A stretch of DNA of 64,000 nucleotides from Novosphingobium sp. (lineage in GTDB: Bacteria; Pseudomonadota; Alphaproteobacteria; Sphingomonadales; Sphingomonadaceae): NCBI GenBank assembly GCA_024236215.1, contig JACKKX010000002.1, positions 186,001 through 250,000 of the forward strand, read 5' to 3'. The position numbers and the translations under genes are program-made. Shown here in pieces: positions 1 to 64,000 of the stretch (position 1 is its first letter; every line of letters starts with the position of its first letter). Under the pieces are notes generated by a model. It was given only the letters and a program-made list of their open reading frames with translations, had not been told where the DNA came from and searched no databases.

Positions 1-72
1 CAGGTCGTGCGTCGCTACGCCCCCACAGACAAGCCGGAAAGCATCGCCAGGGACATCGAGAAGCTTCTCTAG
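1..72 (+). CDS. Glutathione peroxidase, C-terminal fragment
   Basis: Only the last 23 codons lie in the window; the gene starts upstream. The frame reads QVVRRYAPTDKPESIARDIE and then KLL and a TAG stop at 70-72. The pattern R-[YF]-A-P-T-x-K-P-E-x-I-x-x-D-I-x-x-L-L is the usual C-terminus of bacterial thiol-dependent glutathione peroxidases, which reduce hydroperoxides. The catalytic Cys, Gln and Trp are outside the window, so the call rests on this tail alone. The gene converges on the membrane-protein gene at 81, with 8 bases between the stops. Confidence 0.7.
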   Translation, partial: QVVRRYAPTDKPESIARDIEKLL

Positions 73-80
73 GTCCTGCC

Positions 81-1223
81 CTAGTTGGCGAGCCCCGCCA
101 GCTTGCCCTGATCCACCGCGGCCACAGCGGCCTTGAGCTCGTCGATCGATCCCGCTTCGCCCTCGGCCTCGATCATGAAGCGGCTGGCGACCTGGACCGC
201 GAAGCTGCCCGAACTGGCTGACTTGCTCCACTTTTCCACCTGGAGATGCCCGTCGACCGTGCCGGTGCGTTCATAGCCATCGGCGTCTTCCCGGTTCTGT
301 TCGATCCCCAGGCTTCCCGCGATTCCGGCGACCGCTCCCAGCGCGGCCATGTCGATCACCTTGAGATGGATGGTCTTGTCGCCCGAGGTGTAGGTGCCTT
401 CGGCCTGGGCGCCCATTCCGCCAGCGGCGGTCGATTCGACAGCAGTGCGCGAATAGGCGCCAAGCGAGGCAGGGAGCAGCGCCTGCAGCGCGGAAAGATC
501 CGCCGGTTTGACGTCCTTGGCGTTTTCGAGGTTCTTGGCGGCCTCCTTGATCTTGCTGCTGTCAAGCGAACCGCCACCCGGCAGGTTGAGCTCAACCTTG
601 TCGCCCGAATCGTCCGCCATCATCCCCGCCATGCCGCCGCCGAACAGGCTGGTGATCGAGCTGGTGACGGCGCTCATCGCGAAGGCCAGGACGATGGCGC
701 AAAGCACCGTAACCGCAGTATAGCCACCGGCCTTGGCCTCTGGCACCTTCATCACCGGTCTGGCGCCGAGATAGAACAGGTAGAGCCCGTAGAGCGAGGC
801 AATGATGCCGAGCACCGCCAGCGAGGGAATGATCCCCAGGATGCCCGCGACCCAGCCCGGGGTCATCGAATAGGTCACCAGCTTGAACGCCTGGGTGCGG
901 TTCGCTTCGCCATCGAACTTCGGCGCGAGGAAATCGGCGATCAGCGCCAGCACGATCAGCCCGACGATTCCCATCACGAAACTGGTCAGCGCCATCGACA
1001 GCCCGCTCATCAGGCTGGGGTGATAGGTGGCGACAATCACGCTGATCCCGAACAGCTGTCCGCCGATGAAGGTTGCCACCGGGCCGATCGCGGAAAGCGG
1101 GACGGCATAACGGGTGATGAGGTCACCCGGCGTGGCTGGCTCCGCCGCGATCACCGGCCAGGTGTCGTTCGGTCGGAGCGTGATTGCCTTGGCGCGCTCG
1201 ATCAGCGAGCTGCTGTCATTCAT
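81..1223 (-). CDS. Yip1-domain membrane protein with soluble C-terminal domain
   Basis: 380 residues. The start (MNDSSSLIERAKAITLRPND) was chosen because AAGGGG sits 6 bases upstream of its ATG and because Yip1 proteins of this kind begin with an amphipathic stretch ending in a Trp (here NDTWPVIAAE); longer in-frame starts add an unrelated basic tail. About five hydrophobic segments follow between residues 35 and 190, ending near LYLFYLGARPVMKVP. The C-terminal half is soluble, rich in Ala and Gly, and carries a stretch beginning DDSGDKVELNLPGGG. The protein is probably in the inner membrane; its role is unknown. It is transcribed divergently from dnaE, with 173 bases between the starts for both promoters. 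Confidence 0.8.
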   Translation of the reverse strand: MNDSSSLIERAKAITLRPNDTWPVIAAEPATPGDLITRYAVPLSAIGPVATFIGGQLFGISVIVATYHPSLMSGLSMALTSFVMGIVGLIVLALIADFLAPKFDGEANRTQAFKLVTYSMTPGWVAGILGIIPSLAVLGIIASLYGLYLFYLGARPVMKVPEAKAGGYTAVTVLCAIVLAFAMSAVTSSITSLFGGGMAGMMADDSGDKVELNLPGGGSLDSSKIKEAAKNLENAKDVKPADLSALQALLPASLGAYSRTAVESTAAGGMGAQAEGTYTSGDKTIHLKVIDMAALGAVAGIAGSLGIEQNREDADGYERTGTVDGHLQVEKWSKSASSGSFAVQVASRFMIEAEGEAGSIDELKAAVAAVDQGKLAGLAN

Positions 1224-1396
1224 TGCCAGTCCCCTTGTTCGGTGAAACAGAAGTGCTTGCGACCCAGCGATGATTTTGCGGCAAGGAAACATATTCGGGG
1301 GCGCTTGCCTAGTGGATTCGGCCAGACTGGCCAGGCCGGGGAAAAAGCGCAGCCGGGTGCTTTGCGAATCCCGGCGGCGGGGCATAGGGTCTGGCC

Positions 1397-4300
1397 ATGG
1401 CCTATGAACGCTTCGTCCCCTTGCGGATCCTGTCGAGCTACTCGATGCTCGAAGGCGCGCTTGAGCCCAAGGCCATTGCCAAATTGGCGAAGGAGCGCGC
1501 CTTTCCTGCCATCGCCATTGCCGATCGCAACGGGCTCTACGGTGCGATGGCCTTTGCCGGAGCCTGCCGTGAGGCGGGAATCCAGCCGATCATCGGCACC
1601 TTGCTGGCGGTGCGGCGCGCGGGCGATGGGCCGATCGACTGGCTGGCGCTCTATGCCCAGAACGAAGCGGGCTGGCTCAACCTGTGCCACCTGGTCAGCA
1701 AGGCGCATCTGGATCGCCCGCTCGAGCTCGATCCGCATGTTACCCTGGCCGATCTCGAGGGGCACAGCGATGGCCTGATCTGCCTGACCGGCGCGGGCGA
1801 GGGCGCGCTGGTGCGGCTGCTTGACGAGGGCAAGGCCGAGGCCGCCGACGACTATGCTGCGCGGCTCGAGGGCCTGTTCCCGGAGCGGCTCTACATCGAG
1901 ATCGCCCGACGCGGCGATCCGGCGGAGGACGCGGCGGAAGATGCGCTAATAGACCTCGCCTATGCCCGCAATCTGCCGCTGGTGGCGACCAATCCGGCGA
2001 TGTTCGGCGATCCGGGGTTTGCAGGCGCCCACGATGCCATGCTGTGCATCGCCAATTCGACTCACATCGACGCCGCCGACCGTCCGCGCTCAAGCCCACA
2101 AGCCTGGGTCAAGTCGGGGCCAATGATGGCCGAGCTGTTCTCCGACCTGCCCGAGGCTACGGCCAACAGCCTGGTGATCGCCCGGCGCTGTGCCTATGCT
2201 CCGCCAAAGCGCAAGCCGCTTCTGCCCAGCCTGGCCGGCGATGCCGCCGGGGAAGAGCGGATGCTGGTGGAGGATGCGCGCGCGGGCCTAGAAGCGCGGC
2301 TGATGCCCTATGGCGAAATGGATCCGGCCGAGCGCCAGGCCTATTTCGACCGGCTCGATTTCGAGACCGGGATCATCAACAGGATGGGCTTTGCCGGCTA
2401 CTTCCTGATCGTGGCCGATTTCATAAAGTGGGCCAAGGAAAACGATATTCCGGTGGGGCCGGGGCGCGGTTCGGGCGCGGGCAGCGTGGTGGCCTGGGCG
2501 CTGACCATCACCGATCTCGATCCCCTGCGGCTGGGCCTGCTGTTCGAGCGTTTTCTCAACCCCGAACGCGTTTCGATGCCGGATTTCGACATCGACTTCT
2601 GCGAAACCCGGCGTGGCGAGGTGATCCGCTATGTCCAGGGCAAATACGGGGCCGATCACGTCGCCCAGATCATCACCTTCGGCAAGCTCAAGGCCCGCGC
2701 GGTGCTGCGCGATACAGGGCGCATCCTGCAGATGAGCTATGGCCAGGTCGATCGGCTGTGCAAGATGGTGCCCAACCATCCGACCGATCCCTGGACCCTG
2801 CCCCGCGCGCTCAACGGCGTGGCCGAGTTTCGCCGCGAATACGATACCGACGAGGAGGTACACCGGCTGATCGATCTCGCGGTTCAGCTCGAAGGCTTGC
2901 CGCGCAACAGTTCGACCCACGCCGCCGGGGTGGTGATCGGCGATCGTCCGCTGGCGCAGCTGATCCCGCTCTACCGCGATCCGCGCTCGGACATGCCGGT
3001 GACCCAGTTCGACATGAAATATGTCGAGGATACGGGTCTCATCAAATTCGACTTTCTCGGCCTCAAGACCCTGTCGGTGCTGCGCAAGGCGATCGACCTG
3101 CTGGCCCGGCGCGATATCGCGATCGACCTTTCGGCGCTGCCGTGGGACGATCCGCAGGTTTACGAGCTGCTGCAGCGCGGCGACACGGTGGGGGTGTTCC
3201 AGCTCGAATCCGAAGGGATGCGCCGCACCCTGGCGATGGTGAAGCCGACCAATTTCGGCGACATCATCGCGCTCGTTTCGCTCTACCGCCCCGGCCCGAT
3301 GGACAATATCCCGCTGTTCTCCCGGCGCAAGAACGGGGCGGAGAGCATCGAATATCCGCATCCCAAGCTCGAAGGCATCCTGTCCGAAACCTACGGGGTC
3401 TTCGTCTATCAGGAACAGGTGATGCAGGCGGCGCAGATCCTGGCCGGTTATTCGCTGGGCGATGCCGACCTGCTGCGCCGCGCGATGGGCAAAAAGGTCC
3501 AGGCTGAAATGGACGCCCAGCGCCAGCGCTTCGTCGATGGCTGCAACGAGGTTTCGGGGATCGAGGCCGCCAAGGCCAACGAGCTGTTCGATTTGATCGA
3601 CAAATTCGCCGGTTATGGCTTCAACAAGAGCCACGCGGCAGCCTATGCCTTGCTCGCCTACCAGACCGGCTGGCTCAAGACCCACTATCCGCATGAGTTC
3701 TATGCCGCATCGATGTGCTTCGACATGCACCAATCGGAAAAGCTGAGCATCTTCGTCGACGATATGCGCCGCGCCGGGGTGGCGCTGGAGGGGCCGGACA
3801 TCAACCACAGCGAGGCCGAGTTCACCGTCGAGCCTACCGACCAGGGCTATGCAGTGCGTTACGCGCTGGCGGGGATCCGCAACGTCGGCGAAAAGGCGAT
3901 GGATGCGATCGTTGCCGAGCGCGAGGCAAACGGCGCTTTCGCCAGCCTTGAGGATCTGTTCCGCCGGGTGCCCTATGGTTCGATGAACCGCCGCCAGCTT
4001 GAAGGACTGGCAGGTGCGGGGGCGTTCGACGCGATCGAACCCAACCGCGCGCAGGTGCTGGCCAATGCCGATATCCTGCTGGCGGTGGCCGACGAGGCCG
4101 AGCGCACCCGCACTTCTGGTCAGCACGGGCTGTTCGGGGGCGAGGATCATGCCGCGCCTGCGCTGCGGCTGGCCGATGCCGAGCCGTGGAGCCGGGCCGA
4201 GCAGATGGCCCGCGAGCGCGAGAACTTCGGTTTCTATTTCGCCGCCCACCCGGTCGAGCAATGGCGCGCGGTGGCATCGGGCAACGGCGCGCGCTCCTAT

Positions 4301-4867
4301 GCCAGCCTGATGGAAAGCGGGGTGCCGGGCGGCGGACGGCTCCCGGCGGTGATGGCGGCGATGGTCGAAGGGGTGCAGCGGCGCAAGACCCGGCGCGGGG
4401 CCGATTTCGTGATGGCCGATTTTTCCGACAGCTCAGGCCAGTTTTCAGCCTCGTGCTTCGAGGAATCGCTGGTCGAACCGATGGTGCAATGGGCGCGCGA
4501 GGGAACCTGCGTGCTGCTTCAGGTGGAGCTTGACGCGCCCAGCCCGGAAGAGCCGCCGCGCGTTACCGTGCGCGGCGCCCGGCCGCTCGCCGAGGTTACC
4601 AGCATGGCGACCATGGTGCTCAGGCTGGATGTGCACAGCGCCGCAGCATTGCGCGATCTTGCCCAGCTGCTCCCCAGCGGGGCGGATTGCCGGGGCGAGG
4701 TGATCGCACGGCTTTGCACCGGCGGGGCGGAAGAACCGATCGTCAGGCTGGGGCGCGATTTTCAGCTCGACGGCGAACTCGCAGAACGCTTGGCAAGCGT
4801 CGATGGTCTTGCCAATGTAGCGCTGACCACGCGAAGGGGCGCGGGGCATCTCAGGCTGGTTGCCTGA
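1397..4867 (+). CDS. dnaE: DNA polymerase III subunit alpha
   Basis: 1156 residues, the normal length for the replicative alpha subunit that synthesises DNA in the polymerase III holoenzyme. An N-terminal PHP domain (residues about 1-200) opens with FVPLRILSSYSMLEG. The palm follows: the fingerprint GPGRGSGAGS at about 354-363, the metal-binding pair in PDFDIDF at about 395-401, and the third aspartate in IKFDFLGLKT at about 550. Helix-hairpin-helix and OB-fold regions fill the C-terminal third. It begins with the replicative-type PHP pattern and has no imuA/imuB neighbours, so it is unlikely to be the error-prone DnaE2. It stands alone, divergent from the Yip1 gene. Confidence 0.96.
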   Translation: MAYERFVPLRILSSYSMLEGALEPKAIAKLAKERAFPAIAIADRNGLYGAMAFAGACREAGIQPIIGTLLAVRRAGDGPIDWLALYAQNEAGWLNLCHLVSKAHLDRPLELDPHVTLADLEGHSDGLICLTGAGEGALVRLLDEGKAEAADDYAARLEGLFPERLYIEIARRGDPAEDAAEDALIDLAYARNLPLVATNPAMFGDPGFAGAHDAMLCIANSTHIDAADRPRSSPQAWVKSGPMMAELFSDLPEATANSLVIARRCAYAPPKRKPLLPSLAGDAAGEERMLVEDARAGLEARLMPYGEMDPAERQAYFDRLDFETGIINRMGFAGYFLIVADFIKWAKENDIPVGPGRGSGAGSVVAWALTITDLDPLRLGLLFERFLNPERVSMPDFDIDFCETRRGEVIRYVQGKYGADHVAQIITFGKLKARAVLRDTGRILQMSYGQVDRLCKMVPNHPTDPWTLPRALNGVAEFRREYDTDEEVHRLIDLAVQLEGLPRNSSTHAAGVVIGDRPLAQLIPLYRDPRSDMPVTQFDMKYVEDTGLIKFDFLGLKTLSVLRKAIDLLARRDIAIDLSALPWDDPQVYELLQRGDTVGVFQLESEGMRRTLAMVKPTNFGDIIALVSLYRPGPMDNIPLFSRRKNGAESIEYPHPKLEGILSETYGVFVYQEQVMQAAQILAGYSLGDADLLRRAMGKKVQAEMDAQRQRFVDGCNEVSGIEAAKANELFDLIDKFAGYGFNKSHAAAYALLAYQTGWLKTHYPHEFYAASMCFDMHQSEKLSIFVDDMRRAGVALEGPDINHSEAEFTVEPTDQGYAVRYALAGIRNVGEKAMDAIVAEREANGAFASLEDLFRRVPYGSMNRRQLEGLAGAGAFDAIEPNRAQVLANADILLAVADEAERTRTSGQHGLFGGEDHAAPALRLADAEPWSRAEQMARERENFGFYFAAHPVEQWRAVASGNGARSYASLMESGVPGGGRLPAVMAAMVEGVQRRKTRRGADFVMADFSDSSGQFSASCFEESLVEPMVQWAREGTCVLLQVELDAPSPEEPPRVTVRGARPLAEVTSMATMVLRLDVHSAAALRDLAQLLPSGADCRGEVIARLCTGGAEEPIVRLGRDFQLDGELAERLASVDGLANVALTTRRGAGHLRLVA

Positions 4868-4949
4868 ACCGGGCAGCCTGATGGACGCACCGGGCCGGAC
4901 AGGGCGGGAGGACCGCCCAGCGGCCACGCATGGATTGGAGAGGAGCGAG

Positions 4950-6539
4950 ATGCTTGGAGCAATGCAGGACTGGGACCTTCGCGTTACCCACCTGATCGAT
5001 CACGCCGCGCGCGAGCATGGCAGCCGCGAAATCGTCACCCGCTGGGCCGATGGCAGCGAAACCCGCACCAATTGGGCCGGGATCCGCCACGACGCCCTGC
5101 GCATGACCCAGGCCTTGCGCCGACTGGGAGTGCAGCAAGGCGACCGCATCGCCACCCTGGCGATGAACCATGCGCGGCATCTGGTTTCCTGGTACGGCGC
5201 GGTAGGCGTGGGCGGGGTGCTCCATACGATCAACCCGCGCCTGTTCGACGATCAGCTGGAATACATCGCCAATCACGCCGAAGATCGGGTGCTGCTCTAT
5301 GACGCGGCGTTCAAGCCGATCATCGAGCGAATGAAACCCAAATGGACTACCATCCGCCACTACATCTGCTTCGATAACGGCGAATTCGAGGACTGGATCG
5401 GCGCTGAGGACGGCGTGGCCGAGTGGGCGAGCGGCGACGAGCGCGACCCCTGCATGCTCTGCTATACCAGCGGCACCACCGGAAATCCCAAGGGCGTGCT
5501 CTATGAGCATCGCTCGACCATGCTCCACGCGATGACCGGGCTTCAGCCCTCGATCTTCGACTTCGATACCCGTTCGGTCATGCTGCCGGTGGTGCCGATG
5601 TTCCACGCGGCCAGCTGGGGCTTGCCCTGGGCAGGCGCTTCGGCGGGGGTGAAATTCGTCTTTTCCGCCGTCAACGACGCGGCGGTGCTGTGCGAGCTGA
5701 TGAACCGCGAAGGTGTAACCCATTCGGCGGGCGTGCCAACGGTGTGGCTCGCCACCTTCAAACACATGGACGAAACCGGGATCGACTTGCCCGCGCTGCG
5801 CCACGCGATCATCGGCGGTTCGGCCGCGCCGCGCTTCATGATCGAGCGGCTGATGAAGGCCGGGGTTAATGTCGCCCACGCCTGGGGGATGACCGAGACC
5901 AGCCCGATCGGCACCACCGGGGCGATGACCTGGGACTGGGCCGACAAGAGCTTTGAGGAACGGGTCGACGTCAAGCAGATGCAGGGCCGGGTGCCTTTCG
6001 GGGTCGAGCTGCGCACGGTCGATCTGGGCGATCCCACCGTGGTTCTGCCGCGTGACGGCAAGACCAGCGGCGCATTGCAGGTGCGCGGGCCGTGGATCAT
6101 CAAGCGCTATTTCAAGGCCGAGCAGGATGCGGTTACCCCCGACGGCTGGTTCGATACCGGCGACGTCGGCATCATCCATCCCGACGGCACGCTCCAGCTG
6201 ACCGACCGGACCAAGGACGTGATCAAGAGCGGCGGCGAATGGATCAGCTCGGTCGAGCTGGAAAATGCCGCCGTCGGCCACCCAGCCGTGGCTGAAGCGG
6301 CAGCCATCGGCATCTATCACCCCAAGTGGGACGAACGCCCGATCCTGGTGGTGGTGAAGAAGCCTGGCGCCGAGGTTGGCGCCGAAGAGATCAAGGCTCA
6401 CCTTGCCCAGCATGTGGCAAAGTGGTGGCTGCCCGACGCGATCGAATTCGTCGACGAGATCCCCCACGGCGCCACCGGCAAGATCAGCAAGAAGGACCTG
6501 CGCGACCAGTTCCGCGACTACAAGCTGGCGGAGGCCTAG
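4950..6539 (+). CDS. Acyl-CoA synthetase (AMP-forming), medium/long-chain type
   Basis: 529 residues. The ATG at 4950 has GGAGAGGAG 4 bases upstream; longer in-frame starts overlap dnaE and lack this site. It is an ANL-superfamily ligase that activates a carboxylic acid to acyl-AMP and then the CoA thioester. The P-loop motif [11 protein letters not shown] lies at about 171-181, the adenine-binding [11 protein letters not shown] at about 310-320, GWFDTGDVG at about 398-406, the hinge [13 protein letters not shown] at about 418-430, and the catalytic lysine in [10 protein letters not shown] near the C-terminus. Sequence style resembles AlkK-like medium-chain fatty acyl ligases; the chain length cannot be read from the sequence. 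One base separates it from the DUF1330 gene, so the two are probably co-transcribed. Confidence 0.92.
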
Positions 6540-6540
6540 G

Positions 6541-6948
6541 ATGTCCAGCTACGTCGATCCCGGCCGCGAAAACTGGCAGGCCTTCAAGGATCTGCCTCGC
6601 GACCGGCCTATCCACATGCTCAACCTGATCAAGTTTCGAGAGCTGGCGGACTATCCCGAAGGCCACCCGATGCACGGCAAGGGCCTGACCGGTGCCGAAG
6701 CCTACGCGATCTACCGCGAGGGCTTCCAGCGCGTGGTCGCGGGCGACGGCGCGGCGATGGTCTGGGAAGCGCCGATGGAATGCGTCGTCACCGGGCCCGA
6801 CGGCGAGTGGGACGAGGCCTTCGTCATGGGCTATCCCGACAGCGCCACCTTCATGGCCATGGTCAGGAACGAGGAATACGTCCGCGACGTGGTGCCCCAC
6901 CGCACGGCGGCAGTGGCGGACAGCCGGCTGATCCGGTTCAGGGGGTAG
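6541..6948 (+). CDS. DUF1330-family protein
   Basis: 135 residues, starting one base after the stop of the acyl-CoA synthetase gene. The N-terminal RPIHMLNLIKFRELADY, the central GAEAYAIYREGF and the C-terminal HRTAAVADSRLIRF fit the DUF1330 / ferredoxin-like alpha-beta barrel proteins. No enzymatic residues can be assigned. Co-transcription with the synthetase suggests a link to fatty or other carboxylic acid metabolism, but that is inference. Its last 11 bases overlap the 3' end of the convergent cytochrome gene. Confidence 0.8.
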   Translation: MSSYVDPGRENWQAFKDLPRDRPIHMLNLIKFRELADYPEGHPMHGKGLTGAEAYAIYREGFQRVVAGDGAAMVWEAPMECVVTGPDGEWDEAFVMGYPDSATFMAMVRNEEYVRDVVPHRTAAVADSRLIRFRG

Positions 6949-7744
6949 GGGCGGCGGCCTGTATGCCGACTGCCTCAAGGTAGGCATGAACAGCCTCGCG
7001 TTCAGGGTCGGTCATATGGGCGAAGCGGCCCCTCGCGACATTGCTCATCATTTCGAGTTCACGATTGCCCTGGGCTTTTCCCGTAACCAAGAATTTGAGG
7101 AAGTCCGCTTTGCCATAGGCAGCCACGATTCTGAGGTCGGGCTTGGGCGGCTCACCCGGATATGATGGCGAGCCATCGAGATCGATACGGTGACATTCCG
7201 CGCAAGTTGCGCGCACGATCAGGCGGCCCCTGGCGAACTGCGGGCCAGCGTCAGGTCCGAGCTTGGCCGCCGAAGCGCGAACTTCTGCTGCCGCCGAGCG
7301 ATAGGTGCCTTCGGCCATTTCCTTGCGGGCCGGGGCCAGAAAAACCGGTTCTGGTGCCGCTTTCCCCACCGGCTTCAGGGTTTTGAGATAGGCGACAATG
7401 GCATCGAGGTCCCTGTCCCGCAGATTCGCGAAAAGATAGGATGGCATGTCCCAAAGCTCACGGCCGCCTGGGCGCTTGCCGCTGACGATCATGCTCTTGA
7501 GCCCGGCGGCAGAGTATCGCTGCGCCGAGATCGTTAGATTGGCTGTTCGCATTACGGAAAAACCGGGGTCGCCCCAGTCCTCGCCGCTTAGTTGCTCGCC
7601 GTGGCAGCCCTTGCATCCCAGCACCGCGGTCAGACGCTCCCCGTGTCGGACAGGGTCGGCATCGACCTGATCGAAAGGCATGGGCCGTTGCATTGCTCCG
7701 CAACCGGTCAAGGCGAGTGCGGCGAGCATGGCATGCAGGCGCAC
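6938..7744 (-). CDS. Dihaem cytochrome c lipoprotein
   Basis: 268 residues from a GTG start; GGGGGAGAG lies just upstream of it, and starting here gives a short lipoprotein signal (RLHAMLAALALTGC, lipid-modified Cys15). Two c-type haem motifs are visible, CKGCH at 44-48 and CAECH at 181-185, each followed by methionines that could be axial ligands (MPSYLF at about 100; MSNVARGRFAHM near the C-terminus). The protein should be anchored to the periplasmic membrane face and carry electrons, or be the haem subunit of a dehydrogenase. No dehydrogenase partner is adjacent, so the redox partner is unknown. Confidence 0.87.
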   Translation of the reverse strand: MRLHAMLAALALTGCGAMQRPMPFDQVDADPVRHGERLTAVLGCKGCHGEQLSGEDWGDPGFSVMRTANLTISAQRYSAAGLKSMIVSGKRPGGRELWDMPSYLFANLRDRDLDAIVAYLKTLKPVGKAAPEPVFLAPARKEMAEGTYRSAAAEVRASAAKLGPDAGPQFARGRLIVRATCAECHRIDLDGSPSYPGEPPKPDLRIVAAYGKADFLKFLVTGKAQGNRELEMMSNVARGRFAHMTDPEREAVHAYLEAVGIQAAAPTP

Positions 7745-7794
7745 GGTCTCTCCCCCAGAGTTTGCGTCTGATGCCACGTTATCAGCTCGCTGAG

Positions 7795-8874
7795 TCAGAG
7801 CAAGCGCATCTGCCCATTCGTTTCCGGGCGCACGAACCGGCTGCAATCGAGCACCGGTTGTTCGCGGTTCAGCCCCAGCCGCTTGCAGGCGAGGCGGAAG
7901 CGGGTGCGGAAGACGTCGGCCCAGGTGCCGAGCGGCTTCATCCGGGTGAAGAAGCCCGGATCGTTGTCCTTGCCGTGGCGCATCGCCTGGACGGTGTGGA
8001 TCACCTTGTCGGCGCGTTCGGGATAGTGGACGCCCAGCCATTCCTTGAACAGCGGGGCGACCTCGTGCGGCAGGCGCAGCATGATCCAGCTGGCCGACTT
8101 GACCCCGCGCGCGGCGGCTTCTTCAAGGATGCGCTCCATGAATTCATCGGTGATCGCGGGGATCACCGGAGCGACCGAGACGTGCGCAGGCACCCCGGCC
8201 GCGACAAGCTTTTCCAGCGCATCCAGCCGTTTGGCCGGAGAACTTGCGCGCGGTTCGAGCTGACCGGAGAGCCGGGGATCGAGGCTGGTCACCGAAACGG
8301 CGACGGCGGTCAGGTTCAGCCGCGCCAACTGCGCCAGCAGATCGAGATCGCGCAGCACCCGCGCGCTCTTGGTGGTGATGGTCACCGGCTGGCGCGCCTC
8401 AAGGCAGACCTCGAGCACCTGGCGGGTGATCCGGTAGCGCGCCTCGATCGGCTGATAGGGATCGGTATTGGTGCCCATCGCGATCGGCTGGCAGCGCCAC
8501 GAGGGCCTGGCCAGCTCTGCGCGCAGCAGCCGCGCGGCATCGGGCTTGGCGAACAGTTTCGTCTCGAAATCGAGACCGGGCGAGAGATCGTGCCAGGCGT
8601 GGCTGGGCCGGGCATAGCAATAGGCGCAGCCATGTTCGCAGCCGCGATAGGCGTTGATCGAGCGATCGAAGGGGATATCGGGCGACTGATTGGTGGCGAT
8701 GATCGTTCTGGCGTGTTCCAGGGTCACCTCGGTGCGCAGCTTGGGAGCGGGGCCATCGATCCCCTCTTGCGCGTCGAGCCAGTCGCCATCGGCCTCGCGC
8801 GCGGCAAGGCCAAAGCGCTGCGGCGCCGCGCCCGATTGCGCACCGCGGCCATGGATGGGGCTGGGCATCCGCAT
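7795..8874 (-). CDS. PA0069-family radical SAM protein (SplB-like)
   Basis: 359 residues. The cluster motif is CEHGCAYC (Cys79, Cys83, Cys86; CX3CX2C), preceded by FDRSINAYRG, which is typical of the PA0069 / COG1533 group related to spore photoproduct lyase. MGTNTDPYQPIE, the VSVTSLDP segment and a basic C-terminal FTRMKPLGTWADVF support the family. The substrate is not known; the COG is labelled as DNA-repair photolyase-like. A GTTC-N7-GTTC LexA-type box lies 5-19 bases before the ATG, which would place the gene in the SOS response. A second ATG two codons downstream (8868) is also possible. Confidence 0.88.
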   Translation of the reverse strand: MRMPSPIHGRGAQSGAAPQRFGLAAREADGDWLDAQEGIDGPAPKLRTEVTLEHARTIIATNQSPDIPFDRSINAYRGCEHGCAYCYARPSHAWHDLSPGLDFETKLFAKPDAARLLRAELARPSWRCQPIAMGTNTDPYQPIEARYRITRQVLEVCLEARQPVTITTKSARVLRDLDLLAQLARLNLTAVAVSVTSLDPRLSGQLEPRASSPAKRLDALEKLVAAGVPAHVSVAPVIPAITDEFMERILEEAAARGVKSASWIMLRLPHEVAPLFKEWLGVHYPERADKVIHTVQAMRHGKDNDPGFFTRMKPLGTWADVFRTRFRLACKRLGLNREQPVLDCSRFVRPETNGQMRLL

Positions 8875-8878
8875 ATTG

Positions 8879-8893
8879 GAACATATACGGAAC
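8879..8893 (-). promoter_or_regulatory. Candidate LexA (SOS) box upstream of the PA0069-family gene
   Basis: Read on the minus strand the site is GTTCCGTATATGTTC: two GTTC direct repeats separated by seven bases, the known alphaproteobacterial LexA recognition pattern. Its centre, TATATG, could be the -10 element. A start point 7-8 bases downstream would fall on the ATG of the radical SAM gene and give a leaderless mRNA. recA in this same window carries the same pattern. Confidence 0.7.
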
Positions 8894-8920
8894 AGAAAGG
8901 CAAGGGCTTAGGTCCTGACC

Positions 8921-9460
8921 CTAGGTCTCGCGCAGGCGCGGCATCAGCTCGACGATGTTGCAGGGCCGATTGCGGCTGTCGAGCTGTTCGGCCAGAATCC
9001 CGTCCCAGCCATCCTTCACCGCGCCGTTCGAGCCGGGCAGGGCGAAGATATAGGTTCCGCGCGTGACGATCGCGCAGGCGCGGCTCTGGATCGTGCTGGT
9101 GCCGATCGAGCGGAACGAGAGCCAGCGGAACAGCTCGCCGAAACCGGGAATGTCCTTGCCGCCGCCTTCATTGCGGATCCGCTCGAGCGCTTCGGGGGTC
9201 ACGTCGCGGCCGGTCATGCCGGTGCCGCCGGTGGTGATCACGCAGTCGATTGCGGGATCGTCGATCCAGGTGCTGAGGCGGCTGGCGATCAGCGGCGCCT
9301 CGTCCTTGACGATCGCTCGTTCGACCAGGCGGTGTCCGGCAGCCTTGATCCGGTCGCACAGGATCGCGCCAGAGCTATCGTCGGCAAGCGTGCGGGTGTC
9401 GGAAACGGTCAGGACGGCGATGCTGACCGGCTTGAAGGTCCGCTCCGGATCAACGGCCAC
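8921..9460 (-). CDS. moaB: Molybdenum cofactor biosynthesis protein B
   Basis: 179 residues from a GTG start. MoaB/MogA-family proteins adenylylate molybdopterin before molybdate insertion. The family motifs are present: the N-terminal IAVLTVSDTRTLADDSSG, the nucleotide-binding TTGGTGMTGRDVTPEAL, and the C-terminal ALPGSNGAVKDGWDGIL. The start codon overlaps the last 11 bases of the upstream transglycosylase gene, so translation may be coupled, although the functions are unrelated. Confidence 0.92.
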   Translation of the reverse strand: MAVDPERTFKPVSIAVLTVSDTRTLADDSSGAILCDRIKAAGHRLVERAIVKDEAPLIASRLSTWIDDPAIDCVITTGGTGMTGRDVTPEALERIRNEGGGKDIPGFGELFRWLSFRSIGTSTIQSRACAIVTRGTYIFALPGSNGAVKDGWDGILAEQLDSRNRPCNIVELMPRLRET

Positions 9461-11231
9461 GCCGGATCACCCCGTCGGGCGTCATGCGCACCGCGTTCGA
9501 TCCGGCAAGGCCCGGGAAAGTCGGCCACAGCCCCTGCGCCAGCGCCATCCGGCTTTCCGATGGACCGCCCGCCTGGCGCTCATACATCCAGTAGTTGCGC
9601 ATCACGATGTTCACATAGCCGCGCGTTTCCCAATAGGGCACGCTTTCGATCCACAGCAGCGGATCGCCCTGGTCGCGGATTTCGCTGTTCCAGCGGGTGA
9701 CCGGGGAAAGCCCTGCGTTATAGGCAGCCATCACCTTGGGCAGCAGTCCCTGGGTGCCGGCCGAATCGCGCAGCATCTGCAAGTGTTGCTGGCCGAACGA
9801 CAGGTTGATTTCGGGCCGCGAAAGGTCCGCCGCATTGCCCGATACGCCCAGATCGGCGGCATGGTCGCGCGCGGCGCTGGGCATGATTTGCATCAGTCCG
9901 CGCGCGCCGGCGGGGCTGACGGCCTTCACCCGGAACACCGATTCCTGAAGCGTGTGGGCATAGACCAGCGCCGGATCGACCCTCCAGCCGCTCGCCGGGG
10001 TCCATTTTGGGGTGGGAAAGCGCGCGGCCGGCTCGGCGCTGCCGCCCGAAGGCGCGTTATAGGCCATCCACAGCTGGGTTGAGGGCAGGCCCAGATCGCG
10101 CGCCAGGCGCGAAAGCGGCTGATACTGCCCCGGTGCGCCGATCCGGGCCTGGTGGCGCAGCACTTCGTCGGCAAGGCCGTCCTGGCCGATCTCGGCCAGC
10201 TCCACCGCGACGCGCACATTGGGCACCTCGCGCAGATCCTGCCAGTCGGCCTGGGTGAAATCGGGCTGTTCGTGGGTCTTGGGCAGCTCGATGCCCAGCT
10301 GTTCGGCGGCGAGCATCCCGTAGAGCGTCTCGTCCATCCGCGCGGCAAGGCGCAGCGGGGCAGAGGCCTTTTCCGGCTGGCGGCAGCGCACCAGCGCGCG
10401 GCTCTGCCAATAGTATCCCGCAGCAGTCAGTTCGGAATTTTCCGAGACGGCGGAGGTGCGGGCAAAAGCATCGGCGGCCCCAGCGCAGTCGCCCAGCCGC
10501 CAGGCGGCCAGCCCGGCGGTCCACCAGCCTTCGGCCACCCACGGACCTTCGCCGCCGGCCGCGGTCTGGGCCAGGGCATAGGCACCCGCATCGTCGTTCT
10601 CGATATAGAAGCTCCACGCCACCTTGGCGCGCCATTCGGCCCGCGCGGCGGCGGACAGCTGGGTGTCGATCCCGTCAAGCAGAGCGCGCGCTCCGGCGGG
10701 ATCGTCAGCCTTGATCTTGCCGTTGATTGCGGCGGCCACGGCGCCGGGCATGGTGCCGTCGCCGGTTTCGCGCGGGCGGATGCGTTTGGCCCGGCTGGGC
10801 ATCGAATAGAGCGAATTGGTGCCCGGCAGCGCCGGAAGCACGGTGGCGCCGCGCTTGGTGGCCAGAGCCTCGATCTGCTCGGACTGCGGCAGAAGCGTGC
10901 CGCCGCCAAGCCAGGATTGCAGCGCGGGAAGCTCGATCCTGGGCGAGGTCGGGGCAAGATAGTATTCGGCCAGGGCAACCTGGTGCAGCGGCCCATCTGG
11001 CCGGGCCGAGAACATCGCCTGGACCTTTGCCCAATCCGCCTTGTCGATCGCGGCGAACAGATCCTTGTACCAGGCCTTGTCATCGTTGGAGAGCAGGCTG
11101 GGCACTGCGCTGCGATCGGCGCGCGAGGCGAAATAGCTCGCCGCCGCCGAGTTGGCCTGTGCGGTCAATGGGGCCAGCGCTGCGCCAGCCGCCAGCGTCC
11201 ATGCCGCAATCCTTGCGAACCTGCCGCTCAT
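9450..11231 (-). CDS. Soluble-type lytic transglycosylase (exported)
   Basis: 593 residues. The ATG at 11231 begins a clear signal peptide (MSGRFARIAAWTLAAGAALA, predicted cleavage after AQA). A long helical, superhelix-like middle section is followed by an SLT domain from about residue 410: the catalytic glutamate is in HTLQESVF (about 430), then SPAGARGLMQIMPSAA and VMAAYNAGLSPVTRW. It cleaves peptidoglycan to 1,6-anhydro-muropeptides in the periplasm. moaB overlaps its 3' end. A second enzyme of the same type is at 35434-37413. Confidence 0.92.
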   Translation of the reverse strand: MSGRFARIAAWTLAAGAALAPLTAQANSAAASYFASRADRSAVPSLLSNDDKAWYKDLFAAIDKADWAKVQAMFSARPDGPLHQVALAEYYLAPTSPRIELPALQSWLGGGTLLPQSEQIEALATKRGATVLPALPGTNSLYSMPSRAKRIRPRETGDGTMPGAVAAAINGKIKADDPAGARALLDGIDTQLSAAARAEWRAKVAWSFYIENDDAGAYALAQTAAGGEGPWVAEGWWTAGLAAWRLGDCAGAADAFARTSAVSENSELTAAGYYWQSRALVRCRQPEKASAPLRLAARMDETLYGMLAAEQLGIELPKTHEQPDFTQADWQDLREVPNVRVAVELAEIGQDGLADEVLRHQARIGAPGQYQPLSRLARDLGLPSTQLWMAYNAPSGGSAEPAARFPTPKWTPASGWRVDPALVYAHTLQESVFRVKAVSPAGARGLMQIMPSAARDHAADLGVSGNAADLSRPEINLSFGQQHLQMLRDSAGTQGLLPKVMAAYNAGLSPVTRWNSEIRDQGDPLLWIESVPYWETRGYVNIVMRNYWMYERQAGGPSESRMALAQGLWPTFPGLAGSNAVRMTPDGVIRRGR

Positions 11232-11271
11232 CACTTGCAAAGTCCCGTCCACTCGCTCCGCACGTCCGGTG

Positions 11272-12084
11272 TCAGGCAGCCTGCCAATCGAGCAATGCGT
11301 GCCAGAACCGGGCCTTGCCCCGCGGCCACGCCATAAGCGAAGCCAGCCCCGGCGCGACCAATCCCGGAATCCTTGCCTCTCCTTGGTAAAATTGCCGTAA
11401 AGGTTCAGCGCTTTTCGCCGGATCGTGGTCAAGAAGCGACGAGACGAGGGGATCGAACACCAGCAGCCGCTGCGGAGCCACCAGCGCGACGTGATGGGCA
11501 AGGATTTCACCCAGTCCGGAAGCGCCCAGCGCGGTCCAGTCGGGCATCGGCATGTGGCGGGGCAGGGCGCTGGCAAGATAGACCTCGTCCTCGCCGTAAC
11601 CGGCGGCCTTCGTGATCGCGGTGAGCAGGCTGCCCTGGGGGCCGGAAAGGAGTCTGTCGCCGTCCTGCGCCTCGGGATGGTCGACCAGCACCATCAGCGC
11701 GGCGCGCGCCTTGCCGCGCGGGGCAACACGTCCGGCGGTCTGCCCGCCATCGAGCCGGGGCTCGCTCAGCCACCAGCCCACGAACCCCGCAAGGTCGGCG
11801 GGAAGATCGCCCGGGGTGGCAGCCATCCGCTCGGGCGGTGGTGATGCGGGGGGCGGAGGCGGGGCAACGGTGCTGACAGGTGGTGCGGGCTTGTCCTCCT
11901 CGCGCGCGGCCAGCCAGCTCGACGATTCGCTGGCGAAGTCCTGATCGACCCCGGCCTCGCGCCACCAGGCCAGAGCGGCGGCCAGATCGCCGGCATCAAT
12001 GCCGCTACGGCGCGGCGCATGGGGGGGATTTTGGCCGGAAGGAGTCACAACTGCGGTCTTGACCTCTGGGGGCGCAGCAATCAA
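11272..12084 (-). CDS. Uracil-DNA glycosylase superfamily-like protein
   Basis: Up to 270 residues from a TTG at 12084; a GTG at 12045 is an alternative start, and neither has a strong ribosome site. The N-terminal AGDLAAALAWWREAGVDQDF resembles the lead-in of family 4/5 uracil-DNA glycosylases of alphaproteobacteria. A Pro-rich linker (residues about 66-90) precedes an alpha/beta domain with LLSGPQGSLLTAITKAAGY and EDEVYLASALP in the places where family 4 enzymes have the G-x-x-G-x-L-L and V-Y-[IV]-x-N segments. The four Fe-S cysteines of family 4 are absent and the catalytic motif is not recognisable, so activity is doubtful. It is transcribed divergently from the ETF-QO gene. Confidence 0.55.
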   Translation of the reverse strand: MIAAPPEVKTAVVTPSGQNPPHAPRRSGIDAGDLAAALAWWREAGVDQDFASESSSWLAAREEDKPAPPVSTVAPPPPPASPPPERMAATPGDLPADLAGFVGWWLSEPRLDGGQTAGRVAPRGKARAALMVLVDHPEAQDGDRLLSGPQGSLLTAITKAAGYGEDEVYLASALPRHMPMPDWTALGASGLGEILAHHVALVAPQRLLVFDPLVSSLLDHDPAKSAEPLRQFYQGEARIPGLVAPGLASLMAWPRGKARFWHALLDWQAA

Positions 12085-12130
12085 GGCTCAAGCCGACAAA
12101 CAAGCGGACTCAGGCGGGACAGGTGTGGAC

Positions 12131-13780
12131 ATGAGCGAACGCGAATCGATGCCGTATGATGTGGTAATCGTTGGTGGCGGCCCGGCGGGCCTTGCCGCGG
12201 CGATCCGTCTCAAGCAGGCCAATGCTGATCTGACGGTCTGTATCCTTGAAAAGGGTTCGGAAATCGGCGCCCATATCCTTTCGGGCGCAACGGTCGATCC
12301 CAAGGCGCTCGACGAGCTGTTGCCGGAATGGCGTGACCAAGGCTGCCCGATGGCCGAAGTGCCGGTGACCGACAACTGGCACTGGGTGCTGAGCCACAAG
12401 TCGCACATGGCGCTGCCGCACTGGCCGATGCCGCCGTTCATGTCGAACCACGGCAACTACACCGGCAGCCTGGGCAACCTGTGCCGCTGGCTGGCGGGGC
12501 AGGCCGAGGAACTGGGGGTCGAAATCTTCCCCGGCTTCCCGGCGAGCGAAGTGCTCTACAACGACGATGGTTCGGTCAAGGGCGTGGCGACTCAGGACAT
12601 GGGCGTGGCGCGCGACGGCAGCCACAAGGGCGACTATCAGCCCGGCATGGAACTCCACGCCAAGTACACCCTGTTCGCCGAAGGCGCGCGCGGCCACCTG
12701 ACCAAGCAGCTCAAGGCGAAATACGATCTTGAGGCCGATTGCCAGCCGCAGGTCTATGGCATCGGGATCAAGGAACTGTGGGACATTCCCGAGGACCAGC
12801 ACTTTCCCGGCCGGGTGATCCACACCCAGGGCTGGCCGCTCAACGAAACCGATACCTGGGGCGGCGGGTTCCTCTACCACCAGGCGAACAACCAGGTTGC
12901 GCTCGGCTTCGTGGTGGCGCTCGATTACAAGAATCCCTGGGTCTATCCCTTCGAGGAATTCCAGCGCTGGAAGACCCATCCGGAGATCCGCAAGATCCTC
13001 GAAGGCGGGCGCCGGGTTTCCTATGGCGCGCGCGCTATCAACGAGGGCGGCTGGCAATCGGTGCCCAGGCTCGATTTCCCCGGCGGCGCGCTGATCGGCT
13101 GCTCGGCGGGGTTCGTCAACGTGCCGCGGATCAAGGGCAGCCACACCGCGATGAAAAGCGGAATGCTCGCCGCCGATGCGATCGCTGCCGCGATTGCCGC
13201 GGGCCGGGCCAACGATACCATGCCTGAATACGATCAGGCGGTGCGCGACAGCTGGATCGCCAAGGAGCTCAAGCTCGTCCAGAACGCCGAGCCGATGGTG
13301 GCGAAGTGGGGTGAAGGGCTGGGCACCTTGCTCGCCGGTGCGGATATGTGGCTGCGCACCCTGCTCGGATTCGGGCTGTGGAAGGGAATGAAGCACCACC
13401 GCGATTGCGAGGCGATCCAGCGCGCCGACCTTTATCAGCCGGTCCATTATCCCAAACCCGACGGGGTTATCAGCTTTGACCGGCTTTCCAGCGTGTTCCT
13501 CTCCAACACCAATCACGAGGAAGACCAGCCCTGCCACCTGCAACTGGCCGATCCCGCGATCCCGGTGGAGGTCAACCTCAAGCTCTACGCAGGGCCGGAA
13601 GCACGCTACTGTCCTGCCGGGGTTTATGAGTTCGTCGGCCAGGAAGAAGGCGAACCGCGCCTCCAGATCAACGCCCAGAACTGTGTCCATTGCAAGACCT
13701 GTGACATCAAGGACATGACCCAGAACATCACCTGGGTCACGCCAGAGGGCGGCGGTGGGCCTAACTACCCGAATATGTGA
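12131..13780 (+). CDS. Electron transfer flavoprotein-ubiquinone oxidoreductase
   Basis: 549 residues from the ATG at 12131 (MSERESMPYD). It passes electrons from ETF, reduced by acyl-CoA dehydrogenases, to ubiquinone. The FAD-binding DVVIVGGGPAGLAAAIRL is at the N-terminus, the membrane/quinone region is in the middle, and the C-terminal 4Fe-4S ligands are Cys in RYCPAGVYEF plus the three in NCVHCKTCDIKD, which is diagnostic for ETF-QO. This fits with the acyl-CoA synthetase and enoyl-CoA hydratase elsewhere in the window in a beta-oxidation capacity. No etfAB genes are present here. Confidence 0.95.
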   Translation: MSERESMPYDVVIVGGGPAGLAAAIRLKQANADLTVCILEKGSEIGAHILSGATVDPKALDELLPEWRDQGCPMAEVPVTDNWHWVLSHKSHMALPHWPMPPFMSNHGNYTGSLGNLCRWLAGQAEELGVEIFPGFPASEVLYNDDGSVKGVATQDMGVARDGSHKGDYQPGMELHAKYTLFAEGARGHLTKQLKAKYDLEADCQPQVYGIGIKELWDIPEDQHFPGRVIHTQGWPLNETDTWGGGFLYHQANNQVALGFVVALDYKNPWVYPFEEFQRWKTHPEIRKILEGGRRVSYGARAINEGGWQSVPRLDFPGGALIGCSAGFVNVPRIKGSHTAMKSGMLAADAIAAAIAAGRANDTMPEYDQAVRDSWIAKELKLVQNAEPMVAKWGEGLGTLLAGADMWLRTLLGFGLWKGMKHHRDCEAIQRADLYQPVHYPKPDGVISFDRLSSVFLSNTNHEEDQPCHLQLADPAIPVEVNLKLYAGPEARYCPAGVYEFVGQEEGEPRLQINAQNCVHCKTCDIKDMTQNITWVTPEGGGGPNYPNM

Positions 13781-13814
13781 TCGGAGAAGGCAAGACAGGA
13801 TTCGGAGAAGGGCT

Positions 13815-14588
13815 GTGCGCGAAAATGCTTGGACCAAGGCAAGAGCAGCCGTTCCTGAAGATCTAGGACTGACGCGACGCGGTGCCCTGACTGGCGGTTT
13901 AGCGGCTTTCACGATGTTCGCGCTGCTTTCGGAGACATCTTGCGCACGCCCAATGCGCAGGATGGCTGCGCGAGACTGGATCGACCGCCAGGGCGAACTC
14001 GCCCCAATGAAATGGATGGTAGAGGTGGAACGCCTTGCTGCGGAGGTGGACGTCGCGGAGCTGATGGCCGAAGCTGGAAAGGCGAGGATAACGTCCAACG
14101 CGCCGCTGCCTACCAATGATCCGCACAAGCGTTCCATTCGTTTTCTTGATTCCAGCGGGGAACCCAGGAAACTGGGCTTTGCGGCCGCCTTGTTCGATTT
14201 TTCACCGACCAACGTCATTACTCCGCATGGCCACACGAACATGGTCTCTTCGCACCTTGTGGTGGGCGGAAAATTCCGCGTCAGAAACTTTGATCGGCTG
14301 CGGGACGAGGACGGGGCGATGATCGTGCGTCCAACCCGTGACTATCTGGCGGAAACTGGCGCAATTTCGACCATGTCGTCAGCACGGGACAACGTGCATT
14401 GGTTCGTGCCCCAAGGCGGCGGCGCGACGACGTTCGACGTGATCATCAGCGAAATCGACAAGGCGCAGGGCGATACCCGGATCACGGCGATCGATCCCTT
14501 GGGAGGGCAAACGCTCGAAGATGGTTCGATCCGCGCACCGATCATGGAATTCGAAAAGGCTTCGGACAAATACGTTGCGACCATTTGA
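13815..14588 (+). CDS. Tat-exported cupin-like protein of unknown function
   Basis: 257 residues from a GTG with GGAGAAGG shortly upstream; the start puts a twin-arginine signal at residues about 20-45 (LTRRGALTGGLAAF). After the signal come a soluble helical part and then a beta-rich section with TPHGHTNMVSSHLVVGGKF, whose His-x-His and downstream glycines look like a cupin metal site. The C-terminal part (DNVHWFVPQGGGATTFDVII) would complete the barrel. I do not recognise a named family. It follows ETF-QO by 34 bases and precedes ispE by 6 bases, so it may be in one transcript with both. Confidence 0.6.
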   Translation: MRENAWTKARAAVPEDLGLTRRGALTGGLAAFTMFALLSETSCARPMRRMAARDWIDRQGELAPMKWMVEVERLAAEVDVAELMAEAGKARITSNAPLPTNDPHKRSIRFLDSSGEPRKLGFAAALFDFSPTNVITPHGHTNMVSSHLVVGGKFRVRNFDRLRDEDGAMIVRPTRDYLAETGAISTMSSARDNVHWFVPQGGGATTFDVIISEIDKAQGDTRITAIDPLGGQTLEDGSIRAPIMEFEKASDKYVATI

Positions 14589-14594
14589 ACTGAA

Positions 14595-15410
14595 ATGAGT
14601 GCCAGATCCGAAACCGCCTACGCCAAGATCAACCTTGCGCTGCATGTCCGCAGGCGGCGCGAGGATGGCTATCATGAGCTTGAGACGCTGTTCGCCTTTG
14701 TCGATGCCGGTGACGTGCTGAGCGCATCCCCGGCCGAGCGGGACGAGCTGCGCACCTTGGGCGAATTTGCCGCCGCGCTGGACGATCCCTTCGCCAATAT
14801 CGTGATGCAGGCACTCTCCGCGCTGCCCCGCCCCCGGGGCTGGGCGGTGACGCTGGAAAAGAACCTGCCGGTCGCTGCGGGGCTTGGCGGGGGATCGGCC
14901 GACGTGGGGGCACTGTTCCGGCTGGTAGAACGTGAACACGGCCTGCCCGATGACTGGATGGCGCGTGCTGCGCGGCTGGGCGCCGATGTCCCGGCCTGCG
15001 TGCGGTCGGTGCCTTGCATCGGGCGCGGCACCGGGACCGAACTGGAGCTTGTTGCGAACGATCTTGCGGGCACAACCGTCCTGCTGGTCAATCCGCGCCT
15101 GCCGCTGGCAACCGGCCCGGTGTTCAGGGGCTGGGACGGGGTTGACCGCGGGCCACTGCCGCAAGGCGATCTGCGCGCCATCGCGCTGGAAGGGCGCAAC
15201 GATCTCGAAGCCCCGGCCATTGCGCTGTGCCCGGCAATTGCCGAGGCGTTGGCGGCGCTGCGCCGCACCGCGCCGTGGCTGGCGCGCATGTCCGGCTCGG
15301 GGGCGACCTGCTTTGGGCTTTACGAATCCGATTCAGCCGCGCAGGAGGCCGCAGCAAGCATTGCCAAGGCCAATCCCGGCTGGTGGCAGATGATCGGCAC
15401 GTTACGGTGA
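14595..15410 (+). CDS. ispE: 4-diphosphocytidyl-2-C-methyl-D-erythritol kinase
   Basis: 271 residues. This GHMP kinase phosphorylates CDP-methylerythritol in the MEP route to isoprenoids. Visible motifs are the N-terminal YAKINLALHVRRRREDGYHE, the ATP-binding glycine loop PVAAGLGGGSAD (about 93-104), and the C-terminal ARMSGSGATCFGLY. The length is slightly under the 280-300 typical of the family. The last bases overlap the GTG of the next gene (GTGA). Confidence 0.95.
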   Translation: MSARSETAYAKINLALHVRRRREDGYHELETLFAFVDAGDVLSASPAERDELRTLGEFAAALDDPFANIVMQALSALPRPRGWAVTLEKNLPVAAGLGGGSADVGALFRLVEREHGLPDDWMARAARLGADVPACVRSVPCIGRGTGTELELVANDLAGTTVLLVNPRLPLATGPVFRGWDGVDRGPLPQGDLRAIALEGRNDLEAPAIALCPAIAEALAALRRTAPWLARMSGSGATCFGLYESDSAAQEAAASIAKANPGWWQMIGTLR

Positions 15411-16144
15411 AGTCCCACGAAGCCTATCGCATTGTCGGTACGCCGCGCTTTGGCGGCATCCTGGTCATTTCCGACCATGCCAGCAACCGTGTGCCCGCCG
15501 ATATCGATCTGGGTCTGGCCCATCGCGAATTGCTCGATCAGCACATCGCGGTCGATATCGGGGTCGCAGGGGTTGGCCGGATCATGGCCCAAAGCGCCGG
15601 CATCGCCGCGTTTCAAGGTGGGGTCAGCCGGCTGGTGTGCGATTTCAATCGCGAGGTTCATGCGCCCGCCGTGATCCCGATTGCCAGCGATGGCCACGCG
15701 ATCCCCGGCAACATGCTCGATCATGCGGCGCACCTGGCAAGGATCGAGCGGTTCTATCATCCCTATCACGCCGCGCTTGCCGCGCTGATCGAGGCGGCAC
15801 CGCCCGCGCTGATGCTCTCGCTCCATTCGTTTACACCGTGCCTTGAATCGCACCCCGGCGAGCCGCGCCCATGGCATTGCGGGGTGCTCTACAACGAGGA
15901 CGATCGCGCCGCGCGGATCGCGCTGCCATTGCTGGCCGCCGAAGGCTTGGTGGTGGGCGATCAGCAGCCCTATTCGGGCAAGCTGCTCAATGAGACCATG
16001 AACCGCCACGCCGAGGCCGACGGGCGGCCCTATTTCGGGCTGGAAATTCGCCAGGACCTGATCCGCACCCGCAAGGGCCAGGCCGAATGGGCGGCGCGGC
16101 TGGCGCGGATTTGCAACGAAGTGGCGTTGAGGATCGGGGAATAG
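15407..16144 (+). CDS. N-formylglutamate amidohydrolase family protein (first copy)
   Basis: 245 residues from a GTG that overlaps the ispE stop (GTGA), which decides the start. The FGase pattern is clear: VISDHASNRVP at the N-terminus, then CDFNREVHAP, LSLHSFTP and, near the end, FGLEIRQDLI. Known members hydrolyse N-formyl-L-glutamate from histidine degradation, but no hut genes are present, so the true substrate may differ. A second, divergent family member is at 55619-56575. Confidence 0.86.
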   Translation: MKSHEAYRIVGTPRFGGILVISDHASNRVPADIDLGLAHRELLDQHIAVDIGVAGVGRIMAQSAGIAAFQGGVSRLVCDFNREVHAPAVIPIASDGHAIPGNMLDHAAHLARIERFYHPYHAALAALIEAAPPALMLSLHSFTPCLESHPGEPRPWHCGVLYNEDDRAARIALPLLAAEGLVVGDQQPYSGKLLNETMNRHAEADGRPYFGLEIRQDLIRTRKGQAEWAARLARICNEVALRIGE

Positions 16145-16191
16145 GGGTGTAGGGCCGCGTCGAAACTGCCGCTTCACGAAAGATTCTTGCG

Positions 16192-18036
16192 ATGCCCGCC
16201 TATCGTTCCCGCACTTCCACCCATGGCCGCAACATGGCCGGCGCGCGCGGGTTGTGGCGGGCCACGGGCATGAAGGAAGGCGATTTCGGCAAGCCGATCA
16301 TCGCTGTGGTCAATTCGTTCACCCAGTTCGTGCCGGGCCACGTCCACCTCAAGGATCTGGGCCAGCTCGTCGCGCGCGAGATCGAGGCCGCCGGGGGCGT
16401 GGCCAAGGAATTCAACACCATCGCCATCGATGATGGGATCGCGATGGGCCACGATGGCATGCTCTATTCGCTGCCCAGCCGCGATCTGATCGCGGACTCG
16501 GTCGAATATATGGTCAATGCCCACTGCGCCGATGCGATGGTCTGCATCTCCAACTGCGACAAGATCACGCCGGGGATGCTGATGGCGGCTATGCGGCTCA
16601 ACATTCCCGCGGTGTTCGTCTCGGGCGGGCCGATGGAAGCGGGCAAGGTGGTGCTGGATGGCAAGGAAGTCGCTCTCGATCTGATCGACGCGATGATTGC
16701 CGCGGGCGACGATGCGATCAGCGATGCCGACGTCGAAAAGATCGAACAGGCCGCCTGCCCCACCTGCGGGTCGTGCAGCGGCATGTTCACCGCCAATTCG
16801 ATGAACTGCCTGACCGAGGCGCTGGGCCTGTCGCTGCCGGGCAACGGCTCGCAGCTTGCCACTCATGCCGACCGCAAGGAGCTGTTCCTCCGGGCCGGAC
16901 GCCTGGCGGTGGAGCTGTGCAGACGTTACTACGAACAGGAAGACGATAGCGTCCTGCCGCGCGCGATTGCCAGCTTCGCCGCGTTCGAGAATGCGATGAG
17001 CCTCGATATCGCGATGGGCGGATCGACCAACACCGTGCTCCATTTGCTCGCCGCCGCGCAGGAAGCCGGGGTCGATTTCACCATGAAGGACATCGACCGC
17101 CTCAGCCGAAAGGTGCCGTGCCTCAGCAAGGTCGCCCCGGCCAAGAACGATGTGCACATGGAGGATGTCCACCGCGCCGGCGGGATCATGGCGATCCTGG
17201 GCGAACTCGATCGTGCCGGGCTGCTCCACACGCATCTGCCCACGGTCCATTCGCGCACGCTCGGCGATGCGCTCAACGCGTGGGACATCAAGCGCACCAA
17301 CGATCCGGCGGTGCAGACCTTTTTCAAGGCGGCTCCGGGCGGGGTGCCGACCCAGACCGCCTTTAGCCAAAACCGGCGCTGGGACGAGCTTGATCTCGAC
17401 CGTGAAAAGGGGGTGATCCGCAGTGCGGACCATGCCTTCAGCAAGGATGGCGGACTGGCCGTGCTCTATGGCAACATCGCGCTCGAAGGCTGCATCGTGA
17501 AAACCGCCGGGGTCGATGAAAGCATCCTGAAGTTCACCGGCCCGGCCAAGGTCTATGAAAGCCAGGACGCGGCGGTTACCGCAATCCTCACGGGTCAGGT
17601 GGTGGCGGGCGACGTGGTGGTGATCCGCTATGAAGGACCCAAGGGTGGCCCCGGCATGCAGGAAATGCTCTATCCCACCAGCTATCTGAAATCGAAAGGG
17701 CTAGGCAAGGCTTGCGCGCTGCTGACCGATGGGCGCTTTTCGGGCGGGACATCGGGTCTGTCGATCGGCCATGCCTCGCCCGAAGCGGCAGAGGGCGGGG
17801 CGATCGGACTGGTTGAAAGCGGCGATACCATCGCCATCGACATTCCCGGGCGGACCATCAATCTGGCCGTATCCGACGAGGAACTGGCCCGGCGCCGCGC
17901 CGCGCGCGACGCCAAGGGCTGGCACCCCGAACAGCCGCGCCAGCGCGCGGTCAGCCAGGCGCTCAAGGCCTATGCCGCGATGACCACCAGCGCCGCGCGC
18001 GGCGCGGTGCGCGACATTTCGCAGCTCAGGCGGTGA
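16192..18036 (+). CDS. ilvD: Dihydroxy-acid dehydratase
   Basis: 614 residues. It dehydrates 2,3-dihydroxy-isovalerate and -methylvalerate in valine and isoleucine synthesis. The Fe-S cysteines appear in [11 protein letters not shown] (about 120-130) and [18 protein letters not shown] (about 188-205), and the C-terminal [20 protein letters not shown] (about 515) is the active-site region. The length matches the long (E. coli-like) subtype. It heads a chain of overlapping genes running to 21014. Confidence 0.97.
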
Positions 18037-18395
18037 TGCGCGCGGCTGTCCTTGCGTCGGTGTTGGCGCTGCTGGCCGCCTGTTCGGGTGGCGGGCAGGC
18101 CGAGCAGTCGGCCAATGACGCGGAGAAGCCCGAAAAAATCTGGTGCGCGCTGGGCGGCGTAAGCGAATTCAAGCAGGATTGTACGGTCGAACGCGGCAAG
18201 GAAGGCGAAGCTGCAACCTTCGTGATCCGGCACCCCGATGGCGGCTTCCACCGGCTGGAAGCCAGCAAGGACGGACAGCAATTGCTGGCCGCCGACGGGG
18301 CCGATGGCACGCAGTCGGCGCGCAAGCAGGACCGCTACGAGGTGATCCTGGGCGACAACCGTTATGTCATTCCGCTCCATGCGCCTGCCCCCTGA
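18036..18395 (+). CDS. Small lipoprotein of unknown function
   Basis: 119 residues. The ATG at 18036 shares its first base with the ilvD TGA stop; a GTG one codon earlier is an alternative. The signal [20 protein letters not shown] has a lipobox (LAAC), so the protein should be a lipoprotein. The mature part has two cysteines (KIWCALGG and KQDCTVER) and ends in YEVILGDNRYVIPLHAP. No family is recognised. The 3' end overlaps the NnrD/NnrE gene. Confidence 0.7.
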   Translation: MRAAVLASVLALLAACSGGGQAEQSANDAEKPEKIWCALGGVSEFKQDCTVERGKEGEAATFVIRHPDGGFHRLEASKDGQQLLAADGADGTQSARKQDRYEVILGDNRYVIPLHAPAP

Positions 18396-19776
18396 CCAGA
18401 TCCTGACCGTCGCGCAGATGCGCGTTGCCGAAGCGGCGCTGATCGCGGGCGGAACCAGCGTCGATACGCTGATGCAGCGGGCTGGGCGGGGCGCGGCGGA
18501 ATGGGTCTGGCGGATCGGCGGCGGCCGCGCGGTGACCGTGCTGACGGGGCCGGGCAACAACGGCGGCGATGGCTGGGTGATCGCCGAGACGATCCGCCAG
18601 CGCGGCGGCGAAGTGCGGGTGGTCGCCGCCGACAATCCGGCGACGCCTGCCGCGCAAAATGCCCGCGCTGCTTACAAGGGACCGGTGCTCGACGCGGCGG
18701 CGGCGGTGACCGGTGAGGTTCTGGTCGATTGCCTGTTCGGTTCGGGCTTGACCCGTCCGCTCTCGGGCGACCATCTGGCCTTGCTGACGCGGCTCGCGGC
18801 CAGCCACCACAAGCGCGTTGCGGTCGATCTGCCCAGCGGGATTGACGCCGATCTTGGCATGCCGCTCAACCGCGATTTGCCTCCGTTCGATCTGACCCTT
18901 GCGCTGGGGGCCTGGAAATTCGCCCACTTCCTGATGCCCGCTTGCGCCGCGATGGGGCAGCTGCGGCTGGTCGATATCGGAGTGGAGCCGCTTGCAGGAG
19001 CTGCCGAAGTGGTGACGCGGCCGCGTCTGCCGATGCCCGCGCCCGATGCGCACAAGTACACCCGCGGCCTGCTGGGCGTGATCGGCGGTGCCATGCCCGG
19101 CGCGGCGCAGCTCGCCGCCACCGCCGCGCAGGGCGCGGGCGCGGGCTATGTCAGGCTGCTGTCGGAAACCGGTGAAGCGCCCGCCGATCTTGTCGTCGAT
19201 CGCCATCCCTTGCCCGAGGCGCTGGCCGACAGCCGCTTTGCCGCGCTACTGATCGGGCCGGGGCTGGGCCGCGATGCAACCGCGCGCGAGCGGCTGGATA
19301 CGGCCGCGGCGGCGCAAGTGCCCTTGGTGCTCGACGCCGATGCGCTGGTTCTGCTGGGTGCGCGGCACCTGTCCGCGCGCACCGCGCCGCTGATCGCGAC
19401 ACCCCATGAAGGGGAAATGATCGCGCTCGAACGTGCCTTCGATTGCCTCGGTTCGGGTAGCAAGGCCGATCGCGCCCGCGATTTGGCGCGAGCCAGCGGC
19501 ATGGTGGTGGTGGCCAAGGGGCCGGACACGGTCATCGCCGCACCCGATGGCCGCCTGGCGCTGGCGGCGCGCGCATCGAGCTGGCTCTCCACCGCCGGAA
19601 CCGGGGACGTGCTAGCCGGGACGATCGCCAGCCGCCTCGCCTGCGGGGCAGAGGCATTCGAGGCGGCTTGCCAGGGGGTGTGGCTCCACGGCGAAGCGGC
19701 GCACCGGTGCGGGGCTGCCTTTCCGGCTGGGCAGCTTGCCCTTGCGATCCGCTCGGCCTACGCCGCCTGCCTGTGA
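18379..19776 (+). CDS. Bifunctional NAD(P)H-hydrate epimerase / ADP-dependent dehydratase
   Basis: 465 residues from the ATG at 18379 (MRLPPDQILTVAQMR); an ATG at 18364 is possible. It repairs hydrated NADH and NADPH. The N-terminal YjeF/NnrE epimerase domain has GPGNNGGDGWV (about 60-70) and VDLPSGIDAD. The C-terminal NnrD ribokinase-like domain has LLIGPGLGRD, VLDADAL, TPHEGEM, VVVAKGPDTVIAAPDG and the catalytic GTGDVLAG. The two-domain fusion is common in bacteria. It overlaps the genes on both sides. Confidence 0.93.
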   Translation: MRLPPDQILTVAQMRVAEAALIAGGTSVDTLMQRAGRGAAEWVWRIGGGRAVTVLTGPGNNGGDGWVIAETIRQRGGEVRVVAADNPATPAAQNARAAYKGPVLDAAAAVTGEVLVDCLFGSGLTRPLSGDHLALLTRLAASHHKRVAVDLPSGIDADLGMPLNRDLPPFDLTLALGAWKFAHFLMPACAAMGQLRLVDIGVEPLAGAAEVVTRPRLPMPAPDAHKYTRGLLGVIGGAMPGAAQLAATAAQGAGAGYVRLLSETGEAPADLVVDRHPLPEALADSRFAALLIGPGLGRDATARERLDTAAAAQVPLVLDADALVLLGARHLSARTAPLIATPHEGEMIALERAFDCLGSGSKADRARDLARASGMVVVAKGPDTVIAAPDGRLALAARASSWLSTAGTGDVLAGTIASRLACGAEAFEAACQGVWLHGEAAHRCGAAFPAGQLALAIRSAYAACL

Positions 19777-21014
19777 GCCAGCCTGAAGAAATCATCCGCA
19801 TCGCCGCCAAGGGCGATGGTGTTACCGCCTCGGGGCGCTTTGCCTGGGGCGCGGCGCCGGGTGATCTGCTGCGCGAGGACGGAACGCTCGAGTGGGGTCC
19901 GCACCATGTTCAGCCGCCGTGCCGCCACTTCGGGCGCTGCGGCGGATGCCAGTTGCAGCAACTGGATGAGGAAAGCCTGGCCCAATTCGTCGAGGCGCGG
20001 GTGGCCAATGCCTCTAGCGCACAGGAATTGGGCGCGCAGCACATTGCCGCACCGCATCTTTCGCCGCCTGCCGCTCGCCGCCGCGCCAGCCTGCGCGCCG
20101 AAAGCTCGCAGGGGCGGGTGGTGATCGGCTTTCGCGAGGCGAAGTCGCACCGGCTGGTCGAATTGGCCGAATGCCCGGTGATGCTGCCCGAAATGGTCGC
20201 GATCCTGAGCCCCTTGCGCAAGCTGTTGATCCGGCTTGGACAGGGGCAGAAGGCGCCAAAGGCCAGGGGCAAGCACGCCCACGCCAAACTCGCCGCCGAT
20301 ATCGAACTGACCATGGTCGATCAGGGGCTGGACCTCGGGATCAAGGGGCTGGCTTACGAAGGGCTGACCGCGACCGAGGCATTGCTCGATTTCGCCCGGA
20401 CTCATGGCCTTGCGCGGCTGACGATGGACGCGGGTTACGGCTATGAAACCGTGTGGGAGCCCGAGCCGGTAACCGTTACGCTGGCCGGGATCGCCGTGCC
20501 GTTTCCGCCCGGATCGTTCCTGCAGGCGACCACCGACGGCGAGGCGGCGCTGGTCGATGCCGCGCGCGAGTGGCTGAGCGGATGCGCCAGCGTGGCAGAC
20601 CTGTTTGCGGGGCTCGGCACCTTCGCCTTCGCGCTGGCCGGGCCGGAGTGCAAGGTTTTGGCGGTCGAAGCGGCGCGCGATGCCCACCTCGCTTGCAAGG
20701 CGGCGGCGGCGCGCACTGCAAAGCCGGTCCATGCCCTGCACCGCGATCTGTTTCGCAACCCCCTGCTGCCGGAAGAGCTGAACCGCTTCGATGCTGTCCT
20801 GCTCGATCCGCCCCGGGCCGGAGCGCGCGAACAGGTGGAACGGATCGCCGCCAGCACGGTCGCGCGGGTGGTCTATGTCAGCTGCAACCCCTCCAGCTGG
20901 GCGCGCGACGCGGCCATGCTGATCGAGGCCGGTTTCGAGCTAAAGGAATTGCGCCCGGTCGGGCAATTCCGCTGGTCGACCCATGTCGAGCTGGCGAGCT
21001 TGCTTGTGCGTTAG
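19773..21014 (+). CDS. RlmD/TrmA-family RNA (uracil-5-)-methyltransferase
   Basis: 413 residues from a GTG that overlaps the upstream stop (GTGA). It methylates C5 of a uridine, probably in 23S rRNA. The 4Fe-4S ligands are Cys50, Cys56 and Cys59 ([12 protein letters not shown]) and Cys134 (LAECPVM). The SAM-binding motif is [13 protein letters not shown] and the catalytic ones are LLDPPRAGA and [13 protein letters not shown]. The N-terminal TRAM domain is short. Whether the target is U1939, U747 or a tRNA position cannot be settled from sequence. It converges on the pseudouridine synthase gene, and the two stops share four bases. Confidence 0.88.
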
Positions 21015-21553
21015 CTCGCAACCTCACGCCATTCGCCCGGTGCCAGGTCGCCAAGCGTCCAGTCCCCCACCACCCAGCGCACCAGCCGCAGCGTAGGGTG
21101 CCCCACGGCGGCAGTCATGCGGCGAACCTGGCGGTTCTTGCCTTCGCGGATCGTCAGACGCAGCCATGAATCCGGCACGGTCTTGCGGAACCGCACCGGC
21201 GGATCGCGCGGCCACAGGTCGGGGGCAGGGATCAGCTCGGCCTCGGCCGGGCGGGTCATGCCGTCCTTGAGCTGTACACCGCGTCGCAGGGCAGCCAGCG
21301 CTTCGGGACCGGGACTGCCCTCCACCTGAACCAGATAGGTCTTGGCCAGCTTGAACCTGGGATCGGCGATCCGCGCCTGGAGCCGCCCATCGTCGGTCAG
21401 CAGCAACAGCCCCTCGCTGTCGGTATCGAGACGGCCCGCTGGATAAACCCCCGGCACCTTCACAAAGTCCGCAAGCGTGGACTTGTCCGAGCCATCGGCG
21501 CTGAACTGGCACAGCACGCCGTAAGGTTTGTTGAACAGGATCAGGCGGGGCAT
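21011..21553 (-). CDS. 23S rRNA pseudouridine synthase, RluE-like
   Basis: 180 residues, single-domain with no S4 domain, which is the RluE arrangement. The start [18 protein letters not shown] matches RluE-type proteins. The catalytic aspartate is Asp43 in [19 protein letters not shown], and the C-terminal [20 protein letters not shown] is the RsuA-family RNA-binding motif. RluE modifies U2457 of E. coli 23S rRNA; that target is inferred. Confidence 0.88.
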
Positions 21554-21573
21554 GGGGTTGGGGTATGGCCGCC

Positions 21574-21960
21574 TCAGCCCGGGGCGGCAAGCTCGACCAC
21601 CGAAAGCAGGTTGCTGTCAGGATCGCGCAGCCAGGCAACGCGGGAGCCATCGGGAGCGACAATCACGCCGTTGGCCGCGTGGTTGAAGCCGGTGAACCGT
21701 TCCGCCACCAGCCCGCGCCCGGCCAGCGCCGCCATCGCCGCATCGACATCGGGCACGGCAAAACCGATCACGGTGTGCTGCGAGGGCGTTGTCTGCTCTA
21801 CCTGAACTACCCGCAGATCCGATCCTCCGGCATCCAGCAGAAGGGTGCCGGGCAGACGGGCGCGGATGGGCAGGCCAAGCGCCCGCACATAGAATTTCTC
21901 GGAGAGCGAAAGATCGCGGACGCAGACAATCGTCTGCAACCGGGCGGCTGCAAGCACCAT
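21574..21960 (-). CDS. VOC (glyoxalase/bleomycin resistance) family protein
   Basis: 128 residues from the ATG at 21960, chosen because AGGAG lies 6 bases upstream. The beta-alpha-beta-beta-beta halves are visible: [20 protein letters not shown], then [16 protein letters not shown] and [17 protein letters not shown]. The Glu near the end (VVEL) and other polar positions could bind a metal. VOC proteins range from glyoxalases to dioxygenases and antibiotic-binding proteins, so no substrate is assigned. A structured non-coding interval lies upstream. Confidence 0.85.
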
Positions 21961-22673
21961 GGGAAACTCCTGGGTTGTGGAATCGAACGGGAAGGACCGT
22001 GTTTGGCAAAGCAAATGGGGCCAGCGTTTCCGCCAGCCCCACGCTCGCCTGCATTGTGCCCGGCTGACTTGGGCGATCGCGTTTTCCGGTCCTTAGCTCC
22101 AGCCTTCCGTCTACCTTGCGGCCGACACCCGGTCTGGCTTTCATTCCCGGCGGCTTCCGGAGAAACCCGCGTTCATCACCCGGCCACCTCGCCGGCGTCC
22201 GGTCCCGTCAGGCGGGCGGTCCGGGCCTTGCGGCCTTTCCCTTCCACCTGGCGGTTCCGTGACCGCTTTGCGCCTGCCGTTCCCGGCCTTCCGTTCCGCC
22301 GTGCCGAAGCATGGCCTTCCTTCCGCCGTTCCCGACCGCTTGCCTAGCGATCTGCTGACTGCGCGCCACTCGCTGCATCTGCGGTTCGCCAGATTCAGGC
22401 CGAAGCCATCCTGAGGCGTGTTTTCCGATACTGCTGCGGGCATCGCTGCCAGATCGATCCGTTATGTTTTCCCTTGTCTATTCAGCGGTTTCCCGCCTCA
22501 TCTTCAAGTTCGGTTTCACCGTCTCGATGGGTTGAAGCTGCGCTTCCAGACCGAGTCGCGCAAGGCCGCGCAGGCCGAGTTATCCACAGATGCTCCTCTG
22601 AGCAGTGGATAAGTCGGCCCTAGCGGTGGACAGAATCGGAAGGCGACGTCAGAGGCGGCAGTTTCCGCCGGAA
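21961..22673. other. Non-coding interval of about 0.7 kb with structured and repeated elements
   Basis: No reading frame here looks like a gene: the longest ones are Arg-, Gly- and Pro-rich without family resemblance. Four things can be seen. First, a stem at 22017-22040 that, as minus-strand RNA, has 10 base pairs (two G-U) closed by a GAAA tetraloop. Second, imperfect direct repeats GGCCTTCCGTTCCGCCG (22285-22301) and GGCCTTCCTTCCGCCG (22313-22328). Third, a pyrimidine-rich plus strand between 22080 and 22340. Fourth, a hairpin at 22580-22612 whose arms match DnaA boxes. It may encode an RNA or be a regulatory region; I could not match RNase P RNA, tmRNA or SRP RNA. Confidence 0.5.
22580..22612. 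repeat. Interrupted hairpin with DnaA-box-like arms
   Basis: On the plus strand TTATCCAC (22580-22587) and GTGGATAA (22605-22612) form an 8-bp inverted repeat. Inside it, TGCTC and GAGCA form a further 5-bp stem with loop CTCT and an AGA bulge on one side. The left arm followed by A is the consensus DnaA box TTATCCACA. The element sits 61 bases past the argG stop and lacks a T-tract, so it is not a standard terminator. Confidence 0.6.
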
Positions 22674-23888
<1,215 letters not shown>

Positions 23889-23950
23889 CGGCGACTCCCG
23901 CGGATATGTGCGGGGGCGCGGCTAGCAGGGCGGGGGCGCTACCGCAACCG

Positions 23951-25210
23951 CTACTCTGCTGCCTTGGGTGCGAGGTGCCATTCGGGCGCCACATCGGCTG
24001 AAACCAGCCGCACGGCTTCGGCTTCGATGTATTCGCGGGTGATCGGCAGGGCGTCGCGGCGCTTGGCGGTCTGGAACTGGTAGTTGACCAGTTGCCCGTG
24101 GCGAAAGCCCTGTTCGCCTCCTGCCAGATAGAACTGCCACATGCGGAAGAACCGTGCGTCGTACAGCTCCTCGATTTCGGCACGGTGCAGGGTGGTGCGG
24201 CGATACCATTCGGCCAGCGTGTAGGCATAGTGATAGCGCAGGACCTCAAGATCCGCGATGTCCCAGCCGGTTCGCTCAAGCGAGGACGCCATCTGGCTCG
24301 ATGTCGGCAGGTAGTGCCCGGGGAAGATATATTTGCGGTTCCACTTGTCGGTCCCGCCCGAGCCCTTGAGCCGTCCGATGGTGTGGGTGAGCATCACCCC
24401 GTCATCGGCGAGCAGATCATAGCACTTGGAGAAATACTCGTCGTAGTTGGCGAGCCCGACGTGTTCGAACATGCCGATCGAGGCGATCCGGTCAAAGGTC
24501 TGGCTGACGTCGCGGTAATCGATCAGCTCGAAGCGGACCTTGTCGGCCACCCCGGCTGCCTCGGCGCGCTCCTGGGCGAAGCGCACCTGATCGGGGGCAA
24601 GGCTCACGCCCAGCACCTCGCAGCCGTAATGCTTGTTGAGGAACAGCGCGAAGCCGCCCCAGCCCGATCCGATATCGAGCACCCGCATCCCGGGCTGGAT
24701 CCGCAGCTTGGCGGCGATCAGCGCCTTCTTCTCAAGCTGGGCCTGTTCAAGCGTGCCGTTCGGATCGCGCCACAGCGCCATGGTGTATTGCCGGTCGGCA
24801 TCGAGGAACAGCTCGTAGAAGCGCCGGGTCAGGTCATAGTGATGTTCGACATTCCTGGCGGCGCGGGCGCGGTAGTTGTTCTGATCGAGCTTCGATCCGA
24901 TCCGGTCGGCCAGGCGGCGCAGCGGATTGCGCGGGCGGACCTTGCCGCCATCGCCCTGGCTCATCACGAACAGGATGAAGTCGCGGATATCGTGCGGCGG
25001 CTCGATCACCAGCCGCCCGTCCATATAGGCCTCGCCCGCTCCGATCCGGGGATCGCGCGCGATGTGAAATGCCGCGCCCTTGTCGGTCAGGCGGACATAC
25101 AGCGCCTCGGCCGCAGGATCGCCATAGGTGTATTGCCTGCCGTCATAGTCGGTAAGCACCAGTCGACCCTTGCGGATCAGGGCCTTGAGCATCTTGTCGA
25201 GCAACCACAT
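23951..25210 (-). CDS. cfa: Cyclopropane-fatty-acyl-phospholipid synthase family protein
   Basis: 419 residues, near the length of E. coli Cfa. It transfers a methylene group from SAM to unsaturated lipid acyl chains at the inner membrane face. After an N-terminal lipid-binding part (YTYGDPAAEALYVRLTD), the methyltransferase domain has VLDIGSGWGGFALFLNKHYG, SIGMFEHVGLANYDEYF and HTIGRLKGSGGTDKWNRKYI with YIFPGHYLPT. The C-terminal EWYRRTTLHRAEIEELYDAR and FRMWQFYLAGGEQGFRHG complete the family pattern. The exact modification (cyclopropanation or methylation) is not certain. Confidence 0.9.
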   Translation of the reverse strand: MWLLDKMLKALIRKGRLVLTDYDGRQYTYGDPAAEALYVRLTDKGAAFHIARDPRIGAGEAYMDGRLVIEPPHDIRDFILFVMSQGDGGKVRPRNPLRRLADRIGSKLDQNNYRARAARNVEHHYDLTRRFYELFLDADRQYTMALWRDPNGTLEQAQLEKKALIAAKLRIQPGMRVLDIGSGWGGFALFLNKHYGCEVLGVSLAPDQVRFAQERAEAAGVADKVRFELIDYRDVSQTFDRIASIGMFEHVGLANYDEYFSKCYDLLADDGVMLTHTIGRLKGSGGTDKWNRKYIFPGHYLPTSSQMASSLERTGWDIADLEVLRYHYAYTLAEWYRRTTLHRAEIEELYDARFFRMWQFYLAGGEQGFRHGQLVNYQFQTAKRRDALPITREYIEAEAVRLVSADVAPEWHLAPKAAE

Positions 25211-25251
25211 GGGGCAAGTCTATGCCCCCTTGGCGAATGCGCAAAGCCAAT

Positions 25252-25830
25252 TCAGCTGGTCAGCCCCGCAAGTTCGGCCAGCTGCCACAATCCAAGCACC
25301 AGGAACAGCAAGGCGGCCGCCATGCGTGTGGCCTTGAGCGATATCCGCCGCACCAGCGCCTCACCCAGCAACACCGCGGGCGCATTGGCCAGCATCATTC
25401 CCAGCGTGGTCCCGGCAGCGACCACCAGCACCGCGTGGTAATGCGCGGCGAGCCCAATCGTGGCGACCTGGGTCTTGTCACCCATTTCGACCAGAAAGAA
25501 GCTGACCAGCGTGGTCAGGAAGGCGCCGCCGCGCTGGCGAACCTCGTCTTCTTCCTCATCCAGCTTGTCGGGCACCAGGGTCCAGGCGGCCAAGGCGATG
25601 AAGCCCAGCGCCACCGCAACGCGGAACCACGGCGCCTGGAGCAGCCCCGCCACCTCGCTGCCGATCAGCGCGGCGAGCGCATGGTTCGCGGTTGTCGCCA
25701 CGAATATGCCCATCAGGATCGCCCAGGGTGCGCGCAGCCGCGCGGCCAGCACGATCGCCAGCAGCATGGTCTTGTCGCCGATCTCGGCCAGCGCGACCAG
25801 CGCGGTGGAGGCAAGGAAGGCTTCGCTCAT
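25252..25830 (-). CDS. TMEM165/GDT1 family (UPF0016) cation transporter
   Basis: 192 residues. Two repeats of about 80 residues each carry the family signature E-x-G-D-K-[TS]: ALAEIGDKTMLLA and LVEMGDKTQVATI. About six membrane segments are visible, with an acidic loop (KLDEEEDEVRQ) between the halves. Bacterial relatives export Mn2+; GDT1 in yeast handles Ca2+ and Mn2+. The ATG at 25830 overlaps the SDR stop (ATGA), which decides the start and suggests co-transcription. No yybP-ykoY Mn riboswitch is seen upstream. Confidence 0.9.
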   Translation of the reverse strand: MSEAFLASTALVALAEIGDKTMLLAIVLAARLRAPWAILMGIFVATTANHALAALIGSEVAGLLQAPWFRVAVALGFIALAAWTLVPDKLDEEEDEVRQRGGAFLTTLVSFFLVEMGDKTQVATIGLAAHYHAVLVVAAGTTLGMMLANAPAVLLGEALVRRISLKATRMAAALLFLVLGLWQLAELAGLTS

Positions 25831-26579
25831 TGCCTCGCGAGGTAGAGCACATCGCGCGACTGGGAAAGCAGGTGCTGTCCCGAGTCGACATAAAGCGTCT
25901 CCCCGCTCGCCAGCCAGCCCTGCGCCAGCCACAGCGCGGCATCGGCCAGTTCCTGCGGTTCGGTCAGCCGCCCCAGCAGGTTCATCCGCCCGCTCACTTC
26001 ATGCTCTTCGGGCTGCTGATCGAAGCTGGCGAGCATCGCCCCGGGCGCCAGGCCATAGATCCGGTCAGGGCTGCCGGCATGGGCCATGGCCAGCATCCTG
26101 ACGCTCGCGGAAAAGGCGTGCTTGGCCATGGTATAGCTGAAGAAATCGGGATTGGGGTTGAGCAGCTTCTGGTCGAGGAACTGGATCACCCGCCGCCCCT
26201 CCGGCGACCGCGCCCGCGCCAGATAGGCCTGGGCCATGCGGGTGGGGGTTTCGGCATTGACCGTGATCGCCTCTGCGAACACAGCCGGATCGATCGCTTC
26301 GGCGCTGTCGGGCACGAACACCGCTGCGCAGTTGACCAGCATCCGCCAGTCATCGAACTTTCCGGCCAGCTGTTCGATCATGGCCAGCGCGGCGTCACCA
26401 TCGAGCAGGTCGCAGGCCACCAGTTCGGCGCTGGGGAGCGAGGCGGTGAAAGCCCGCGCTTCATCCGACAAGCGGTGGACGTGGACGACCACGTGCCATC
26501 CCGCCCCGGCAAAGGCCCGGGCCAGCACGGCGCCGATCCGCCGCGCGGCTCCGGTGATCAGGATTTGCGGACGCTCCAT
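25827..26579 (-). CDS. SDR family oxidoreductase, pteridine-reductase-like
   Basis: 250 residues from the ATG at 26579 (MERPQILITGAARRIG). The nucleotide-binding ITGAARRIGAVLARAFAG, the VVVHVHR strand end (usual place of H-Y-x-R in NADP-dependent pteridine reductases), the LVNCAAVF segment and the catalytic pair in YTMAKHAF (Tyr-x-x-x-Lys) are visible. The style is close to FolM/PTR1-like enzymes that reduce dihydropterins, but the substrate is an inference. Translationally coupled to the GDT1 gene downstream. Confidence 0.85.
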   Translation of the reverse strand: MERPQILITGAARRIGAVLARAFAGAGWHVVVHVHRLSDEARAFTASLPSAELVACDLLDGDAALAMIEQLAGKFDDWRMLVNCAAVFVPDSAEAIDPAVFAEAITVNAETPTRMAQAYLARARSPEGRRVIQFLDQKLLNPNPDFFSYTMAKHAFSASVRMLAMAHAGSPDRIYGLAPGAMLASFDQQPEEHEVSGRMNLLGRLTEPQELADAALWLAQGWLASGETLYVDSGQHLLSQSRDVLYLARQ

Positions 26580-26616
26580 CGCGCCAGCCTTGCGGGCGGC
26601 GGTGCGCGCCGTCAAG

Positions 26617-26970
26617 TCAGCGGCAGCGGGTTGGTCCCTTGGCAAGCTCATTGCCGATCAGCGCGCCTGCAGCGGCACCCAGGATGGTGCCGGTAGCGCG
26701 CTCGCCATGAGTGTCGATCGCCCGGCCGATCAGCGCGCCCAGCGCAGCGCCGACCAGCAGGCCGACCGTGCCATCGCCCCGGCGGCAGTAATAGCGCCCG
26801 TCCGAGCCCTGCCAGTAATTGATCCCGTTGTCGGTGCGGCGATAGGCGATGTCACCGCGCTTGGAGCGATAGCCGTTGGCCGGTGCCCAGGGCGGGGGAT
26901 CGGCGAGCGCCGGGGTCAGCGCGGGCAGCGCGAACAGGGCGAGCGTGGCGGCGATCAGGGGCTTGCGCAT
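26617..26970 (-). CDS. Exported glycine-zipper protein
   Basis: 117 residues with a signal peptide (MRKPLIAATLALFALPALTP, cleavage near ALA-DPP). The mature part has a short aromatic region (NGYRSKRGDIAYRRTDNG and NYWQGSDGRYYCRRGDG) and then a glycine-zipper pair, GLLVGAALGALIGRAID and GTILGAAAGALIGNELA. Such 2TM glycine-zipper proteins are found in the alphaproteobacterial envelope; their job is mostly unknown. It is separated from the SDR gene by 37 bases on the same strand. Confidence 0.83.
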   Translation of the reverse strand: MRKPLIAATLALFALPALTPALADPPPWAPANGYRSKRGDIAYRRTDNGINYWQGSDGRYYCRRGDGTVGLLVGAALGALIGRAIDTHGERATGTILGAAAGALIGNELAKGPTRCR

Positions 26971-27076
26971 CGGAAAGTCTCCTCGATTGGTCGCGGTGCA
27001 GGTTCTAGCAGCAATGCTGAACCGCCGATTGCTCGCGAAGGTGAACGGTTGCGCGCTTGCGGCCGGGCGATTCACC

Positions 27077-27724
27077 TCAGTCCGGTCGATCCTTCCCGGC
27101 GAGCCGCGCTTCGAGCAGGGCGTGGAACAGGCGGACCGTCGGCAGAAAGTCTCCCCGCATCGCGGCCGCTCCCGCCAGGGCATATTCTCCCTTGGGACGC
27201 GGCCGGATCCGAAGGTAGATCGGCAGGCCATAGCGCACGGTCAGGAAATCGACGATCAGCCGCGCCGTCCGGCCGTTGCCGTTGATAAAGGGATGAATCC
27301 GTACCCACTCGGCGTGAGCCCAGGCGCTGACGTTGACGACCTGGATCAATTGTTCATCTGTTGAAGGTCCATCGGCGCCGATTGCGGCGTCAAGCTGGCC
27401 CAGAAGGTTGCTCAGCCCGGCGAAGAAAGCATCGAGCTCCTCCGAAACTTGCGCGAAGGGCACTGCAGGGTTTGGCGGAACCCACACGTCGAATTCCAGC
27501 TCTGACCGGCTGCCTCGGTATCCACCGCGAAAGGCATCGCCGATCGATCCGGGCCAATCGGGATCGTCAATCACAAGGCCATGCATCATGATCGCGTGCC
27601 ACTGGGCAATCATCGCGGCATCAGGGATCTCGCGGTCCAGGGCCTGCTGGCGCAAGTGCGTCAGCACCGCAGCAAGATTTGCTTCAAGGGCGGGGCCGTC
27701 TGCGTCCCAGCCGGAGCCGGTCAC
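27077..27724 (-). CDS. Fic-domain protein (putative AMPylator/toxin)
   Basis: 215 residues from a GTG that overlaps the upstream RHH gene (GTGA). The Fic active site is HPFINGNGRTAR at 144-155: catalytic His144, phosphate-binding GNGR and Arg155. Position 148 is Asn, where the canonical HPFx[D/E]GNGR has an acidic Mg2+ ligand. No [S/T]xxxE[G/N] inhibitory helix is evident in this protein or in its partner. Fic enzymes usually transfer AMP to a target protein. The pairing with a small DNA-binding protein suggests a toxin-antitoxin-type module. Confidence 0.85.
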   Translation of the reverse strand: MTGSGWDADGPALEANLAAVLTHLRQQALDREIPDAAMIAQWHAIMMHGLVIDDPDWPGSIGDAFRGGYRGSRSELEFDVWVPPNPAVPFAQVSEELDAFFAGLSNLLGQLDAAIGADGPSTDEQLIQVVNVSAWAHAEWVRIHPFINGNGRTARLIVDFLTVRYGLPIYLRIRPRPKGEYALAGAAAMRGDFLPTVRLFHALLEARLAGKDRPD

Positions 27725-28083
27725 GGGCGGAAACCGAGGATCGCTTCACGATCGAAACGCGGCGCTGCGGCAGGTTTGCGCACACGGCCACGCACGATCC
27801 GGCCTTCAACCGGATCGTCTGCGATCGCCGCCTCTGCAGCGGCATCGGCTTCGACCCTTCCGAGATAGTCACCATCGGCCTCCCGCAGCGCGCGCGCGGC
27901 CTCGGCCAGATCGCGCGCATCGCTTTCAACCTCGATCAGTTTCTGCACCAGATAGCTCTGCAAACCCTCGAGCATCAGCTTGCTCACCGGCTTGCCCAGC
28001 ATCTCGCTGAGCTGGCTCAGTTGCGCGTGCAGACGGCCCGGCAGACGGATCGTGGTCTGGACGTGCTTGGCGGGTGCGGACAT
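27721..28083 (-). CDS. Ribbon-helix-helix protein, likely antitoxin partner of Fic
   Basis: 120 residues from the ATG at 28083, with GGAG 6 bases before it. The N-terminal half ([20 protein letters not shown] then MLGKPVSKLMLEGLQSYL) reads as a ribbon-helix-helix DNA-binding fold: a beta strand with TTIRLP and two helices. The C-terminal half is acidic, Ala-rich and probably helical, ending in RFDREAILGFRP, and could contact the Fic protein. The stop overlaps the Fic start by four bases (GTGA). A 7-bp palindrome lies 41 bases upstream, as expected for autoregulation. Confidence 0.78.
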   Translation of the reverse strand: MSAPAKHVQTTIRLPGRLHAQLSQLSEMLGKPVSKLMLEGLQSYLVQKLIEVESDARDLAEAARALREADGDYLGRVEADAAAEAAIADDPVEGRIVRGRVRKPAAAPRFDREAILGFRP

Positions 28084-28123
28084 CGGCTGCTCCAAATCGG
28101 TCCTGGTCTGAAGCAATAGGTAT

Positions 28124-28138
28124 CATAATGTCATTATG
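28124..28138 (-). promoter_or_regulatory. Palindromic operator candidate for the RHH/Fic pair
   Basis: CATAATG-T-CATTATG on the plus strand is a perfect 7-bp inverted repeat with a one-base centre. It overlaps a -10-like TATGAT on the minus strand (28127-28122), about 39 bases before the RHH start codon. Small RHH antitoxins bind such short palindromes over their own promoter. Confidence 0.55.
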
Positions 28139-28162
28139 GTGTCAAAATACGTTTTTGACACC
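28138..28162. terminator. 10-bp hairpin between rlmN and the RHH/Fic operon
   Basis: GGTGTCAAAA (28138-28147) and TTTTGACACC (28153-28162) form a perfect 10-bp inverted repeat with a 5-base loop, beginning 11 bases past the rlmN stop. It lacks a long U-tract, so it may be a weak rlmN terminator or a second regulatory dyad. It abuts the RHH operator candidate and shares one base with it. Confidence 0.45.
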
Positions 28163-28173
28163 ATTTCCGCAGA

Positions 28174-29427
28174 TCATCCCAGCGCGGCCTGCTTTTCTTC
28201 GGCCAGGCGGTCAAGCTCGGCGCGGCTCAGTTTCTTGGCGGCGGTCTTGAGCTGGCCGCAGGCGGCATCGATATCGCGCCCGCGCGGGGTGCGGACCGGG
28301 GCGCTGATCCCGGCCTCGAACACGATTTCCGAAAAGCGCCGGACCCGTTCAGGCGTGGAGCATTCGTACAGCGCACCGGGCCAGGGGTTGAACGGGATCA
28401 GGTTGACCTTGGCGGGCAGCTTGTACTTGCGGATCAACCGCACCAGCTCGCGCGCGTCCTCGTCGCTGTCGTTCTTGTCCTTCAGCATCACATATTCGAA
28501 GGTGATGCGCCGCGCGTTCGAGGCACCGGGATAGTCCGCACAGGCCTGAAGCAGCTCTTCGAGCCCATACTTGCGGTTGATCGGCACGATCTCGTCGCGC
28601 ACGTCCTTGCTCACCGCGTGGAGCGAAACCGCGAGGTTGACCCCGATCTCATCGCCGCAGCGCTCCATCATCGGCACCACGCCGCTGGTCGAAAGCGTGA
28701 TGCGACGCTTGGAAAGTGCCAGCCCATCGCCGTCCATCACCAGCTTCAGCGCATCGCGGACGTTGTCGAAATTGTAGAGCGGCTCGCCCATGCCCATCAT
28801 CACGATGTTGGTCAGCAGACGGCCATCGGCGGAGTAGCTGCCCTCATCCTCATCATCGTCAAGCCCGGCCATGGTCCCGCCGCCCTTGGGCCACTCGCCC
28901 AGGGCATCGCGTGCCAGCATGACCTGACCGACGATCTCGCCGGGGGTGAGGTTGCGCACCAGCCGCATCGTTCCGGTGTGGCAGAACCGGCAGTTGAGCG
29001 TGCAGCCGACCTGGCTCGATACGCACAGCGTGCCCCGATCGGCGTCGGGGATGAAGACCATCTCGAACTCCTGGCCATCGTCGGTGCGCAGCAGCCACTT
29101 GCGGGTGCCGTCGCTAGAATGCTGAGCCAGGACCACCTCGGGGCGCCCGATCACGAAGCGTGTCGCCAGCCAGGGGCGCATGGTCTTGGCGATATCGGTC
29201 ATCGCCTCGAACTGGGTGACGCCGCGGTGATAGAGCCAGTGGAACACCTGCTTGGCGCGCAATTTGGCCGCCTTGGCATCAAGCCCGGCCGCCTCGAACA
29301 GTTCGGCAATGCGCTTCTTGGGCAGTCCGATCAGGTCGACCCGGCCATCGGCGCGCGGCGTAACCTCACGCGGGGTGGGGACGGGATCGATGTTGCCGGG
29401 GATCGGCATGAGCGCGGTGTCGGCCAT
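28174..29427 (-). CDS. rlmN: Dual-specificity RNA methyltransferase RlmN
   Basis: 417 residues. This radical SAM enzyme methylates C2 of A2503 in 23S rRNA and A37 in some tRNAs. The cluster motif is CTLNCRFC (CX3CX2C), preceded by [21 protein letters not shown], the strand [10 protein letters not shown] and [20 protein letters not shown] are family-typical, and the methyl-carrying cysteine is expected in the C-terminal [16 protein letters not shown]. The N-terminal 30 residues are an extra extension. Single gene, same strand as the Fic pair. Confidence 0.96.
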
Positions 29428-29463
29428 AAGGGCGCGCGATATAGTGCGGGTGGCCGCGAAAAG

Positions 29464-30012
29464 CTAGCTGAGCTGCGCGCAGCCCACGGTGGCGGCGTCC
29501 ATTGCGGTGGCGGCCCCGGCCAGGCTCCAGGTGTTGGAAAAGCCGCGCCCGCTGGCATCGCGCGCGCTGACCGTCATTTCGCGGGCCGATCGCATCGCCG
29601 CCACGATCGCCGCGTCACCGCGCTTGTCCGCCGCCCAGGCATCGCCCCCGCCACCGGTCAGCGCGATCCGTTGACCGCCGATGGAAAGGGTGATCGCGGC
29701 TCCCGGCTGTAACTTGCGCGAAAGCCGGAAGTGGACCTGACCGCGTATCTGCTTGCGCGGCCACCAGGCGACATCGGCGTAGGGCTGATAGTCGCGCTGC
29801 ATCGTCGATGGCTGGGCCTTGGCGATGGCATAGCAGCGCGGCTCCGCCGGATCGCGGAATGCCGCCCAGTCGCTGAAAATTCCCAGCCCATCGCGCGCCA
29901 GAACCGGGGCTGCGGCAAGCGTACCCAGCGCCAGCAGCGGCTTGATCCAGCACAAGGCGCGCCGCGCCACCGGCGAATAAGCACTTGCGGGGACGGCGAA
30001 GGTCTGGCGCAT
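29464..30012 (-). CDS. Exported protein of unknown function (IalB-like flavour)
   Basis: 182 residues from the ATG at 30012. A hydrophobic N-terminal segment (WIKPLLALGTLAAAPVLA) is a signal peptide or anchor. The mature part starts GIFSDWAAFRDPAEPRCYAI, which recalls the W-x-[AV]-x-C start of IalB-type proteins, and contains QIRGQVHFRLSRK, an ITLSIGG strand and a conserved-looking end WSLAGAATAMDAATVGC. Two cysteines, one near each end, could form a disulphide in the periplasm. Similarity to the invasion-associated locus B family is only suggestive. Confidence 0.6.
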   Translation of the reverse strand: MRQTFAVPASAYSPVARRALCWIKPLLALGTLAAAPVLARDGLGIFSDWAAFRDPAEPRCYAIAKAQPSTMQRDYQPYADVAWWPRKQIRGQVHFRLSRKLQPGAAITLSIGGQRIALTGGGGDAWAADKRGDAAIVAAMRSAREMTVSARDASGRGFSNTWSLAGAATAMDAATVGCAQLS

Positions 30013-30055
30013 TGCGCGCCTTTGGCACAGAACCGCCGCGCAGGGGAAGAGCGCC

Positions 30056-31474
30056 ATGGGACAGGAAATCGCCTCAGCGGGCTTTGACGAGGCCGATCGT
30101 GCGCGCTTTGCCCGCGCCCTGGCCGAGGAAACCGCACTGGCCCGCGAGATGTTTGCGGCGGGGGAATTCTCAAGCGCGGGGCCGGTCGCAGGTTTCGAGC
30201 TTGAAGCCTGGCTGATCGATCGCAACATGTTTCCCGCGCCCCACAACCAGACTTTTCTGGCTCATGTGAACGATCCGCTGGTGGTGCCCGAGCTGTCGCG
30301 CTTCAATATAGAGATCAACGGCACGCCGCGCTCTCCTGCCGGTGAGGGTCTGCTCGCGATGGAACGGGAGCTGGCGGCAACCTGGGCGCGCTGCGTCGCG
30401 GTGGCGCACGAGGATGTCGATACCGCGATTGCGATCGGCACCTTGCCGACCCTGCGCGATGCCGATCTCAATCTGGCGATGATAACGCCTTCAAACCGCT
30501 ATGTCGCGCTCAACCGCGAGGTGATGCGGCTGCGCGGGGGCGAGCCGCTCGAAATCGCGATCGACAGCGCGATTCCCGGTGCCGGAGCCTTGCGCGCGCG
30601 CCATGCGGACGTGATGCTGGAAGCGGCGACCACCTCGTTCCAGCTTCACTGGCAGGTGGGGGCAGCCGACATCGGCCGAGCCTTCGATGCCTCAATCATG
30701 CTCAGCGGTCCCCTGCTGGCGCTCAGTGCAAATTCGCCGTTCCTGTTCGGCCGACCGCTGTGGCACGAGAGCCGCATTGCCCTGTTCGAGCAAGCGCTGG
30801 CAGGGGCTGCGGGGCATCCAGAGCTGCCTTGCCGGGTAACCTTTGGCGATAGCTATGCCGGAAGCGATCCGAGCGCGCTGTTCTCAGACAATCAGGAGCG
30901 GTTTTCGGTCCTGCTGCCGATCTGCAGCGACGAGCCGCCAGAACGCTTTGCCCACCTTCGGCTGCACAACGGCACTCTGTGGCGGTGGAACCGCCCGTTG
31001 GTGGGGTTCGACGGCGATGGCACACCACACCTGCGGCTCGAGCAACGGGTGATGCCCGCCGGACCCAGCGTGATCGACATGTTCGCCAATGCCGCCTTCT
31101 TTTACGGCGCCTGTCAGGCTCTTGCGAACGATCCGCCAGCGCTGTCTTTCGCTGCGGCCAGGACCAACTTCTATGCCGCCGCGCGCAACGGGATCGGGGC
31201 AGAGCTGGAATGGCCTGGGCTGGGCACGGTCCCCGCGCGCCGGGTGCTGGCGCTGCTGATTGAACCGGCCCGGAGTGGACTGGAGCAGCTTGGCACCGCT
31301 TCACAGGCGATCGAGCGTTACCTCGACGTGATCGAACAGCGCGTCGCCACGGGGCGCAACGGTGCCGAATGGCAGCTGGCGCACCATGCCCGCCACGGCG
31401 ATCCCTTCCGCCTGACCGCCGACTATCTGGAGTACCAGCGCTCGGGCATGGCGGTCCACGAATGGGGGCTTTGA
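30056..31474 (+). CDS. Glutamate-cysteine ligase-like (GCS2 family) enzyme
   Basis: 472 residues. The N-terminal GFELEAWLIDRNMFP, then RFNIEINGTPRSP, with its Glu-x-Asn, and LRARHADVMLEAATTSFQLH follow the GCS2 / carboxylate-amine ligase pattern, which forms gamma-glutamyl amide bonds with ATP. FGDSYAGSDPSALF and NGTLWRWNRPLVGFDGDG also fit. Glutathione is made by several unrelated-looking ligase groups, and this one could be the organism's gshA equivalent or a ligase with another amine. It starts 43 bases from the divergent exported-protein gene. Confidence 0.72.
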   Translation: MGQEIASAGFDEADRARFARALAEETALAREMFAAGEFSSAGPVAGFELEAWLIDRNMFPAPHNQTFLAHVNDPLVVPELSRFNIEINGTPRSPAGEGLLAMERELAATWARCVAVAHEDVDTAIAIGTLPTLRDADLNLAMITPSNRYVALNREVMRLRGGEPLEIAIDSAIPGAGALRARHADVMLEAATTSFQLHWQVGAADIGRAFDASIMLSGPLLALSANSPFLFGRPLWHESRIALFEQALAGAAGHPELPCRVTFGDSYAGSDPSALFSDNQERFSVLLPICSDEPPERFAHLRLHNGTLWRWNRPLVGFDGDGTPHLRLEQRVMPAGPSVIDMFANAAFFYGACQALANDPPALSFAAARTNFYAAARNGIGAELEWPGLGTVPARRVLALLIEPARSGLEQLGTASQAIERYLDVIEQRVATGRNGAEWQLAHHARHGDPFRLTADYLEYQRSGMAVHEWGL

Positions 31475-31480
31475 TCCGCG

Positions 31481-33475
31481 CTACTTTGCGGCGGGAGGCG
31501 GATCGGCCGGGTTGTATTTGGCGAGGAAGTCTCCGATCGAGGTAAGCAGCACCTTACGGTCAGCCTCGCGGGTGAAATGGTGATCGGCCTCGGGCAGGGG
31601 CACCAGCTCAACCGTCTTGCCCGCGGCACGCATTTTGCCGAACATGTTCGACGACTGGTTGAAATCGACCGTGATGTCCTTCTTGCCGTGGATCAGCAAC
31701 AGCGGCGCCTTGATCCGGGCCACGGCATTGGCAGGGGAAACGGCCGCGAAATCAGGTGTCATCTTGGCCCAGTCATCCTTGTACTTGTTGCCCATCAGGC
31801 TATCGCCGAAATCGTTGACCTCTCGCCGCAGGTTGGAAACCCCGGCGATCGAGATCGCGCAGCGGTAAAGGTCCGGATCCTTGGCGATCCCCCACATCGC
31901 GGCATAGCCGCCATAGGATGCGCCGACGATACAGGCGCGCCTGGGATCGGCGATCCCCTGCGCCACCGCCCAGGCAAGACCGTCGCTGACATCGTCCTGC
32001 ATCGCCAGGCCCATCTGGCCTTCGCCCATCTTCATGAAGGCGGTGCCATACCCGGTCGAGCCACGGAAATTGGGCTGGAGGACGGCATAGCCGCGACTGG
32101 CGATGAACTGCGCCCAGTAGTCATAATCGTCGGTGTCATGCGCCCAGGGGCCGCCGTGGGGAAGCAGCACGATCGGCAGGTTCTTCGCCTCGCGCCCGCG
32201 CGGCAAGGTCAGCACGGCCTCGATCTGGGTGCCGTCGCGGGCCTTGTACTGCACCAGCTTGACCGGGCCGAGCGGTTTGACCCCCAGTGCATCGTTCATG
32301 ATCGCGATGCGCTGCATCGCCCCGGCGGTGAGGTCGAAATAATAGAGCGCGCCAGGCGTATCGGGCCGGTCGACCACGATCAGGAGCTTGGTCCGATCCT
32401 GCGACATCGAGACGATCCGCGCCCGGCGCTGCGCGACCGATTTCGAGACACTGTCCTGCACGTTGGCCAGCACTTCGTCGAACCAGTGAATTTCCTGTTC
32501 GTTACGGCTGATCCAGGCCCCGAGCAGCGTCTGCCCGTCGGCTGAAACCACAACCCCCTCAACCTCACCTTCGCCCGGCGCCTCGTAATACGTGCGCACG
32601 TCTTCCTGGCTGAGCATATCGACCTCATAGATCGCGGTGCGACCCAGTTCGTTGTCGTGCAAGGCCAGGGCATGATTTGTGCCTGGCAGGAACAGGAAGG
32701 GGTCGAGGATGCCTTCTTCCTTCCGGGTGTCGGCGATGTCGACGATCCTCAAGCTTTCGCCGCTGCCTGCTTCACCGCGATAGTAGAGTCGGAATTTCCG
32801 GCTCGAATCGTCGTATCCGACCCCCGATCGCACGGTTCCCGCACCATCGGCATTCCATGTGTAGACCCCGCCCTTGCCCTTTTGCACCTGAAGGGAGCGA
32901 TTCTTCTCCACATCGACGCGGTAGACTGCGGGCCAGAAATCCTCGCCCAGATAGATCGAGCTCTGCGCCGCTGCGAGGACCGTGGGCGAGCCATCGTTGG
33001 CGACCCAGATCAGATCGGCGGCGTCCTGCCCAGCCTTGTCCCACATCAGCCGCGAGATCTTCCTGGTCCTGAGGTTGATCCCGATCATCCGCGAGACCAC
33101 CCAGTTTTCACCCCCCGAACCGATCGGGAGCAGGGAATAAAGCCCGATCACGATATTGTCGTTGTTGACCCAGCGGATCCACGATGCCTCGGTGCCGTCG
33201 GGAATCCCGATATTGAACGGGGCGGAAGTCTTGTCGAACAGGCTGGCTATGCCAATCACCTGCTGGCCGGCAATTCCGTAGAGTCCCGCGACGCTGTTGC
33301 CATCGGGCGAGAGTTTGGCCTGCTCGACAAAGGGAAGGCGCGCGAAGCTTTCGGCAGTTAGCGCTGCCGGAGCAGTGGCGGGCGGCGGTGCGGCGGCTTC
33401 CTGCGCGGCGGCCGGCGCAGCCAGTCCGGCAATCGCGGCCAAACCAATCAACCACGTCCTCAGCCCCCGGTTCAT
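31481..33475 (-). CDS. S9-family prolyl oligopeptidase-type peptidase (exported)
   Basis: 664 residues with a signal peptide (WLIGLAAIAGLAAPAAAQ). An N-terminal beta-propeller (residues about 40-390) is followed by an alpha/beta hydrolase domain. The catalytic serine is in VGASYGGYAAMWG (about 518), the aspartate in HGKKDITVDF (about 600) and the histidine in EADHHFTRE (about 632). LLPHGGPWAHD forms the oxyanion side. It should act as a periplasmic acylaminoacyl or dipeptidyl peptidase. It converges on the GCS2 gene, with 6 bases between the stops. Confidence 0.92.
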   Translation of the reverse strand: MNRGLRTWLIGLAAIAGLAAPAAAQEAAAPPPATAPAALTAESFARLPFVEQAKLSPDGNSVAGLYGIAGQQVIGIASLFDKTSAPFNIGIPDGTEASWIRWVNNDNIVIGLYSLLPIGSGGENWVVSRMIGINLRTRKISRLMWDKAGQDAADLIWVANDGSPTVLAAAQSSIYLGEDFWPAVYRVDVEKNRSLQVQKGKGGVYTWNADGAGTVRSGVGYDDSSRKFRLYYRGEAGSGESLRIVDIADTRKEEGILDPFLFLPGTNHALALHDNELGRTAIYEVDMLSQEDVRTYYEAPGEGEVEGVVVSADGQTLLGAWISRNEQEIHWFDEVLANVQDSVSKSVAQRRARIVSMSQDRTKLLIVVDRPDTPGALYYFDLTAGAMQRIAIMNDALGVKPLGPVKLVQYKARDGTQIEAVLTLPRGREAKNLPIVLLPHGGPWAHDTDDYDYWAQFIASRGYAVLQPNFRGSTGYGTAFMKMGEGQMGLAMQDDVSDGLAWAVAQGIADPRRACIVGASYGGYAAMWGIAKDPDLYRCAISIAGVSNLRREVNDFGDSLMGNKYKDDWAKMTPDFAAVSPANAVARIKAPLLLIHGKKDITVDFNQSSNMFGKMRAAGKTVELVPLPEADHHFTREADRKVLLTSIGDFLAKYNPADPPPAAK

Positions 33476-33636
33476 CGCCTATCCCCTTCACGAATCACCC
33501 TGAAATTGCTAGAGAGCGCCGTGCTCGTCAAAGCCAAACTGGTCGGCATCGGACCCTTGGGATCGGATGTCTTTGCGCTTGCGCCAGCCCCGAAATGCGC
33601 ATCTATTGCGGCCGGGTCGGTTTGACGGGGGATTGC

Positions 33637-34950
33637 ATGGATCGGGGAAAATTTGCCGCTGGTGTTGCCTTGGCTCTGGTCTGGTCGATGCCAGCCTGGG
33701 CGAAGGACGTGGTGATCCACGACGGGCGGATGATCGAGGTTGAAAGCGGACAGGTTCGCGAAAAGGTCTCGATCGTCATCAAGGATGATCGGATCGTCGC
33801 GATCGAGCCGGGCTATGTCGCGCCCGCCGCCGGGGGAGAGACGATCGAACTGACCGGGCAGACCGTGCTGCCCGGATTGATCGACAGCCATGTTCACATC
33901 ACCCAGGGCTGGCACAAGATCGATCCGATCCGCCTGGCGGTGACCCGCACCAGCTATCAGGATGCCATCGCCGCAGTGGGTTTCGCCCGCAATACCCTGC
34001 TCGCCGGGTTCACCTCGGTGCGCGATGCCGGGGCCGATATCAACGTGGTGGTGGCGCTCAAGCGCGAGATCGACGACGGCACGATCCCCGGGCCGCGGCT
34101 GTGGGTGGCGGGACCGGCGCTGGGGCCGACCGGCGGGCACGGCGATCCGGCCAACGGCCTGCTGCCTGAATTCGCCGAATTGCCGCACTGGAATTCGTCA
34201 TTGGTCGACAGCCCCGAACAGGCGCGCGAGGCGGTGCGGCGGCTGCACCGGCAAGGGGCCGATCTGATCAAGCTGATGCCCTCGGGCGGGGTGATGTCGA
34301 TCGGCGACGATCCGTCGCTGCAACTGATGGCCGACGATGAAATCAAGGCCGCGGTCGATGCCGCCCATGCGCTGGGAATGAAGGTTGCCGCCCACGCCCA
34401 CGGCAAGCTGGCGATCGATCACGCGCTGACGCTGGGTGTGGATTCGATCGAGCACGGATCCTATGCCGATGCCGGCAGCTACAAGCTGTTCCGGCAGACC
34501 GGCGCCTATCTGGTCCCGACCATGCTGGTGGGGATGAAGGTTTATGAGCGCGCCAGGACCCATCCCGAACAGCTCAATCCCTCGACCGCCGAAAAGGCGC
34601 TGGTGATCGGGCCGCTGCTGCAAAAGAACCTGCACGATGCCTATGCGGCAGGAGTGAAGATCGCCTTCGGGACCGATACCTTCGGCCTGTCCGATCATGG
34701 TGAGAACGCGCAGGAATTCGCGCTGATGACCGGCGCGGGGATGAGCGCGATCGATGCGATCCGCGCCGCCACGCTCAACGCCGCCGACTTGCTGGGGGCG
34801 GGCAATGACGTGGGCTCGCTCCGGCCTGGGCACTATGCCGACCTGATCGCGGTCAGCGGCGATCCGCTGGGCGACGTGCGGGTGCTCGAACATGTCAATT
34901 TCGTGATGAAGGGCGGAGTAGTGATCAAGGCCGGGGGCAAACCGCTCTAA
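33637..34950 (+). CDS. Exported metal-dependent amidohydrolase (prolidase/imidazolonepropionase-like)
   Basis: 437 residues from the ATG at 33637, preceded by GGGGGA and giving a signal peptide (FAAGVALALVWSMPAWAKD). The first metal pair is the H-x-H of LPGLIDSHVHI (about 83-85). Other expected ligands are in AHAHGKLAID, DSIEHGSYAD and AFGTDTFG. An IKLMPSGG segment supplies the lysine seen in this subgroup of amidohydrolases. Related enzymes cleave Xaa-Pro dipeptides or cyclic amides. It is divergent from the S9 peptidase, and the two could act on the same peptides in the periplasm. Confidence 0.86.
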   Translation: MDRGKFAAGVALALVWSMPAWAKDVVIHDGRMIEVESGQVREKVSIVIKDDRIVAIEPGYVAPAAGGETIELTGQTVLPGLIDSHVHITQGWHKIDPIRLAVTRTSYQDAIAAVGFARNTLLAGFTSVRDAGADINVVVALKREIDDGTIPGPRLWVAGPALGPTGGHGDPANGLLPEFAELPHWNSSLVDSPEQAREAVRRLHRQGADLIKLMPSGGVMSIGDDPSLQLMADDEIKAAVDAAHALGMKVAAHAHGKLAIDHALTLGVDSIEHGSYADAGSYKLFRQTGAYLVPTMLVGMKVYERARTHPEQLNPSTAEKALVIGPLLQKNLHDAYAAGVKIAFGTDTFGLSDHGENAQEFALMTGAGMSAIDAIRAATLNAADLLGAGNDVGSLRPGHYADLIAVSGDPLGDVRVLEHVNFVMKGGVVIKAGGKPL

Positions 34951-35429
34951 TCGGGATAGGCGATTTCGATCACTTCCCATTCCTTTTCGCCGCCGGGCAG
35001 GCGCACCCGGCGCAGATCGCCCACCGCCGCGCCGCGCAAGGCCCGGGCTAGCGGGGCGGACCAGCCGATCAGGCCCGCGCCCGCATCCTGCTCGTCATCG
35101 CCGACCAGGGTCAGCGTGCGCTGGCAATCGTCCTCGTCGGCGATGGTCACCTGCGAGCCGAACCAGGCGCGGGCGCGATCCTACTGGCGGGCTGGATCGA
35201 TCACCCGCACGGCCTTCATCCGCCGCGCCAGATGCGCCAGTTCGCGGTCGATCTCGCGCATCCTCTTGCGTCCATAGAGGTAGTCGCCATTTTCGCTGCG
35301 ATCGCCATTGCCCGCCGCCCAGCTGACGATTTCGACGATCTCCGGGCGCTCCTTGCCCAGCAGGTGATCGTAGCGCGCGCGCAGCGCGGCGAGGCCTGCG
35401 GGAGTAATCGGCGGCCCGTCGCCCGTCAT
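34947..35429 (-). pseudogene. greB: greB-type transcript cleavage factor, interrupted by an amber codon
   Basis: Together the frame is 161 codons, the normal GreA/GreB length. Codons 1-82 (35429 to 35184) encode the coiled-coil domain with the acidic tip region GDRSENGDYLYGRKRMREID. Codon 83 (35183-35181) is TAG. The same frame continues with the FKBP-like domain: GSQVTIADEDDCQRTLTL, LIGWSAPLARALRG and VGDLRRVRLPGGEKEW. Both halves look intact and free of frameshifts, so the event is a single nonsense change. Possible explanations are a recent pseudogene, two separate polypeptides (a GTG at 35150 could restart), suppression, or an assembly error. It starts 5 bases after the upstream transglycosylase stop. 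Confidence 0.8.
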
Positions 35430-35433
35430 CGTT

Positions 35434-37413
35434 TCAGCCTGCGGTAGCCTTGCCGAGGAAGTGGCTCAGCGGGTTGGGACCGGTGTAGCTCGCCTTCGAT
35501 GGGCGCAGCGCTTCATAGACCACCGCGTTTTCCAGCACCCGTTGGACATAGTTGCGGGTTTCCGAAATCGGAATCCGCTCGATCCAGCTGACCCAGTCCG
35601 GCCCGCCCTTGCGCGGATCGCCGTTGGCCGCCAGCCACTTGTTCACATTGCCCGGCCCGGCGTTGTAGGCCGCGACCGCCAGCGGATAGCTGCCGGAATA
35701 GTAATTGAGCATGCGGCGGAAATAGGCATCGCCCAGCAGCATGTTGTAGCCGGCATCGCCGGTCAGCGCCTGGGGCAGATATTCGCGGTCGAGCTTGCCC
35801 GCCTGCTCGCGGGCGGTGCCCGGCATCAGCTGCATCAGCCCACGCGCACCGGCATGGCTGACTGCGTTCTGGGCGAACTGGCTTTCCTGGCGGCTGATCG
35901 CGTGGACCATGGTCCAGTCCGACCCTTGCGGGGTGGGGATCATCGGGAAGCTGGTGTTGCGGTAGATGCCGTGGCCATCGGCGTGCGCCGCCTGACCCAG
36001 GATCACCGCCAGATCGCGGCGCCCAAGCTCGCGGGCGAGATCGACCACCAACACATGGTCCGCTTCGGTTTCCGCCTGCTCTGCCAGCTCGCGGAAAAAC
36101 CGCACCGCAGTGGGCCAGTCGGTCTCGCGCGCAACCTCGCGCACCGCCCTGGTCAGCGGATGTGCCTCGAACGCGGCGCGCTCGGCCGCGGTTGGAACCA
36201 CGCTTGGCTCGGTATCGAGCGGCGGCAGGGGGCGGCCAAGCCGTTCCAGCGCCAGCTGGCCATAGTAGATGTCGGGATAGGCGGCGGCCATTTCGAAATA
36301 ACGCTGCGCCTCGGTTTCCTGCCCGGCCTGAAGCATCGCCCGACCGGCCCAGTAAAAGCCCTTGGCGCGGGTTTGCGGGGTGCGCGCCGCCGCGCCATAA
36401 CGCCAGAACAGCGGCGCGGCGCGGGCGCCGTCGCCCAGGCTCCACAGGGCCTTGGTTCCGCCCAGCCACATCAGCGAGGTGTAATCGTCGCGCAGGGCAT
36501 AGGCCATCGCGCTGATATCGGCACCGGGCGCAAAGGCATCGTCGATCGAGGCCGCGATCCGCACCGCGCCGCTATCGCCGCTGCGCCGCGCCACGGCCAG
36601 CAGCTCTGCCACCCAGCGGCGCGGATCGGCGGCAGGGGCGGAAAGCGGAGGACGCGTGGCAAGCAGCTGCGCTGCGGCGTCCCATTGCCCGCTGGTGCGC
36701 AGCCAGCGGACACGATTGAAGACATAGCCGGGATCGCGTTCGGTACCGGGCGGAAGGCTCAGGCCCGCGGCAAGCGGATCGATGCTCTTGGCCAGACCGA
36801 TCCGCGCCGCGAACAGCGGTTGCAGCGCGGGCGAGGTGAAGCGCAGCAGGCGATCGGCCTGGATTGCGTTCGAAGCCCACAGCAGGGCGTTCATCTGCGC
36901 GTCGTGATCGGCGAGGGTCAGCACCGGGCCGAGCTTGGGAAACAGATAGGCTTCGCTGACATCGCTCATCGCCCCGCCGCGCCAGGCGGCAAGACCAACC
37001 TCATTGGCCTCGGGCCGGTTCAGCGCGAACAGCGCCAGGGCATATTGTGCCCGCGCGAAATTGCCCAGCGGCGGAACGCGGTCGAAATAGGCCGCGATCC
37101 GCTCGGGCGAGACCGCCTCGCGTTCGAGCGCGCGCTCGGCATAGGCGCGCAGCTTCGCCTCGTCGGGGAAGCCCGGATTAGCGACGATGAACCCGGCGTA
37201 GTCGGCAAAGGTGAACCGGTCGGACGCGCTCAGCTGCTTCCAGCGCTGGATCGCCACCGCCATGTCGCCGCCCGGGCTGGCAAGCAGCGCGGCGCGGGCG
37301 TGATCCCATTCCACCCCGTCCAGCTCGCCGATTTCCTGTGCCAGCGCGAGGTTGGGGCTGAAAGCCAGCATGACAAGGGCAGCAGATATTGTGTTGCGGA
37401 CCATGCTGGACAT
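35434..37413 (-). CDS. Soluble-type lytic transglycosylase (second copy)
   Basis: 659 residues from the ATG at 37413; an ATG three codons later is also possible. The signal peptide reads NTISAALVMLAFSPNLALAQ. A long alpha-superhelix (about residues 40-450) leads to the SLT domain: catalytic Glu in HAISRQESQFAQNAV, then SHAGARGLMQLMPGTAREQA, LAVAAYNAGPGNVNKWL and ISETRNYVQRV. It corresponds to the Slt70 architecture. The broken greB gene lies directly downstream. Confidence 0.93.
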   Translation of the reverse strand: MSSMVRNTISAALVMLAFSPNLALAQEIGELDGVEWDHARAALLASPGGDMAVAIQRWKQLSASDRFTFADYAGFIVANPGFPDEAKLRAYAERALEREAVSPERIAAYFDRVPPLGNFARAQYALALFALNRPEANEVGLAAWRGGAMSDVSEAYLFPKLGPVLTLADHDAQMNALLWASNAIQADRLLRFTSPALQPLFAARIGLAKSIDPLAAGLSLPPGTERDPGYVFNRVRWLRTSGQWDAAAQLLATRPPLSAPAADPRRWVAELLAVARRSGDSGAVRIAASIDDAFAPGADISAMAYALRDDYTSLMWLGGTKALWSLGDGARAAPLFWRYGAAARTPQTRAKGFYWAGRAMLQAGQETEAQRYFEMAAAYPDIYYGQLALERLGRPLPPLDTEPSVVPTAAERAAFEAHPLTRAVREVARETDWPTAVRFFRELAEQAETEADHVLVVDLARELGRRDLAVILGQAAHADGHGIYRNTSFPMIPTPQGSDWTMVHAISRQESQFAQNAVSHAGARGLMQLMPGTAREQAGKLDREYLPQALTGDAGYNMLLGDAYFRRMLNYYSGSYPLAVAAYNAGPGNVNKWLAANGDPRKGGPDWVSWIERIPISETRNYVQRVLENAVVYEALRPSKASYTGPNPLSHFLGKATAG

Positions 37414-37511
37414 TCTGGAAAAAGGCTCCTTAAGGGACGCTTGACGAACGAAACCCCGCAAGCGCGAGGCATATCAGCGGCCTCTATGCGGCAATGGCAA
37501 GGGCAAAGTCC

Positions 37512-38393
37512 ATGTTCTCCGGCTCGATTCCGGCTCTGGTGACTCCTTTTCGCGACGGAACGATCGATGAGGATGCCTTCCGCCGTCTGGTCGAGTGGCA
37601 GATTGCCGAAGGTTCCAGCGCCCTGGTCCCTTGCGGGACCACGGGTGAAGCGCCCAGTATCACCAGCGAGGAACAGCACCGTCTGTTCGAGGTCTGCATC
37701 GCGGTCGCGGCCGGGCGAGTGCCGGTGATCGCCGGGTGCGGATCGAACGATACCCAGACTGCGCTGTGGCACATGCAGGTGGCAAAGGATCTTGGCGCCG
37801 ATGCCGCGCTGATGGTCGCGCCCTATTACAACCGGCCCAGCCAGGCCGGGCTGCTCGCCCACTTCAGCTATCTGGCAGAGCGCGTCGAGCTGCCGATGGT
37901 GCTCTACAACGTTCCCGGCCGCACGGTGACCGACATCAGGCCGGAGACGGTGGTGGAACTGGCACGGCGCTTTCCCGAGCGGATCGTCGGGATCAAGGAT
38001 GCCAGCGGCGACATGACCCGGCTAACCGCACACCGGTTGGGGCTGGGCGGTACCTTCCTGCAGCTGTGCGGCAACGACGATATGGCGCTGCAATACAACG
38101 CCGGTGGGGGAACCGGCTGCATCTCGGTAACCGCCAATGTCGCTCCGCGGCTCTGCGCCGAATTTCAAGCGGCAAGCCTGGCGGGCGATGGTGCCAGGGC
38201 CCACGCGCTCAACGAACGGCTGTTTCCGCTGCACCAGGCGCTGTTCACCGATGCCTCGCCCGCGCCGATCAAGTACGCGATGCAGCGCGTACTGGGCTGG
38301 ATCGGCGAGGAAGTGCGCCTACCGCTGGTTGCCGCCAGCGCGAGCAGCCGCAAGGCGGTAGACGCCGCGCTGGAGCATGCGGGGCTTGTCTAG
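37512..38393 (+). CDS. dapA: 4-hydroxy-tetrahydrodipicolinate synthase
   Basis: 293 residues from the ATG at 37512 ([13 protein letters not shown]), the usual DapA start; an ATG at 37494 adds six residues. It condenses pyruvate and aspartate semialdehyde on the way to lysine and diaminopimelate. Motifs: [10 protein letters not shown], the active-site tyrosine region VLYNVPGRT (about 133), and the Schiff-base lysine in [10 protein letters not shown] (about 162). Its TAG stop shares the tetranucleotide CTAG with the convergent gene. dapA followed by smpB is common in this order. Confidence 0.96.
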
Positions 38394-38821
38394 CGTCCTT
38401 GCCTGAACGGCTCCATCGGCTGGGTGAAATAGCGCGCCCAGACATAGCGCCACGGGATGATGAAATAGGCGATGACGATCCCAATGCAGTCGTTGAACAG
38501 GCCTTGAAACTCAAGATTCCAATTACCCGCCAGCCAGGCCCTGAAGGCAACCAGCGTCAGCCAGATCGTTTTCCAGGCGGTTTCATAGAGCATCAATGGC
38601 AGCATCTGGAGCGGATAGCGTACGCCAAGCAAGCTCATCAGCGCGAGTGCCGCCAGCATCGATTTGGCAAGGCCCCATTGCAGCGGCTGGCCTGTGACCT
38701 CGAACAGCAGCCGGTACCACACGAACCCGCCCATGAAGCAGGCCATCAGCAGGAACAGCAGACGCATGGCGTTGATCCGCCAGGTTGCGACGGGAGGAAG
38801 GTCAGCGGGCAAGGTGTTCAT
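38390..38821 (-). CDS. Four-helix membrane protein of unknown function
   Basis: 143 residues from the ATG at 38821, with GGAG 7 bases upstream. Four hydrophobic segments are evident: [49 protein letters not shown] and [17 protein letters not shown]. The C-terminus is short and basic. No family is recognised. A dyad at 38850-38869 lies in its promoter region. Confidence 0.75.
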
Positions 38822-38849
38822 GCGGGATCTCCAGCGCATCGGGACAATG

Positions 38850-38869
38850 TGTATTGCTGTCATAATACA
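38850..38869. promoter_or_regulatory. Inverted repeat TGTATT-N8-AATACA
   Basis: A perfect 6-bp dyad in the AT-rich gap between the divergently read membrane-protein gene (starting at 38821) and smpB (38939). Its position and symmetry suit an operator for a dimeric repressor, most likely acting on the membrane-protein gene. No regulator gene is adjacent. Confidence 0.4.
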
Positions 38870-38938
38870 ATAACATTGGCAAGTGCGGGATTTGCCCCGT
38901 TCCCTTTTCCCCTTTCACCCCCTACATGCCCCCCAATC

Positions 38939-39421
38939 ATGGCCCGTCCCACCCACGCCCAGTTCGACAAGAAGAAAGTGGTCGCCGAAAACCGGCGGGC
39001 GCGGTTCGATTACCATATCGACGAGACGCTTGAGGCCGGGATCGCGCTGACCGGGACCGAGGTGAAGAGTCTGCGTTTTGGCGAAGGATCGATCGGCGAG
39101 TCCTATGCCGAGGTCAAGAATGGTGAGGTCTGGCTGGTCAATTCCAACGTTCCCGAATTCAGCCACGGCAACCGCTTCAACCATGAACCCAAGCGGCCCC
39201 GCAAGCTGCTGCTCCACCGCCGCGAGGTCGATCGGCTGCAGGGTGCGGTTGAGCGCAAGGGGATGACGCTGGTGCCGCTTTCGGTCTATTTCAACAGCCG
39301 CGGCCGGGCCAAGGTCGAGCTGGCCCTGGCCAAGGGCAAGAACGTTGCGGACAAGCGCGCGACGATCAAGGAACGCGACTGGAAGCGGGATCAGCAGCGG
39401 ATTATGCGGGACTACAAATGA
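38939..39421 (+). CDS. smpB: SsrA-binding protein SmpB
   Basis: 160 residues. SmpB binds tmRNA and delivers it to stalled ribosomes. [53 protein letters not shown] and a basic C-terminal tail ([20 protein letters not shown]) are the family pattern. The start at 38939 gives the normal length. The tmRNA gene itself was not found in the window. Its stop overlaps the DUF2062 start (ATGA). Confidence 0.97.
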
Positions 39422-39990
39422 GCACCTTCGCATCCCGCACCGTCAACTGGTTCAAGGGCCACGTGCCGACCCGCGAAGAGCTGGAACGCAACCGCTGGAT
39501 CAAGCCTTTTGCCAAGCATGTCCTGCGCAGCGACCTGTGGCGCTTCAACCGCCGTTCGGTGCCGCGCGGTATGGCGCTGGGGCTGTTCGTGGGGATCATG
39601 ATTCCGCTGGCCCATTTCATCACCGCCACCTTGCTGGCGGTGTTCGTGCGGGCCAACATTCCGGTTGCGCTGGCGGCAACCTTCATCGGCTTTCCCGCTT
39701 TCCTGCCAGTGATCGTTTATGCCGCCGACCGGGTCGGCAACTTCCTGCTCAGGGTCGATGCGATGACCGTGGTTGCGCCGGTCAGCCAGACCATGCAGGC
39801 AACCGAGACCGACCATCTGCTCGCGATCCTCACCCAGAAGGGGCCGACCGTGGCTTTCGGCATGTTCGTGATCGCGACGGTGTTTGCGGCGGTGGGCTAT
39901 CTGTTCACCTCGTTCGGCTGGCGCTGGTGGATCGGGCGCAAGCGCGCGCAGCGGCTGGCCGAAGCGCGGATGCGGGAACCGGCGGGATGA
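39418..39990 (+). CDS. DUF2062 membrane protein
   Basis: 190 residues, coupled to smpB (ATGA) upstream and to cckA (ATGA) downstream. The N-terminal [20 protein letters not shown] and the first membrane helix [16 protein letters not shown] match the DUF2062 family; two or three further helices follow ([20 protein letters not shown] and [19 protein letters not shown]). Function unknown. Position in a smpB-cckA operon is the main hint. Confidence 0.85.
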
Positions 39991-42413
39991 AGGCAGCGGC
40001 CGCTCCCGCGCGCGCCGCTCCGCTCGAGCGCCTGGCGCTTGGCCTTGCCGCGCTGGCGAGCGGAGCGATCGTCTGGGCCGCGAGTGGGCAGTTGGTGGTG
40101 GTGGCAGGCTTCGCGGCTGGCCTGATCGCCCTGGGAGCGCTGGCCTGGGTGCTTGGACGCCCGCGCGCCGTCGCCGCCGAGCCGGGCTATGCCATGCCCG
40201 ACTGGTCAGTGACGGTAACCGCGATCGACCGCGCCGATGCGGCGGTGGCGATCACCGACCGCGCCGGTCGGCTGGTCTGCGCCAATCCGCGCTACGAGGA
40301 GTGGTTCGGCGCGGGCCATGCCCCGCCGCGCCTTGCCGCGGACAACGCCTCGCTCGAACGCCTGGCCAAGGCTGGCCGGTCGGCCTGGCGCGATGGCAAG
40401 GGCAGTGCCGATCTGATCGAGAGCCCGACCGGGCGGTGGAAGGCCAGTGCGCTGCGTTCGGGCCGGGGCGACGACTATCTGGTCTGGACCTTCGCCCCGC
40501 TGTCTTCGCCCGATCCGGTGGCCGAACTGGTCCCGCACCTCGATGGCAAGATGGGACGGGCGCTGGCCCAGGCGGGGTTCAGTCTGGCGATTGTCGATCC
40601 CGATGGCACGGTGCGCGCGGCGAGCGCCGGTTTTGCCCAGCGCGCCACTGGCGATGCCAATGCCCAGTTGATCGGCCAGCCCTTCGTCGCGCTGCTGCGC
40701 CAGGACGAGGGGGATCGCATCACCTGGGCCCGCGATGGCAAGAAGGGCGCGCCGCTTTCGCTGTTCTACCTGCCGGTGGCCGATCCCGATGCCCCCGGCT
40801 CGCCCGACTATGAGGCGACGCCCTCGCTGATCCTGATCGCCGATCACGGCGTTGGGCTGGGCGGCGGCGCGGGCGAGACCACCGCCGCCGTGCCCCACCT
40901 CGAGGCGCTGATCGGTCCTCTGCCGCTGGGCCTGGCGATGGCCGACCGCGACGGGCGGCTGCTGTTTGCCAACCCCGCCTTCATGCGCGCCACCGGCCGC
41001 GAGGGCGAGGTGGTGCCGATCTACCCCACCGATCTGGTGGTGCAGGAAGACAAGGGCCCGCTGTCCGACACGATCCGCCGCTATGCGCAGGGGCCGGCGG
41101 CGAGCGGGGATATTGCGGTGCGGCTCAAGGGCCAGCCGGAAGAACCGGTTTCGCTGAGCCTTGCCGGAGTGCGCGGGCTGGGTGAGGCCTCGGTGCTGCT
41201 CAGCCTGACCGACAGCAGCGAGGAATCCCGGCTCAAGCGGCAGGTTGCCCAGGCCACCAAGATGCAGGCCGTGGGCCAGCTGGCGGGCGGCGTGGCGCAC
41301 GATTTCAACAATGTGCTGACCGCGATCCTGGGTACCTGCGATCTGATGCTGCTGCGCCATACCCCCGGTGACAGCGACTATGACGATATCCAGCAGATCC
41401 GCGCCAACTCCAACCGCGCCGCCAGCCTGACCCGGCAATTGCTGGCCTTCTCGCGCCAGCAGACGCTGCGGCCAGAGGTGCTGCAATTGCCCGATGTGGT
41501 CTCCGACGTTTCGCATCTCCTGAAACGGCTGATCGGTGAGAAGATCCAGCTTTCCGTTACTCACGATCGCGATCTCGGCCCGGTCCGCGCCGATCCGACC
41601 CAGCTTGAGCAGGTGATCGTCAATCTGGCGGTCAACGCCCGCGATGCGATCCTGGCCAAGGGCGATGGCGGCGGCAAGGTTTCGCTCGCCACCCGGCGGG
41701 TCAGTGCCGCGCAGGTGCGCGCGATGCCCGGCGGGATCATGCCCCAGGCCGATTATACCGCGCTGGTGGTGGAAGATACCGGCACCGGAATTCCCGCCGA
41801 TCACCTCAGCAAGATCTTCGAACCCTTCTTCACCACCAAGGAGCAAGGAAAGGGCACCGGCCTCGGCCTTTCGACCGTATACGGCATCGTCAAGCAATCG
41901 GGCGGGTTCATCTTTGCCGAGAGCGATCACGGCAAGGGCACCCGGTTCACCGTCTACCTGCCGGTACACCATGCCGGGCCCGGCCAGTCCCAGGCCTCCG
42001 TTCGGGCCGAGTTGCCTGAAGCCAGCGCGCAGCAATGGTCGGGCGGCGGGCGCATCCTGCTGGTCGAGGACGAGGACATGGTCCGCGCCGTCGCCCAGCG
42101 CGCGCTGACCCGCGCCGGTTATGAAGTGACCGTGGCCTCGGACGGCGACGAGGGGCTGGAATTGGTCGAGGCCGGGGGCGAGTTCGATCTGGTGGTGTCC
42201 GACGTGGCCATGCCCGCGATGGACGGCCCCTCGATGGCCCGCGAAATCCGCAAGCTGCACCCGGCGATGCCAGTGCTGTTCATGTCGGGCTATGCCGAAG
42301 AACAGCTGCGCAAGGAAATCGACATCGACGGGGTGCACTTCCTGCCCAAGCCGTTCTCGGTCCAGCAGATCGGCGACAAGGTCGGCGCGGTGCTTGGGGC
42401 GGAGAAGGGGTAA
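39987..42413 (+). CDS. cckA: Cell-cycle hybrid histidine kinase CckA
   Basis: 808 residues. Two N-terminal membrane helices (about 17-60) and two PAS-like regions (about 70-150 and 200-390) precede the kinase. The phosphorylated histidine is His438 in GGVAHDFNNVLTAILGTCD. The ATPase boxes are NLAVNARDA, VEDTGTGIPADHLSKIFEPF and GKGTGLGLSTVYGIV. A C-terminal receiver has its phospho-acceptor Asp739 in LVVSDVAMP, with KPFS near the end. In related bacteria CckA feeds ChpT, which phosphorylates CtrA and CpdR. The ATG overlaps the DUF2062 stop. cpdR lies 13 kb downstream in this window. Confidence 0.93.
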   Translation: MKAAAAPARAAPLERLALGLAALASGAIVWAASGQLVVVAGFAAGLIALGALAWVLGRPRAVAAEPGYAMPDWSVTVTAIDRADAAVAITDRAGRLVCANPRYEEWFGAGHAPPRLAADNASLERLAKAGRSAWRDGKGSADLIESPTGRWKASALRSGRGDDYLVWTFAPLSSPDPVAELVPHLDGKMGRALAQAGFSLAIVDPDGTVRAASAGFAQRATGDANAQLIGQPFVALLRQDEGDRITWARDGKKGAPLSLFYLPVADPDAPGSPDYEATPSLILIADHGVGLGGGAGETTAAVPHLEALIGPLPLGLAMADRDGRLLFANPAFMRATGREGEVVPIYPTDLVVQEDKGPLSDTIRRYAQGPAASGDIAVRLKGQPEEPVSLSLAGVRGLGEASVLLSLTDSSEESRLKRQVAQATKMQAVGQLAGGVAHDFNNVLTAILGTCDLMLLRHTPGDSDYDDIQQIRANSNRAASLTRQLLAFSRQQTLRPEVLQLPDVVSDVSHLLKRLIGEKIQLSVTHDRDLGPVRADPTQLEQVIVNLAVNARDAILAKGDGGGKVSLATRRVSAAQVRAMPGGIMPQADYTALVVEDTGTGIPADHLSKIFEPFFTTKEQGKGTGLGLSTVYGIVKQSGGFIFAESDHGKGTRFTVYLPVHHAGPGQSQASVRAELPEASAQQWSGGGRILLVEDEDMVRAVAQRALTRAGYEVTVASDGDEGLELVEAGGEFDLVVSDVAMPAMDGPSMAREIRKLHPAMPVLFMSGYAEEQLRKEIDIDGVHFLPKPFSVQQIGDKVGAVLGAEKG

Positions 42414-42446
42414 CGGGCGGGAAACGGGCGGCCGTGGACGCAGTAC

Positions 42447-43583
42447 CTATCGCCGCCTGGTAACCGCGCCAAGCAGGCGGGCCATGATCGGCTCGCGGTG
42501 GGTTTCGAACACCCGGATCGCCTTGTTGTAGGGCGCCTCGCGCGCCTCGTCGTAGCCTGAGCGGGCGGGCACGACTTCGCTCCACAGCAGATCGCAGCCG
42601 GGGTAGGGCAGCAGCCCGCGCACCGCCGTCTGCGCTTGCGGAGCAAGCGCGGCGAAGTGTTCGCGCAGTTGCGCAAGGCAGTGGACGCGGAATTGCGAGA
42701 CCGGCAAGCGGCGATAGCGCGCGCCCTGAACGGTCATGGCGAAAGTCGCCTCGCCCCGGGCGAAGGCAAGCGCGTTCTCGCGCAGTTGCACCAGGTGGGT
42801 TTCGGCGAGCTCGCGCAGCAGGGGTTCGGCATCTTCGGGCACCCGGTCGAGAAAGGCCGGAGACTCGTTCAGCGAACCCGCGTTCCACATCCGCGCAACC
42901 CATTCGAACACTGCCGGGGCGCGGCTGCGCATAATCTCTGCCGGGGTGGGATCTTGCCCGAAATGGCGGAACATCGGCCCCATCATTCCGTAGTCGGCGA
43001 TCGAGGGCGCGGTGCCGAGCAGGAAGGGCCGCGCGGCGAGCATCGCGCTCATGGCATCGAGGGCGGCCAGGTAGCCGCTCTCGACATGGGGGCTCGTGCT
43101 CTCGTCTACCCCGTCGCGCACGACGAAGCTTTGCCGCTGGCGCCGCTTCATCATCGTGCGCCGAAGCACACGCGGCGCGGGGAGGTGCGAGGTGACCTCG
43201 TCGGCCAGGATGCGGGAAAGCAGCTCGCGGTCGTGCTCATAGCTCCAGCGGAAATGCATCGCCGCGCGCCACAGCCACTCGTCGGCATAGTCCTCGATCA
43301 GCCGGGCGATGAACCCCACCACCGGGTCTGGCGGCAGTACCGGCCGGTAGGGGAATTCGCCTTCGAATGCCTGGATGATCGCGGTGCTGTCCGACATCCA
43401 GCGCCCGTCCGCGCGCTCGATCAGCGGTACCTGCACCGCACCGGCAAGCGCGCGGATCCGCCGCGCATCGGCGAAGGGGTGCTCCATGGCATAGGGAATG
43501 CGCTTGTAGCGCAGGTAGGCCTCGATCTTGCCGGTGAAATAGGAAACGCTCACGCCCCACAGTTTCATCGTTTCGTTGCCCAT
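42447..43583 (-). CDS. Glutathione S-transferase family protein
   Basis: 378 residues, longer than the usual 200-230. The N-terminal thioredoxin-fold part reads LWGVSVSYFTGKIEAYLRYK, then VQVPLIERADGRWMSDSTAI, where the Val-Pro and Asp-Ser-Thr contact glutathione in GSTs. The C-terminal domain carries a typical helix (SIADYGMMGPMFRHFG), and about 130 extra residues follow it. The extended form resembles GST-like proteins of sphingomonads with unknown substrates. Converges on cckA and is divergent from recA. Confidence 0.8.
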   Translation of the reverse strand: MGNETMKLWGVSVSYFTGKIEAYLRYKRIPYAMEHPFADARRIRALAGAVQVPLIERADGRWMSDSTAIIQAFEGEFPYRPVLPPDPVVGFIARLIEDYADEWLWRAAMHFRWSYEHDRELLSRILADEVTSHLPAPRVLRRTMMKRRQRQSFVVRDGVDESTSPHVESGYLAALDAMSAMLAARPFLLGTAPSIADYGMMGPMFRHFGQDPTPAEIMRSRAPAVFEWVARMWNAGSLNESPAFLDRVPEDAEPLLRELAETHLVQLRENALAFARGEATFAMTVQGARYRRLPVSQFRVHCLAQLREHFAALAPQAQTAVRGLLPYPGCDLLWSEVVPARSGYDEAREAPYNKAIRVFETHREPIMARLLGAVTRRR

Positions 43584-43760
43584 GGCGGCTTTCCTACTCC
43601 GCGTCTTGTTGTCACACCGGTACTATCGAAAAGGAGGCATGTATCGGCAAGGGCAATTTCGGAGCTGACTGAATTCTGACCCGAGCGCCTCCTCCCGGCT
43701 TTTTCCTTCTTGACCCTGTCCAGTGTGTCCAGTGTACCTGATTTTAAACACTTTTTCCTT

Positions 43761-43775
43761 GTTCTGAAAATGTTC
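43761..43775 (+). promoter_or_regulatory. LexA (SOS) box upstream of recA
   Basis: GTTCTGAAAATGTTC has two GTTC repeats seven bases apart, the alphaproteobacterial LexA site, 89 bases before the recA ATG. A second dyad, TTGTTC-TCATG-GAACAA (43787-43803), lies in the leader and may form a hairpin or be another protein site. Confidence 0.85.
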
Positions 43776-43864
43776 CAGTTCCCCTCTTGTTCTCATGGAA
43801 CAAACGCGGTACATGAGTCGCAGTTGACCTCCTCGGTCAGCGGGTTAGGTGAAGGGGACAAGTC

Positions 43865-44932
43865 ATGGGTGCACAGCTCAAGCTGATTCAGGAAGGCAAG
43901 GACAGCATGGACCGGCAGAAGGCGCTCGAAGCGGCGCTGGCGCAGATCGATCGCGCATTTGGCAAGGGCTCGGCGATGAAGCTGGGCTCGAAGGAAGCGA
44001 TGGAGGTGGAGGCGATCTCCACCGGCTCGCTCGGGCTCGATATTGCGCTCGGCATCGGCGGTCTGCCGCGCGGCCGGGTGATCGAGATTTACGGGCCCGA
44101 AAGCTCGGGCAAGACCACGCTGGCGCTCCACGCAATTGCCGAGGCGCAGAAGGGTGGCGGCACTGCGGCCTTCGTCGATGCCGAACACGCGCTCGATCCG
44201 GTTTACGCCAGAAAGCTCGGGGTGGATATCGACGAGCTGATCGTTTCGCAGCCCGATACCGGTGAGCAGGCGCTTGAGATCGTCGATACCCTGGTGCGCT
44301 CGAACGCGATCGACGTGCTGGTGGTGGATTCGGTCGCCGCGCTGGTTCCCCGGGCGGAAATCGAGGGTGAGATGGGCGATAGCCACGTCGGCCTTCAGGC
44401 CCGGTTGATGAGCCAGGCGCTCCGGAAGCTGACCGGTTCGATCAGCCGCTCGCGCTGCATGGTGATCTTCATCAACCAGGTGCGGATGAAGATCGGGGTG
44501 ATGTATGGCAACCCGGAAACCACCACCGGGGGCAACGCGCTCAAGTTCTACGCCTCGGTCCGGCTCGACATCCGCCGCACCGGCCAGATCAAGGACCGTG
44601 ACGATATCGTTGGCAACACCACCCGGGTGAAGGTGGTCAAGAACAAGGTCGCCCCGCCCTTCAAGCAGGTCGAATTCGACATCATGTACGGCGAGGGGAT
44701 CTCCAAGATCGGCGAGATTCTCGATCTCGGGGTCAAGGCCGGAATTGTCGAGAAGTCGGGCGCCTGGTTCTCCTACGATTCGATCCGGATCGGCCAGGGG
44801 CGCGAAAACGCCAAGCAGTACCTCAAGGACAATCCCGAAATTTGCGACCGGCTGGAGGCTGCGATCCGCGGCCAGACCGATGGTCTTGCCGGGGAGATGA
44901 TGACCGGTCCGGACGCGGACGAGGAAGTCTGA
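43865..44932 (+). CDS. recA: Recombinase RecA
   Basis: 355 residues, full length. RecA forms filaments on single-stranded DNA for strand exchange and triggers LexA self-cleavage. The Walker A motif is GPESSGKTT (about 77-85), with IEIYG before it. The L1/L2 loop region reads [20 protein letters not shown] and [20 protein letters not shown], and the C-terminus is acidic (GPDADEEV). The promoter carries a LexA box. Confidence 0.98.
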
Positions 44933-44984
44933 TCCCTGAAGAATTCCGGGGCGCGGCAGCTGTTCGCGGCACCCGGGGTTGAAC

Positions 44985-45027
44985 GGAAGGCGTCCCCGGT
45001 CCCCAACCACCCTCGGGGGCGTCTTCC
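44985..45027. terminator. Strong hairpin after recA
   Basis: Arms at 44985-44997 and 45015-45027 (GGAAGGCGTCCCC and GGGGGCGTCTTCC) form 13 pairs as RNA, two of them G-U, around a 17-base loop. It starts 53 bases past the recA stop and lies before the 3' end of the convergent gene. There is no U-tract on the recA side; three Ts follow on the other strand. Confidence 0.5.
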
Positions 45028-45088
45028 AAACACCAGGACCGGCGCGGCTCCCCAGCGGATGCCGCGCCGGTTTCGGGTTTGTGGGCGG

Positions 45089-47146
45089 TCAGTGCGCTTC
45101 GGCCGCTCGCGCCTTGACCACCTCTTCGGCATGCTTGCCGCCCAGTTCGGCCAGATGGTCGAATTCGGCGGTGAAGCTCGCCAGGCCCTGGCTGAGCGAG
45201 CGCAGTTCGGCATCGAGGCCATGAACCGCGCTTTCAGGAAGCAGCGCCTCGACCCGTTCCCACCGCTCCCATTCGGGGTGCGGCGAAAGGCCCAGGATCT
45301 GCCCCCGCCGCGCCGACAGAACCGAACCGGCCTTGGACGCGGTTCCGCCAGGCGTGTCGACCGTCACCCTGACGATAGGCTCGAGCAGATAGGGCGCGGC
45401 CTGGGCCAGGGCATCGGCCATCGCCATCCGCCCGGCGATCCTGAATGCCAGTTCGGAGCTGTCAACCGCGTGGAACGAGCCATCGACCAGCGTCACCGCG
45501 ACATCGACCACCGGAAAGCCCAGCGGCCCGCGCTCCATCGCGTCCCTGATCCCGGCCTCGACCGCAGGGATGTACTGCCGGGGGATCGCTCCGCCGGTGA
45601 TCTTGTCCTCGAAGGCAAATCCTTCGCCCCGCTCCAGCGGGCGTAGCTCGATCACGCAGTCACCGTATTGCCCGTGCCCGCCCGACTGCTTCTTGTGCCG
45701 CCCGCGCACCGAGGCGTTCTTGCGGATCGATTCGCGGTAGGCGGTGCGGGGGGCATGGCTATCGACCGCGACCCCGTAGCGCCGCTGCAACCGCCCGACC
45801 ACCACCGCCAGATGCTCATCGTTGATCCCCCGCAGGATCGTTTCGTGGCTGGCATCGTCCTGATGCCACTCGAGCGCCGGATCCTCCTCGCACAGCCGGT
45901 GCAGTGCGGTGGAAAGCTTGACGTCGTCCTTGCGATCACGGGTGGTAATCGCGATTGCGGCGTTGCGCGCCGGATATGTCACTTCGGGCGGGGCTGCCAG
46001 GGCAGCGCCCTTGCGGCCCAGCATCATTCCGGTCCTTGCGCCTTCGACCTTGGCCACGGCAACCACATCGCCCGGGGCGGCGGCGGCCTGCTTGGCGGTC
46101 TTCTCGCCCTGCACGAAGAACAACGAGCCGCTCCGCTCGGAATTTCCCTCGACCACCAGCTCGTCGCCTTCGGCAATCGCTTCGCCCAGCACGCGTCCCA
46201 ACACCAGCCGACCCATTGCCCCGCCATTGGCGATCTTGAACACGTGGAGTGCGCCGCCGCCGCGCACACCCATACGCTCGGCGGCAGCGGAAGGGGAGGG
46301 TGCTTCATGGCGCAGCAGCTTGAGCAGACGGTGGACGCCGCCATCGCTGAGCGCCGAGCCGAGGATGACCGGCACTACCTTGTTCCCCGCCGTATCAGCG
46401 GCAAGATCGGCCATTACCGTTGCCCTGTCCGGTACCTCGTCCATCAGCAGCGCTTCCATCAGCGCGTCGTCGAAATCGGCCAGGGTCTCCAGCAGGTGGG
46501 TGCGATCCTCCTTTTCGAGCGCGGCCAGTTCGCCGGGAATCTCGACCCGCTCGCTCTCCTTGCCGGGGCGATAGCGGTAGGCGCGTTCCAGCGCGAGATC
46601 GACATAGCCGGTCACCTGATCGCCCTCGCGGATCGGGATCTGGCGCAGCGCCAGCGGCTCGCGGCTCATCGGTTGAAGCTCGGAGATCAAGGAATGAATT
46701 GTACCGGCCCGGGCGTGCTCGATCTTGTTGACGAAGATCGCGTGCGGCACGCCAAGATCGTCAAGGCGCCGCAGCACCGGCTCGGCCAGCATTGCGCGTT
46801 CCGGTGCCGGATCGATCACCACGAGCGCCAGGTCGGCAGATTGCAGCGCGGCGAGTCCATCGGCGGCAAAGCCGGTTCCGCCGGGCAACTCGACCAGCGC
46901 AAAGTGATCGCCCATGTAGTCGAAATGCATCAGGTTGATTTCGGTGGAGCCGCCGCGCGCGCGGGCCTCGGGGCTGGCGTCGCCAACGCTCGATCCCGCT
47001 TCGACGCTTCCTTGCCGACTGGTCGCGCCGCTCGAAAACAACAGCGCTTCGGCAAGGCTGGTCTTGCCCGTGCCAGCCGGCCCCACCAGCGCGACCACAC
47101 GGGTTGCTGCTCTACCGGCTGTCGCACCTGCCTGGTTGTTGCCCAT
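45089..47146 (-). CDS. Elongation factor G-like protein with degenerate GTPase motifs
   Basis: 685 residues from the ATG at 47146, preceded by GGAGGAGG. All EF-G domains seem present: the G domain (1-270), then beta-barrel and alpha/beta domains, with the C-terminal ARRGQILGLSPHPEWERWER and KASVRGRHKKQ-like region (NASVRGRHKKQSGGHGQYGD). The G1 loop is GPAGTGKTS (22-30). G3, normally D-x-P-G-H, is ELPGG (86-90), so the catalytic histidine is Gly. G4 is NKIE (140-143) instead of NKID. It resembles the EF-G2-type paralogues that bind GTP but may not turn it over; a role at the ribosome is inferred. Confidence 0.85.
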   Translation of the reverse strand: MGNNQAGATAGRAATRVVALVGPAGTGKTSLAEALLFSSGATSRQGSVEAGSSVGDASPEARARGGSTEINLMHFDYMGDHFALVELPGGTGFAADGLAALQSADLALVVIDPAPERAMLAEPVLRRLDDLGVPHAIFVNKIEHARAGTIHSLISELQPMSREPLALRQIPIREGDQVTGYVDLALERAYRYRPGKESERVEIPGELAALEKEDRTHLLETLADFDDALMEALLMDEVPDRATVMADLAADTAGNKVVPVILGSALSDGGVHRLLKLLRHEAPSPSAAAERMGVRGGGALHVFKIANGGAMGRLVLGRVLGEAIAEGDELVVEGNSERSGSLFFVQGEKTAKQAAAAPGDVVAVAKVEGARTGMMLGRKGAALAAPPEVTYPARNAAIAITTRDRKDDVKLSTALHRLCEEDPALEWHQDDASHETILRGINDEHLAVVVGRLQRRYGVAVDSHAPRTAYRESIRKNASVRGRHKKQSGGHGQYGDCVIELRPLERGEGFAFEDKITGGAIPRQYIPAVEAGIRDAMERGPLGFPVVDVAVTLVDGSFHAVDSSELAFRIAGRMAMADALAQAAPYLLEPIVRVTVDTPGGTASKAGSVLSARRGQILGLSPHPEWERWERVEALLPESAVHGLDAELRSLSQGLASFTAEFDHLAELGGKHAEEVVKARAAEAH

Positions 47147-47306
47147 CTTCCGCCTCCTCCTGATTGAAGGCGCGCCGGGCGCTTTTGCCTGCACTCGGAC
47201 GCGCAAGGACTGGGCCGATGCTGGAACTCGCGCCAATGAGTCGCAAGCGAATTCTTCACCTTGATTGTTGCTTGCCGCGCAACTGCTGTGCGCATAGCTT
47301 CAAGGC

Positions 47307-48128
47307 ATGACGACAGGCAGTGACTGGCAGGCCCAGGTTGGGCGCACATGGGCGGAGAACTTCGCGCTTACGGATCGTTCGTTCGCAGGGCTGACCCAGC
47401 GGCTGCTCGAACGAATCGGGGAGCGCCCCGGCGGGCAAGTGGTCGATCTGGGTTGCGGCGCGGGAGAACTCGCTCTGGCAGTGGCAAGGATGCGGCCCGG
47501 CGCACGGGTGATCGGGCTCGATGTATCGGCCGACCTGGTTGCCGCGGCCCAGGCCAGGGGAAGCGGACAGCACGGCAACGTGGAATTCGAACTCAGCGAT
47601 GCCGCAGCATGGCGCAAGGCGGGGTTCACGCCCGATCTGTTGGTGTCCCGCCACGGCGTGATGTTTTTCGACGATCCCGTCGGCGCTTTCTCATCGATCC
47701 GCCAGGGCAGCGCAGCGGGCGCATCGCTGGTTTTCTCGTGTTTTCGCGCGCCCAGCGCCAACCCATGGGCCATGGGCATGGCGGCGCAATTGGGATTGCC
47801 TCCGGCTGCCGATCCCCGCGCACCCGGCCCCTTCGCCTTTGCCGATCAGGACCATGTTCAAGGGATACTTGGGGGCGCCGGTTGGACCGAAATCGAGTTT
47901 GAGCCGGTTGACTTCGCCTATGTTGCGGGGATGGGCGAGGATCCGGTTGAGGATGCGATGAGCTTCTTCCGCCGGATCGGTCCAGCGGCGCCGGTCCTGG
48001 CTGCGCTTGCTGGCGAGGCGCGCGATGAGACCGAGGGCAAACTGCGCGGCTGGCTGGAGCAGCACCGCAGCGGCAATCTGGTGGCGCTGAGCGCGGCGGC
48101 ATGGATTGTTTCGGCGCGGAACGGCTGA
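47307..48128 (+). CDS. Class I SAM-dependent methyltransferase
   Basis: 273 residues. The N-terminal [20 protein letters not shown] is a typical lead-in to UbiE/YcgJ-like enzymes. SAM motif I is [18 protein letters not shown] (about 44-61), motif II ends in [13 protein letters not shown], and [12 protein letters not shown] corresponds to the post-motif with the catalytic loop. Substrate unknown. It is divergent from the EF-G-like gene (160 bases apart) and is followed by alaS after 52 bases. Confidence 0.85.
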
Positions 48129-48180
48129 CCTTGCCTTCGCGCTTGCCGGGCATTCGCCTCTGTCCTATCGGCGGCGGGCT

Positions 48181-50825
<2,645 letters not shown>

Positions 50826-50829
<4 letters not shown>

Positions 50830-52604
50830 CCCGCGCGTTCGCGCAGGCTTGCGCTTTTCAGCTTGGGTTTTGCGTCCAGCTCGCCCTGCTCCTTGATTCG
50901 GGCGCGGAATTCATCGCGCTTTTCGTGGATGCTGGCGATCACGAAGCCCATCGGCACGCCCACGTCGACCAGCACCGCCTCGGACAGTTGAAGGCTGCCC
51001 TCCAGCGTCTGCGGCACGGCAGTGCTGGCCCCGGCGCGATAGAGAGCGGCGGCATGGTTGGCGTCGCGCGCGCGGGCAATGATCGGCAGATCGGGAAAGC
51101 GGGCGCGCAGCTTGCGAACCAGCCGCTGCGCCAGAACCGGCTCGTCCATGGTCAGCACCACCGCTTTGGCGCTGGCTAGCCCTAGCCGGTCCAACGTGCC
51201 TTCGCGGGTGGCATCGCCAAAGCCGATCGCATACCCCTGCTTCAGCCCGCGCGCGACCTGATCCGCATCGAGGTCGATCGCGACATAGGGCTGATCGTGG
51301 CGGCGCAGCATGTCGGCGATCAAGCGCCCGACCCGGTCAAAACCTACGATAATGGTGCGCGCCTCTTCTCCATCAAGCCTGGGCGGGGCCACCCCCGCGA
51401 GATCGACCCGCCGCGCCAGCCAGCGCCCGGCGATGGCGAGGATCGGGGTGACGGTCATCCCGATCGCGGTGACGATCTGCCAGAATTGCGCCGCGTCCCT
51501 GCGGATAAGCCCGACGCTGATCGCGGTGGTAAGTACGATCAGGGTGGTTTCGGATGGGCTGGCAAGCAGGATACCGGCCTCTGTTGCAGTGGCGGTGCGC
51601 GCACCGTCGAGCCGCAGCAGCAGCCCGGTGACCAGCGCCTTGGCGCAGAAAACCAGCACCACCGCAACTGCCAGCTCGCCCGCGCGGTCCCACACCATGC
51701 CAAGATCGAGGCTCATCCCGACCGTCAGCAGGAACACCCCCAGCGCGAGGCCCTTGAATGGCTCGATCATCGCCTCGACTTCGGCGTGGTATTCGGTCTC
51801 CGCGATCAGCAATCCGGCGATCAGCGCGCCGACGATCGGAGACAGCCCGGCCGCCCCGGTCACCAGTGAGGCGATAATCACCACCAGCAGGCTTGCGGCC
51901 AGGAACAGCTCGGGGCTTTTGGTCCGCGCCGCCTGAGCAAACAGGCGCTGCAAGCCAAGGCGCCCGAACACCAGCAGTGCCCCCAGCACCAGCGCGCCGC
52001 GCCCCGCCACGGCCAGAAACTCGCCGATTTCCGGTACGTTATCCCCTCGGCCCATCGCGCCAAGCAGGAAGATGATCGGAACTAGCGCGATATCCTCAAA
52101 CAGCAACATGCCCAGCGCCGCGCGGCCTACGGGGGTGCCGGTATCTGCTATCCGCAGCACCAGCGCGGTTGAGGAAAGCGCCAGCGCGAGGCCGAGCGCA
52201 AAAGCAGTGGGGGCGGAATTGCCAAGAGCCATCAGCACCAACGCGATCAGCACCGCGCAGCCGATCAGCTCCATCGCGCCCAGCCGGAATATCGTCCGCC
52301 GCATCTGCCAGAGCCGCGCAAACGAAAGCTCCAGCCCGATCGAAAACAGCAGCAGCACGATGCCGAATTCGGCGAAAGGGCCCAGCCGCGCGGGATCGCT
52401 GATCGTGACGTAGGCCAGCCAGGGTCGTTCGCCTACCGCTCCGCCCAGCCCGAACGGGCCCACCAGCATGCCCACTAGGATGAAACCGATCACCGGGGTG
52501 ATCCGGAACCGGGTGAACAAAGGGATCACGATCCCCGCTGCGCCAAGGATCACCAGCGCATCGCCAAGCGTGGAGTTGGGTACGAATTCCGCAGGACCGG
52601 CCAT
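50826..52604 (-). CDS. CPA2 monovalent cation:proton antiporter with TrkA-N domain
   Basis: 592 residues. About 12 membrane helices occupy residues 15-390, with the family-typical [19 protein letters not shown] at the start, [14 protein letters not shown] and the helix-breaking [15 protein letters not shown]. The C-terminal TrkA-N Rossmann domain begins [16 protein letters not shown] (about 413) and binds a nucleotide. This is the KefB/KefC layout, K+ or Na+ for H+ exchange; glutathione control of Kef type is not shown by the sequence. It follows icd on the same strand with a terminator between. Confidence 0.9.
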
Positions 52605-52652
52605 GGCGCGACTATGGCAAAGCGCGCGGTTCAGTTACAGCCCTCAATAACG

Positions 52653-52687
52653 AAAGCGGCGGCCAAGGTATCCCGGGCCGCCGCTTT
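52653..52687 (-). terminator. Rho-independent terminator of icd
   Basis: AAAGCGGCGGCC (52653-52664) and GGCCGCCGCTTT (52676-52687) form a perfect 12-bp stem with an 11-base loop, 22 bases past the icd stop. On the minus strand the stem ends in TTTCGTTATT. It separates icd from the antiporter gene. Confidence 0.82.
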
Positions 52688-52709
52688 TCGTATCAGAATG
52701 CCGGTGGTG

Positions 52710-53933
52710 CTATTGCCACGCGCCCATTTCGGTTTCGAGGTTCTTCACGATCGCCTCGAAGAAGCCTTCGGTGGTCAGCCAGTTCTGGTCGGGGCCGATC
52801 AGCAGCGCCAGATCCTTGGTCATCTTGCCGCTCTCGACCGTGTCGATGCAGACTTTTTCCAGCGTTTCGGCGAAACGCACCACTTCGGGGGTCTCGTCGA
52901 ACTTGCCGCGATAGATCAGGCCGCGGGTCCAGGCGAAGATGCTGGCGATCGGATTGGTGCTGGTCTGTTGACCCTTCTGGTGCTGGCGGTAGTGGCGGGT
53001 GACGGTGCCGTGCGCGGCCTCTGCCTCCACGGTCTTGCCATCGGGGGTCATCAGAACCGAGGTCATCAGACCCAGCGAGCCGAAGCCCTGCGCGACCTGA
53101 TCGGACTGGACGTCGCCGTCGTAGTTCTTGCAGGCCCAGATGAACTTGCCCGACCACTTCAGCGCCGAGGCCACCATGTCGTCGATCAGGCGGTGTTCGT
53201 AAACGATTCCCAGCTTGTCGAACTGTTCCTTGAAGCCTTCACTTTCGAACACTTCTGCGAACAGATCCTTGAAGCGGCCGTCATAGGCCTTGAGGATCGT
53301 GTTCTTGGTCGAAAGGTAGACCGGCCAGTTTCGGCCGATGCCATAGTTGAAGCTGGCGCGGGCGAAATCGCGGATCGAATCGTCAAGGTTGTACATCGCC
53401 AGCGCCACGCCCGATGAGGGGAACTGGAACACTTCCTCGTCGATCTTTTCGCCGTTCTCGCCTTCCCACACCAGCCGCAGCTTGCCGGCGCCCGGAACGC
53501 GGAAGTCGGTCGCCTTGTACTGGTCGCCGAAGGCATGGCGGCCAACCACGATCGGATCGGTCCAGCCCGGGATCAGCCGGGGAACGTTCTGCATCACGAT
53601 CGGTTCGCGGAACACGACGCCGCCCAGGATGTTGCGGATCGTGCCGTTGGGGCTCTTCCACATCTTCTTGAGGCCGAATTCCTCGACCCGGGCTTCGTCA
53701 GGGGTGATCGTCGCGCACTTTACGCCGACGCCGAATTCACGGATCGCATTGGCCGAATCGACCGTGATCCGGTCATTGGTCTCGTCGCGCTTCTCGATCC
53801 CCAGGTCGTAGTATTTCAGATCGATGTCGAGGTAGGGCAGGATCAGGCGTTCGCGAATCCACTGCCAGATGATGCGGGTCATTTCGTCGCCGTCGATTTC
53901 GACGACCGGGTTCTTCACCTTGATCTTGCCCAT
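52710..53933 (-). CDS. icd: Isocitrate dehydrogenase [NADP]
   Basis: 407 residues, the eukaryote-like homodimeric NADP type, common in alphaproteobacteria. The start [20 protein letters not shown] matches IDH1/IDH2-type enzymes. Substrate and metal region: [20 protein letters not shown] (isocitrate), [20 protein letters not shown] (Mg2+ aspartates) and [16 protein letters not shown] (NADP). It produces 2-oxoglutarate and NADPH in the TCA cycle. The ATG at 53933 is chosen because longer starts leave the family N-terminus. Confidence 0.96.
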
Positions 53934-54060
53934 CGTTCTTCGTCTTTCCCCGGGGAGTTTGCTTGCGATTCCCGGACCCCTTAGCAGGTGAGCGACATGG
54001 CGCAAGTTCGCGCGTTTGCCCAATTCGCGCTGGACAGGGCAGGGGCGATGCGAATAGGCA

Positions 54061-54078
54061 TTTAAGCAATCGATTAAA
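54061..54078. promoter_or_regulatory. Inverted repeat TTTAA-N8-TTAAA upstream of enoyl-CoA hydratase
   Basis: A dyad 24 bases before the enoyl-CoA hydratase ATG, within an AT-rich patch. The symmetry and position suit a TetR-type repressor of fatty-acid genes, but no regulator is adjacent, and a CtrA site (TTAA-N7-TTAA) is excluded by the eight-base spacing. Confidence 0.35.
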
Positions 54079-54101
54079 CATTCGCAGAGAGGATTCCCAT
54101 C

Positions 54102-54869
54102 ATGAGCGAAGCGAGCGAAGTCCTGACCGAAGTCGATGGCGGCGTACTGATCGTTACGATGAACCGTCCCGAGGCCAAGAACGCGATGAACAAGGCCCAG
54201 GCCGAAGGGATCGCTGCGGCGATGGACAGGCTGGAAGCCGACGATGCCCTGCGCTGCGCGATCTTGACCGGGGCGGGCGGAACCTTTTGCTCGGGTATGG
54301 ATCTCAAGGGCTTCCTGCGCGGCGAGCGGCCCTCGATCGAAGGCCGGGGCTTTGGCGGGCTGACCGAATGGACCCCGAAGAAGCCTGTTATTGCGGCGGT
54401 CGATGGCTATGCGCTCGCGGGTGGGATGGAACTGGCGCTCAGTTGCGATCTGATCGTTGCCAGCGCGGGATCGAAATTCGGCATTCCCGAAGCCAAGCGC
54501 GGCCTTGCCGCCGCGGCCGGCGGACTGATTAAGCTGCCGCGCCAGATTCCGCCTCGCATCGCGATGGAACTGGCGCTGACCGGTGATTTCATCGACGCCG
54601 CGCGCGCCTATGAGCTGGGCTTCATCAATCGCATCACCGATGGTCCGGCGATTGGAGGCGCAAAGGAGCTCGCCGCCCGGATCGCCGAAAACGGCCCGCT
54701 GGCGCTGATCGCATCGAAGGCGATCGTGCGCGATTCGCATTCGTGGAGCGATGAAGAGATGTGGCAGAAGCAGGCCGCCTATATCGCCCCGGTCTTCGTC
54801 AGCCAGGATGCCCGCGAAGGGGCTGCCGCCTTTGCCGAAAAGCGCAAGCCAAACTGGCAAGGCAAATAA
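54102..54869 (+). CDS. Enoyl-CoA hydratase/isomerase (crotonase) family protein
   Basis: 255 residues with GAGAGG upstream of the [18 protein letters not shown] starts the fold. The CoA-binding and oxyanion segments are [16 protein letters not shown] and [20 protein letters not shown]. The C-terminal [18 protein letters not shown] end is typical ([20 protein letters not shown]). The usual catalytic Glu pair is only partly evident: Glu in [10 protein letters not shown] is present. It could be a hydratase or a related CoA-ester enzyme. A terminator follows. Confidence 0.87.
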
Positions 54870-54893
54870 GCCGCATGGCAACTGCCGCAACGA

Positions 54894-54921
54894 AAAAGGC
54901 CCCGGATTTCCGGGGCCTTTT
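54894..54921. terminator. Bidirectional terminator between enoyl-CoA hydratase and tRNA-Val
   Basis: AAAAGG-CCCGG, loop ATTT, CCGGGGCCTTTT: a GC stem with one bulged base and A/T tracts on both sides, so it can stop transcription on either strand. It lies 25 bases past the hydratase stop and just past the 3' end of the minus-strand tRNA. Confidence 0.85.
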
Positions 54922-54928
54922 CAGCGAA

Positions 54929-55003
54929 TGGTGGGCGTAGCAAGGATTGAACTTGCGACCCCTACGATGTCAACATAGTGCTCTACCACTGAGCTATACG
55001 CCC
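54929..55003 (-). tRNA. tRNA-Val (anticodon GAC)
   Basis: The minus strand folds as a tRNA: acceptor arms GGGCGTA and TACGCCC, D-arm AGCTCAGTGGTAGAGC, anticodon stem CTATG/CGTAG around loop TTGACAT with anticodon GAC, T-arm with GTTCAATCC, and discriminator A followed by an encoded CCA. It is 75 bases long. It follows cpdR on the same strand by 78 bases. Confidence 0.96.
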
Positions 55004-55081
55004 GGCACCATTCGGCTTGCCCTGCGCCTATGCGACCGGGCAGGGGAGCGCCATTAGCGGGGCTCCCGGTGGGATGCAACC

Positions 55082-55456
55082 CTAGATCGAGGCTTGCGCC
55101 TGCTGACCGAAGATCCGTTCCACCTCCAGCACCAGATCGCGCAGGTGGAAGGGCTTGGAAAGGACTTTGGCCTGGGGCGCCTCGCGGCTGGCTTTAAGCG
55201 TTACTGCGGCAAAGCCGGTGATGAACATCACCTTGGTCTTGGGGCTGATCTCGGCGCAGCGCTGGGCAAGCTCGATCCCGTCCATCTCGGGCATGACGAT
55301 ATCGGAAAGCAGCAGGTCGAAATCGCCCATTTCTAGAAGCGGGACCGCCGCCGTTCCACGATCGACCGCGATCACTTCATAGCCCGCGTTCTCAAGCGCG
55401 CGCGCCAGATAGGTGCGCATGGCCTCTTCGTCTTCGGCAAGCAGAATGCGGATCAT
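55082..55456 (-). CDS. cpdR: Single-domain response regulator CpdR
   Basis: 124 residues from the ATG at 55456. The receiver has acidic residues in ILLAEDEEAM, phospho-acceptor Asp52 in LLLSDIVMPEMDGIELA, Thr in VMFITGFAAV and Lys in VLSKPFHLRDLVLEVERI. The pair IVMPEMDGIELA and LSKPFHLRDLV is characteristic of CpdR. In Caulobacter, unphosphorylated CpdR primes ClpXP for degradation of CtrA and other proteins, and CckA through ChpT phosphorylates it. Here both cckA and cpdR are in one window. It is divergent from an N-formylglutamate amidohydrolase gene. Confidence 0.92.
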   Translation of the reverse strand: MIRILLAEDEEAMRTYLARALENAGYEVIAVDRGTAAVPLLEMGDFDLLLSDIVMPEMDGIELAQRCAEISPKTKVMFITGFAAVTLKASREAPQAKVLSKPFHLRDLVLEVERIFGQQAQASI

Positions 55457-55618
55457 TGCGTCGGGTCCATTCGGTTGGTCGGGCGCGACTCCCAGCCCCC
55501 TGGGATGCACCTGCTACATACACGGGGGCGGTTAACAATCTTGCCTCAAATCGACCGGTGACCCGCTGCGACGCAGCCAGTTTTTGACAGTCCGGCAATT
55601 AGGGGCGAGCATGGAGCC

Positions 55619-56575
55619 ATGGAACGGATCCCCGGAAGAGGTCTCGATTCGCCCCGGAGCGAAGGTGGGGAAATACCCGGCGGCCACGCGATGGCGGCCT
55701 TTGCCCTGACCTTGCCCGAGCCTTCGGCGATTCCGGTGCTGATTTCGGTTCCCCACGCCGGCCGAGCCTATCCCGGCAGTCTGATCCAGCGAATGCGCAA
55801 CCCGGGATTTGCCGCGCTCAAGCTTGAGGATCGTTATGCCGATCGTCTCGGCGAACAGATCGCGCGCGAGACCGGAGCGGCTTTGCTCATCGCCCACGCG
55901 CCCCGCGCCATGATCGATCTCAACCGTGCAACGGACGATGTCGATTGGGACATGTTTGCGCGCGGCAAGCCCGATAGTCTGGGCAGTTATACTCCTGGCA
56001 CACGGGTCCGTTCCGGGCTGGGACTGATCCCCCGGCGGCTCCCTGGCTTGGGCGAACTGTGGAAGCGGCGGCACGATACCGAGGAGCTCGATGCGCGGAT
56101 CGAATCGATCCATGCGCCCTACCATGGCTGTCTGGCCGAAACCCTGCTGCGATTACGCGACAGGTGGGGGGCGGCGTTGTTGCTCGATTTGCACTCGATG
56201 CCGCCGCTTGGGCTTCGGCACGGACGAGATGCCCCGGAATTCGTTCTTGGTGATCGGTTTGGCGCGAGTTGCAATGGCTCGCTGGTCGGGTCGTGCTTTG
56301 GCTATTTCAACGAGATGCGCCGCGCGGCGGCGCATAACCGGCCCTACGCTGGTGGCTATGTGCTCGAACGGCATGCCGCGCCGGGGCGCGGTATCCATGC
56401 GATCCAGCTCGAAATCGATCGCGCGAGCTATCTCGATGCGCGGCTCGCCGAACCGGGCAAGGGCTTTGCGGCCATGGTTCACCTGCTGGTTGGATTGGTT
56501 CGCCGCCTGGCGGGGGAAGTAGCGGAGCTCGGGCGTAATGCCCAGGCTTCGGGCTGGGCGGAAGCCGCCGAATAA
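55619..56575 (+). CDS. N-formylglutamate amidohydrolase family protein (second copy)
   Basis: 318 residues from the ATG at 55619; an ATG at 55691 is a possible shorter start. The family pattern runs VLISVPHAGRAYPGSL, DRYADRLGEQIARETGAALL, MIDLNRATDDVDWDMF, ARIESIHAPYHGCLAE, LLLDLHSMPPLG and the C-terminal IQLEIDRASYLD. It is longer and only distantly like the copy at 15407. Substrate not shown. It is divergent from cpdR, with 162 bases between the starts. Confidence 0.85.
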   Translation: MERIPGRGLDSPRSEGGEIPGGHAMAAFALTLPEPSAIPVLISVPHAGRAYPGSLIQRMRNPGFAALKLEDRYADRLGEQIARETGAALLIAHAPRAMIDLNRATDDVDWDMFARGKPDSLGSYTPGTRVRSGLGLIPRRLPGLGELWKRRHDTEELDARIESIHAPYHGCLAETLLRLRDRWGAALLLDLHSMPPLGLRHGRDAPEFVLGDRFGASCNGSLVGSCFGYFNEMRRAAAHNRPYAGGYVLERHAAPGRGIHAIQLEIDRASYLDARLAEPGKGFAAMVHLLVGLVRRLAGEVAELGRNAQASGWAEAAE

Positions 56576-56582
56576 CATCAAG

Positions 56583-56615
56583 AAAAAACCACCTCGTGCA
56601 CGCGGCACGAGGTGG
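56583..56615 (-). terminator. Rho-independent terminator of the sRNA candidate / SapC-family transcript
   Basis: On the minus strand CCACCTCGTGC and GCACGAGGTGG form a perfect 11-bp stem (arms 56615-56605 and 56599-56589) with a 5-base loop, followed directly by TTTTTT (56588-56583). Confidence 0.9.
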
Positions 56616-56690
56616 CCAAGGTTCAGGGAGGAGGTGCACCGAAGTGCACCAAATCCTGCCACTGCCATGAGGGAAGCAACGGCAAGATGC
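56583..56690 (-). ncRNA. Small RNA candidate with anti-SD motif
   Basis: A minus-strand RNA of about 108 bases is predicted from a promoter at 56724-56696. Hairpin 1 pairs 56685-56676 with 56665-56656 (two G-U) around loop TTCCCTCATG. Hairpin 2 is GGTGCAC with a TTCG loop and GTGCACC (56650-56633), closed by C-G as in stable cUUCGg loops. CCTCCTCCC follows at 56634-56626; it is complementary to Shine-Dalgarno sequences. It ends in a terminator with six Ts (56588-56583). The layout resembles alphaproteobacterial trans-acting sRNAs; no known family is asserted. It could also be the 3' end of a SapC-gene mRNA. Confidence 0.5.
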
Positions 56691-56695
56691 TGTGG

Positions 56696-56724
56696 AAGAT
56701 AAGCCTCTTGTTTTCGTCTGGCAA
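56696..56724 (-). promoter_or_regulatory. Sigma70-type promoter candidate for the sRNA
   Basis: On the minus strand TTGCCA (56724-56719), a 17-base spacer and TATCTT (56701-56696) match the -35 and -10 consensus at five and four of six positions. A start about seven bases on falls near 56689. This would separate the RNA from the SapC-family gene upstream. Confidence 0.45.
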
Positions 56725-56745
56725 GTGCTGCTTCGCTGGATGCGC

Positions 56746-56780
56746 AGAGGGCCACGGTGCCGGTCGCACCGCGGCCCTCT
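56746..56780 (-). other. Long GC-rich hairpin directly after the SapC-family gene
   Basis: AGAGGGCC and GGCCCTCT, with CGGTGC and GCACCG inside them, form about 14 pairs with one mismatch around a five-base loop, 17 bases past the stop at 56798. It has no U-tract on either side. It may protect the 3' end of the SapC-family mRNA or pause polymerase. Confidence 0.6.
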
Positions 56781-56797
56781 GACGCGTTAGGAAGCGG

Positions 56798-57571
56798 TCA
56801 GGCAGCCGGTACGGGGACCGGGCCGTTGCCCTGCTGGACCTGAAGGCCAAATACCGCACTGATGTGCTCGAGGCTGAACAGATGGGCGAAAATCAGCGCC
56901 AGCATCCCGTTCTGGTTCATGGTACGAAGCACGTCGCCGCGTAGCTCGCGCAGCTTTTCCTGGTCGACCATTTTGAAACCGCGATAGATGAAGGGCTGGT
57001 CGCTGCCTTCCTGCTGGATCGAGACCTCGCCGTCCATCAGCAGATCATACTTGATCAGATCCTGTACGAACTGGCCGGTGCGGAAACCAGCTTCCTCGAA
57101 GTTCTTGCAGAACTCCAGCGTCGCCTTGCAGGTATCGCTCGGCTCGCCGTTTTCGAACAGGGCAAAGCCTTCCTCGAATTCGCCGATCAGATCGGTAGTG
57201 GGATCGAAGCACAGCGAAAGCTCTTCGGAATCGGGCGAGAGCCGCGCCAACATGAACGGGTAGCGGCGGGCATAGGCGGGCACGTAGGCCGGGACAGTCG
57301 GGCGACCTTCGGCATCGAAGAACACGTTGGTGCCCTCGTTGAGGCCCATCAGCGCCAGTGGAACCGGCTGTTCGGTCGACGAGAAAATGATCGGGTAATG
57401 ACGCGATGCCTGGATGAATTCCTCGGCGGTCAACGGGATCGCGTGCTGCCCGGCGATCCAGTTGGCCGCATCGGTGGACTTGGTATGCCAGCTGGCATGA
57501 TCGCGGCTGTTGAGCGGCATCAGATCATTGTAGAACAGCGGAAGGTTGGCGGCTTGCGGCGCGCTGGCCAT
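56798..57571 (-). CDS. SapC-family protein
   Basis: 257 residues with GGAGAGA before the ATG. It is soluble, without a signal peptide. The N-terminal LPLFYNDLMPLNSRDHASWH, then HAIPLTAEEFIQASRHYPIIF and LALMGLNEGTNVFFD, and YPFMLARLSPDSEELSLCFD match the SapC family (named after a peptide-transport locus, but these proteins are not transporters). The end is Pro/Val-rich. Function is unknown. An sRNA candidate lies downstream. Confidence 0.85.
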   Translation of the reverse strand: MASAPQAANLPLFYNDLMPLNSRDHASWHTKSTDAANWIAGQHAIPLTAEEFIQASRHYPIIFSSTEQPVPLALMGLNEGTNVFFDAEGRPTVPAYVPAYARRYPFMLARLSPDSEELSLCFDPTTDLIGEFEEGFALFENGEPSDTCKATLEFCKNFEEAGFRTGQFVQDLIKYDLLMDGEVSIQQEGSDQPFIYRGFKMVDQEKLRELRGDVLRTMNQNGMLALIFAHLFSLEHISAVFGLQVQQGNGPVPVPAA

Positions 57572-57648
57572 GATGGTCTCTCCGGTAGAATCGCTTGGCA
57601 GGTTGGAGCTGCGGCACGATTGCCGCCGCCCGGCACAAGTGCGGGCCT

Positions 57649-59100
57649 TTAGGGCTTCGAGGGGCGCGGTGCAAGCGTCACGAGTTTGCCCGGATTGAGC
57701 AGACCCGCCGGGTCAAGCGCAGCCTTGATCCGCCGCATCAGATCCAACGCGACGGGATCGCCAAGCCGCTCGAGCTCATCGCGCTTGAGCTGGCCGATGC
57801 CGTGCTCGGCCGAGATCGATCCGCTCCACTGGGTGACCAGATCGTGAACCCGCCTGCTGATGGCCTTGCCCTCACGCGATTCCCATTCGCCGCGCACCGC
57901 ATCGGTCGGGGCTACGACATGGAAATGCACGTTTCCATCCCCCAGATGCCCAAAGCAGAAAGTCTGGGTTCCAGGCCATTCGGCTTCGATTGCCGAGCTG
58001 GCGAATTCGATGAATTCAGGCATTTGCTCGGCCGGAACCGAGATATCGTGCTGTACAGCCGCGCCCTTTGCCCGCTGCGCCGCCGGGATCCCCTCGCGCA
58101 AGGCCCAGAAGGCTTCGGCCTGGGCTTCGGAAGCAGAGATGGCGGCATCGGTGAGCAGCGCTTTGGCAAATGCCTCGCTCAGCATGGTGGCGGCACGCTC
58201 TTGCAGGGTATCGGCGCCGCGGGCGTCGGCGACCAGCTCGATCAATGCATGCCATGGGTGGTCCTGCCGAAGCGGCGCACGCATTCCCGCCTGGTGCTGC
58301 AAGACCGCATCGAGGCTCGATTGCGGAAGGATTTCGAATCCCTCCAGCGCCTCGCCCATCGCGCGATTGCAGTGCTCCAGCAGCGCGCGAGCAGCCCGGA
58401 TCGAGGAAATGCCCGCCCAGATAACCACCCGTTCCGCGATTTGCGGGACCAGTTGCAGGGTCGCCGCCGTGACCACACCGAGGGTCCCTTCCGATCCAAT
58501 GAACAGTTGCTTGAGATCGAAGCCGCGGTTGTCCTTCTTGAGCGGAGTCAGCGCCGAATAGACCGAACCATCGGCCAGCACTGCCTCAAGTCCCAGCACC
58601 AGCGCGCGCATCGAGCCGTGCCGCAAGACCTGGGTGCCGCCCGCGTTTGTTGAGATCAGCCCGCCAACCGTTGCCGAGCCCTTGCCGCCAAGCGATAGCG
58701 GGAAGCGCAGCCCTTGGGCCGCAGCCACTTCGTGAAGCGATTGCAGCACCACCCCTGCCTCGCAGATGGCGGTACGGTTGTCAGTGTCGATCTTGCGGAT
58801 CGTCGTCATCCGGCGCAGCGACAGCAGCAGTGCGGAGCCATCGGCCGACGGCGTGGCGCCGCCCGACATGCCGCTGTTTCCCCCCTGGGGGACGACCGGT
58901 ACTCCATGGCTCGTGCAAAGCGCCAGTAGTGCGGCCAGCTCCTCGCACGTCGCTGGCGCGGCCATGGCCAGCGCCTTGCCCGTGAAACGGCCCCGCCAAT
59001 CGGTCAGCCATGGCGCTATCAGATCGGGATCGCGGGTGAACCCGCGCGGGCCGAGCAGTTCGTCAGCGTGGTTCAGAAAGGCTTCGCGATCGGGTGTCAT
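57649..59100 (-). CDS. FAD-linked D-2-hydroxyacid dehydrogenase (D-lactate / D-2-hydroxyglutarate type)
   Basis: 483 residues from the ATG at 59100. The VAO-type FAD domain has VPVVPQGGNSGMSGGA (about 70-85), FPLSLGGKGSATVGGLISTN and GSEGTLGVVTAATL. The C-terminal FAD-oxidase domain contributes FGHLGDGNVHFHV, with its metal-binding histidines, SAEHGIGQLKRDEL and MRRIKAALDPAGLLNPGKL. The family oxidises D-lactate, D-2-hydroxyglutarate or related acids and passes electrons on. Substrate undecided. Confidence 0.9.
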   Translation of the reverse strand: MTPDREAFLNHADELLGPRGFTRDPDLIAPWLTDWRGRFTGKALAMAAPATCEELAALLALCTSHGVPVVPQGGNSGMSGGATPSADGSALLLSLRRMTTIRKIDTDNRTAICEAGVVLQSLHEVAAAQGLRFPLSLGGKGSATVGGLISTNAGGTQVLRHGSMRALVLGLEAVLADGSVYSALTPLKKDNRGFDLKQLFIGSEGTLGVVTAATLQLVPQIAERVVIWAGISSIRAARALLEHCNRAMGEALEGFEILPQSSLDAVLQHQAGMRAPLRQDHPWHALIELVADARGADTLQERAATMLSEAFAKALLTDAAISASEAQAEAFWALREGIPAAQRAKGAAVQHDISVPAEQMPEFIEFASSAIEAEWPGTQTFCFGHLGDGNVHFHVVAPTDAVRGEWESREGKAISRRVHDLVTQWSGSISAEHGIGQLKRDELERLGDPVALDLMRRIKAALDPAGLLNPGKLVTLAPRPSKP

Positions 59101-59207
59101 GGCCGCCAATTATGGCACAGCGATGCAGTCAACTGCCAGTCCCGGCTTGTTTCCTGGCCAATGCGGGTTAAGCGACGGTTCAACACCGGCTGATAATGCG
59201 GAGTCCG

Positions 59208-59771
59208 ATGCACCCCGGCTTTTCCATTTTTGCGCCATTTCTGGTGTTGCTGCCCGCGCTTTCGGCGGCACCCGAGGTGCGTCAATCGACGGAGTCTACC
59301 CCGTCGGGACCGGTTTCGCGCCCGCCCACCGATGGGCGAGAGCCATGGACGACCATGGCAACGGTGTACCGCCCGCTTGATGCCGATCAGGTCCGGATCG
59401 AGCAGACGGTTACGATCCGGATCGGTCCCCGCCCGGCGCCGGTAACGCTGGCTCCGGCTTTTTTCGAATCGGAAATGGACAGTTCGGGACCTCGGCTGGT
59501 CGAGCGCAAGTTCGGCAACTGCGTGCCCGTTGCCGGGATCATGGGGGTACAGCCCGCACCGGGAAACCGTCTGCTGTTGATCATGCGCGATCAGCGGCTG
59601 CTGACCGCTTCGCTCAAGAAGGGCTGTAACAGCCGTGACTATTATTCCGGCTTTCTGATTGCCAGAAACCAGGACGGGCTGATCTGTACCGGGCGCGACA
59701 AACTACTGGCCCGCAGCGGCGCCAATTGCCAGGTCGATGGCTTCCGCCAATTGATCCAGGTCGGCAGCTGA
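59208..59771 (+). CDS. Exported protein of unknown function
   Basis: 187 residues from the ATG at 59208, chosen because GGAG lies five bases upstream; another ATG four codons earlier has no such site. Signal peptide MHPGFSIFAPFLVLLPALSA. The mature protein is beta-rich with VRIEQTVTIRIGPRPAP, RLVERKFGNCVPVAGIMGVQ and RLLLIMRDQRLLTASLKKGC and four cysteines (Cys in FGNC, KKGC, LIC and ANC), enough for two disulphides. No family is recognised. Probably periplasmic or surface-located. Confidence 0.72.
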   Translation: MHPGFSIFAPFLVLLPALSAAPEVRQSTESTPSGPVSRPPTDGREPWTTMATVYRPLDADQVRIEQTVTIRIGPRPAPVTLAPAFFESEMDSSGPRLVERKFGNCVPVAGIMGVQPAPGNRLLLIMRDQRLLTASLKKGCNSRDYYSGFLIARNQDGLICTGRDKLLARSGANCQVDGFRQLIQVGS

Positions 59772-59885
59772 GCAGAACTCTTGCGCATTTCTTGACTTGC
59801 GGGGGGCTTTGCGCCTAGGGCGCCGCGCTATTGGCGCAGGCAATCCACGGCCGTGCGTCGATCTGTTTCCGGAACAACACAGCTT

Positions 59886-61235
59886 ATGAAGTTCGCCGAT
59901 CTCGGCCTGTCAGACGAATTGCTCGGCGCGGTTACCGCGAAGGGATACGATACGCCCACGCCGATCCAGGCCCAGGCGATCCCAAGCGTGCTGATGATGA
60001 AGGATCTGATCGCGATCGCGCAGACCGGTACCGGCAAGACCGCGAGCTTCGTCCTCCCGATGATCGACATTCTCGCCCACGGCCGCCGCCGGGCGATGAT
60101 GCCGCGCAGCCTGATCCTTGAGCCAACTCGCGAACTCGCCGCCCAGGTGGCCGAAAACTTCGAGCAATACGGGGTCAACCACGATCTCAAGATGGCGCTG
60201 CTGATCGGCGGCGTGCAGATGGGCGATCAGGTCAAGGCGCTCAACGAGGGGGTTGACGTACTGATCGCCACCCCGGGCCGGCTGATGGACCTGTTCGAGC
60301 GCGGCAAGATCCTGCTGACCGGCTGCGATCTGCTGGTGATTGACGAGGCCGACCGGATGCTCGACATGGGCTTCATCCCCGATATCGAGACGATCTGCTC
60401 CAAGCTGCCCGCCAACCGCCAGACCCTGTTGTTCAGCGCGACCATGCCGCCGCCGATCAAGAAGCTGGCCGACAAGTTCCTGAGCAATCCCAAATATATC
60501 GAGGTTGCCCGGCCCGCTTCGACCAACACCAATATCGCCCAGCACAAAGTGCCGGTGGATAGCCGCAAGAAGCGCGAAGTGCTGCGCCACTTGCTGCGCA
60601 CTGACGATGTCAGCACCGCCATGATCTTCGCCAACCGCAAGACCACCGTGCGCGAGCTCAACAAGAGCTTGCGGAGCCACGGATTCGCCAGCGGTGAAAT
60701 CCACGGCGATATGGATCAGCCCGCGCGGCTGGCCGAATTGCAGCGCTTCAAGGACGGCCAGATCAACATTCTGGTCTGCTCCGACGTCGCTGCGCGCGGG
60801 CTGGACATCAAGGGCGTCAGCCACGTCTTCAACTTCGACACCCCCTGGCATCCGGACGACTATGTCCACCGCATTGGCCGCACGGGCCGCGCCGGGGCGA
60901 CGGGCCGAGCCTTCACGCTGGTCGGCAAGGAAGACGCAGAGGCGATCGAGAATGTCGAGAAGCTGACCGGCGGTAAGGTTCCAGTGTTCGAGGTCAAACT
61001 TGAAGCGGCGGCGGACCGGCCTCGGCGCGAATCCAGCGAAGCCGCCGAGAAGCGCGAGCAGGAGCCGCGCCGCAAGAGCGAAGCGAAGCCCGAGCGTGCG
61101 CCGCGAAAAACTCGCGCCGAGCAGACCGACGAGCAACCACGCCGCGCCGGTCGCCCGGTATCGAGGGAACCAGCAAGTGAACCGGGCGAATGGAACGGTC
61201 CCGTGCCCGGATTCCTTGGAATTTCAGCGCTCTGA
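59886..61235 (+). CDS. DEAD-box RNA helicase
   Basis: 449 residues from the ATG at 59886 (MKFADLGLSDELLGAVTAKG). The Q motif TPTPIQAQAIP, motif I AQTGTGKT, Ia PTRELAAQ, II (VIDEADRML), III SATMP, IV/V (IFANRKTT, DVAARGLDI) and VI HRIGRTGRAG are all present. The C-terminal 90 residues are basic and low-complexity (RKSEAKPERAPRKTRAEQ), as in RhlE-type helicases. It unwinds RNA, probably in ribosome assembly or mRNA decay. It converges on the peptide gene, with two bases between the stops. Confidence 0.94.
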   Translation: MKFADLGLSDELLGAVTAKGYDTPTPIQAQAIPSVLMMKDLIAIAQTGTGKTASFVLPMIDILAHGRRRAMMPRSLILEPTRELAAQVAENFEQYGVNHDLKMALLIGGVQMGDQVKALNEGVDVLIATPGRLMDLFERGKILLTGCDLLVIDEADRMLDMGFIPDIETICSKLPANRQTLLFSATMPPPIKKLADKFLSNPKYIEVARPASTNTNIAQHKVPVDSRKKREVLRHLLRTDDVSTAMIFANRKTTVRELNKSLRSHGFASGEIHGDMDQPARLAELQRFKDGQINILVCSDVAARGLDIKGVSHVFNFDTPWHPDDYVHRIGRTGRAGATGRAFTLVGKEDAEAIENVEKLTGGKVPVFEVKLEAAADRPRRESSEAAEKREQEPRRKSEAKPERAPRKTRAEQTDEQPRRAGRPVSREPASEPGEWNGPVPGFLGISAL

Positions 61236-61237
61236 AG

Positions 61238-61549
61238 CTAGCGCACGTCGACCATCGGCGCGTGGCAATCCATTACATCGCAGCTATCGCAAATATCCTG
61301 CGGCGCATCGCATTCGATGCACCATTGCTCGTGGCAACTGGGCGGCTCGCCGGGATCGGGCGGGGGCTGCGTCCCTGAGATGTCGACCGTGCCGCCTGCG
61401 ATCTGATCGCCGCGCACGGCAGCCCGCGCGGCCGCGCGTTCGGCAATCTGCTGGCGCAAGCCAGCGGGAAGTCCGCCGGTCAGCCTGTACTTGGCTTCGA
61501 TCTGCCGGGCCAATTCGTCCGCGATGCGCTGCTTGAGGCTGTCAGACAT
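61238..61549 (-). CDS. Six-cysteine peptide, candidate RiPP precursor
   Basis: 103 residues. The ATG at 61549 has AAGGAG 7 bases upstream, inside the radical SAM gene, and its first 8 bases overlap that gene's end (stop at 61542). Residues 1-50 are helical and charged (DSLKQRIADELARQIEAKY), a plausible leader. A linker with QPPPDPGEPP follows, then a Cys-rich core with Cys72, 77, 80, 87, 90 and 95. Three Cys-X3-Asp spacings (77/81, 87/91, 90/94) are present, as in PapA/freyrasin-type ranthipeptides, where a radical SAM enzyme joins Cys to Asp. Alternatives are a metal-binding (zinc-ribbon-like) protein or a small scaffold. The peptide is not secreted by a visible signal. Confidence 0.7.
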   Translation of the reverse strand: MSDSLKQRIADELARQIEAKYRLTGGLPAGLRQQIAERAAARAAVRGDQIAGGTVDISGTQPPPDPGEPPSCHEQWCIECDAPQDICDSCDVMDCHAPMVDVR

Positions 61550-62699
61550 GGACAAGCTCCTTGGTTGAACGTTGCATTTCCTCGAATTTCTCGGTCTGCC
61601 ATTTGACCGCTAGCATGATCTGCCGGATCCTTCCCGGGGTTGCGGGCGGGCGGACCGGATCGCCGGTGACAAAGTGATTGAGCGCGAAGCAACTGCCGCC
61701 GCAGCTTCCCGAGACAAGGCAATCGCGGCAAAACTGGGAACCGGAAAGTGCGCTTTCGCGCGGAGTGAAAGCCGCGCAGACACGCTTCGCTCCGCAGCGA
61801 TTGGCAGCGATGAAGCGTGAACGTTGCAACGGATCGAGACCTTCGAAGACCGAACCGATCCTCACCTCTGGCGAACGATCAAAATAGCCCGGATAGCGCT
61901 GGCACGGGTAGATCGCACCGTTGTGATCGATGAAGGCGAAATGGACCGCCGCACCGCAACCGAACTCACACCCGATGCGCCCGGCTTCCTCTTCGATCGC
62001 GGCCTGGTCGGCGGCGGCCATGCGCAGCCGCGGCTGTGCACCCGCTTGCTGCTCGATCAGGCAGCGTGCGGTGACCCGGCGCCAGGCCCGTGCAAATGCC
62101 TCAAGCGCGGCTTCGCTCCATTCTTCCTCGGACACTGGGGCAACCGCGATCCGCATCACCCCGGAATCGAGCAGATAGCCGATGCCATCGGGCAGTGCGT
62201 CAACCGTTTCAGGGGTGACGGTCATCCTTACCCCGAAGCCGGGCGTCTGCTTCAGCAGCGGCAGGTTGTGCTCGATCCGTTCAAACGAACCGCGTCCGTT
62301 GCGATAGCGCCGATAGCGATCGTGCGCGCGGCCTTCCCCATCGAGGCTGAGCTGGACGTGTATTCGGTGGCGCTGAACCAGTTCAAGCGCCCTGGCATCG
62401 AACAGGGTGCCGTTGGTCGTGGTCGAAAAGCGCAGCGCCAGGCGCGGATGATGCGCGGCGAAACCACAGCTCAGGGCCGTGGCCAGGCGGTCCATGCTTT
62501 CGGCGGCAAGGAACGGTTCGCCGCCGAAGAAGTTGACGCCGAAACGCGGGGCGGCAGGATCAGCGTTGGCAAGGCAGAAGGCCAGCGTTGCCTCGATCGT
62601 CGCCGGGTCCATCGCCCTGGGAGCCTTGTGCGCAAAGTAGCAATAGCTGCATGCCAGGTTGCAGGCATCGGTTAGCTGGATCGATACCGCGCGCAGCAT
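61542..62699 (-). CDS. Radical SAM/SPASM peptide-modifying enzyme
   Basis: 385 residues from the ATG at 62699, with GGAG 7 bases upstream. The radical SAM cluster motif is CNLACSYCY (CX3CX2C). FFGGEPFLA and STTTNGTLF are typical of peptide maturases. The SPASM domain is complete: a CX12GX4C segment (from CGAAVHF to NGAIYPC) and a CX2CX5CX3C segment (CRDC, LVSGS, CGGSC), for auxiliary 4Fe-4S clusters. Such enzymes install thioether or C-C links in ribosomal peptides. The overlapping Cys-rich gene is the likely substrate. No protease or transporter gene is adjacent. Confidence 0.9.
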   Translation of the reverse strand: MLRAVSIQLTDACNLACSYCYFAHKAPRAMDPATIEATLAFCLANADPAAPRFGVNFFGGEPFLAAESMDRLATALSCGFAAHHPRLALRFSTTTNGTLFDARALELVQRHRIHVQLSLDGEGRAHDRYRRYRNGRGSFERIEHNLPLLKQTPGFGVRMTVTPETVDALPDGIGYLLDSGVMRIAVAPVSEEEWSEAALEAFARAWRRVTARCLIEQQAGAQPRLRMAAADQAAIEEEAGRIGCEFGCGAAVHFAFIDHNGAIYPCQRYPGYFDRSPEVRIGSVFEGLDPLQRSRFIAANRCGAKRVCAAFTPRESALSGSQFCRDCLVSGSCGGSCFALNHFVTGDPVRPPATPGRIRQIMLAVKWQTEKFEEMQRSTKELVHV

Positions 62700-62783
62700 G
62701 GCAGTCTCCACAGACTAGAGGCGCAGCATGCCGGCAATCGTGGCGGGTCTGCATTGACCCCTGTCAAAGCCCTGCAATTGGGC

Positions 62784-64000
62784 TCAGGCCAGCTTCACGA
62801 AGCTATCGATCACCCGCTTCGCTCCGGCCGTCTCAAATTCGATCTCCAGCTTGTTGCCTTCCTGCGCGGTGACGGTGCCGTAGCCGAACTTTTCGTGAAA
62901 CACGCGCGCACCGGGCGCAACATCGCCGCGCGGCTTGGCAGCGAAGCTGGCGGCGGAGCGGGTGGCTTCGGGCAGGCGGCGGGGTGGGGCATCGTATTGC
63001 CGCGCGGCGGCGCGTTGCCAGCCGGGGCCACGGGTGGCGCCGCGCGCGGCATTGTCGCGCGCGACATGGGCGAAGGGATCGCCAGCTTCCGACCACTGGG
63101 CCTTCCACAGCGAGGCGCCGCCGGAAAGGGTACTTTCCTGTTCGATATGGGCGGGAGGCAATTCGGCGATGAAGCGGCTGGGGATCGAACTGGTCCACTG
63201 GCCGTAGATCCGCCGGTTGGCGGCGTGCAGGATGGTACAGCGCCGCCGCGCGCGGGTGATCGCGACATAGGCGAGGCGCCGCTCTTCCTCAAGGCTGGCA
63301 AGCCCGCCTTCATCCATCGCCCGCTGGCTGGGGAACACGCCTTCCTCCCATCCGACCAGGAACACGTGGTCGAATTCCAGCCCCTTGGCCGCATGGATGG
63401 TCATTATGGTGAGTTTTTCCGCCGCCTCGTTGGCATCGTTGTCCATCACCAGGCTGACGTGTTCGAGGAAATCGCCGAGCGTCTCGTAGTCTTCCATCGC
63501 TCGGGCCAGCTCGGCCAGGTTTTCCAGCCGTCCGGCGCTCTCGGCGCTTTTTTCGGCCTGGAGTGCGGCGGTGTAGCCGCTTTCGTCAAGCAGAGTGCGA
63601 GCCAGCTCGGCCGGGCTAGCGGTCCTGGCGAGGTCACGCCAGCGCGCGACATCGCGCATGAAGGCCAGCAGCGTGCCGCGCGCCCGCGCGGGAAGCTCGT
63701 CGCTATCGGTGATCTCGATCGCCGCCAGACTGAGCGGCACGCCGCGTGCGCGGGCATGGCGGTGGAGCTTTTCCAGTGTCTTGTCGCCCAGGCCGCGCTT
63801 TGGGGTATTGTAGATCCGTTCAAAGGCCAGATCGTCGCTCGGCTGAGCGATCAGTCGCAGATAGGCCAGCGCATCGCGGATCTCGGCGCGCTCGTAAAAG
63901 CGGAAGCCGCCGACGATACGATAGGGCAGGCCGGTGGCGATGAACCGGTCCTCAAACTCGCGGGTCTGGAACTGGGCGCGCACCAGGATCGCGACCGCGG
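62784..64000 (-). CDS. uvrD: DNA helicase UvrD/PcrA, C-terminal part
   Basis: The frame is open to the window edge (405 codons shown), so the start and Walker A motif are outside. Visible SF1A motifs are VAILVRAQFQTREFE (motif IV), LTIMTIHAAKGLEFDHVFLV with GWEEGVFPSQRA (motif V), and EEERRLAYVAITRARRRC (motif VI). The C-terminal Tudor-like domain has VFHEKFGYGTVTAQEGNKLE. It acts in nucleotide excision and mismatch repair. The radical SAM/SPASM gene starts 84 bases downstream on the same strand. Confidence 0.93.
   Translation of the reverse strand, partial: AVAILVRAQFQTREFEDRFIATGLPYRIVGGFRFYERAEIRDALAYLRLIAQPSDDLAFERIYNTPKRGLGDKTLEKLHRHARARGVPLSLAAIEITDSDELPARARGTLLAFMRDVARWRDLARTASPAELARTLLDESGYTAALQAEKSAESAGRLENLAELARAMEDYETLGDFLEHVSLVMDNDANEAAEKLTIMTIHAAKGLEFDHVFLVGWEEGVFPSQRAMDEGGLASLEEERRLAYVAITRARRRCTILHAANRRIYGQWTSSIPSRFIAELPPAHIEQESTLSGGASLWKAQWSEAGDPFAHVARDNAARGATRGPGWQRAAARQYDAPPRRLPEATRSAASFAAKPRGDVAPGARVFHEKFGYGTVTAQEGNKLEIEFETAGAKRVIDSFVKLA

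What the first reader, a model, noticed from the sequence alone, without database searches (positions are those of the whole stretch)
61238..62699. Two-gene radical SAM/SPASM plus six-Cys peptide cassette: candidate undescribed ranthipeptide-like system
A complete SPASM radical SAM enzyme overlaps, by 8 bases, a 103-residue protein that ends in six cysteines within residues 72-95. Three Cys-X3-Asp spacings (77/81, 87/91, 90/94) match the Cys-to-Asp crosslink spacing known for PapA/freyrasin, a Firmicute ranthipeptide. The peptide start has a strong AAGGAG site inside the enzyme gene. Established: SPASM enzymes modify peptides encoded next to them. Inferred: the peptide is the substrate and thioethers form. 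Peptide after enzyme, with no exporter or protease, is unusual for RiPP loci and suggests an internal function or an incomplete cassette.
Basis: partly seen in the sequence, partly recalled or inferred. Interest (0 to 1): 0.85.

Follow-up and report, generated by a model that had tools for sequence, protein, structure and literature searches.

The report
Divergent freyrasin-type crosslinked peptide cassette
Two overlapping genes in a bacterium (likely a sphingomonad) encode a PapB-like radical SAM enzyme and a six-cysteine peptide that the enzyme is predicted to tie into sulfur-bridged loops; it is an irregularly spaced cousin of the known freyrasin peptides, so it would be a natural test of how flexible this crosslinking chemistry is.

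Summary
In detail: a SPASM-type radical SAM gene (61542-62699/62711, minus strand) overlaps by 8 bases a 103-residue protein with six Cys (72, 77, 80, 87, 90, 95). The reading is largely right, but the kind is known. The enzyme's best curated model is PapB (NF047865, 285 bits, cut-off 340); it groups (100/98) with enzymes followed, on the same strand, by freyrasin-family peptides in Trujillonella, Planobispora and a Methylocystis plasmid (3 of 3 readable relatives over 40% identity besides a near copy). The window peptide shares their core, CIxCDx(2-3)DxCxxCDxxD (hhalign E 4.5e-6; 0 of 9000 shuffles reach its HMM score), but modestly, and its leader is only weakly similar. Peptide after enzyme with no exporter beside it is normal in this clade. 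What differs: in nine of ten relatives every Cys is in CX3D, in the window three of six; the others are CX4D, CX5D and one without partner. Both NCBI models miss the pair. The enzyme lacks the N-terminal part that precedes PapB's core. The cassette is rare (2 of 195 genomes of its genus) and fills a variable gap between uvrD and a DEAD-box gene. Thioethers are predicted, not shown. New variant of a known kind; product's function unknown.

The parts
61542..62711 (-). PapB-like radical SAM/SPASM enzyme (389 aa from GTG 62711; 385 aa from ATG 62699, the likelier start)
   Evidence: NF047865 rSAM_PapB 285.3 bits over model 2-330 of 330, cut-off 340; tree; nearest solved fold CteB 5why/5wgg by sequence and by model
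61238..61549 (-). freyrasin-like precursor peptide, 103 aa; leader about 1-70, six-Cys core 71-103
   Evidence: NF037957 only 11 bits, cut-off 30
61557..61562 (-). AAGGAG ribosome-binding site of the peptide gene, inside the enzyme gene
   Evidence: sequence read
61241..61339 (-). Cys/Asp core of the peptide (residues 71-103): predicted links C77-D81, C80-D85, C87-D91, C90-D94, C95-D101; C72 without a family partner
   Evidence: alignment with 10 relatives; the links themselves are inferred
59853..61235 (+). DEAD-box helicase, left flank of the cassette, convergent; not part of it
   Evidence: Pfam DEAD/Helicase_C; convergent with uvrD in relatives lacking the cassette
62784..64000 (-). uvrD/pcrA-type helicase (runs off the window), right flank; not part of the cassette
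   Evidence: Pfam UvrD_C

Best explanation
The cassette encodes a PapB-like radical SAM/SPASM enzyme and, overlapping it, a freyrasin-like precursor peptide whose cysteines the enzyme is predicted to join to nearby aspartates by thioether bonds, giving a ranthipeptide with unequal loops. Shown: the gene pair and overlap, a core shared with freyrasin-family peptides, a tree position beside enzymes that have such peptides as the next gene, the Fe-S cysteines. Inferred from published work on Paenibacillus PapB: the enzyme binds the peptide leader, makes a 5'-deoxyadenosyl radical at the CX3CX2C cluster, takes H from the Asp carbon next to the carboxylate, and joins it to a Cys thiol held on an auxiliary cluster, losing 2 Da per link. 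Expected links: C77-D81, C87-D91, C90-D94 (CX3D), and probably C80-D85 (CX4D) and C95-D101 (CX5D); C72 has lost its Asp and may stay free. No RRE-like domain was found before the core, so the leader would be bound by the rest of the enzyme. With no exporter or protease beside it, the modified peptide would stay in the cell or be processed by unlinked functions; what it does is unknown (metal or redox binding is my guess).
For: The PapB model is the best of 74 NCBIfam matches by 160 bits. Window, P0003 and P0004 form a clade (100/98); next to them stand 24 rows (100/97) that hold all three enzymes shown to have a freyrasin peptide as next gene; the two together are 100/98 (midpoint root; peptides). 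The PapB cut-off is passed on both sides of the window clade: P0005 368, P0026 357, P0029 343. A peptide HMM from 10 relatives without the window gives the window 20.5 bits; 0 of 3000 full, 0 of 3000 tail and 0 of 3000 Cys-fixed tail shuffles reach it; hhalign E 4.5e-6, residues 68-95. Of 8842 stop-to-stop frames in 75 loci, the three relatives' peptides score 137-156 bits and the window's own copies come next. C17/C21/C24, C252, C270, C328/C331/C337/C341 keep the spacing of 9 of 10 cluster Cys named for PapB (PMC10470005 passages). PapB completes CXnD for n=1-5 in vitro (PMC9413430 passages).
Against: Both NCBI cut-offs are missed (285 of 340; 11 of 30). With HMMER's bias correction the window peptide scores only 15.1 bits (E 0.011) among 8842 frames, and the best unrelated frame 13.1; the best Cys-fixed shuffle scored 19.6 against 20.5: much of the signal is the Cys frame. 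The leader alone scores -0.8 bits; pairwise, 34 of 2000 shuffles do as well. A review reports that PapB did not accept CX4D (PMC8172795 passages). PapB's tenth cluster Cys (C440) has no counterpart; the invariant C312 may replace it. The near copy L001 is 99.5% identical (6384 of 6414 bases), so there is no useful selection test; the enzyme shows 3 synonymous and 4 non-synonymous codon changes, its neighbours 5/2, 4/1 and 5/3.
Confidence: 0.75

Rival explanations
1. The peptide is a small metal-binding protein (CxxC...CxxC knuckle) whose Cys ligate zinc or iron; the enzyme acts on something else or on one residue only.
For: CxxC-x5/6-CxxC is present in the window peptide and in all 10 relatives.
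Against: Pfam finds no domain in the peptide at E<=1. In nine of 10 relatives every Cys has an Asp at +4, which metal binding does not need and PapB chemistry does. The peptide follows a PapB-family enzyme in the three relatives read.
Confidence: 0.1
2. The window cassette is a decaying freyrasin-type cassette: the substrate has lost half of its crosslink spacing and the pair is on its way out.
For: Three of six Cys are no longer in CX3D; rare in the genus (2 of 195); 3 synonymous and 4 non-synonymous changes to L001 in the enzyme; P0002 carries the leader with an unrelated tail without the Cys core.
Against: Both reading frames are intact in G000 and L001; the enzyme is full length at 94% (P0003) and 52% (P0004) identity with the cluster Cys kept; all six Cys and five Asp remain at spacings that PapB completes in vitro, except for C72; a relative (P0124) also has CX4D at its last ring.
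Confidence: 0.15
3. The enzyme is a radical SAM maturase of another type (sactipeptide, cyclophane or sulfatase maturase), and the neighbouring peptide is its substrate with another link chemistry.
For: Many rSAM/SPASM models match weakly; sequence and fold searches also find anSME and ChlB.
Against: The next-best model has 124 bits against 285 for PapB; the nearest solved fold is CteB, a ranthipeptide maturase (PMC11002830 passages).
Confidence: 0.05

Closest known systems
PapA/PapB, freyrasin of Paenibacillus polymyxa (ranthipeptide)
   Same: rSAM/SPASM maturase plus Cys/Asp-rich precursor; CX3D motifs partly nested; 9 of 10 cluster Cys at the same spacing
   Different: Only 3 of 6 CX3D; much less protein before the rSAM core (PapB's first cluster Cys is C119, here C17 or C13); tenth cluster Cys missing. 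PapA and PapB themselves were not aligned: their sequences were not at hand.
Enzyme-first freyrasin-family pairs: Trujillonella endophytica (L002), Planobispora longispora (L003), Methylocystis iwaonis plasmid pSS37A-Re-2 (L045)
   Same: 42-44% enzyme identity, same gene order and strand, same core CIxCDxxDxCxxCDxxD, no exporter among the neighbouring genes looked at
   Different: They pass both NCBI cut-offs (408-423 and 71-127 bits); nearly all their Cys are in CX3D; the window has insertions, a lost Asp and an unlike leader
SCIFF/thermocellin, CteA/CteB (ranthipeptide)
   Same: Best solved fold for the enzyme (5why, E 2e-18)
   Different: TIGR03974 scores 97 bits, cut-off 425; links Cys to Thr (PMC11002830 passages); CteB carries about 90 residues before the matched core

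Membership tests
PapB family (NCBIfam NF047865, equivalog) | score at or above 340 bits | tested here: not met
   285.3 bits over the whole model; P0003 288.9, P0004 330
PapB family (NCBIfam NF047865, equivalog) | phylogenetic position among members | tested here: met
   tree (midpoint root); rows over the cut-off in the neighbouring 24 rows (P0005, L002, L003, L045) and outside (P0026, P0029); P0027, P0028, P0030 outside are under it
Freyrasin family peptide (NCBIfam NF037957) | score at or above 30 bits | tested here: not met
   11 bits, E 0.31, residues 73-94 only
Freyrasin family peptide (NCBIfam NF037957) | Cys in CX3D motifs | tested here: not met
   three of six; the others CX4D, CX5D and none
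Freyrasin family peptide (NCBIfam NF037957) | core homologous to family members | tested here: met
   hhalign E 4.5e-6; 0 of 9000 shuffles; but 15.1 bits against 13.1 for the best unrelated of 8842 frames
Freyrasin family peptide (NCBIfam NF037957) | leader like LPxxDxILKxLQ..G...LSP of the 10 relatives | tested here: inconclusive
   HMM -0.8 bits; pairwise 34 of 2000 shuffles as good
Ranthipeptide | Cys thioether to a non-alpha carbon, made by an rSAM enzyme | not testable with these tools
   needs mass spectrometry and NMR
Ranthipeptide | three Fe-S clusters as in PapB: CX3CX2C plus SPASM Cys | tested here: inconclusive
   9 of 10 PapB ligand positions by spacing; C440 counterpart absent, C312 invariant in 29 of 29 rows of A1
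Ranthipeptide | RRE domain for leader binding (usual, not strictly defining) | tested here: not met
   Pfam finds none in the enzyme at E<=1; the genome's only PqqD-type match is on another contig. The match to CteB starts at its residue 92

The most novel reading that the evidence does not exclude
A separate branch of ranthipeptide biosynthesis: an RRE-free PapB-type enzyme with an unlike leader that naturally makes Cys-Asp rings of mixed size (CX3D, CX4D, CX5D) on an intracellular, never-exported peptide, moved between bacteria as a two-gene unit dropped into a variable chromosomal gap.
Probability: 0.35. Interest if true: 0.62.

Novelty: new variant of a known kind. Interest (0 to 1): 0.45.

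Why it matters
PapB has been used as a tool to tie designed peptides (PMC8566587 and PMC9413430, passages), and the literature disagrees on whether it accepts spacings other than CX3D (PMC8172795 passages: CX4D not accepted; PMC9413430 passages: n=1-5 go to completion in vitro). A natural substrate that carries CX4D and CX5D next to its own PapB-like enzyme could show whether nature uses such rings. The pair is also a minimal, 1.5-kb, seemingly RRE-free maturase-substrate unit, and both NCBI models miss it, so more such pairs may be unannotated.

Tried and rejected
Rejected: 'broken or incomplete cassette because no exporter follows' (none seen beside the three relatives: 13 annotated features in L045, 4 flanking ORFs of L003 and 3 of L002 by Pfam, one of the latter without any hit; genes further off not looked at). 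Rejected: 'three CX3D prove the link to PapA' (4-10% by chance). Viral contigs: 27 loci, best-segment identity at most 37%. Freyrasin-like partner beside more distant rSAM genes: none in 69 of the 75 loci scanned, the other six being L001/L044 (one record), L043 (window), L002, L003, L045. No second copy of the peptide in the own genome (next match E 0.07, with a stop inside). No promoter-like site, one terminator-like site against 1.6 expected, no Rfam match (59000-64000). GC of the cassette 63.9% against 65.2% (sd 2.5) for window chunks: uninformative. G349, the only other genome of the family search at E<=1e-25: 33% identity, 465-residue frame, no freyrasin-like frame in the fetched 3.9 kb. 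Plasmid hits H2-H5 are 28-36% identical; H2 and H5 were fetched and scanned without a partner, H3 and H4 not fetched. The DNA beside P0003 and P0004, the closest enzymes, and P0031 (222-residue fragment, 54% over half of the query) could not be read (metagenome scans are capped at 0). P0133 (86 aa, nr) was dropped from the peptide counts: it is P0124 cut off before the Cys core. P0126 is 99% identical to P0123, so the 10 relatives are 9 clearly distinct ones.

Full report
What is there. On the minus strand of the window, a radical SAM gene (61542-62711 from GTG; 62699 from the likelier ATG) overlaps by 8 bases a 103-codon gene (61238-61549) with AAGGAG seven bases before its ATG. Enzyme residue numbers below count from the GTG; subtract 4 for the ATG start. 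The peptide has Cys 72, 77, 80, 87, 90, 95 and Asp 81, 85, 88, 91, 94, 101 in its tail; CX3D at 77/81, 87/91, 90/94, CX4D at 80/85, CX5D at 95/101; C72 has only Glu at +2 (E74) and +7 (E79).

The enzyme. Pfam: Radical_SAM 52.9 bits; SPASM model below cut-off. NCBIfam: 74 models match at E<=1, the best by far NF047865 (PapB family ranthipeptide maturase), 285.3 bits over the whole model, cut-off 340; the second has 124 bits. A search of 5.8 billion proteins gave P0003 (94% identity), P0004 (52%), P0005-P0025 (40-45%), then P0026-P0030 (32-36%), and a 222-residue fragment P0031 (54% over half the query) (1001 proteins at E<=0.001 among 7999 candidates scored, 120 listed). Alignment A1 (29 rows) shows invariant C17, C24, C252, C270, C312, C328, C331, C337, C341 and nearly invariant C21. 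PapB of P. polymyxa uses C119/C123/C126, C352/C370/C421 and C408/C411/C417/C440 (passages of PMC10470005): nine of these ten have counterparts at the same spacing; C440 has none, and C312, invariant in all 29 rows, may serve instead (inference). PapB's first cluster Cys is at 119, the window's at 17: the N-terminal part, where CteB has about 90 residues before the matched core, is absent here; rows of A1 have at most about 45 residues before the core. That this part is an RRE in PapB is what PMC9413430 takes as expected (passage); I did not test PapB itself. The AlphaFold model (pLDDT 75.5, weak at 232-253 and 308-340) matches CteB best (5why, E 2e-18). ChlB, solved with the leader of its precursor (title of PDB entry 9gm3 only), has 375 residues and its core at residue 3, so leader binding without an N-terminal RRE may have a precedent.

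The partner is conserved near, not far. In Trujillonella endophytica (L002) and Planobispora longispora (L003) the gene after the enzyme, 77 and 71 bases on, and in Methylocystis iwaonis plasmid pSS37A-Re-2 (L045) the gene 4 bases on, encodes a Cys/Asp peptide; these score 126.5, 87.9 and 70.8 bits with NF037957 (cut-off 30) and their enzymes 423, 408 and 412 with NF047865. These are all three relatives over 40% identity whose DNA could be read, apart from L001, which is nearly the window itself (6384 of 6414 bases) and has the identical peptide. A scan of 8842 stop-to-stop frames in 75 loci with a peptide HMM made without the window found these three (137-156 bits), then the window's own copies (L043 15.1 bits, L001/L044 14.2), then chance-level frames from 13.1 down; the other 69 loci, with rSAM genes under 40% identity, showed no such partner. 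P0014 and peptide P0130 probably also pair: both lie on a 2128-base contig of the same source (inference).

The peptide family. A profile search returned 10 proteins at E<=0.01 among 569 candidates, the window's own included. With P0123 (Methylocystis) and P0124 (Planobispora), and without the window and the truncated P0133, 10 relatives remain. All share C-x3-D-x-C-I-x-C-D-x2-D-x-C-x2-C-D-x2-D-x-C. All Cys are in CX3D in nine of 10; P0124 has 5 CX3D among 7 Cys, its last ring being CX4D. The window keeps C72, C77, I78, C80, D81, D85, C87, C90, D91, D94, D101 (invariant), with one residue inserted before D85, the Asp after C72 lost, and changes of length around C95. An HMM of the 10 relatives gives the window 20.5 bits without bias correction; 0 of 3000 full shuffles (max 10.4), 0 of 3000 tail shuffles (max 16.7), 0 of 3000 Cys-fixed tail shuffles (max 19.6) reach it. 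hhalign of the 10 against the window: probability 86.6, E 4.5e-6 for this one comparison, residues 68-95. So the core is related, but by a modest margin. The leader is different: -0.8 bits, and a pairwise test where 34 of 2000 shuffles do as well, with one ungapped stretch of 25 residues against Planobispora that shares D, Y, GL and L.

Phylogeny. In a 40-row tree (midpoint root, long branches among the outer rows) window, P0003 and P0004 form a clade (100/98) next to 24 rows (100/97) that include L002, L003 and L045; the two together have 100/98, with P0026-P0030 outside. P0026 and P0029, outside, and P0005, among the 24, exceed the PapB cut-off; P0004 (330), P0003 (289), P0027, P0028 and P0030 do not. 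So the window is a diverged lineage among PapB-family enzymes in the tree, but not a member by the curated score. I therefore file it as a variant, not a member.

Place and spread. Enzyme matches: 2 of 195 genomes of the genus at E<=1e-40 (the window's own and G148, whose match has the same coordinates as L001's); 2 of 298 of the family at 1e-25, the second a 33% identical rSAM without such a peptide; 1 of 346 of the order at 1e-40; 1 of 385 of the class at 1e-35; 1 of 398 of the phylum at 1e-40, in these three always the window's own; the sets overlap. A pattern-limited scan of genomes of 84,980 species gave 42 loci, three of them at 42% identity or more. The organism is likely a sphingomonad: the best hit among plasmid records for 7.9 kb of the window is Sphingomonas parapaucimobilis, 72% over 39% of the query. 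Of 18 other genomes of the genus drawn, uvrD was located in 17. In none of these 17 did the enzyme appear in the fetched locus (one contig, G181, ends there). The convergent DEAD-box gene was within the locus in 9 and, after fetching more of four others, in two more, G137 and G013; in G189 and G176 it was not within 8.6 kb; four were not extended. The gap is about 64 and 39 bases in G118 and G021, and up to 1.8 kb of other DNA elsewhere. So the cassette fills a variable gap; horizontal gain is the simplest reading, not proved.

Mechanism. Applied to the window (inference): three CX3D links are the safest, CX4D and CX5D likely, C72 uncertain. Purpose unknown; retention in the cell is suggested only by the absence of an exporter among the neighbouring genes looked at.

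In print. The listings of searches for freyrasin/PapB/ranthipeptide with Alphaproteobacteria, Methylocystis, Sphingomonas and related terms (up to 20 rows each) showed no paper on such a pair from an alphaproteobacterium; the library holds open-licence papers only, and the two primary freyrasin papers asked for are not in it.

The ribosome-binding site was moved by one base, the frame scan was added with its result against a strong peptide match, and the flank counts were made complete.

Noticed in passing
G000 contig C1 around 1148566 (locus L077): The genome's only PqqD-type RRE (69.8 bits) sits beside ORFs that by eye look like a lasso-peptide set (HprK-like kinase, B2-like peptidase); unrelated to the cassette.
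   Followed up: partly
L045 5983-10581 (Methylocystis iwaonis plasmid): The freyrasin-type pair lies between a relaxase gene (LPD7/MobA) and a three-component ABC (DUF3732) gene set, so it is carried on a plasmid.
   Followed up: no
P0002 (86 aa, 912-base contig): Protein with the window peptide's leader (residues 1-38, two changes) but an unrelated tail without the Cys core; core swap, decay or a chimeric contig.
   Followed up: no
P0133 (Planobispora longispora, nr): A public record of the Planobispora peptide is cut off before the Cys core, perhaps a sequencing or annotation error.
   Followed up: no
window 61235-62784 and loci L108, L110, L112, L113: The gap between uvrD and the convergent DEAD-box gene varies from about 40 bases to 1.8 kb among relatives, with other ORFs in it: a small variable site.
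   Followed up: partly
enzyme residue C312 (A1): An extra Cys, invariant in 29 of 29 aligned enzymes, while PapB's last auxiliary-cluster Cys has no counterpart: possibly a swapped cluster ligand.
   Followed up: no
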